A stretch of 28,775 nt of DNA from a virus: the IMG/VR virus record IMGVR_UViG_3300028025_004980, positions 1 to 28,775 of that record. One strand, written 5' to 3'. The translations under genes and the position numbers were made by a program. Below are positions 1 to 28,775 of this stretch, piece by piece (position 1 is the first letter of the stretch; each line of letters opens with the position of its first letter). Under the pieces are notes generated by a model. That model was not told the origin of the DNA. It saw only the letters and a program-made list of their open reading frames with translations, and ran no database searches.

Positions 1-172
1 CTCCGTCTGTATCCAACAGCTTTATGTTGGCTTATAATTGGCTACTTTATTATAACTCACATTTTTATTTGTGATTAATTAAGAACTAACATTGCTATCA
101 GGGTTTAAATGGTTCACAGATAAATCTGGAATCACCACCTACCGATTTTACGGTATCTTAGTTAATTCTTTG

Positions 173-258
173 CGGAGAGAGTAGGATTCGAACCCACGGA
201 CCTTTGACAGTCTCCTGATTTCAAGTCAGGTGCAATAGACCAACTCTACCATCTCTCC
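173..258 (-). tRNA. tRNA-Ser (UGA)
   Basis: On the minus strand the acceptor GGAGAGA pairs with TCTCTCC. The anticodon stem CCTGA/TCAGG encloses CTTGAAA, giving anticodon UGA. A long variable arm typical of Ser follows, then the T-loop GTTCGAATC. CCA is not encoded; the base after G73 is C, then A. It reads UCA codons, which are common in this AT-rich phage. Confidence 0.95.
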
Positions 259-362
259 GTATAGATTTTTTCTTTCACATTTAGCCCAATCACCAGTGAG
301 ACAATGATTGGATTTTCGATTGAGACCCATAATGGGTTTGAAAATCTATAAAACTCTTCGAG

Positions 363-436
363 CGGACTGTACGGGACTCGAACCCGTGAACTCCACCGTG
401 ACAGGGTGGCATGATAACCAACTTCACCAACAATCC
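363..436 (-). tRNA. tRNA-Asp (GUC)
   Basis: The acceptor GGATTGT/ACAGTCC pairs with one G-U. The anticodon stem CCACC/GGTGG encloses CTGTCAC, giving GUC. The T-arm ACGGG-TTCGAGT-CCCGT is intact. The sequence after G73 is CT, the only tRNA in this cluster not followed by CA. Confidence 0.95.
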
Positions 437-627
437 AAAATAACAGGTTTTTTGTACCCTTCCGTACATCATAACCAACATATTTCTACATTGGTGGTTA
501 CATTTTCTCATTGGGTTAATTACTCCCCGATTATAGTAACTCTACCCTCACCGCTTTGATATCTAGAATCAAGACAGCTGTTCGGGATTTATATACCGTG
601 GGGTTACACCACAGTCATCACCTGTTG
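437..627. other. Unassigned spacer inside the tRNA cluster
   Basis: This is the largest tRNA-free gap in the cluster, about 190 bases. I see no tRNA T-arm signature and no convincing ORF on either strand. Similar unexplained spacers lie at 1-172, 259-362 and 701-853, while the tRNAs from 854 onward are only 4-8 bases apart. These spacers could hold decayed tRNAs or small RNAs; nothing in them can be named. Confidence 0.4.
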
Positions 628-700
628 AGCCCAAAGTCAGACTCGAACTGACGACCTGCTGATTACAAATCAGCTGCTCTACCAACTGAGCTATTCGGGC
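628..700 (-). tRNA. tRNA-Thr (UGU)
   Basis: The acceptor GCCCGAA pairs with TTTGGGC, the D-stem is GCTC/GAGC, and the anticodon stem GCTGA/TCAGC encloses TTTGTAA (anticodon UGU). The T-arm is GTCAG-TTCGAGT-CTGAC. The discriminator is U and is followed by CA. Confidence 0.96.
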
Positions 701-853
701 TACTATGGAAAACGGAAGATGGGGGTGTGGACATCCATTTTTATGATTGGCGTTTCTTGCTATTGCTAGCCCCGTTAAATCCCAATCAACCATTGTTTTA
801 CAAATATATGAACAATACTTTAAATTACAAAATAATTGTCAAATATATTTTTG

Positions 854-921
854 TTGCGGGGTCAGGAGTCGAACCTGAGACACTCGGCTTATGAGACCGG
901 TGGGGAACCATCCTCCCCGCA
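854..921 (-). tRNA. tRNA-Met-like (CAU), short D-arm
   Basis: The acceptor TGCGGGG/CCCCGCA, the T-arm TCAGG-TTCGACT-CCTGA and the anticodon loop CTCATAA (CAU) are clear. The D-arm is only about 11 nt, against about 15-17 normally. U8 and the conserved GG of the D-loop are missing, and the anticodon stem has one mismatch. Total length is 68 nt. The anticodon fits elongator Met, or Ile2 if lysidine-modified; initiator identity is less likely because position 1-72 is a U-A pair. It may be functional with an unusual fold or may be decaying. Confidence 0.75.
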
Positions 922-926
922 ATATG

Positions 927-997
927 TTGTCCCTCAAGGATTCGAACCTCAGCTACGTGAGCCAAATTCACGTGTACTACCGCTATACTAAAGGACA
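927..997 (-). tRNA. tRNA-Gln (UUG)
   Basis: The acceptor TGTCCTT/AGGGACA begins with the U1-A72 pair seen in many Gln tRNAs. The anticodon stem CGTGA/TCACG encloses ATTTGGC, which gives UUG with U33 in place. The T-loop TTCGAAT is present. A73 is followed by CA. Confidence 0.93.
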
Positions 998-1002
998 ATA
1001 TG

Positions 1003-1082
1003 TACCCAAGGTCGGACTCGAACCGACACGTCTATCGACACGGTTTCTAAGACCGCCGTGTATACCATTCCACCACTCGGGT
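1003..1082 (-). tRNA. tRNA-Leu (UAG)
   Basis: The acceptor ACCCGAG pairs with CTTGGGT. The anticodon stem GCGGT/ACCGT encloses CTTAGAA (UAG). A long variable arm of about 12 nt marks a type II tRNA. The T-arm is GTCGG-TTCGAGT-CCGAC. A73 is followed by CA. Confidence 0.95.
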
Positions 1083-1091
1083 ATTATTGTG

Positions 1092-1163
1092 CACCCACGT
1101 AAGGACTCGAACCTTCATTCTCGGTTTTGGAGACCGACGTTCTACCAATTGAACTACATAGGT
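1092..1163 (-). tRNA. tRNA-Trp (CCA)
   Basis: The acceptor ACCTATG/CGTGGGT is followed by U8-A9 and the D-stem GTTC/GAAC. The anticodon stem TCGGT/ACCGA encloses CTCCAAA (CCA anticodon). G73 is the usual Trp discriminator and is followed by CA. The T-stem has one mismatch at its base. Confidence 0.94.
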
Positions 1164-1168
1164 GTTTG

Positions 1169-1240
1169 CGTTGATGATAGGACTCGAACCTATAGTCGTT
1201 CGGTTAACAGCCGAAAGCTTCACCATTAAGCTACATCAAC
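1169..1240 (-). tRNA. tRNA-Asn (GUU)
   Basis: The acceptor GTTGATG/CATCAAC is perfect. The D-stem is GCTT/AAGC. The anticodon stem TTCGG/CCGAA encloses CTGTTAA (GUU). The T-arm is ATAGG-TTCGAGT-CCTAT. G73 is followed by CA. Confidence 0.96.
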
Positions 1241-1244
1241 ATTG

Positions 1245-1321
1245 TAGAGTAGACAGGATTCGAACCTGTGAGTTCTCTTGGTCCCAAACCAAGCGGGGTA
1301 ACCTGACTCCCCAACTACTCT
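1245..1321 (-). tRNA. tRNA-Pro (UGG)
   Basis: The acceptor AGAGTAG/CTACTCT is perfect. The D-stem is GGGG/CCCC. The anticodon stem CTTGG/CCAAG encloses TTTGGGA (UGG). The T-arm is ACAGG-TTCGAAT-CCTGT. A73 is followed by CA. It is the first tRNA in the direction of transcription. Confidence 0.96.
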
Positions 1322-1323
1322 AA

Positions 1324-1360
1324 AACAAAAAAACCCTGAGATTTTGAAGTCTCAGGGTTT
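1324..1360 (-). terminator. Intrinsic terminator or attenuator upstream of the tRNAs
   Basis: An 11-bp perfect stem (1331-1341 with 1350-1360) around an 8-nt loop is followed on the minus strand by TTTTTTTGTTTTA. It lies directly in front of tRNA-Pro, so it ends minus-strand transcription arriving from 1388-1528. Either the tRNAs are transcribed by read-through, or they are made from a promoter I cannot see. Confidence 0.85.
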
Positions 1361-1387
1361 CTTAATTCTATTAGTTAAAATTTACAT

Positions 1388-1483
1388 TTAACCGTGATTA
1401 ATATCTCCGAGACCATAGGACATAGGTTGCTCATTCCAATTTGGTTGGTTTGAAAACGACAGCATGTTTGTTAATTGTCTCAT
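1388..1483 (-). CDS. Small hypothetical peptide (31 aa)
   Basis: The 31-codon frame starts at ATG 1483 and encodes a polar peptide ending in GLGDINHG. It is supported mainly by context: a TATTTATT element lies upstream at 1521-1528 and a strong terminator begins 27 nt after its stop. The same frame is open to another ATG at 1588, giving 66 aa with a lipoprotein-like N-terminus (LLVSC), but that version would run through the promoter-like element. No function can be assigned. Confidence 0.35.
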   Translation of the reverse strand: MRQLTNMLSFSNQPNWNEQPMSYGLGDINHG

Positions 1484-1520
1484 TGAATTCTTTTTTAATT
1501 TAAATCTTTTACAAGATACC

Positions 1521-1528
1521 AATAAATA
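1521..1528 (-). promoter_or_regulatory. TATTTATT late-promoter-like element
   Basis: On the minus strand this reads TATTTATT, one base from the recurrent TATTTATA octamer. It lies 37 nt before ATG 1483 and could drive the 31-aa gene and, by read-through, the tRNA cluster. Confidence 0.35.
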
Positions 1529-1595
1529 TGTATATAAACAAGAAAAAGTTAAAAATATTTTAATAAATTTTTTTTGACTAGTTGCCATGTCTTGA

Positions 1596-1603
1596 TATTT
1601 ATC
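1596..1603 (+). promoter_or_regulatory. TATTTATC late-promoter-like element
   Basis: The octamer TATTTATC ends 3 nt before ATG 1607. It is a candidate promoter for the envelope-protein module that starts here. Confidence 0.45.
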
Positions 1604-1606
1604 AGT

Positions 1607-2125
1607 ATGACAAAAATAAAGGGAACCTCTCTCCTCCTTTTATTTACCCTGTTCTTAGCTCTCTCTTCATACGCTCAGGACACTAAAAAGGTATATATTA
1701 GCGGGGTAGAGAACAAAATCAAAATAGGTAAGTTCACCGGCAACCGAAACTTTGCGTTCGGAGTAAAGAACATTTTTCAAGAAATTTTACAGGATAAAGA
1801 CTTCTCCATTGTGGAAGAACAAAGTCAAGCTGATTTAATCTTCAGTGCGGAAATACTATACTTTGACGTTAATAGAACAAAACGTAACATATCGGTATTT
1901 CATTCAGATGTTGAAGAAACATTGGTTGTTATAAAAGGACTTCTTACGGACAATTCAGGTAAGAAACTTAAGGAATCCGTTGCTGAAGAATCAAGTTCAG
2001 AAATATCCACATCCACATTGATTACAGATGAGGGTAGTGGTAAAGTAAATCAACAAGCGTTGTCGTCCGCAATAAAGAAGACGTGCGAATCATTAATAAA
2101 TAAAATATTTTTTAACAAAAAGTAA
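1607..2125 (+). CDS. Secreted CsgG-like protein (short)
   Basis: This 172-aa protein begins with a Bacteroidota-type signal peptide that ends SSYAQ. The mature part resembles the periplasmic fold of the CsgG/DUF4410 group: an opening beta strand (KVYISGVEN), then a helix and strand (FGVKNIFQEILQDKDFSIVE), QADLIFSAEILYFDV, and a terminal helix (SAIKKTCESLINKIF). The start was chosen at ATG 1607 because the frame also opens at TTG 1574, which would put 11 residues ahead of the signal peptide. It is the first gene of the plus-strand envelope module, with the next gene 3 nt downstream. The family call is by pattern and would need a structure-based search. CsgG itself is about 260 aa, so this would be a minimal relative. 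Confidence 0.6.
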   Translation: MTKIKGTSLLLLFTLFLALSSYAQDTKKVYISGVENKIKIGKFTGNRNFAFGVKNIFQEILQDKDFSIVEEQSQADLIFSAEILYFDVNRTKRNISVFHSDVEETLVVIKGLLTDNSGKKLKESVAEESSSEISTSTLITDEGSGKVNQQALSSAIKKTCESLINKIFFNKK

Positions 2126-2128
2126 AAA

Positions 2129-3781
2129 ATGAAAAAACTACTCTCTCTTGGCTTCTTTTTATTGGTTGCCTTTACATCATTTGGTCAATTAACAATTAGT
2201 CAATCAATTACACCAACTACTGGATTAAAAGTAGGAGACACACTAACAGTTAGATATAACTTAACAAAAGGTACTGTGATAAAAAATCCTCGTTATCTTT
2301 GGTTTAGATATCAATTTAATAATAAGGCATTATCATATGTGTCAACCGCATTTAATCAAGGTACATCCGCACAAACATTTTACACAGGATGGAGTAACTA
2401 TAAGTTTACACCAAATGGAACTACAAGTGATAATAATTTGGATCTTCAATATGGTTTAACTCCTTGGGGATATGCTGTAAATGCTGATTGGAATGTTGGA
2501 CAATTAACTGTTCAAAGAGCCGATGCATCTATTAGTGGTTTAATTGCCACCCAAAAATACGTTTTAAAAGACCAAAACACATATAACAATATTTTCAAAA
2601 TAGATTTGGCGACGGGTACCGATACAACAGGTGCAAATGTTGGGACTATCTTTGGTGGTGGTTGGTCATCTGTAAGTAATGTTGTTGGTAACACGTCTCA
2701 ATTCAAAGTAAAAGTATTATATCCACAAGGATATACCATTACTGATCATAATGTTCAATTGATGAAATTGAAATCAAATGGTAGTGGTGAAATTGATTGG
2801 TCACAACAACCTATCGCACAATTACCATTGGATGCAAGTGGTGAAGCATTATTCACAACACAAGTTAAAGTTGGGGATTCAGTTGGTGTTTTTGTTGGAC
2901 CTGCATTTCAAAAAACTTGGATGAATAACATTGTAACAGTGTCTGATGCTTATAAGGCATTCTTAGGACACTCACAAACTGATATTAGTGGAACGGCAAA
3001 CTTCTTCACTTTACCTGCGTTGGAAAAGAAAGTTGGTAAAGTAACTAATACTCAAACTGCGTTTGGTGAAGCAGATTCTTACGCTTTATTTGCTCACGTA
3101 ATGGGACAAAATATGGATTCAAACGCAATGATTCCAACAAACACATCAACATCAGTAAGATGGTATAGTGGTTTATTAAATCAGAGTTGGTTAGATGGTG
3201 TTGTAAAGAGTAGAGTATTAATTGATTCACCAATAAAAGAGGTATACGCTGTATTTGCTTGGGGTGGGGATTTAAACTGGTCACATTCATCTGATCCGGC
3301 AGTAATTGCTAGTAGAATAACCGCAGGTCAATTTACAAATTCTGTAAATGATAAATCAACTAATTCAATCAAATCTATGAGCACCGCTCCGATGGCTTAT
3401 CAAACTTTAGCTGTTGAAAAAGCCACATTAGGTATTACTTCAACATTAGAGGGTGGTAAAGTTGTACTAACCACAACATTAACAAAGACAGAATTAGCAG
3501 GTTTACAAGTAATAATGAATTATGATGAATCCAAATTAACTTTGGATAACATCATATTTGATTCAGGTTCAACTATCACAAACTTCTCCACACATAAAGA
3601 TGGTAGATTAACTTTTGGTTCTATTGACCAATTGAAAAGTGCTAGAATTAAAGTAGGTACTCCATATAAATTAATATTCACACCAAAAACTACTTTAACA
3701 AATACTGCGGGTTTATTCTACTTTGTTTTATCAGATGCTGTTGATGCGAAAGGAAATAAAGTTGACTTAACCATTGAGTAA
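2129..3781 (+). CDS. Secreted dockerin/cohesin-like protein
   Basis: This 550-aa protein has a signal peptide (residues 1-20, ending SFGQ) and no other membrane segment. Residues 21-260 are an unrecognised beta-rich region. From about 268 the layout matches the next protein: VTVSDAYKAF, then EADSYALFAHVMG (a degenerate dockerin-like pair with the Ca2+ ligands largely lost), then WGGDLNWSHS at 378-387, then about 120 residues resembling a cohesin fold (LAGLQVIMNYDESKLTLDNI). In cellulosomes, cohesin and dockerin are partner domains on surface scaffolds. Here both sit on one chain, so self-assembly or assembly with the neighbour is conceivable. It could instead be a virion or adhesion protein, but a signal peptide is unusual for a phage structural protein. 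The stop overlaps the spurious early start of the next frame. Confidence 0.6.
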   Translation: MKKLLSLGFFLLVAFTSFGQLTISQSITPTTGLKVGDTLTVRYNLTKGTVIKNPRYLWFRYQFNNKALSYVSTAFNQGTSAQTFYTGWSNYKFTPNGTTSDNNLDLQYGLTPWGYAVNADWNVGQLTVQRADASISGLIATQKYVLKDQNTYNNIFKIDLATGTDTTGANVGTIFGGGWSSVSNVVGNTSQFKVKVLYPQGYTITDHNVQLMKLKSNGSGEIDWSQQPIAQLPLDASGEALFTTQVKVGDSVGVFVGPAFQKTWMNNIVTVSDAYKAFLGHSQTDISGTANFFTLPALEKKVGKVTNTQTAFGEADSYALFAHVMGQNMDSNAMIPTNTSTSVRWYSGLLNQSWLDGVVKSRVLIDSPIKEVYAVFAWGGDLNWSHSSDPAVIASRITAGQFTNSVNDKSTNSIKSMSTAPMAYQTLAVEKATLGITSTLEGGKVVLTTTLTKTELAGLQVIMNYDESKLTLDNIIFDSGSTITNFSTHKDGRLTFGSIDQLKSARIKVGTPYKLIFTPKTTLTNTAGLFYFVLSDAVDAKGNKVDLTIE

Positions 3782-3782
3782 T

Positions 3783-6089
3783 ATGAGGAAACTATTAGTA
3801 ATATGTTTTTTACTAATTTCATTTTTAGGGTTCGGACAGAGTGTATCTGCTCCGGACTCTAAATCATTTTTACCATCCACAACCGGACAAGATGCAAGTG
3901 GATTTAGTTTAAGTGGGTTTAACTCAACTGAAACCCTATTGGCATCAATTAGTTTAGTTAATCCACCATCGGGTACAACATTTGTATTAAACACAACAAC
4001 CGGTTTAACGGCAGCAAGTGGATTCACGTTATCGGGTAATAAGACTCGTTTAGTGGTGACGGGAACTATGGCTAATATCAATACAGCATTAGCATCACTA
4101 AAAGTAAATACAGGTTCGGTAATAGGTAATGTTCAATTATCGGTGGCAGCAACCGTAAACCCAATTGGTTTTTTTTACAACGGAGTTAATGGTCATTTTT
4201 ATAGACCCATAACCGCAACTAATGAAAGAACCACTTACACAAATGCAAGAGCAAGGTCTTTATTAACCACATTCAAAGGACAGACCGGATATTTGGTAAC
4301 TATAACATCAGCTTCCGAAGATGCTTTTATATTTGCAAATGTTCCAGCAACTAATGTTTGGTTTGCCGCAACGGATGAAGTAATAGATGGAAGATGGGTA
4401 ATTGATGCAGGACCTGAAAAAGGAACTGTAATGAAAACTCAAAACGGACAACTTAATGGAAACATTGTAGGCGTGTATAATAACTGGGCTGCTGGTGAAC
4501 CAAATGGTTCTAATGGTAGTGAGAACTACGCAGTTGCAAAGTGGAATGGTGCAGCAAATTGGAATGATTTATCAAACAATTGGAGTAATCCTTATGTAAT
4601 TGAATATGGAACTTGGACTAACCCAGATGATGCAACATTTACGGAGTTTTATACAAATTCAGTAACTCACTCAAACGGAGAAGTTTTAACCGCAAGATTT
4701 AATTTTGATTTTGGTAATAATGTAGATGAAACTAAATTTTCAGCAAAGGCAAATACTTTTGTAAATAATGTTTGGGGGACAACGACTAATACATTAAGGT
4801 CCATAAGTGGATTGGGTAAGGTTGATTTAACAAATGATTTGGATACTGCAAAAGTAAGTAATGGTGGTATTAAGGCAACAACAACAGGTGGACAAGTAGA
4901 ATGGTGTGTAATCTATGATTATGATGTAACTAACCAACGATATAGAATTGGTATTGATAGTAGAGAGGTGAATGGGATAGTTTCAAATCCATCATCAATT
5001 AGTAGTTTACAATTATTTGATTTATGGAATGGACCAGTAACATTTAATTCGTATGACCCAAATGGTTGGACGGAAGTTTATGTTTATACTCAAACTCAAT
5101 TTAATTTTAGTGGTTCATCATTTACATCAAACATAAGGGCGGGTAATGGATTTTATGGATTACAAGCAGAATTTACGTTTACATCAACAACCGCCTATAA
5201 ACAACATGGTATTGATTTATCATATACTAATCAAACGGATTTAAACAACCTATATAATAGTATTGTAACGGTTTCAGATGTGTTTTTAGCATTTAAAGAA
5301 TTATCAAATGGTGGAATATTTGGAAATCAAAGTGGATTAGAATTTACATCGGGTATTCAATTTATGAATGCTGATGTAAATGGTGATGGTACATTTAATG
5401 AATCGGACACATATAAGTTATTACAACATTTAACAGGTGCACAACCCCTTACTCAATACTCTACATTAACTTATTTAATGAAACTATATGGTAAATCAGA
5501 ATACGATGCTATCACCAAATCAAATTGGAATACTCAATTTAACGCAACCAGAAGTTTATATCCATTTAATTTGAATAGTAGTTCTTTAAATAATACTTAC
5601 AATGTAAATGTAACTTGGGTGGGTGATATAAATTTTTCACATTCAGCGCAACAAACCGTAAGCGGTGTTGCAACCAATTCAATGAGAACAATGAGTTTAA
5701 ATACCAATTCAATTCCAAATGAAATAAACGCATATCTAATAAGTGAAAATGTTGGTAATAAGTTAATAGTAACAATTTCGGTGGACCCACTACAACAAGA
5801 AGTGGTTGGAGCCCAATTCAATTTAAATTATGATAAAACCGCTTTAAAATTTGAAAAGGTAGAATTTACCACAAAAGGTACACCTACTAATTTTGGAACT
5901 GATAGGGGTTCATATGTAACATTGGGTTCATTAATAACTGACGGATCAACTACATTAGATAAAACAACCGAATATAAGATAACGTTTTTACCATCAATAG
6001 GATTAAATGGTACATTAGGATTGACGTCGATTTCAAATACCGATGCGGTTAATAAAAACGGAACTCAATTAAAAGTAAAGGTAAACTAA
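3783..6089 (+). CDS. Secreted C-type lectin, dockerin/cohesin-like protein
   Basis: This 768-aa protein starts at ATG 3783; the frame also opens at TTG 3774, inside the previous gene. A signal peptide ends GFGQ. A C-type lectin-like domain spans roughly residues 129-276. It carries both hallmark Ca2+/sugar motifs, EPN (239-241) and WND (260-262), which in known lectins favour mannose- or GlcNAc-type ligands. A beta-rich middle region follows. From about 494 comes the module shared with the upstream protein: VTVSDVFLAFKEL, a good dockerin/EF-hand loop DVNGDGTFNESD (531-542), WVGDINFSHS, and a C-terminal cohesin-like domain (VVGAQFNLNYDKTALKFEKV). It is predicted to act outside the cytoplasm, binding glycans on the host or a neighbouring cell. 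C-type lectin folds are frequent targets of diversity-generating retroelements, but no reverse transcriptase is seen here. Confidence 0.7.
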   Translation: MRKLLVICFLLISFLGFGQSVSAPDSKSFLPSTTGQDASGFSLSGFNSTETLLASISLVNPPSGTTFVLNTTTGLTAASGFTLSGNKTRLVVTGTMANINTALASLKVNTGSVIGNVQLSVAATVNPIGFFYNGVNGHFYRPITATNERTTYTNARARSLLTTFKGQTGYLVTITSASEDAFIFANVPATNVWFAATDEVIDGRWVIDAGPEKGTVMKTQNGQLNGNIVGVYNNWAAGEPNGSNGSENYAVAKWNGAANWNDLSNNWSNPYVIEYGTWTNPDDATFTEFYTNSVTHSNGEVLTARFNFDFGNNVDETKFSAKANTFVNNVWGTTTNTLRSISGLGKVDLTNDLDTAKVSNGGIKATTTGGQVEWCVIYDYDVTNQRYRIGIDSREVNGIVSNPSSISSLQLFDLWNGPVTFNSYDPNGWTEVYVYTQTQFNFSGSSFTSNIRAGNGFYGLQAEFTFTSTTAYKQHGIDLSYTNQTDLNNLYNSIVTVSDVFLAFKELSNGGIFGNQSGLEFTSGIQFMNADVNGDGTFNESDTYKLLQHLTGAQPLTQYSTLTYLMKLYGKSEYDAITKSNWNTQFNATRSLYPFNLNSSSLNNTYNVNVTWVGDINFSHSAQQTVSGVATNSMRTMSLNTNSIPNEINAYLISENVGNKLIVTISVDPLQQEVVGAQFNLNYDKTALKFEKVEFTTKGTPTNFGTDRGSYVTLGSLITDGSTTLDKTTEYKITFLPSIGLNGTLGLTSISNTDAVNKNGTQLKVKVN

Positions 6090-6094
6090 AAATT

Positions 6095-6376
6095 ATGGAA
6101 TTTAATTTTGGATATGATGAAATGAAGAATTTCATATTAAAGACTGGTAAATATAAAATTGTAAATGTTAAGTGTTTTAAACAAGTTCCTAGTAACTGGT
6201 ATAATGGTTTCCGATATATGGAAGAAGAAGTGTATGTAGAAGTGGCTTACCTAATAGATGATATTGAAACTGAAAAATGGTTATTTAATGGTGAGTGGAA
6301 AGGAAACTATATGCTGCAGGGGAGGATTGAATCGGCCTTTCACACAGAGATGAAAAATAAACTATTAAATTTATAA
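6095..6376 (+). CDS. Hypothetical protein (93 aa)
   Basis: This is a soluble 93-aa protein with no signal peptide or membrane segment, set among genes for exported proteins. It is rich in aromatic and acidic residues. It starts 5 nt after the lectin gene stop and ends 5 nt before the next start, so it belongs to the same transcript. A second in-frame ATG lies at codon 10. I do not recognise the family. Confidence 0.7.
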   Translation: MEFNFGYDEMKNFILKTGKYKIVNVKCFKQVPSNWYNGFRYMEEEVYVEVAYLIDDIETEKWLFNGEWKGNYMLQGRIESAFHTEMKNKLLNL

Positions 6377-6381
6377 TATAA

Positions 6382-7275
6382 GTGAAAAAATTATTATTAA
6401 TCATATCGTTAGTTTTAATTGGATTTGTATCAAACGCACAAATACAAAAACCTGATACATTACAACTATCACCAAAAGAATTATTTGGAGAAAGTGATGA
6501 TTGGAACGATGTGGGTATATTACAATCCTATGTTAATTTTTCAAAAGATGTTCTTTCATCATCAAACTTATCAGTTGGCATAATTGGAAAGCAGGTATCT
6601 ACTACTCTTAATTTGGGTTACAATAAATCATCTATGAATGGTCAATGGGGACATACATTTGCAGCATCAATAAATCCTATATGGAATTATTATGGAGTAG
6701 GATATGGTTTCACTAGAAATAGGGATAAAAGAACAACCACAATACAATCATTCTATTCAACGGATTTTGATTTCCAAAAAGATATTACCCTATCATTCAT
6801 AGATGTGTTCAGAACTAAAAAGTTTGGAACATTTGGATATAGTGTAATTGCGTCAAAATCATTTTGGGGAACTTATCAAGGTGAATGGGAGGGAAAATAT
6901 ACGGTAGATGAAAATGGTGATTTTAAAGATTTAATATATCCACAAATGCCAGCATCAAGTGAATTGAGTTATAGAGGTATGGTGATGTACACGTATACAT
7001 TGAAAACAAATAGAGTAAACATATCGCCACAGGTATTTGCAATGAGTGATGTATATAAAGTATTTAAAGATGGTACTGAATCAGATTTGGCATATGTGGA
7101 TGATTTCAATTTGGACTTATATTATGGAGTATCTATGGATTGGAAAATAACCAAAAGATTTGTTTTGAACACTAATATTAGATATAACACAACTTGGGAT
7201 AAATTAAGTGAGTCGGTTGGGTATAAAAAGGAAAATCCAATAATGGTTATGGTAGGTACAAACTTTCAATTTTAA
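6382..7275 (+). CDS. Predicted outer-membrane beta-barrel protein
   Basis: This 297-aa protein begins at GTG 6382, which is followed at once by a lysine-rich signal peptide ending SNAQ. The mature chain alternates polar and hydrophobic residues in repeated strand-like stretches and ends in aromatic F (VGTNFQF), as barrel proteins do. A segment near the C-terminus (SPQVFAM ... WKITKRFVLNTNIRY) aligns by eye with the end of the protein at 11806-13224 (SPQIFTM ... YKLSKRFGFSFNYKL), so the two are probably paralogues. Its stop overlaps the next ATG (TAATG), indicating translational coupling. The role is unknown; a pore, adhesin or receptor mask are all possible. Confidence 0.65.
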   Translation: MKKLLLIISLVLIGFVSNAQIQKPDTLQLSPKELFGESDDWNDVGILQSYVNFSKDVLSSSNLSVGIIGKQVSTTLNLGYNKSSMNGQWGHTFAASINPIWNYYGVGYGFTRNRDKRTTTIQSFYSTDFDFQKDITLSFIDVFRTKKFGTFGYSVIASKSFWGTYQGEWEGKYTVDENGDFKDLIYPQMPASSELSYRGMVMYTYTLKTNRVNISPQVFAMSDVYKVFKDGTESDLAYVDDFNLDLYYGVSMDWKITKRFVLNTNIRYNTTWDKLSESVGYKKENPIMVMVGTNFQF

Positions 7276-7532
7276 TGAAAAAGATATTAATCATATTATT
7301 ATTGTGTATAACACTTTCTTCTTGTGTATCATATAAGATTAGGATAATAGAATATGATGGGACGGGGTATTCTTTATACTTACCAATGAAAAGGTATGGC
7401 TTAGATACATGGTACGATGATAACATTATATATTATTCAGAAGAAATGGCAAAATTTAAAATTCAAAAATGGAAGAATGGTGAATACCATTCAAACCCAT
7501 TTAAAAAACCAAAATATATTAAAATAAACTAA
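7275..7532 (+). CDS. Small lipoprotein (85 aa)
   Basis: The N-terminus is a typical lipoprotein signal: MKK, a run of I and L, then the lipobox LSSC. The mature part of about 67 residues is tyrosine- and lysine-rich, with no recognised domain. It overlaps both neighbours by TAATG junctions. It would be lipidated and held in the outer or inner membrane; the sorting cannot be told from the sequence. Confidence 0.7.
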   Translation: MKKILIILLLCITLSSCVSYKIRIIEYDGTGYSLYLPMKRYGLDTWYDDNIIYYSEEMAKFKIQKWKNGEYHSNPFKKPKYIKIN

Positions 7533-7876
7533 TGAAAAAATTAATATTAATATCATTTATTTTATTGGTAGGGTGTGTTAAACCCGAATTACCGATGCCT
7601 GAGGTGGTTGCAAAAGATAATATCTTTAATGTAACGGAAAGTAAGGTAACAAATGGACAATCTATCTATTTTGATTTACCTTCCGCAGGTACGTATACAT
7701 TGACCTTAATAGACGTGGCAACAAATCAAGTTATTAGTCGAGAAAGATTTATTGGACAAAATGGTGAAAATGTAAAGAAGATTTACACTAATTCCTTACC
7801 TACCAGATATTTATATTTAGTACTTGAGGATGTGGGTAAAAATCAATTAAAAAAGACAAAAATAATAGTAAATTAA
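7532..7876 (+). CDS. Lipoprotein with sorting-domain-like beta fold
   Basis: A short lipoprotein signal ends in the lipobox LVGC. The mature chain ends in a beta-sandwich pattern (YTLTLIDVATNQVISRERF, then KKIYTNSLP, then YLYLVLED) that resembles type IX secretion C-terminal domains and related small Ig-like folds. The same pattern recurs in the next gene (KVYTNALP), so the two are likely tandem duplicates. A type IX sorting function is doubtful because the protein already has a lipobox and little cargo. Confidence 0.65.
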   Translation: MKKLILISFILLVGCVKPELPMPEVVAKDNIFNVTESKVTNGQSIYFDLPSAGTYTLTLIDVATNQVISRERFIGQNGENVKKIYTNSLPTRYLYLVLEDVGKNQLKKTKIIVN

Positions 7877-7878
7877 AA

Positions 7879-8259
7879 ATGACAAAAATGAAAAAAATTC
7901 TTTTAATCGTATTGGTATCTACAATTTTAACAGGATGTTATAAGGAGGATATTTTACCAACCCCTCAATCAGTATCAGAAGATCTTAAAATGACGAGTTC
8001 AGTTGGTATTAAATTACAAACTGTTTTTGTAACCTCTGAGGTTGCAATGAATGTTAAAACTGAAACTGCAGGTTCGGTAACAGTTAAAATATTCGACATT
8101 TCAAATAGAGTGGTGTCTAAAGAAACGATGAATGTAGTGGCTGGTGATAACCTTTTAAAGGTTTATACCAACGCATTACCATCGTCCGCATATAGAATAG
8201 GGTTATTTGATTCTAACAATAAACAATTAGGAATAACAGATTTTAATAAAATACAATAA
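7879..8259 (+). CDS. Lipoprotein, paralogue of upstream gene
   Basis: This 126-aa protein may start at ATG 7879 or at ATG 7888 (the second Met, MKKILL), which would give a more standard signal. The lipobox is LTGC. The mature part contains SVTVKIFDISNRVVSKETM, KVYTNALP and YRIGLFDS, close in layout to the neighbour at 7532-7876 and to the end of type IX secretion sorting domains. It lies 2 nt after the upstream stop. It is probably a surface or periplasmic lipoprotein, and its partner is unknown. Confidence 0.65.
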   Translation: MTKMKKILLIVLVSTILTGCYKEDILPTPQSVSEDLKMTSSVGIKLQTVFVTSEVAMNVKTETAGSVTVKIFDISNRVVSKETMNVVAGDNLLKVYTNALPSSAYRIGLFDSNNKQLGITDFNKIQ

Positions 8260-8278
8260 TTATATAAAAACAAATACA

Positions 8279-8599
8279 ATGGCAGAAGAATTAGAAGAAA
8301 ACAACGATGGTACTTGGACTGGTTTAAAAAAGACCATTATTGGTGTAGTAACAACCGCAGTAATGGGATTAGGAACTTGGGGAGTAACCCAAATAACTGG
8401 AGGTGGGGATGAACCTGCGCCTGTACAACAGGCTGCACCTGTAATTAACATTACAAACTCGAACCAACAAGCTCAACAGGCTTCAGGTGGTGGGGGTAAA
8501 ACTGTTATTATTAAAGAAAAAGAAACCGTTAAAGAACCTGCAAAACCGGTTAAGAAAAAAGAAGGTGATGAATTTAAAGAGGAAGCTCCAAAATGGTAA
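8279..8599 (+). CDS. Single-pass membrane protein (106 aa)
   Basis: The N-terminal 16 residues are acidic. They are followed by one hydrophobic segment (about 20-40, IIGVVTTAVMGLGTWGVTQI) and a low-complexity tail of Gly, Gln, Pro and charged residues. There is no signal cleavage site. It opens a run of small membrane proteins (8279-9993) in which holin-, antiholin- or spanin-like roles are plausible, but no endolysin is recognisable nearby. No function is assigned. Confidence 0.65.
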   Translation: MAEELEENNDGTWTGLKKTIIGVVTTAVMGLGTWGVTQITGGGDEPAPVQQAAPVINITNSNQQAQQASGGGGKTVIIKEKETVKEPAKPVKKKEGDEFKEEAPKW

Positions 8600-8605
8600 T
8601 TTAAT

Positions 8606-9220
8606 ATGAAAGAAGAACAATCAGGTGGATTTAAAGAATTATTAGCTAATATGATGAAACGTAGGTGGTTTATCACCGCCATCGTATTAGGTGGATTTAT
8701 GGTAATCATTATGGGTATATTTGGGGCGATCCTAAATAAATCCGCAATAGAAGGTGAGTGGAAAGAACTTTTACTTTTATTATTGGGAGCCTTCATTGGT
8801 TCATATGGTAAAATCATTGACTATTGGTTTAGTGATACCGATAAGGATAAGATGTTAGTTCAGAAAATGGACGAGGAAGATGGTACATCATTGAGTAATA
8901 CTGCAGATATGCCAAACAATCCAATTGTCCCAATGTCAACCGCACCATTGGTATTATCAGAATCGGCAACAGAACCAAATAATCCACAACATACTGAAAG
9001 CCCCCTCAAACCTGAAAACAAAGTAGGTGTAGAGGTTGATGAAGATGGTGATGGTGTAATGGATGGTTTAGATTTTGATGGTGATGGTAAGATTGATGAA
9101 TACTTTGCACACAGACAATGTGAACACGTTTGGGGCGACTTGGACGGGGATGGTGAAGAAGAATGTTTAAAGTGTGGTAAAGTTAGAGATGATGAAGCTG
9201 AAATAAATATGGAAGGTTAA
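8606..9220 (+). CDS. Holin-like membrane protein with Ca2+ and Zn2+ motifs
   Basis: Two hydrophobic segments (about 22-44 and 54-75) are joined by a short loop. The second, LLLLLLGAFIGSYGKIIDYWF, resembles the end of GTA/3-TM-type phage holins. After a Ser/Pro-rich linker come repeated acidic Ca2+-type loops (DEDGDGVMDGLDFDGDGKID, 145-164, and DLDGDGEEE, 178-186). These are interleaved with a zinc-ribbon-like set: C172, H174, C187 and C190. A holin with a metal-binding tail is unusual. It could instead be an unrelated membrane protein that shares only the hydrophobic pattern. Confidence 0.6.
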   Translation: MKEEQSGGFKELLANMMKRRWFITAIVLGGFMVIIMGIFGAILNKSAIEGEWKELLLLLLGAFIGSYGKIIDYWFSDTDKDKMLVQKMDEEDGTSLSNTADMPNNPIVPMSTAPLVLSESATEPNNPQHTESPLKPENKVGVEVDEDGDGVMDGLDFDGDGKIDEYFAHRQCEHVWGDLDGDGEEECLKCGKVRDDEAEINMEG

Positions 9221-9246
9221 AATAAACTAAAATAAAAACGACAAAA

Positions 9247-9495
9247 ATGAATTTTAAACAATGGGTTATCGAACTTTTCAAAGATGAAAGGGGGTCAATA
9301 TCGGTTAAACCGGTAATTGCTATGATAGGAGCGACATTCCTATGTGTTACAATGGTATTAAATTCGTTCTCTCACGCGGATTTTGCACCATCACCTGAGT
9401 TAGTAAACGCTGTAATGATTATTACAGGTATAGGTATGGGTGCGGATACTTTGGACAAATTTACACACAAAAAGAAAGACGAAACAGAAGGTTAA
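9247..9495 (+). CDS. Small membrane protein, holin candidate (82 aa)
   Basis: An amphipathic N-terminus is followed by two hydrophobic segments (about 20-41 and 52-68) and a Lys/Glu-rich C-terminal tail. This is the size and layout of a two-TM phage holin. It directly follows another holin-like gene and is closed by a terminator at 9499-9523, so the two could be a holin and antiholin pair. No family motif proves this. Confidence 0.6.
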   Translation: MNFKQWVIELFKDERGSISVKPVIAMIGATFLCVTMVLNSFSHADFAPSPELVNAVMIITGIGMGADTLDKFTHKKKDETEG

Positions 9496-9498
9496 CAT

Positions 9499-9523
9499 AA
9501 AAGGAGGATTATTCCTCCTTTTT
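9499..9523 (+). terminator. Intrinsic terminator
   Basis: The hairpin AAGGAGGA-TTAT-TCCTCCTT is followed by a T run. It closes the transcript containing 1607-9495 and lies just before a TATTTATA element. Confidence 0.9.
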
Positions 9524-9532
9524 ATTTACAAG

Positions 9533-9540
9533 TATTTATA
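9533..9540 (+). promoter_or_regulatory. TATTTATA late-promoter-like element
   Basis: The exact octamer TATTTATA, preceded by G, lies 13 nt before ATG 9554 and directly after a terminator. That is the position expected of a new transcript start. Confidence 0.5.
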
Positions 9541-9553
9541 TATAAAATAGTGT

Positions 9554-9790
9554 ATGACATTATCATTTAAAAACATCGGAGAAAGTTTATTAAAAGCGTA
9601 CCTTGGGTTCGTCGGACTTTGGTTAGTTTTTGCATTAAGCTTTCAAGTTTTCTTTATCTATTTGCATTTTACAAATCAAGAAGAGAGAGCATTAAACATT
9701 ACGAATCAAATTTCTTGGAAAATAGATGGAGCGTTTAAAAATAATCCAGATAACATATGGTACGAGGAACCATTAATTGATAAGAAATGA
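9554..9790 (+). CDS. Single-pass membrane protein (78 aa)
   Basis: One long hydrophobic segment (about 15-38) follows a short N-terminus. The C-terminal half is polar with several N and E residues. It overlaps the next gene by an ATGA junction, so the two membrane proteins are probably co-translated. The family is not recognised. Confidence 0.65.
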   Translation: MTLSFKNIGESLLKAYLGFVGLWLVFALSFQVFFIYLHFTNQEERALNITNQISWKIDGAFKNNPDNIWYEEPLIDKK

Positions 9791-9993
9791 AAAATTGGTT
9801 TTTAAAACACGAACAACTTATTTTGTTCTTTTCATTAGTGATTTATATGGTCACATTAATCTTTGTATTTGATTATGAATTAAAAAATACAAATTGGGCA
9901 AGTATTGTGTGGATAATCCAATTTTTTGGGTTAACAACGTTATTATCGTTAAGAGGAATAAAAAAAGGGTGGTCGTGGCCAAGTAGACCATAA
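9787..9993 (+). CDS. Two-pass small membrane protein (68 aa)
   Basis: Two hydrophobic segments (about 10-29 and 36-55) are separated by a short polar turn, with a basic C-terminal tail. Coupling to the upstream gene by a 4-nt overlap suggests a two-component membrane unit. The holin-like size is noted, but nothing more can be shown. Confidence 0.6.
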   Translation: MKNWFLKHEQLILFFSLVIYMVTLIFVFDYELKNTNWASIVWIIQFFGLTTLLSLRGIKKGWSWPSRP

Positions 9994-10009
9994 ATTAAAA
10001 ATAAAATGT

Positions 10010-10732
10010 ATGAAAAAATTATTAACATTATTAGGAGTTTTTTTACTAAGCGTTGTTGTCGTTAATGGACAAACAATCGGAACAACTAAAACTGAAGAAT
10101 ATAAAGCAGATTTCGAAAAGAAAAAGGACATAAGTGCTTATTTGGATTATGATGGACCTCAAATTCCCATTCAAATTTTAAAAGCAGGTATATCCGATGA
10201 AATATATGAGATGTATCCTGAATTAAAGGAAAAACGTGTAGGTTTAGGTGTCGCTAACATATCAATGGAATACCTTGAAAATCTAAATAGATTCAAATTT
10301 ACTGAGGATAAAACAGAAATTAAGAATCGTATGGTAAAACAATTCCAAGCATCTCAAGCGGGTATTTCAGAAAACAAGTTGGATGGCCGAGGTAAAATCA
10401 ATTTGGCGAAATATTTTGTAACTATCGAGTGTTACGATTATTCAGTATCTGAAGACGAAACTATCAGTTTAAAGAATGGTGTTAAAGATAATATGGTTAC
10501 TCGTATAGGTCTTCAAGTTAGATTTACAGATGCGGAAACTGGTGTAGTATTTGGTGGGTCTGGATTGGGTGAGGCTAAGACAACAAGAGAACTTACCTTA
10601 TTATCTGACGCAACCGTTGACCCAATTAAATTTAATCAATCAACAATCTCAATTGCAACCAAAAAAGCATTAGATATTGCATGTGCCAATATTCTTGATA
10701 GAATGATTAAAAAAGGAATTTTTACTAAATAA
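10010..10732 (+). CDS. Secreted CsgG-family-like protein
   Basis: This 240-aa protein has a signal peptide ending VNGQ. The mature part follows the CsgG plan: a strand (KRVGLGVANISM), a basic helix leading to KQFQAS, then LAKYFVTIECYDYS, then a long strand pair with MVTRIGLQVRFTDAETGVV and GGSGLGEAK, then a final helix (SIATKKALDIACANILDRM). In curli systems CsgG is the outer-membrane secretion channel. CsgG homologues have been noted in marine phage genomes, but their role there is unsettled. No lipobox is present here, unlike E. coli CsgG. A shorter relative lies at 1607-2125. A terminator follows at 10759-10784. Confidence 0.65.
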   Translation: MKKLLTLLGVFLLSVVVVNGQTIGTTKTEEYKADFEKKKDISAYLDYDGPQIPIQILKAGISDEIYEMYPELKEKRVGLGVANISMEYLENLNRFKFTEDKTEIKNRMVKQFQASQAGISENKLDGRGKINLAKYFVTIECYDYSVSEDETISLKNGVKDNMVTRIGLQVRFTDAETGVVFGGSGLGEAKTTRELTLLSDATVDPIKFNQSTISIATKKALDIACANILDRMIKKGIFTK

Positions 10733-10758
10733 AACATAAAACAAAGTTTTAACAATAT

Positions 10759-10784
10759 AGGGAGCGTAATAACTCCCTTTTTTT
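10759..10784 (+). terminator. Intrinsic terminator
   Basis: The stem GGGAG (10760-10764) pairs with CTCCC (10773-10777), followed by TTTTTTT. It closes the CsgG-like gene and directly precedes a TATTTATA element. Confidence 0.85.
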
Positions 10785-10785
10785 A

Positions 10786-10793
10786 TATTTATA
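10786..10793 (+). promoter_or_regulatory. TATTTATA late-promoter-like element
   Basis: The exact octamer ends 4 nt before ATG 10798 and lies immediately after a terminator T run. Confidence 0.5.
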
Positions 10794-10797
10794 AGAT

Positions 10798-10977
10798 ATG
10801 AAGAAGTTTTATAGAATATATGATAATAAAGTTTTTTTTGGGGTTTGCGAAGGATTAGGTCACCATACCAATATTGATCCCTTGGTTTGGAGAATGTTAT
10901 TCTTTTTTTTGATTTTTTCCCCAATACCAATAATAACCGGTTATATATTAACCACAATTTTAACTAAAAGCATATGA
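10798..10977 (+). CDS. PspC-domain membrane protein (59 aa)
   Basis: This short gene encodes a near-minimal PspC domain: FFGVCEGLGHHTNIDPLVWR followed by a hydrophobic segment with FFFLIF and ending ITGYILTTILT. The G-V-C-x-G-L and ID-P-x-x-x-R pattern is the family signature. In bacteria, PspC senses or answers inner-membrane stress with PspA/PspB; stand-alone small PspC proteins also exist as toxin-like or membrane-protective proteins. It overlaps the next gene by ATGA. Its presence among phage envelope genes suggests that it counters membrane damage caused by the exported proteins or the infection; that is inference. Confidence 0.8.
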   Translation: MKKFYRIYDNKVFFGVCEGLGHHTNIDPLVWRMLFFFLIFSPIPIITGYILTTILTKSI

Positions 10978-11804
10978 AAACAATTTTATTTTTTATCTTC
11001 TTAGTACCGACATTAGTATTCGGTCAAGTCTCATCTTGGAGAGGTGGGGGTACAAGTCAACCACAAAGATCAACATTTTCAACTCAACCATCAGTTTCAC
11101 AAAGAAATGATGTAAGTAATTGGAGAAGTCAACCACCATCAAGGGGGTACGATAGACCAATAAGAACAAAACCTGGTTCAAATGTAATCATTAGAGACCC
11201 ATGGTTAATGAATGGTTGGGGATGGAATCGATGGGATATGTGGGGGGCACCAGCATTTGGTTGGAACTTTTGGCAACCATCTTGGTATTGGAATGATTGG
11301 GGTTATAGACAACCCGCAAGAATTTATGTGTATGGTGATGGTAAAAGAGATACCATTAGAGGAAAGAAACCAATAATTAATTTTGGTGTACAAAAAACAA
11401 CCGATAATCAGGTTGGTGGATTTTTCACAATAGGTAATAAAGGGTATTTCATAACCGAATATAACGCTAGTGTTGAAAGAGATAATTCAACATTTTTTCC
11501 TTTTGGAAACATAACTCAGGTTGATTTTCCTTTAGTAAAAGATTTAGTACAAAGACAAAGTTTTTATATCGGTGCAGGAAAAAGAATTAAAAGAACGGGT
11601 GTACATGTGATGATTGGAACCGTTAGTGAGGATGTAAAATGGAGGGGTAGGGATGATTTAGGATATATAACATTCCCTAAATACTTAGATAGGTTTACCA
11701 CAATAAAAATAGGTACATTACACGATTATAAAAATTTTACATTAAAACTTGATTATGATCCAATTATTCGTAATGGTACTTTTGGATTAGGAATTAATTT
11801 ATAA
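10974..11804 (+). CDS. Secreted Trp-rich/beta-barrel-like protein
   Basis: This 276-aa protein has a signal peptide ending LVFGQ. It is followed by a low-complexity Ser/Gln/Arg/Pro segment (21-70) and a remarkable Trp/Gly/Asn-rich stretch (about 71-115, many W residues). The C-terminal 150 residues show alternating strand patterns (GGFFTIGNKGYFITEY, FTLKLDYDPIIRNGTFGLGI) typical of outer-membrane barrels in Bacteroidota. It is translationally coupled to the PspC gene. The function is unknown; location at or outside the outer membrane is likely. Confidence 0.65.
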   Translation: MKTILFFIFLVPTLVFGQVSSWRGGGTSQPQRSTFSTQPSVSQRNDVSNWRSQPPSRGYDRPIRTKPGSNVIIRDPWLMNGWGWNRWDMWGAPAFGWNFWQPSWYWNDWGYRQPARIYVYGDGKRDTIRGKKPIINFGVQKTTDNQVGGFFTIGNKGYFITEYNASVERDNSTFFPFGNITQVDFPLVKDLVQRQSFYIGAGKRIKRTGVHVMIGTVSEDVKWRGRDDLGYITFPKYLDRFTTIKIGTLHDYKNFTLKLDYDPIIRNGTFGLGINL

Positions 11805-11805
11805 A

Positions 11806-13224
11806 ATGAAAAAAATAATAATCTCTCTCCTAATATTATTTTTTTGTTTTGACTCTTTTTCACAAACATACACACAAACGTTTATTGATAAATGTAGTGG
11901 TGAAAAAAAAGTGGCAACGACAACCATTATAAATGGTAATGCCACAGTATCTTTTTATAATCAGGTAAGAACGTTTTCTCCTATGGAGGTACAGATGGGG
12001 GTCGTACAAACTTGGTTATTTACAACTAAGGCAACATACGAAGCATTAACTTGTCCGGTAATTAATAATCCAATAGTACAACAGGCGGTTACAAACGCGG
12101 CAGCTCAAACAGCATCTAACGCCGCAGCAACTGCGGCTAGTTCCGCAGCAAGTTCTGCGGCATCATCATCTGCAAGTTCTGCGGCAAGTAGTTCGGCAAG
12201 TTCAGCTGCCGCTAGTTCAGCATCATCGACACCACCAACAACAACCCCACCACCAACACAAAGTAGTTCACCACCACCTGCTAGTGGTTCATCTAGTAGT
12301 TCATCTAGTAGTTCATCTAGTAGTTCATCTGAAAGTAAGACCGAAACAAAAACGGAAACTAAATCAGAAACAAAGAGTGAATCTAAGTCAGAATCAAAAT
12401 CTGAAAGTAAGAGTGAAGAAAAGAAAGAAGAATCTAAATCGGAATCTAAAAAAGAAGAGAAGAAAGAAGAATCTAAAGAAGAGAAAAAAGAGGAATCTAA
12501 AGAAGAAAAAAAAGAAGAGAAAAAAGAGGAAAAGAAAAAGGAAGAAAAGAAAAAAGAAAAGGCGGCGGTAACAAATCCAATGTTATTGTCGTCAGATTTA
12601 TCCACAATAGAATCTCCCGATGGTAGATGGTTACAATCTGCAACTATCGGGGTTTCCAAATCATCGTTAATGGGTGACGAAAGTTATTCTGCCAATACTG
12701 TCATCATGAGTGATTTAAAAACATTTATTGTTAGTGGTGGATATACTAAAATGGATTTCTCAGAAGGTAAATTAAAGGCAATACATTCATATTCAACAGC
12801 ATTTGCATATTTGAATGGAAATTATATGAATTTATTAGGTTACACATGGATTAAACCAACACCAAAACATGGTGTATTTGGATATAATTTAGGATTAATA
12901 AATTTATTTCTTAAAAACGAAAAAGATAACTACGATTATAACATGTCATCGTCAGTTGTTGCTTTTTGGACTAAACCTTATCAGTATAGTAAAAAGTTAA
13001 CAGTTTCTCCACAAATATTTACAATGTTTGCTCCTTTATCTTGGAATACCGTTGCAGGTACATCCACGGTTAATCGACACATGGGATTCTTGTTAGGTAG
13101 TTCGTTTGATTACAAATTAAGTAAACGATTTGGGTTTAGTTTTAATTACAAACTTAGTGGGAACACTTCTCCCGGATCACCTTGGTTAAGTAACTTTTTA
13201 ATTGGGTCAAGAATGGTGCTTTAA
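11806..13224 (+). CDS. Secreted low-complexity/barrel protein
   Basis: This 472-aa protein has four parts. There is a signal peptide ending SFSQ, and a small Cys-containing domain (21-90). A long low-complexity linker follows: Ala/Ser-rich 97-141, Pro/Thr 142-160, poly-Ser 161-175, and Lys/Glu/Ser-rich 176-252. A C-terminal predicted outer-membrane barrel (about 260-472) is paralogous by eye to the protein at 6382-7275. The layout resembles an anchored surface protein with a charged stalk that could span the periplasm or project outward. It is the last gene of the plus-strand envelope module, and its 3' end overlaps a minus-strand small ORF by 18 nt. Confidence 0.65.
   Translation: MKKIIISLLILFFCFDSFSQTYTQTFIDKCSGEKKVATTTIINGNATVSFYNQVRTFSPMEVQMGVVQTWLFTTKATYEALTCPVINNPIVQQAVTNAAAQTASNAAATAASSAASSAASSSASSAASSSASSAAASSASSTPPTTTPPPTQSSSPPPASGSSSSSSSSSSSSSSESKTETKTETKSETKSESKSESKSESKSEEKKEESKSESKKEEKKEESKEEKKEESKEEKKEEKKEEKKKEEKKKEKAAVTNPMLLSSDLSTIESPDGRWLQSATIGVSKSSLMGDESYSANTVIMSDLKTFIVSGGYTKMDFSEGKLKAIHSYSTAFAYLNGNYMNLLGYTWIKPTPKHGVFGYNLGLINLFLKNEKDNYDYNMSSSVVAFWTKPYQYSKKLTVSPQIFTMFAPLSWNTVAGTSTVNRHMGFLLGSSFDYKLSKRFGFSFNYKLSGNTSPGSPWLSNFLIGSRMVL
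12097..12565 (+). repeat. Low-complexity coding repeats (Ala/Ser, Ser, Lys/Glu)
   Basis: Within the gene at 11806-13224, GCx/TCx/AGT codons build an Ala/Ser run. A tandem 12-mer (AGTTCATCTAGT and its shifts, about 12287-12330) follows, and then a purine-only GAA/AAA tract to about 12565. Long antisense frames across this stretch are shadows of the repeats. Such tracts often vary in length between close relatives through slippage. Confidence 0.85.
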
Positions 13225-13356
13225 CACTTCTTTGTCTAAAGATAGTGGTTTTGTATGTTGACGTTGTTTACGAACTCCGTATTGGGGTTGTGTTTTAGAT
13301 AATGTTATTCCAAAAGAGGAACATAATAAGAATAGACCTATAATTAAATTTAACAT
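13207..13356 (-). CDS. Small exported peptide (49 aa)
   Basis: The ATG at 13356 opens a 49-codon frame whose first 20 residues (MLNLIIGLFLLCSSFGITLS) look like a signal peptide. They are followed by a basic, Gln-rich mature part. It fills most of the gap between two convergent gene sets and ends 18 nt inside the plus-strand gene. The Cys before the serines could be a poor lipobox. There is no homology-level evidence, only the signal-like N-terminus and the position. Confidence 0.4.
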   Translation of the reverse strand: MLNLIIGLFLLCSSFGITLSKTQPQYGVRKQRQHTKPLSLDKEVLKHHS

Positions 13357-13472
13357 ATTGTATTTTTTTTATATAACTATTGTAAAAGTACAATAAAAAT
13401 ATTAGAAAACCAAGAATAATAGGATAATAACAAGAAGTTCTTATTAAAGTACAATTAAATTTTTAGTAATAA

Positions 13473-13507
13473 AAAATCCCCGAAAATCTTATTAAGGATT
13501 CCCGGGG
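13473..13507 (-). terminator. Intrinsic terminator of the minus-strand RNA repair region
   Basis: On the minus strand, CCCCG pairs with CGGGG around an inner partial stem (AATC/GATT), followed by ATTTTTTATT. It lies downstream of the gene at 13545-13895. Confidence 0.75.
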
Positions 13508-13544
13508 ACATGACAAAAATAAATGTACCTCTCTCCTGATACAA

Positions 13545-13895
13545 TTAAATGGTAACTAAAATTTTATTATTAGTCAAGTCTTCGTATAAATTTTTTATTT
13601 CAGCACATTTTTCATAATCCTCAATACTCTCAAAAAAAGGAATAACATCACGAGATAAAACAATTGTTTCGTTTCTATTAAACTTAAATTCCGTATCCCA
13701 CTCTAACCCTTGGATAATAGCCTGAATATATAGGGATAGAACACGTTTTTTGGTTTCTTTAAACCCTTTAAAGACCTCAACAATGTTTTCATATATCGAT
13801 TGTTTATTAATGTCGTAAAAGTCATTAAAATCGGTATACTTACCTTTAATGTACATCGTTTTGTAGGGTGTTTTTGTTTTTGCTGTGTACGCCAT
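13545..13895 (-). CDS. Hypothetical protein (116 aa)
   Basis: This is a soluble, mostly helical-looking 116-aa protein. The N-terminal region is basic, and the middle has a helix (SIYENIVEVFKGFKETKKRV). There is no signal peptide, and no known motif was recognised. It follows the cREC gene by 51 nt but has its own TATTTATC element at 13920-13927, so it may be expressed separately from the RNA repair genes. Its role in RNA repair is only suggested by position. Confidence 0.7.
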   Translation of the reverse strand: MAYTAKTKTPYKTMYIKGKYTDFNDFYDINKQSIYENIVEVFKGFKETKKRVLSLYIQAIIQGLEWDTEFKFNRNETIVLSRDVIPFFESIEDYEKCAEIKNLYEDLTNNKILVTI

Positions 13896-13919
13896 GATTA
13901 TTTTATTTAAGGTTATAAA

Positions 13920-13927
13920 GATAAATA
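13920..13927 (-). promoter_or_regulatory. TATTTATC late-promoter-like element
   Basis: Read on the minus strand, the octamer lies 24 nt before ATG 13895, in the short gap after the cREC gene. Confidence 0.4.
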
Positions 13928-13946
13928 ATAATTCGTAATAAAAAAA

Positions 13947-14435
13947 TTATTTTTTGTTACTTCTGTCCCATTTTGCTTTTCTAGCTTCTGGTGATAATCT
14001 AAACTCTTCATCGATAGTATGTTCAAATGTAAATCTACGACATAATTCGGGAAGTCTACAATTTTTTAAATAATTGTTAATATATCCCATCATATTATGT
14101 GCACCGATTGGGTTCGCAGAATGAACATAAATTTGTGGTAAAGGTATGTTTTTTGTCATACTCTCACTAACTAAAAATTTACAACAATCGTATCCTGTTT
14201 TTTCATTAATAATATTTTCATAATTTATTTGGTAATTACTTTTTGCATTCGTATAGTATTCCTCCATTGCTTGATCACCCAAATCATGGTCTAACGATAT
14301 CAAATCAAAATTCTCCAATCCGTTTAATCTAATTATTGAAACAAATTGTTCATAATTTCTAACAACAATCCAATCATCACCTTTTGGTGTTCGTATATCA
14401 TCGAGATATAATCTCAATCTTTTATTAATTTTCAT
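13947..14435 (-). CDS. cREC (cyclic-phosphate processing receiver) protein
   Basis: This 162-aa protein shows the signature of the receiver-like cREC domain: LDDIR (11-15), SLDHDLG (47-53), TGYD (80-83) and VHSANPIGAHNM (104-115). The acidic triad and the HSANPxG motif match the family that comparative genomics linked to RNA repair and predicted to act on 2',3'-cyclic phosphates. It overlaps the RNA ligase gene by 11 nt, so the two are translated together. In T4, end healing of cleaved tRNA uses the phosphatase half of polynucleotide kinase. The kinase here lacks that half, and this protein is the natural candidate to replace it. Biochemistry for the family is scarce, so the activity is a prediction. 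Confidence 0.8.
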   Translation of the reverse strand: MKINKRLRLYLDDIRTPKGDDWIVVRNYEQFVSIIRLNGLENFDLISLDHDLGDQAMEEYYTNAKSNYQINYENIINEKTGYDCCKFLVSESMTKNIPLPQIYVHSANPIGAHNMMGYINNYLKNCRLPELCRRFTFEHTIDEEFRLSPEARKAKWDRSNKK

Positions 14436-15630
14436 CTTTCTTAAATGGTTTTGAATATTTTGGTTTAACTATTTTCCAAATTATGTCGTCAACTTTTTCA
14501 TTGTTCCCGTTCCACATTGCAAACATAATCGCATGTAAAACTTTTTGTTGTTTCATTACAAATTCGGCAAATTCTTTTTTGGATGGTTCAGGATATCTAT
14601 CATTAAATTTTCCATATCTAAAACCATCATGTAATTTACCTGCACGTTCTCTTAGTTGAAAACATGCGTATCTTAAATCTCGAACAGTTTCTTTAACCCA
14701 TTGATTAAATTCGTCAGGAACCTTTTCAAGTAATTCATCAAATGGTTTATTATCTTTCAAATATTCCCATATATCTCTATTGGATATGTTGGTTAATATT
14801 TTATGTAACCTAACGTACTCATCTCCTTTGATTTTCATACGAAAACCATTCTTGAATTTTATTACGTAACCTTCTTTATCTTTACTAATTTCTTCTTTTA
14901 GTAAATCATATCCCTCACCCCAAGTTTTATATGTTGTTACAATTTCAAATCCACAATCTTGTAACCAAAATAATGAACTGTCAGGGACTTCCTCACCACT
15001 ATCAGTATGAATGGCACCAAGTACCACTAATTTTTCTTCACCTTTGTAATCAACAACAATTCTATTTTCGGGATAAATAATTTCAAACAAATATGTATTG
15101 TCTTTTCTTATTGCACTAATATCGTGTCTATCAAGTATTTCTTTTCCTTTAATTGCTTGTGGTGATGTGAACGAACCTCGAGTTGCTAATATCCATTCAC
15201 CTTTTGTTTTTGGTGTTGGGTCATAATATGGATTATCGTAATCAGGTAAATTATTTGGGTCAAAGAAATTTTCCATACCTGTTTCATAATTGTTATTAAA
15301 CCATATGTTATATCTTCTCTCTTCACTTAATTCATATTCATAATAAAAGAGAATACCTAAAGAGCCATCCATTTTTTCATAGACAACATAATCTTCGTTT
15401 GGGATGTCTTCTGGTTTATGTTCTTCGTAGTTGAAGAATTTCTTAAATGGTCTTGCAACTATTTCACCTTTTGAATTAGTCACTAATCCACGACATTGTA
15501 AAGTAATTTCATCCCACAATCTTTCGTATTGAACTTTTGGGGAATAATTCCAAATAGTTAAATCAAGGTTTGGGTGTGTTTGTTTGTGTAACAAACCATT
15601 TTCGTAATATTTTTCTAATGTAGTTAGCAC
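14425..15630 (-). CDS. rnlA: RNA ligase, T4 Rnl1 (RnlA) type
   Basis: This 401-aa ATP-dependent RNA ligase carries the nucleotidyltransferase motifs in order. Motif I is EKMDGS, with catalytic Lys86. A YLFEIIYPENRIVVDY segment (180-195) corresponds to motifs III and IIIa. Motif IV is KEGYVIK (252-258) and motif V is MKIKGDEYVRLH (265-276). An N-terminal CRGLV...ARPFKKFFNYEE segment matches the T4 Rnl1 pattern. The start is GTG 15630; the frame closes at a TAA a dozen codons further up with no ATG. The gene lies inside a tight kinase-ligase-cREC set. The expected role is sealing of RNA cut in host defence, most likely tRNAs. Confidence 0.9.
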   Translation of the reverse strand: MLTTLEKYYENGLLHKQTHPNLDLTIWNYSPKVQYERLWDEITLQCRGLVTNSKGEIVARPFKKFFNYEEHKPEDIPNEDYVVYEKMDGSLGILFYYEYELSEERRYNIWFNNNYETGMENFFDPNNLPDYDNPYYDPTPKTKGEWILATRGSFTSPQAIKGKEILDRHDISAIRKDNTYLFEIIYPENRIVVDYKGEEKLVVLGAIHTDSGEEVPDSSLFWLQDCGFEIVTTYKTWGEGYDLLKEEISKDKEGYVIKFKNGFRMKIKGDEYVRLHKILTNISNRDIWEYLKDNKPFDELLEKVPDEFNQWVKETVRDLRYACFQLRERAGKLHDGFRYGKFNDRYPEPSKKEFAEFVMKQQKVLHAIMFAMWNGNNEKVDDIIWKIVKPKYSKPFKKDEN

Positions 15631-15697
15631 AATCTTTGATTGGTGTTTTTTGTGGTGGATTTACTGACTTAATAAAAGATTCAATAAATTGACTCAT
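15563..15697 (-). CDS. Overlapping small ORF (44 aa) between kinase and ligase
   Basis: The ATG at 15697 abuts the kinase stop (TAA-ATG) and opens a 44-codon frame that runs over the first 68 nt of the ligase in another frame. It may be a real tiny gene, or it may exist to carry ribosomes from the kinase to the weak GTG start of the ligase. The peptide (MSQFIESFIKSVNPP...) has no known motif. Confidence 0.35.
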   Translation of the reverse strand: MSQFIESFIKSVNPPQKTPIKDCANYIRKILRKWFVTQTNTPKP

Positions 15698-16126
15698 TTA
15701 CAATTTGATTTGAAACCTATCCTTCATTTGTTGAAGTTTATCTTTCGGTACTCCGTGAATATTTTCACCTCCGTGTCTGTTTTCAACAATCAGAGTGTGA
15801 ACTCTATAATTGTATCTTTCAGCCATTTTGAAATATTCATCCATTTCCCATTCTTGTGTAAATGTATTTGCAACAACAATTCTTGATTTTTGTTGTCTCA
15901 TTCTTTCCGAACATCTAAATTGGCAATAATTATGAGCCTCTTTTAATTTTGATGGGTCGAAGTTATATTCACCATCTTTAGTTTCAAAAAAATCATCGGC
16001 GGAAAGAATCTCAGGCTCAACGTTTGATGGTAGTTGTAATATAACATTCGCTAAAGTTGTTTTACCCGAACCAGGTAACCCTCTAAGAAGTATTAAATCA
16101 CCCTGTTTTTCAATGTTTGTATCCAT
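15698..16126 (-). CDS. P-loop polynucleotide kinase-like protein
   Basis: This 142-aa AAA_33/N4BP2-type kinase has the P-loop GLPGSGKT (16-23), the phosphoacceptor-site pattern SADDFF (42-47), EYNFD with LKEAH (54-65), VVANTFT (84-90) and the C-terminal lid NIHGVPKDKLQQM (122-134). The size matches only the kinase half of T4 Pnk (301 aa); the 3'-phosphatase half is absent. The likely reaction is 5'-OH phosphorylation of RNA ends before ligation. It is the first gene of the RNA repair set, read toward ligase and cREC. Other P-loop kinases of this family act on different small substrates, so the RNA substrate is inferred from context. Confidence 0.85.
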   Translation of the reverse strand: MDTNIEKQGDLILLRGLPGSGKTTLANVILQLPSNVEPEILSADDFFETKDGEYNFDPSKLKEAHNYCQFRCSERMRQQKSRIVVANTFTQEWEMDEYFKMAERYNYRVHTLIVENRHGGENIHGVPKDKLQQMKDRFQIKL

Positions 16127-16146
16127 ATTGAAGGATTTAAAATTAA

Positions 16147-16174
16147 AAATAAGGGTCGGATTGAGTACCGACCC
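16147..16174 (-). terminator. Intrinsic terminator after the lipoprotein gene
   Basis: GGGTCGG (16153-16159) pairs with CCGACCC (16168-16174). On the minus strand the hairpin is followed by TTATTTTT. It separates the lipoprotein gene from the kinase gene, so the repair genes must start from their own promoter within 16127-16152. Confidence 0.85.
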
Positions 16175-16181
16175 CTAATTC

Positions 16182-16361
16182 TTATTTTACAGCTTCGCTG
16201 TCTGTCAGAATTTCTGCAGTTGTTGAATCCGTAGCGGTAACTGATGTAGAATCTACTTGAGTTGCCGTTGAGTCAGTTGTTTCTTTTGAGGTCGACCCTG
16301 AACCACATGCTGATAGTGTTAATACAACACCAAGAGCTAAAATAAATGTTACTTTTTTCAT
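16182..16361 (-). CDS. Small Ser/Thr-rich lipoprotein (59 aa)
   Basis: The start at ATG 16361 gives MKKVTFILALGVVLTLSAC, a clear lipoprotein signal with lipobox LSAC. The mature 41 residues are almost only S, T, D, E, V and A. The frame extends 12 codons upstream, but those residues would spoil the signal. It has its own terminator. Small phage lipoproteins can block superinfection or act in lysis (outer spanins), but nothing here decides between these. Confidence 0.75.
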   Translation of the reverse strand: MKKVTFILALGVVLTLSACGSGSTSKETTDSTATQVDSTSVTATDSTTAEILTDSEAVK

Positions 16362-16365
16362 ATAA

Positions 16366-16373
16366 TGTAAATA
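16366..16373 (-). promoter_or_regulatory. TATTTACA element before the lipoprotein gene
   Basis: This is a one-base variant of TATTTATA, 4 nt before ATG 16361 on the minus strand, the same spacing as at the PspC gene. Confidence 0.35.
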
Positions 16374-16405
16374 TACAAAAAATATTTGATAATACAAAAT
16401 TTAAT

Positions 16406-16432
16406 AAAAAACCCCAACGAGTTGTTGGGGTT
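16406..16432 (-). terminator. Intrinsic terminator
   Basis: AACCCCAAC pairs with GTTGGGGTT around a 5-nt loop, followed on the minus strand by TTTTTATT. It ends transcription from the Clp gene and/or from the TATTTATA element at 16509-16516. Confidence 0.9.
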
Positions 16433-16508
16433 TAAGGTCTTTCGGTGGGTTCAACCCCACTTACTTATAAAAAACGAAAAGGTAATCGACAAAGAGAACC
16501 TCCATTAA
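16433..16508 (-). ncRNA. Possible small RNA between Clp and lipoprotein genes
   Basis: Between a TATTTATA element (16509-16516) and a strong terminator lies about 75 nt with a second hairpin (GTGGG-GTTGAA-CCCAC on the minus strand). The only ORF is 14 codons starting at 16505. A short structured transcript is possible. Alternatively the element is fortuitous and this is simply the Clp 3' UTR. Confidence 0.3.
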
Positions 16509-16516
16509 TATAAATA
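16509..16516 (-). promoter_or_regulatory. TATTTATA late-promoter-like element
   Basis: The exact octamer on the minus strand lies just past the 3' end of the Clp gene and in front of a 14-codon ORF and a terminator. The surrounding DNA is a run of TA repeats, so chance is possible. Confidence 0.3.
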
Positions 16517-16544
16517 TATATAATTTTGGAGAAATGTAAAGTAT

Positions 16545-18563
16545 TTATAACATTTTTTTCACGATTGTTAATTTTTCGTTTTTATATTTTAAAATAATAG
16601 GTACATCTGCAACAATATTACCCTTTAGAATTTCCTCACTTAAGAAATCTTCACATAAATTTTGAATAATACGTTTCAAGGGTCTTGCACCATATTCCTC
16701 TTGGGTGTTTAACTCAAAAATTTTATCAATAACGGTCTTATCAAACGTAACGATGTAATTTTTATCCACTAAACGAGAATTTAATTTACCAATTTCAATA
16801 TCAATAATTTTCTTTAGTGTTTCTTCATTTAATGAATTAAACAACACAATATCATCGATACGATTCAAAAATTCGGGATTGAAGTGTTGCTTTAATGATT
16901 TCTGAATCATGGTTTTCTTCACTTCATATTTTTGCGTTTCACTTGATGAAGTGCTGAAACCAACACCTCCACCAAATTCGGACACTTTTTTAGCCCCTAC
17001 GTTTGAGGTCATGATAATAAGACAATTAGTGAAATTAACTTTTCGTCCGAAAGAGTCCGTTAAATGACCCTCATCTAAAATTTGTAATAATAGATTAAAG
17101 ACATCTTTATGTGCCTTTTCAATCTCATCGAATAAGATTACTGAGAATGGATTATTCTTAACCTTTTCGGTTAGTTGACCACCTTCATCATATCCAACAT
17201 AACCTGGAGGAGAACCAATTAATTTAGATACGTTGTGTCTATCCATAAACTCACTCATATCGACACGAATGATTTTATCAGGATCACCAAACAATAAATT
17301 AGCAAGAGATTTAGCTAAATGGGTTTTACCTACACCCGTTGAACCTAAGAAAATAAATGAACCAATTGGTTTATTGGCATCTTTAATTCCCACACGATTA
17401 CGTCTAATTGCTTTTGAGATGGTTAATATTGCTTCATCTTGACCAATGACCTTTTCAGATAATAAGGTTTCCATCTTTAATAACTTTTTAGTTTCGTCAG
17501 AATCTAATTTAGTAATCGGCACTCCCGTCATTTCAGACACAATAGTGTAAACATCGTCAATTGAAACAGGAATTTTATTATCCTTTTGTTTTTCCATCCA
17601 CTTAGACTTCTCCGCCTCAAGTTTATCTAAAATTTTTCTTTCTTCATCTCTAAGTTTTGCCGCTTGTTCGTAATTCTGATTTTTTACAACAAGAATCTTT
17701 TTTTCCTTAATTTCATCCGCCTGACCTTTTAATTTTTCAATTGTATCAGGTGCACGTAATGAAATTCTTTTTTCAGACCCTAACTCATCAATAACATCAA
17801 TTGCCTTATCGGGAAATTGTCTATCGGTAATGTAACGACCCGCCAATTTAACAATTGTATCAATCACACCATCTTCATATTGAACTTTATGGAAATTCTC
17901 ATATGAATCTTTTAGATTTTTCAAAATCTCAACAGTTTCAGATTGAGTTGGTTCCTTTAAAATTACTTTTTGAAATCTTCTTACTAAAGCAGAATCCTTT
18001 TCAATGTGTTTTTTGAATTCATCGAACGTAGTTGCACCAATACATTGGATTTCTCCCCTAGCTAATGCGGGTTTCATAATATTTGCAGCATCCATGGCTC
18101 CACTTGCATTTCCTGCACCAACCATCGTATGTAACTCATCAATGAATACAATAACATTAGGTGCCTCTTGTAGTTCATTTAAGATTGCTTTAATCCTCTC
18201 TTCAAATTGTCCTCGATATTTTGTTCCCGCAACTAAAGATGTCAAATCTAATGAGACAATTCTTTTGTCTAATAAATTTGTGGGACAATCACCTTTAACA
18301 ATCATTAATGCAAGTTTTTCAACTAATGCCGATTTACCAACACCAGCCTCTCCAACAACAACCGCATTGTTTTTCTTTTTACGAGAAAGAATTTGAGCAA
18401 TTCTTCTCACTTCTTTATCTCTCCCAACTACTGGGTCAATCTTACCTTCTTCCGCAAGTTTAATTAAATCGCGAGAAAAATTATCTAAGATTGGAGTGGT
18501 TGAACCTTTACGTCCTCTTTTAGGGTTTGTCGTTGGTCCGTCTTCAAAAAAATCTACTGCCAT
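16545..18563 (-). CDS. ClpC/ClpA-like AAA+ unfoldase lacking the N-domain
   Basis: This 672-aa protein (counted from ATG 18563) has two AAA+ modules. D1 carries Walker A GEAGVGKS (71-78) and Walker B VIVFIDEL (137-144). D2 carries Walker A GSTGVGKT (407-414) and Walker B VILFDEIE (475-482). Between them lies a short UVR/M-like helical insert (about 295-322). The Clp N-domain repeats are absent; the chain starts with an acidic and basic tail and then the D1 linker. A VGF tripeptide (534-536) sits where ClpC carries its ClpP-docking loop, so pairing with host ClpP is plausible. The frame opens further up to ATG 18617, but ATG 18563 has an A-rich leader and gives a natural start. The gene diverges from Hsp20. 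Confidence 0.9.
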   Translation of the reverse strand: MAVDFFEDGPTTNPKRGRKGSTTPILDNFSRDLIKLAEEGKIDPVVGRDKEVRRIAQILSRKKKNNAVVVGEAGVGKSALVEKLALMIVKGDCPTNLLDKRIVSLDLTSLVAGTKYRGQFEERIKAILNELQEAPNVIVFIDELHTMVGAGNASGAMDAANIMKPALARGEIQCIGATTFDEFKKHIEKDSALVRRFQKVILKEPTQSETVEILKNLKDSYENFHKVQYEDGVIDTIVKLAGRYITDRQFPDKAIDVIDELGSEKRISLRAPDTIEKLKGQADEIKEKKILVVKNQNYEQAAKLRDEERKILDKLEAEKSKWMEKQKDNKIPVSIDDVYTIVSEMTGVPITKLDSDETKKLLKMETLLSEKVIGQDEAILTISKAIRRNRVGIKDANKPIGSFIFLGSTGVGKTHLAKSLANLLFGDPDKIIRVDMSEFMDRHNVSKLIGSPPGYVGYDEGGQLTEKVKNNPFSVILFDEIEKAHKDVFNLLLQILDEGHLTDSFGRKVNFTNCLIIMTSNVGAKKVSEFGGGVGFSTSSSETQKYEVKKTMIQKSLKQHFNPEFLNRIDDIVLFNSLNEETLKKIIDIEIGKLNSRLVDKNYIVTFDKTVIDKIFELNTQEEYGARPLKRIIQNLCEDFLSEEILKGNIVADVPIILKYKNEKLTIVKKML

Positions 18564-18621
18564 ACTATTTTTACGTTTAGTTTCTACAAACATAACACAT
18601 TTCATTCTAAAAAACAAATAA

Positions 18622-18665
18622 ATGTCAAAATGTCTAAAAAAATGTCTAACGAATGTCTAAATGTC
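18622..18665. promoter_or_regulatory. Five ATGTC boxes in the Clp/Hsp20 divergent region
   Basis: ATGTC occurs at 18622, 18630, 18642, 18653 and 18661, and three copies extend to ATGTCTAA. The spacings are 8, 12, 11 and 8 nt, close to a helical turn. The copies lie between the two divergent chaperone genes, just upstream of a TAnnTTTG-like element for Hsp20. They look like an operator or an activator-dependent phage middle promoter. Confidence 0.55.
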
Positions 18666-18672
18666 AGTTTTA

Positions 18673-18680
18673 TATGTTTG
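18673..18680 (+). promoter_or_regulatory. TATGTTTG, -7-like element for Hsp20
   Basis: The sequence fits the Bacteroidota -7 consensus TAnnTTTG. No -33 TTTG is seen at the usual distance; the ATGTC boxes occupy that place instead. It lies 55 nt before ATG 18736. Confidence 0.4.
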
Positions 18681-18735
18681 GTTTACAATTTGTAAAATGA
18701 AAAGTTAATAATATGTAAAACAAAAACACAAAACT

Positions 18736-19104
18736 ATGATTACATTATTCAAAGACCCGTTTTTTAACACTTTAGACAAAGTGTTTGATGAAGCCTACTT
18801 GAAGGTGGATAACAGAATTAATTCTAACATTACCACAACAGAAGATGGTTATAAGGTCCTATTATCGGTACCGGGACTTTCTAAAGATGATGTTAAAATA
18901 TCATTAAAGGAAAGTAAATTAACCATATCGTATGAAAAGGAGAGTGATGAATTCACATTTACTAATTCATTTAAGAAATCATATAATGTACCTGACGATG
19001 TTGATGAGAAAAATATCACGGGTAGTGTGGAAAATGGAGTGATTGAAATTATTCTACCTAAAAGTAAAAAGAAGTCGGTTGAGAGGTTAATTTCACTTAA
19101 CTAA
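18736..19104 (+). CDS. Hsp20 small heat-shock protein
   Basis: This 122-aa protein has a short N-terminus and an alpha-crystallin domain (about 28-110) with DGYKVLLSVPGLSKDDVKIS and the closing strand motif NGVIEIILPK (100-109). A short C-terminal tail lacks a clear I-x-I anchor, unlike many oligomeric family members. Hsp20 genes are regular in T4-like cyanophages and relatives, where they are thought to assist capsid scaffolding or protein folding. It is divergent from the Clp-like gene and closed by a terminator. Confidence 0.9.
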   Translation: MITLFKDPFFNTLDKVFDEAYLKVDNRINSNITTTEDGYKVLLSVPGLSKDDVKISLKESKLTISYEKESDEFTFTNSFKKSYNVPDDVDEKNITGSVENGVIEIILPKSKKKSVERLISLN

Positions 19105-19110
19105 TATTAA

Positions 19111-19136
19111 ACCCCTGATTTATCGGGGGTTTTTTA
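19111..19136 (+). terminator. Intrinsic terminator after Hsp20
   Basis: The stem ACCCCTGA/TCGGGGGT around TTTA is followed by TTTTT. Confidence 0.9.
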
Positions 19137-19147
19137 ATACAATTCAA

Positions 19148-19155
19148 TATTTATA
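19148..19155 (+). promoter_or_regulatory. TATTTATA late-promoter-like element
   Basis: The exact octamer comes 12 nt after the preceding terminator and 19 nt before ATG 19175. Confidence 0.5.
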
Positions 19156-19174
19156 TTCATAAACTTATTAAAAT

Positions 19175-19483
19175 ATGAACAAAAGACTCGCAAAATTACA
19201 AAACATAATGGAAGCTAACCAAAGGTTAAATGAACAAAACACACATCAACCGGATAATTTTTCTGCGGGTCAAACAGTAAAAGCAAAAAGAGACATTGAT
19301 GGTCAAGTTTATATAATAAAAATAGTGAAAACTGACCCAAGATATATGTATGGTACGGTAACTGGACCTGGAACATATAAAAATGAACCACTAAAAAATG
19401 GTACTAATTTTGAATTATATTCAACCCAGCCAGGTCAAATACAAGGTAATTCAGATTTAGGTAAGTTTACCGTAATAAGATAA
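19175..19483 (+). CDS. Hypothetical protein (102 aa)
   Basis: The N-terminal 20 residues form a probable helix (KRLAKLQNIMEANQRLNEQN). The rest is beta-rich, with TVKAKRDIDGQVYIIKIV and repeated G/T/Y turns. It forms a single-gene unit between TATTTATA and a terminator, like its neighbour. Its placement at the head of the morphogenesis region suggests a small virion or assembly protein. The family is unknown. Confidence 0.75.
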   Translation: MNKRLAKLQNIMEANQRLNEQNTHQPDNFSAGQTVKAKRDIDGQVYIIKIVKTDPRYMYGTVTGPGTYKNEPLKNGTNFELYSTQPGQIQGNSDLGKFTVIR

Positions 19484-19489
19484 TATTAA

Positions 19490-19513
19490 AACCCCCCATT
19501 GTGGGGGTTTTTT
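19490..19513 (+). terminator. Intrinsic terminator
   Basis: AACCCCCC-ATTGT-GGGGGTT is followed by TTTTT, directly after the 102-aa gene. Confidence 0.9.
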
Positions 19514-19519
19514 ATTTGA

Positions 19520-19527
19520 TATTTATT
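19520..19527 (+). promoter_or_regulatory. TATTTATT late-promoter-like element
   Basis: This one-base variant of the octamer follows a terminator and lies 29 nt before ATG 19557. Confidence 0.4.
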
Positions 19528-19556
19528 GTGTATATTATAGTACTAAAATATCAAAT

Positions 19557-19802
19557 ATGGGAATTATATCAGAAACAATTAATGGAAAAGTAATTGATGT
19601 TGTAATCAATTCATCTAACTTAAAAACCGCATCTTTCAATACTGAAACGGAGGATTTAACCGTAACTTTCAATAATGGTGCTATTTATGAGTATAATAAA
19701 GTTCCTTGGAATAAGTTCACTAAGTTTAGACTTGCTGAATCACAAGGAAAATACTTCAACGAGAATATCGCCAGAAGTCATAAGTACACAAAAAAAGGAT
19801 GA
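19557..19802 (+). CDS. KTSC-domain protein (81 aa)
   Basis: The pattern SSNLKTASFNTETEDLTVTF, then NGAIYEYNKVP, then ESQGKYFNENIARSHKY matches the KTSC domain, a small beta-strand and helix module named for a shared motif. KTSC is found alone or fused to lysyl-tRNA synthetases and is common in phages, with no firm biochemical role. The stop overlaps the next start (ATGA), tying it to the nucleotidyltransferase gene. Confidence 0.85.
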   Translation: MGIISETINGKVIDVVINSSNLKTASFNTETEDLTVTFNNGAIYEYNKVPWNKFTKFRLAESQGKYFNENIARSHKYTKKG

Positions 19803-20581
19803 GTTTATTTGAAGAATTAATCGAAGATAGGGGCGAAGACGAAAAAATCGTAGGTTCTTTCAAACCTAAGGATTCACTATCGGATCAAATATTCGAAGTA
19901 TCTGATGATGATTTTTTAATGCGTGAGGATATCAGAAAGGGTATACTTGAAATTACAAATCAATATCTTGACTTTATTGATGTCGATTTTTTTGTTCACG
20001 ATATATTATTTACAGGTTCTTTAGCAAATTACAATTGGTCGGAGTATTCTGATGTGGATATTCACATTTTAATAGACATGAGTGAATTTGATGAGGGTGG
20101 CAATAAGGATTCAAATGTAGTACATAAAATAGTAACAGATTTCTTCGATGCAAAAGAAAAAGTTTGGAAAACAAAACATGACATTAAAATAAAAGGTTTT
20201 GAAGTTGAGTTGTACGTACAAGATATTAATCAAGAACACATATCATCAGGGGTTTATTCTGTGTTAAATAATGAATGGGTTGTTACTCCCGAAAAAACTA
20301 ATCCTAAAATTGATGATGACAAAATATTACAAAAGGGCGAGGAATATGCAAAAAAAATAGATGATTTGGTATCCGATTTTAAATCAAATAAGGATATAAC
20401 AAATGAAACTAAGGACTTATATAAAAAAATTAAAACATTCAGACAAAGTGGTCTTGAATCAGGGGGAGAGTACTCATATGAGAATCTAACCTTCAAATTA
20501 CTTCGTAGAAATGGATATATAGAAAAATTATTAAAACTAAAAACGGACATTTTAAATAAAAAATTGTCCATAACACAATAA
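19799..20581 (+). CDS. Predicted nucleotidyltransferase (Pol-beta fold)
   Basis: This 260-aa protein contains FTGSLANYNWSEYSDVDIHI: the GS (73-74) and D-x-D (85, 87) signature of minimal nucleotidyltransferases. A third acidic strand, GFEVELYVQD, follows at about 133-142. Long charged helices make up the N-terminus and the C-terminal 80 residues. Family members transfer NMP to RNA, proteins or small molecules, including toxin/antitoxin MNT-type enzymes. The gene is coupled to KTSC and sits upstream of capsid and packaging genes, so it is probably a late protein. The substrate is unknown. Confidence 0.8.
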   Translation: MSLFEELIEDRGEDEKIVGSFKPKDSLSDQIFEVSDDDFLMREDIRKGILEITNQYLDFIDVDFFVHDILFTGSLANYNWSEYSDVDIHILIDMSEFDEGGNKDSNVVHKIVTDFFDAKEKVWKTKHDIKIKGFEVELYVQDINQEHISSGVYSVLNNEWVVTPEKTNPKIDDDKILQKGEEYAKKIDDLVSDFKSNKDITNETKDLYKKIKTFRQSGLESGGEYSYENLTFKLLRRNGYIEKLLKLKTDILNKKLSITQ

Positions 20582-20610
20582 AGAACCTTATTTTTTTCCC
20601 TATATCTATG

Positions 20611-20618
20611 TATTTATA
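20611..20618 (+). promoter_or_regulatory. TATTTATA late-promoter-like element
   Basis: The exact octamer, preceded by G, lies 33 nt before ATG 20652. It comes after a gap with no obvious terminator. Confidence 0.45.
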
Positions 20619-20651
20619 GGATAAGAATAAGTTTATCTTAATATTAAAACA

Positions 20652-21725
20652 ATGGCAGACATCAAACCTCTAGGAAGTGAGAAGCTTAATGGCGACGAGA
20701 AATTAAAAAGAATTCTCGAGTTAACTTACTTTAATCAAAATAATAAAAAATCTAATTCAAGTTCAAAACCTGAATTAGTAAAAGAATCCACTACTGGTGG
20801 AGTTTTTGGTATCGTTAAAGAAAAAGACGGATACTATGTAAAAAGAGGATTAAATGAATCATCACTTGATTATATTGGTGGTATGTTCATGAAAAACAAA
20901 AACAAATTCTCATCTTACTCTGAAGCATTTAAAAGATTAGAACTATTAAAAGGTCAAGAAGAGTTACAAGAGGCAACAAAATACGTTTTGAAACCGAGTT
21001 CACCTAAAAGTGAATCACCAATGAGTGATCCCGCAGCAAACGCTCCAATACCAACACCCGCTGAAGAACCGGCGCCTGAAGCACCCATAGAGGCCCCATC
21101 TGAAGAACCGGCACCTGAAGTACCATCTGACACACCTGAACCTGAAGCACCTGTAGATGGTGGGGACGATGCATCAGGAAAAAGATCAAGTTACATGGCG
21201 GAAGTTCAAAAATTTGCAGGTAAATTAGGTCAAGAATTGAGAGATCAACACGAATCAATGGAAAGTGATGATATAAAATATGTTCTTAATATGATTATTT
21301 CTGCAGTTGATTTGGATAAGTTAGAAGATGAGGATATTGAAGACATTGCTAAGAAATTTGAGCGTGACGAAAACCAAGATGGTGAAGAAGTTCCATCTGA
21401 AGAACCAGCACCTGAAGATGAAGTACCGGCAGAAGAACCTGTTGATTCTGAATTAGGTGAAGAATCTGATGTAACAATGGATGCTCTTGAAAATTTCATA
21501 AACGCATCTGCGGATTATAATGAGGAAATTAATTTAGCAGATTATGCGGATTTAGAGATGGATGAAGATGTTCAGTCGGACTTTTTTGAAAGTGATATCA
21601 TTTGGTCGGAAGATACTGATTCATTAGAAGAACCTATGGACGAAGAGGTAGAATTGGACTTAGATGAAATGAAAAATGAGATTAATAGCAGTATTAACAC
21701 TACATTAGGAAAATATTTCAAATAA
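20652..21725 (+). CDS. Acidic Pro/Glu-rich protein, virion core candidate
   Basis: This 357-aa protein opens with a conserved-looking segment (KPLGSEKLNGDEKLKRILEL). A domain of about 60 residues follows (GVFGIVKEKDGYYVKRGLNE...). Then comes a disordered EEPAPE/APxEAP repeat (about 130-170), a helical stretch (SSYMAEVQKFAGKLGQELRD), a second EEPAPE block and a very acidic C-terminus. The composition resembles phage prohead core or internal proteins, and it heads a coupled set (20652-22740) upstream of terminase. The assignment is by composition and position only. Confidence 0.6.
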   Translation: MADIKPLGSEKLNGDEKLKRILELTYFNQNNKKSNSSSKPELVKESTTGGVFGIVKEKDGYYVKRGLNESSLDYIGGMFMKNKNKFSSYSEAFKRLELLKGQEELQEATKYVLKPSSPKSESPMSDPAANAPIPTPAEEPAPEAPIEAPSEEPAPEVPSDTPEPEAPVDGGDDASGKRSSYMAEVQKFAGKLGQELRDQHESMESDDIKYVLNMIISAVDLDKLEDEDIEDIAKKFERDENQDGEEVPSEEPAPEDEVPAEEPVDSELGEESDVTMDALENFINASADYNEEINLADYADLEMDEDVQSDFFESDIIWSEDTDSLEEPMDEEVELDLDEMKNEINSSINTTLGKYFK

Positions 21726-22126
21726 TGAAGTTAATCTATATAAATGAAATTGGTTCAGACTATAAAGGTCAAAAACAATACGAATTCATTTTTAGTGAGA
21801 GTACAGAAATAGATATGGATGAATGGTTTGTTATCCCGTCATCCTCAACATCTCAACCAAAATCACCTGAAGTGGAATACGTTGATTTAGTTGGATTACT
21901 TAAGGATACAAATTTACATTTAGAATTGATTCAAGACTCCGATTATTTCGGAGTTATTGATGCAGTAGATGGTGTAATTGCTTTGGGATGGGAAAAATTT
22001 GATTTTGATTCTGAATTCGAAAGAATATCATTTAAATTCGGTGAATCATTGGAGAGTGTAACAAAAAAATTAAAACAAAGAGATTATCTTTTAATAAAAG
22101 AAGAAGTAAAAATTAAAGAATCATGA
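21725..22126 (+). CDS. Hypothetical protein (133 aa) in the head gene region
   Basis: This soluble acidic protein begins KLIYINEIGSDYKGQKQYEF and contains DEWFVIPSS and YFGVIDAVDGVIALGWEKFD segments. It overlaps the upstream stop (TAATG) and the downstream start (ATGA), so all three genes are translated as a unit. No family was recognised; a structural or assembly role is inferred from position. Confidence 0.75.
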   Translation: MKLIYINEIGSDYKGQKQYEFIFSESTEIDMDEWFVIPSSSTSQPKSPEVEYVDLVGLLKDTNLHLELIQDSDYFGVIDAVDGVIALGWEKFDFDSEFERISFKFGESLESVTKKLKQRDYLLIKEEVKIKES

Positions 22127-22740
22127 AAAGGTCAACATTGGTAGAAAAATTAATCAAGGAAGGAATGTCAGAAAGTACGTTGGTTAAATTTACAGATAAA
22201 CAACTTTTAGAATTATCTGAAAGAATGTTGGGGGAATCTGATGTAATGATATCAAAAAAAGATCCTCAGTTACAGCAAAAAGTGACTGACGCTAAAAAAC
22301 AAAACAAATCTATCGAAACATATGAAGAAGATATGAAAGAGGATTTAAAAGGTAATCAAAAGAAATTAGATAAGAACCACAATGGTAAAATTGATGGTCA
22401 AGATTTTAAAATATTAAAAGGTCAAAAGAAAAAAAAATCAGTTAAGACAGATAAAAAAGACAAAGAAGTTAAGGAATGGGTTGAATCTTTAGCGGAAAAT
22501 ACTTATCATAGTTTCACATCTAAGAATGAAATTATGGAAATGATACAATTTAAATTACAAGAGGCGGGTCCAAACGTTAATATTGGACATAATGGTATCC
22601 CTGAATTTATGACTCACGATGGTGATGTTGAAACAAAACCAAAAACTCCTAAGGTTGCTCCAGGTACAAAACCAAAGCCACATAACCCAAATCAACCGGG
22701 TCCATTCACAAAACCAAAACCAAAGGCTGAGAAAAAGTAA
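22123..22740 (+). CDS. Lys-rich protein with an EF-hand-type loop
   Basis: This 205-aa protein starts with a helical segment (STLVEKLIKEGMSESTLVKF). It then has a canonical 12-residue Ca2+ loop DKNHNGKIDGQD (83-94), Lys-rich stretches, another helix and a disordered Pro/Lys tail. Many lysines suggest DNA contact, as for internal virion proteins. It is the last gene of the coupled trio. Ca2+ loops recur in this genome (lectin protein, holin-like protein), though the proteins are unrelated. Confidence 0.65.
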   Translation: MKRSTLVEKLIKEGMSESTLVKFTDKQLLELSERMLGESDVMISKKDPQLQQKVTDAKKQNKSIETYEEDMKEDLKGNQKKLDKNHNGKIDGQDFKILKGQKKKKSVKTDKKDKEVKEWVESLAENTYHSFTSKNEIMEMIQFKLQEAGPNVNIGHNGIPEFMTHDGDVETKPKTPKVAPGTKPKPHNPNQPGPFTKPKPKAEKK

Positions 22741-22800
22741 GGTTTAAATTAGGTATTATAAGAAATAAATCTTATATTAGCCTTAATATAATTTAAACGT

Positions 22801-23997
22801 ATGTCAATGACTTTCTCAAGTGTTGATAGGCCCGATAGAGGTTTACAACATAAATTAAAAAATGAAGACACTTCATTAACTAAAATACCTATGCCAATTT
22901 GTGATAATTCACAAGAACAAAACTTTCAAGAGTTATTGGCGTCAGAAAGATATCAAGAAGTAATATCTAACGTTAATCATTACTTAAGTCCACATTACCC
23001 CAATAAAATAAATTTAAATAATAAATCACAATATCGTGAATTCTCATCATTTATGGTGAGGTCTCACTTTGAGATTATTAGAATTGAAAGAAATGTTAGA
23101 CCTGAGTTAGAACAATTAGCAATTAAATTAGTCACGAATGAGTTTCACATACCGAAAGATTCCATTCAATGGGACGTAAAAATTGTTGATGGTAGTGAAA
23201 TATCTACCGACGATTTTAATATGGACGACGAGGAAACTATTCAAATACCTGAGGTTGATTTAAATAATGAGATTGATGGTGATTTTGAAAGATTAAATTT
23301 AGAAAGGGCTAAACGAAGATTAATTAATGCAATTAGTCAGGGTGCATCTAAAAAAGGTCATTACTCATATCATTTGGTTGGTGACGAAATTTTAGATATA
23401 ACTAAAAGTGATACCATTTTAGATTTATATGGTGTTATGATGTCGATAAACGACACAACTTATTGGCAATTTCCTGATATGTTTTTATCTCAAATGGGTA
23501 AATCGGGACAAGTTGCGGGTACTGAAGAAATTGAACAGGGAGAACCACCAATTATTAAAGTACGAGCACAGAATTTTCCCGTAGCCGTCCATGAGTGTAT
23601 CAAAGGTTATTTAGAATTACTTGCGGTACATGGAAGACCAAGAGATGAAAAAGGTGATTTTAATGAGGAGTTGTGGACTAAGGTTTCGGGTTACGAAGAC
23701 ACAATGGACAAAGAAATGTGGGATTTAAGATTAGGTCCTTCAATATGGAATAGAGTTAGGAGTATGTTACCAGATGAAGTTATTATTGATGAAAATGAAG
23801 AAGGTTTACAATCATATTTCTTATCAAGTCTTTATACCTTGGAGGCTAAGGAGTTTCTAACAATGATGAAAGAAGTGATTGGAAAGACCTCAAAAGGTGA
23901 AAAAATGATTAAAGATTACTACGATTCTATCAGGAAAGATATTAATAAAAATTATTACGACGATAGTATGTCAATTTTTAATGATAACGATGAATAA
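22801..23997 (+). CDS. Conserved-looking phage protein upstream of terminase (398 aa)
   Basis: This is a soluble 398-aa protein, largely helical, with an acidic stretch near residue 130-160 and no membrane segment. Segments such as EFSSFMVRSHFEIIRIERNVRPELEQLA and the VHECIKGYLELLAVHGRP region (with HE) look like a folded domain, but I could not place it in a family. The HECIKGYLE piece recalls a metal site, yet a full metallopeptidase HExxH is absent. The position directly before terminase and portal points to a head or packaging role. It is closed by a terminator. Confidence 0.75.
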   Translation: MSMTFSSVDRPDRGLQHKLKNEDTSLTKIPMPICDNSQEQNFQELLASERYQEVISNVNHYLSPHYPNKINLNNKSQYREFSSFMVRSHFEIIRIERNVRPELEQLAIKLVTNEFHIPKDSIQWDVKIVDGSEISTDDFNMDDEETIQIPEVDLNNEIDGDFERLNLERAKRRLINAISQGASKKGHYSYHLVGDEILDITKSDTILDLYGVMMSINDTTYWQFPDMFLSQMGKSGQVAGTEEIEQGEPPIIKVRAQNFPVAVHECIKGYLELLAVHGRPRDEKGDFNEELWTKVSGYEDTMDKEMWDLRLGPSIWNRVRSMLPDEVIIDENEEGLQSYFLSSLYTLEAKEFLTMMKEVIGKTSKGEKMIKDYYDSIRKDINKNYYDDSMSIFNDNDE

Positions 23998-24000
23998 TTA

Positions 24001-24027
24001 AAAAGGTGGTTTTAACCACCTTTTTTT
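24001..24027 (+). terminator. Intrinsic terminator before terL
   Basis: AAGGTGG-TTTTAA-CCACCTT followed by TTTTT separates the upstream gene from terminase. Confidence 0.9.
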
Positions 24028-24028
24028 G

Positions 24029-24036
24029 TATTTATA
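24029..24036 (+). promoter_or_regulatory. TATTTATA late-promoter-like element of terL
   Basis: The exact octamer, preceded by G, lies between a terminator and ATG 24040, with only 3 nt to the start codon. Confidence 0.55.
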
Positions 24037-24039
24037 TAT

Positions 24040-25812
24040 ATGAATACAAGAGCAGAACAATTAATGGAGTATGCTAGAATTATGAAAGATGCTCCATATG
24101 CGTTAAAAACGTATCTTCAAACATACGATAATACTCAGAAAAAATATGTTCCATTAGAGTTATTCCCTGACCAAGTTCAGTTAATACAAGACTATGAAAC
24201 GTACAATGAGAATATCACAAGAAAATATAGACAGGCTGGTGTTACCACGGTAACCGCAGCTTGGATTTCAAAAAAGTTACAAACAGCAAAGCCTGACGAA
24301 CCTGAAAGGGTTTTGTTAATTGCCAATAAAAAAGATACCGCAGTAGAGATGGCGAATAAAGTTCGTCACTTTTTAGAACAATGGCCCGAGTGGTTAAATG
24401 TTGGATTCTCACCCGATAAAAACTCAGAAAGTAGATTTAGATTAAATAATGGATGTGAAGTAAAGGCGGTTGCAACATCTGCAGATGCTTTACGTGGTTA
24501 TACACCAACCATTCTTGTATTTGATGAGGCGGCTTATATCGAAGCCGGTGAAGACTTTTGGGCTGCATCTATGGCATCCCTATCAACGGGAGGTAAGATT
24601 ATTCTTGTATCAACCCCAAATGGTTATGACCCGATTTATTATGGTGTTTATGACCAAGCATTACGTGGATTAAATGATTTCCATATCACAGATTTAAGAT
24701 GGTTTAAAGACCCTCGTTACACTAAAGATTTGCGTTGGGTTAAGTGTCAGGATATATGTCACTACATGTTAAATAGGGAACTATATAATGATGATGAGGT
24801 TGTTATTACTGAATTCGACATAGATAATTACCAAGAGTTAGAAGAACAGGGTTATAAACCTTTTTCGTCTTGGTTTGAATCAATGTCTAAGAAATTTAAA
24901 TATGATAGACGTAAGATTGCTCAGGAATTGGAATGTGATTTCTTAGGTTCAGGAGATGGTGTAATTCCGGGAGATGTTCAAGAGAATATTGCAAAGAATA
25001 TGATACGTGTACCTAAAGAAAAATACATGCAGGGTACATTTTGGCATTGGAAAGAACCAATACAAGGACATCGTTACATTATGGGAGTTGATGTTAGTAG
25101 GGGAGACAGTGAAGATTTTTCATCCATATCAATAATTGATTTTGATGATAGGGAACAGGTTGCGGAATATATAGGTAAGATACCACCAGATGATTTAGCA
25201 GCAGTTGCATATAAATGGGGTATATTATACGAGGCATTTATTGTTATTGATATAACTGGAGGAATGGGTGTTGCAACATCGAGAAAGTTACAAGAAATGA
25301 ACTATAAAAACCTTTATATTGATGGTATTAACACTCAAAATAAATGGGAATATAACGCTAAGGCGATGGAAAAAATACCAGGACTTAACTTTAATAATAA
25401 AAGAACTCAAATAGTTGCCGCCTTTGAGGAGCAACTAAGAAAAGGGTTTCAAGTAAGGTCAAGTAGATTATTAAACGAACTTAATACGTTTGTTTATATG
25501 AATGGTCGTCCTGACCACATGAAAGGTGCACACGACGATGCGATTATGGCTCTTTCTATGGCACTATACGCTTCTGACTTGTGTTTCAATCAGTTACAAA
25601 AGAATGAAAATGCAAATAAAGCGATGTTGGAGTCTTGGACAATGACTGAACGTACATATGAACCAAATAAATCTTTTTATTCTTATGGTACAGCTTTTGA
25701 TCAGATCGGGTCAATGGGGTTCGATGATAACCCAGCCTTTAAAGATATTCGTAACGTTCCCGGTAAGAGTCAATATCAAGAATTTAATTGGTTATTTGGA
25801 AGATCAAAATAA
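24040..25812 (+). CDS. terL: Terminase large subunit (T4 gp17-like)
   Basis: This 590-aa packaging motor carries an N-terminal ATPase and a C-terminal nuclease. The ATPase shows the Walker A-like RKYRQAGVTT (61-70), Walker B ILVFDEAA (158-165) and coupling motif VSTPNG (190-195). The RNase H-type nuclease shows GVDVSRGDSEDFSS with Asp351, VIDITG with Asp404, and AHDDAIMAL with Asp499/500. Length is close to T4 gp17 (610 aa). It packages DNA through the portal encoded next door. The small terminase subunit is not recognised in the window. If the TATTTATA element at 24029-24036 is a promoter, translation might begin at the second ATG (24064) instead. Confidence 0.97.
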   Translation: MNTRAEQLMEYARIMKDAPYALKTYLQTYDNTQKKYVPLELFPDQVQLIQDYETYNENITRKYRQAGVTTVTAAWISKKLQTAKPDEPERVLLIANKKDTAVEMANKVRHFLEQWPEWLNVGFSPDKNSESRFRLNNGCEVKAVATSADALRGYTPTILVFDEAAYIEAGEDFWAASMASLSTGGKIILVSTPNGYDPIYYGVYDQALRGLNDFHITDLRWFKDPRYTKDLRWVKCQDICHYMLNRELYNDDEVVITEFDIDNYQELEEQGYKPFSSWFESMSKKFKYDRRKIAQELECDFLGSGDGVIPGDVQENIAKNMIRVPKEKYMQGTFWHWKEPIQGHRYIMGVDVSRGDSEDFSSISIIDFDDREQVAEYIGKIPPDDLAAVAYKWGILYEAFIVIDITGGMGVATSRKLQEMNYKNLYIDGINTQNKWEYNAKAMEKIPGLNFNNKRTQIVAAFEEQLRKGFQVRSSRLLNELNTFVYMNGRPDHMKGAHDDAIMALSMALYASDLCFNQLQKNENANKAMLESWTMTERTYEPNKSFYSYGTAFDQIGSMGFDDNPAFKDIRNVPGKSQYQEFNWLFGRSK

Positions 25813-25854
25813 TATTCCAATTATTAATAATTTAGTTTATATTATAAAGAAAAG

Positions 25855-25862
25855 TATTTATA
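25855..25862 (+). promoter_or_regulatory. TATTTATA late-promoter-like element of the portal gene
   Basis: The exact octamer, preceded by G, ends 3 nt before ATG 25866, identical in spacing to the terminase gene. Confidence 0.55.
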
Positions 25863-25865
25863 TAC

Positions 25866-27677
25866 ATGGCAGAACAGAATTATACCGTCTTTCAGAAACT
25901 AACAAGAATGTTTGGTTATCCGGGTCAATCGAATCCGGACAAGGCACCATCTTTTAATTTTAATAAAGATGAGTTATTAAAAACAGATAGTAGAGAAGAC
26001 TACGAGAGAGCATTGTTACAAGCCCAACAATCTCAATACATTGCAGATAAATGGACTAAGTTAGACCAATCGGTTTATAACCAATCTGTTTACTATGAAC
26101 CAAATAGATTAGCGGCATATTACGATTACGAATCTATGGAGTTTACTCCTGAAATTTCTGCATCGTTAGACATATATGCTGAAGAATCTACAACAATGTC
26201 CGAAAAGGGTGAAATATTAACCATTTATTCAGAATCAGATAGAGTTAAAAGTATATTGGTTGATTTATTTAACAATAAGTTAGATATCAACACTAATTTA
26301 CAAATGTGGGCTAGAGGTCTTTGTAAGTATGGTGACGATTTTGTTTATTTAAAAATAGACCCTGAAAAAGGAATTATCGGTTGTCAACAACTACCAAATA
26401 TTGAAATAGAAAGATTGGAAGGTGCAACAACAAAGAGTCCAAATCAAAGTTCTGATTTAAAATCACCAACAAGGGAGTTAAGATTTACTTGGAAAAACAA
26501 AGATATGGAATTCCAAGCTTGGGAAGTTGCACACTTTAGATTATTAGGTGATGATAGAAAGTTACCATATGGTACGTCTATGTTAGATAAGATCAGAAGA
26601 ATTTGGAAACAACTTTTACTTGCGGAAGATGCGATGTTAATTTATAGAACATCGAGAGCGCCTGAAAGACGTGTATTTAAAGTATTCGTTGGTAATATGG
26701 ATGATAAGGATATTGAACCATATGTACAACGTGTAGCAAACAAATTCAAAAGAGACCAAATACAAGACCCACGTAATGGTAACGTAGATATGAGATATAA
26801 TCAAATGGCGGTTGACCAAGATTATTTCATTCCTGTTCGTGACCCGTCACAAACAAACCCAATTGAAACATTACCTGGGGCACAAAACTTGGGTGAGATT
26901 GCCGACATCGAATATATTCAAAAGAAATTATTGGCAGCGTTACGTATACCTAAGGCTTTCTTAGGTTTTGAAGAAGTTGTTGGTGATGGTAAGAATCTTG
27001 CATTAATGGATATTCGTTTTGCAAGAACAATCAATAAAATACAAAAATCATTAATTCAAGAATTAAATAAAATTGCATTAATGCATCTTTATTTATTGGG
27101 GTTAGAGGACGATTTAAATAGTTTTTCATTATCATTAACCAATCCATCACAACAATCTGATTTATTAAAAATTGAAACTTGGAAAGAAAAAATTACTCTT
27201 TACAAAGATGCAACATCCGACCAATCTCAAGTAGGTATCTTACCTGTATCACATACGTGGGCTAAGAAAAATATATTAGGTATGAGTGATAGTGAGGTAT
27301 TACTCGATTTACAACAACAACGTTTAGAAAGAGCGGTTGGTTTTGAATTACAAAATAGTCAACTCATTATTAAACGTTCTGGTGTGTTTGATGATGTTGA
27401 TAAGAAATATGGTATCCCTGAAGAAGAGAGAGCCGCTGCCGAAGCTGCCTCTGCGGGTGGTGAAGGTGCCGGAGGAGATATGGGAGGAATGCCACCGCCA
27501 GCACCTGCTGCAGGTGGAGGTGAGGCACCATTAAGTGAAGCAACATCTAAAAAATCAAAAATATTAGGTATGTTAGGTGAGGAAAAAGAAGATTTTAATG
27601 TTTTGTTTGATATGGAAAAGGCACAACAGAATATTTATGAAATAGAAAATAAATTGAACGATATTTTAAACGACTAA
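25866..27677 (+). CDS. Portal protein (T4 gp20-like)
   Basis: This 603-aa protein forms the dodecameric DNA gate of the head. T4 portal-like segments are recognisable: YYDYESMEFTPEISASLDIY, EESTTMSEKGEILTI, GTSMLDKIRRIWKQLLLAED, RAPERRVFKVFVGNM and a downstream LPGAQNLGEIADIEYIQKKL. The C-terminal part adds a Gly/Ala/Pro-rich linker (GGEGAGGDMGGMPPPAPAAG) and a short acidic helix. Length is somewhat above T4 gp20 (524 aa). It directly follows terminase, as in T4-like packaging clusters, and the next gene starts 3 nt after its stop. Confidence 0.95.
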   Translation: MAEQNYTVFQKLTRMFGYPGQSNPDKAPSFNFNKDELLKTDSREDYERALLQAQQSQYIADKWTKLDQSVYNQSVYYEPNRLAAYYDYESMEFTPEISASLDIYAEESTTMSEKGEILTIYSESDRVKSILVDLFNNKLDINTNLQMWARGLCKYGDDFVYLKIDPEKGIIGCQQLPNIEIERLEGATTKSPNQSSDLKSPTRELRFTWKNKDMEFQAWEVAHFRLLGDDRKLPYGTSMLDKIRRIWKQLLLAEDAMLIYRTSRAPERRVFKVFVGNMDDKDIEPYVQRVANKFKRDQIQDPRNGNVDMRYNQMAVDQDYFIPVRDPSQTNPIETLPGAQNLGEIADIEYIQKKLLAALRIPKAFLGFEEVVGDGKNLALMDIRFARTINKIQKSLIQELNKIALMHLYLLGLEDDLNSFSLSLTNPSQQSDLLKIETWKEKITLYKDATSDQSQVGILPVSHTWAKKNILGMSDSEVLLDLQQQRLERAVGFELQNSQLIIKRSGVFDDVDKKYGIPEEERAAAEAASAGGEGAGGDMGGMPPPAPAAGGGEAPLSEATSKKSKILGMLGEEKEDFNVLFDMEKAQQNIYEIENKLNDILND

Positions 27678-27679
27678 AA

Positions 27680-28420
27680 ATGAATAATTTTGGGAAAATA
27701 AAGTCTAAGTTACTAAAGAAACTAACCGAGGCTTATACCAACGATAACTTTAAAGGGAATACAAAAAATTTAATTAAAGTTGTTAAGAAAAATAAAGACT
27801 TTAAAGAAATGTATCTTTTTTATGAAGAAATAGAAAATAAGTACATTGAAGATAAAGAGGTTGCTAAATTATATGTTGAGCAACTTGGTACTCTTTTAAA
27901 AGATAAGTCAAAAAAATTAACTAGTTTTTGTGAGGTTATAAATATGTCAGTTCATGATGTACAAGTAGAATCTAACGAACTATATGATAACATTGACCAA
28001 CTTTTAGAAGATGACAATTTAAATAATATAGATAAAAAGGTTATTGCCAAATTAAAATTAGTAGAACATTTAACAACTAAAAAAGAAAATGTGGTTGAAT
28101 CAAGTAAATCACACACAGTAAATGAAAATTTATTACACGCTGTTTTAGCAAACAATTTTAACGTATTATATACAAACACATTATCTGAAGAACAAAAAAC
28201 TGAATTAAAAACAATTTTAGATTTAAACGATACTGACTTAGAAACAAAAACTACAGAATTAAAAGAATCACTATTAGATAAAATTGGAAACTTAATTAAT
28301 GAATCTACAGATTCGGAAATGATTAAAAAATTATCATCAGTAAAGGATGAAGTACTAAAAAAGGAAACATCAAAATTAAATTATTACAGATTAACAGAAT
28401 TAAAAAATGGTCTTAACTAA
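27680..28420 (+). CDS. Helical, charged protein after portal (246 aa)
   Basis: This protein is Lys/Glu/Leu-rich and almost entirely helical in appearance, with no membrane segment or known motif. In T4 the genes after portal encode prohead core components and the prohead protease; this protein could be a scaffold or core protein, but it has no protease motifs. Its stop codon lies inside a perfect hairpin shared with the convergent bS21 gene. It is co-transcribed with portal. Confidence 0.7.
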   Translation: MNNFGKIKSKLLKKLTEAYTNDNFKGNTKNLIKVVKKNKDFKEMYLFYEEIENKYIEDKEVAKLYVEQLGTLLKDKSKKLTSFCEVINMSVHDVQVESNELYDNIDQLLEDDNLNNIDKKVIAKLKLVEHLTTKKENVVESSKSHTVNENLLHAVLANNFNVLYTNTLSEEQKTELKTILDLNDTDLETKTTELKESLLDKIGNLINESTDSEMIKKLSSVKDEVLKKETSKLNYYRLTELKNGLN

Positions 28421-28432
28421 GACCATTTTTTA
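28402..28432. terminator. Bidirectional terminator shared by convergent genes
   Basis: AAAATGGTCT pairs with AGACCATTTT around TAACTA, with T runs on both sides. It contains the last codons and stops of both the 246-aa gene (plus) and bS21 (minus). Confidence 0.88.
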
Positions 28433-28604
28433 TTTGTTGTACATACCTTGCTTTTAAAACCTCTTTCCTTTTAGTGACTGAAGGTTTAACAAATTCTTGT
28501 CTCTCCCTCAATTTTTGGATTTGCTTAGTTTTTTGAACTTTATTTTTATAAGTTCTTAAAGCTGTTTCGATACTACGTTCCTTTGTTACGTCAATTATTA
28601 TCAT
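28413..28604 (-). CDS. rpsU: Ribosomal protein bS21
   Basis: This 63-aa basic protein matches bS21: MIIIDVTKERSIETALRTYK, then KVQKTKQIQKLRERQEFVKPSVTKR, then KEVLKARYVQQ. The KPSVTKR segment is typical of Bacteroidota versions. bS21 sits on the small subunit near the anti-Shine-Dalgarno end of 16S rRNA. Phage-encoded bS21 copies are known from metagenomes and are thought to take over or specialise host ribosomes. A host-like promoter element lies upstream, and the gene runs opposite to the surrounding late genes. Confidence 0.93.
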   Translation of the reverse strand: MIIIDVTKERSIETALRTYKNKVQKTKQIQKLRERQEFVKPSVTKRKEVLKARYVQQIKNGLS

Positions 28605-28621
28605 AACATATAATTATACCG

Positions 28622-28629
28622 CAAATATA
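28622..28629 (-). promoter_or_regulatory. TATATTTG, host-type -7 element of rpsU
   Basis: On the minus strand, TATATTTG fits the Bacteroidota -7 consensus TAnnTTTG. A TTG at 28648-28650 lies 18 nt upstream as a possible -33. The start codon is 17 nt downstream. Confidence 0.5.
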
Positions 28630-28706
28630 TAAAATATTTTGGATTTACAACATTTTTTTCATATATTTTAATAACACCATAAAATAAAAGATAATGAATA
28701 AAATTA

Positions 28707-28775
28707 ATGAAAACAGGTAAGTACATCCCATTAGGGACTTACAACAATGTAAAGTATGGTTATGGTACCGTAGAC
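28707..28775 (+). CDS. Truncated gene at right edge (first 23 codons)
   Basis: ATG 28707 opens a frame (MKTGKYIPLGTYNNVKYGYG...) that is still open at the window end. An upstream ATG at 28694 gives only eight codons. The position after portal and the rpsU interruption suggests a further head gene, but too little is present to name it. It diverges from rpsU across about 100 nt of AT-rich DNA. Confidence 0.6.
   Translation, partial: MKTGKYIPLGTYNNVKYGYGTVD

Follow-up and report, generated by a model that had tools for sequence, protein, structure and literature searches.

A stand-alone kinase, Rnl1-type ligase and cREC gene set in a viral contig, related to the predicted RNA-repair locus of phage V5

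The kinase, ligase and cREC genes and their surroundings

The window analysed here is the entire 28,775-bp record of the virus contig IMGVR_UViG_3300028025_004980, and it is a genome fragment, since colinear relatives run on beyond it. It holds portal and terminase genes and, at positions 13947-16126, three real and co-oriented ORFs that form a single operon on the minus strand. These encode a predicted stand-alone 5'-OH polynucleotide kinase comprising the kinase half only (15698..16126, 142 aa), an Rnl1-type (T4 RnlA-like) ATP-dependent RNA ligase (14425..15630, 401 aa) and a cREC ("cyclic-phosphate processing receiver") protein (13947..14435, 162 aa). Both the gene identities and the operon structure had been proposed in a sequence-only reading of the window, and they are confirmed by the profile families and by the common orientation of the ORFs. 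Two smaller ORFs on the same strand accompany the operon. One of them, of 44 aa (15563..15697), begins with MSQFIES, an N-terminus also present in L001:9756-10001; it is probably the remnant of an ORF of ~80 aa that sits between kinase and ligase in ~39 relatives. The other, of 116 aa (13545..13895), is syntenic in most loci, where it is conserved directly 3' of cREC or, in loci without cREC, of the ligase, and family searches with it gave no informative match.

Further along the minus strand there is a cluster of tRNA genes (172..1321), which the sequence-only reading counted as nine and placed near the repair genes. Both ARAGORN and Rfam (RF00005) find eight (Ser, Asp, Thr, Gln, Leu, Trp, Asn and Pro), and the cluster is 12.6-14 kb away from the operon, with plus-strand genes between them. 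Close relatives also carry a tmRNA with the tag ATSNVEVA* (L119:7723-8129, which is 47723-48129 of record G018, and likewise L121, L122 and L123), located near the tRNA cluster and an MPPED2-like gene, ~6 kb past the window's left edge. The operon is adjoined by a gene for a ClpA/ClpB-like AAA+ protein (phrog_4871; 16545-18617, minus strand), kept at this place in most relatives, and by a small heat-shock protein gene (Hsp20, phrog_432; 18736-19104, plus strand) divergent to it. A predicted Pol-beta-type nucleotidyltransferase follows on the plus strand (19799-20581), with the motif GS...SDVDIHILID and a weak NTP_transf_2 match; more than 100 related loci show its gene in synteny with the repair operon, and the protein could be an RNA-end nucleotidyltransferase, and no match to RlaP was obtained. 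The plus-strand ORF at 11806-13224 encodes a protein with a signal-like N-terminus followed by a long low-complexity stretch, first of Ser/Ala and then of Glu/Lys/Ser. Upstream of the kinase in L022-L025, L050, L052, L053, L055 and L075 there is a gene for an SPFH/Band-7 (prohibitin-like) protein (Band_7, 5.8e-22). A role as RNA-repair scaffolds has been proposed for SPFH proteins.

The kinase matched AAA_33 (6.2e-16), phrog_2071 (1e-39) and the polynucleotide kinase family phrog_505 (8e-8), while an NCBIfam search gave nothing informative. The best structural match of its AF2 model (pLDDT 79.9) was T4 Pnk (1ly1), with a Z of 12.9 over 133 residues, and Foldseek gave Cth and T4 Pnk as top matches. 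The P-loop, N87/T88 and V126 of the kinase family are invariant or conservatively replaced, and R117, which corresponds to T4 R122, is present in 24/25 sequences. The catalytic residues of T4 Pnk are K15, S16, D35, R38, D85 and R126. When both proteins were aligned with MAFFT, K15 and S16 were matched, D85 was replaced by Asn, and R122 was matched but R126 was not; the alignment did not put T4 D35 onto the invariant D44 of the kinase, its expected counterpart, and gave no assignment for D35 and R38. As the sequence-only reading had noted, the C-terminal 3'-phosphatase domain is absent, the protein ending at residue 142, after the kinase fold, and the uncut homologues in related loci are all of ~127-183 aa. 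A recently truncated Pnkp was considered and rejected, since V5, Pseudomonas phages and others too carry members of the stand-alone kinase family (phrog_2071).

The ligase matched phrog_562 (3.4e-70), Pfam RNA_lig_T4_1 (9e-16) and, in the PDB, T4 Rnl1 (8e-11), and its nucleotidyl-transferase motifs I (KxDG), III, IV and V are all present. Ten residues of T4 Rnl1 (R54, K75, K99, D101, G102, S103, E159, G228, K240 and K242) are identical in 59/59 ligase homologues, and K119 is replaced by Arg in all 59. Against TIGR02308 ("T4 RnlA family RNA ligase") the protein scored 70 bits (E 2e-19), below the equivalog cut-off of 242 bits, which on sequence grounds makes it a divergent Rnl1-type relative and not a T4 RnlA equivalog. 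Given the T4-derived name of PHROG 562 ("RNA ligase and tail fiber protein attachment catalyst") and the presence of the portal and terminase genes in the window, the homologue might act mainly in virion assembly, attaching tail fibres like T4 gp63, with its linkage to kinase and cREC being incidental. We consider this highly improbable: all 59 homologues keep the key nucleotidyl-transfer residues unchanged and the 5' kinase is constantly linked, neither of which would seem to be needed for a purely structural role. In four loci (L165, L168, L169 and L170) the ligase gene is interrupted by an insertion of ~1.1 kb, which may be an intein or an intron that was not recognised; no known intron was found by Rfam at the gathering threshold in those of L165, L168 and L169.

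The cREC protein matched PF20274 (cREC_REC) at 3e-24 and 85.9 bits, the gathering score being 27. With its AF2 model (pLDDT 90.7), a search by Foldseek alone brought up nothing below 1e-3, and the assignment to the receiver-domain fold rests on a second look with VIA-align (Z 10.6) together with the Pfam match. The invariant residues D12, D13, D49, H50, D51, H105, S106 and N108 fit the described aspartate site. We found no paper in the literature that assays any cREC, cyclic-phosphate hydrolysis being a prediction, and here too we infer the function of the protein.

Linkage of the three genes in related viruses

A ligase-anchored scan of viral contigs yielded 80 loci, 57 of which contain ligase and cREC, nearly all of them with the kinase too, so the co-occurrence that the sequence-only reading had suggested looking for in other phages does exist. 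The start of cREC overlaps the end of the ligase gene by 11 bp in the window, an overlap that had also been pointed out beforehand and that recurs with the same length in 32 of the 57 loci; in a further 11 the two genes share 8 or 14 bp. Genes are inserted exactly between ligase and cREC in L027, L051, L047, L060 and L066, the insert being a GIY-YIG-type endonuclease, by motif, in L027 and L051 and other ORFs elsewhere.

The kinase is present at every ligase-anchored locus whose contig extends far enough upstream and, conversely, Rnl1 is found alongside the kinase in 71/77 kinase-anchored loci. In three loci (L360, L367 and L371) cREC lies directly 3' of the kinase with no Rnl1 seen. Around 20 uncut kinase-ligase loci, about a quarter, have no cREC, and none was found elsewhere in the whole records of these operons either, which are of up to 251 kb. 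In the tree of the ligase, built on 59 distinct sequences, the cREC state changes 9 times, and at least 7 of these changes are forced by supported branches. Since the pair is kept without cREC, and cREC was gained or lost repeatedly on the ligase tree, the core of the system is kinase plus ligase, and cREC is an optional accessory. A bacterial source of the gene triple was tried and rejected, as cREC loci in 80 genomes had no linked kinase, ligase or MPPED within 6 kb by profile searches, except for one weak kinase match.

Relation to phage V5 and other known systems

The gene set is not new: E. coli phage V5 has it, and an RNA-repair role has been predicted for it (PMC7824862, PMC9503650). 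The first of these papers named cREC, saw its operonic linkage to phage RNA ligases and predicted that it processes cyclic phosphates, proposing that a separate linear phosphatase acts after it, and the second described the V5/Mydo neighbourhood as composed of a sirtuin, a T4-like ligase, cREC, a nucleotide kinase and sometimes a calcineurin-like phosphoesterase. The locus of Escherichia phage V5 (rV5; DQ832317, 65706-68831) comprises ORF80 to ORF84, encoding a metallophosphoesterase, the kinase, the Rnl1 ligase, cREC and Sir2, respectively. Its ORF81 kinase, of 136 aa, matches the window kinase family profile at 2.9e-44, ORF83 (PF20274, 9e-14) overlaps the ORF82 ligase gene, and six tRNAs are near, at ~4 kb from the locus. 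However, in V5 kinase and ligase are encoded on opposite strands, whereas the three genes of the window are co-oriented, and V5 has the metallophosphoesterase and the sirtuin adjacent, whereas in the window's family the metallophosphoesterase is usually distant and a sirtuin was not found. In fact, no SIR2 was detected in 22 related records, and the proteins of the operon have no SIR2 match. The window therefore contains the Rnl1-type ligase, the cREC and the nucleotide kinase of the V5-type neighbourhood as defined in PMC9503650 and lacks its sirtuin, for which reason we file it, with its co-oriented genes, as a relative of the V5 type and not as a full member.

With the T4 Pnk (PseT)/RnlA system the window would share both chemistries, given a 5' kinase with the Pnk fold (Z 12.9) and an Rnl1 ligase with identical key residues. 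In T4, however, kinase, 3'-phosphatase and cyclic phosphodiesterase are annotated in one protein of 301 aa, PseT, while in the window the kinase stands alone and cREC is present, and an RNA-type PNK3P phosphatase was not found in the relatives. Pseudomonas phage Pyxpy02 (KIL-like) has a stand-alone kinase of the same family ("putative polynucleotide kinase"), an RNA ligase and, close by, a calcineurin-like phosphoesterase but, in contrast to the window, no cREC was detected in the 8.4-kb stretch of it that was examined. The closest named cREC, with 52% identity, is that of Flavobacterium phage immuto 3-5A, where it lies beside four tRNAs and has MPPED-like and V5-type metallophosphoesterases within 4 kb; this complete genome differs in that no Rnl1, Rnl2, RtcB or window-type kinase was detected in it.

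Clearing of the 3' end and the proposed role of the gene set

In order to be sealed by an Rnl1-type ligase, RNA ends with a 2',3'-cyclic phosphate would have to be converted to 3'-OH, and the relatives of the window point to a metallophosphoesterase encoded at a distance. The closest long relatives, L004 (record G018) and L006 (record G014), with a ligase identity of 94% each, have a 250-aa MPPED2-like metallophosphoesterase (6e-54 against MPPED2) 19 kb downstream of the ligase. G018 is colinear with the whole window, and its MPPED2-like gene is ~4 kb past the site matching the window's left edge. All 10 syntenic contigs that reach as far as the +19-24 kb position have the gene, as counted from coordinates. 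In L050, L052, L053 and L055 the ligase is flanked by cREC on one side and, on the other, by a different metallophosphoesterase, from the V5 ORF80 family, whose gene stops where the ligase begins; a 335-kb relative encodes a V5-type metallophosphoesterase and a HAD_SAK_2 phosphatase, both away from the operon, and L046, which has no cREC, encodes a HAD_SAK_2 protein upstream of the kinase. The phosphatase of the window's phage most likely lies just outside the fragment, to judge from these gene orders. Other suppliers of the 3' step were sought and rejected: there is no 2H phosphoesterase or KptA/Tpt1 in 21 related records and no RtcB in 19 records, and the sole PNK3P match, in G007, is a 114-aa HAD protein ~20 kb away which by eye resembles a capsule-type HAD more than an RNA phosphatase.

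These data bear on the possibility that cREC alone handles all the 3'-end processing, kinase, ligase and cREC thus being a complete three-enzyme replacement of T4 Pnk/RnlA. The overlap of cREC with the ligase gene in most relatives, the cyclic-phosphate processing predicted by both the Pfam name and PMC7824862, and the fact that most kinase-ligase-cREC loci have no adjacent phosphatase all speak in its favour. We nonetheless regard it as improbable, because cREC is missing from about a quarter of the kinase-ligase loci, and from their whole records, with the repeated changes of state described above, because the relatives encode metallophosphoesterases wherever enough sequence exists, and because PMC7824862 itself places a separate linear phosphatase after cREC. 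The sequence-only reading had described the set as a self-contained three-part alternative to T4 Pnk/RnlA, a view that finds no support, given that kinase and ligase persist without cREC in ~20 loci and that the relatives encode separate metallophosphoesterases. Of its argument, the lack of a phosphatase half in the kinase stands; the observation that it had named as refuting, a separate phosphatase encoded elsewhere in the genome, is made in the relatives, and for the window's own phage the corresponding place is beyond the reach of the fragment.

Most loci recovered in a cREC-anchored scan are of the kinase-ligase-cREC type. Furthermore, in nine contigs, not all independent, cREC and an MPPED2-like gene are direct neighbours, spaced by -14 to +4 bp, and among them Rnl1 was detected only in the record of L192. 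This coupling fits cyclic-phosphate chemistry. cREC is also encoded by Flavobacterium phage immuto and Cellulophaga phage phi17:2, in whose complete genomes Rnl1, Rnl2, RtcB and this kinase were not detected. Since cREC occurs in complete genomes without a detected RNA ligase, and is coupled to MPPED without Rnl1, its function should be broader than ligation. It is possible, if somewhat doubtful, that cREC and the MPPED2-like enzyme are a mobile two-enzyme module which clears 2',3'-cyclic phosphate ends, or cyclic-phosphate signals, and docks on varied repair or counter-defence islands, be it with Rnl1 and kinase, with the kinase alone or with no ligase.

The same observations could also be read as cREC, often with MPPED, degrading small molecules with a cyclic phosphate (2',3'-cNMP, ADP-ribose 1'',2''-cyclic phosphate or immune second messengers) and not serving ligation at all, its position next to the ligase reflecting a shared "counter-damage" island. 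Beyond the near absence of detected Rnl1 from the cREC-MPPED contigs and the phage genomes that have cREC and no detected RNA ligase, this agrees with the role in ADPr>P and cyclic-nucleotide metabolism proposed in PMC7824862 and PMC9503650, and with the preference of MPPED enzymes for 2',3'-cAMP (PMC10547211). We find it rather unlikely, as the tight and conserved ligase-cREC overlap and the kinase-cREC adjacency argue for RNA repair in the window's clade, and no KptA, 2H or sirtuin, which would make or use ADPr>P, was found in the relatives.

What is directly observed is that the genes of the cassette are present, homologous and conserved in order, and that the ligase retains its key residues for nucleotidyl transfer. 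Homology and context lend good support to a general RNA-repair role of the set, and the three genes very likely help to mend RNA cut by host defences; that the repair is directed against host anticodon nucleases is plausible by analogy with T4. We consider it probable that the window's set is a V5-like cassette that heals and seals RNA ends and in which the 3' end would be cleared in trans by a metallophosphoesterase and cREC. Judging from their families, the kinase would act on RNA that metal-independent RNases (host anticodon nucleases, for example) have cleaved, phosphorylating its 5'-OH ends, and joining 5'-P to 3'-OH would be the task of the Rnl1 ligase. The conversion of 2',3'-cyclic phosphate to 3'-OH would be shared by, or alternate between, cREC, as an optional accessory, and a metallophosphoesterase encoded elsewhere, either MPPED2-like or of the V5 ORF80 type, the likeliest division being ring opening by one enzyme and removal of the monophosphate thus formed by the other. 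Phosphomonoesterase activity was undetectable in a fly MPPED orthologue (PMC10547211), suggesting that MPPED alone probably would not complete the 3' end.

The gene set of the window leaves the known picture of phage RNA repair unchanged. It is, moreover, a ready test bed for cREC, a family predicted to process RNA 2',3'-cyclic phosphates: because some relatives have cREC and others lack it within an unchanged gene order, its function can be tested directly, and the coupling of MPPED and cREC suggests a second enzyme to be included in cREC assays.
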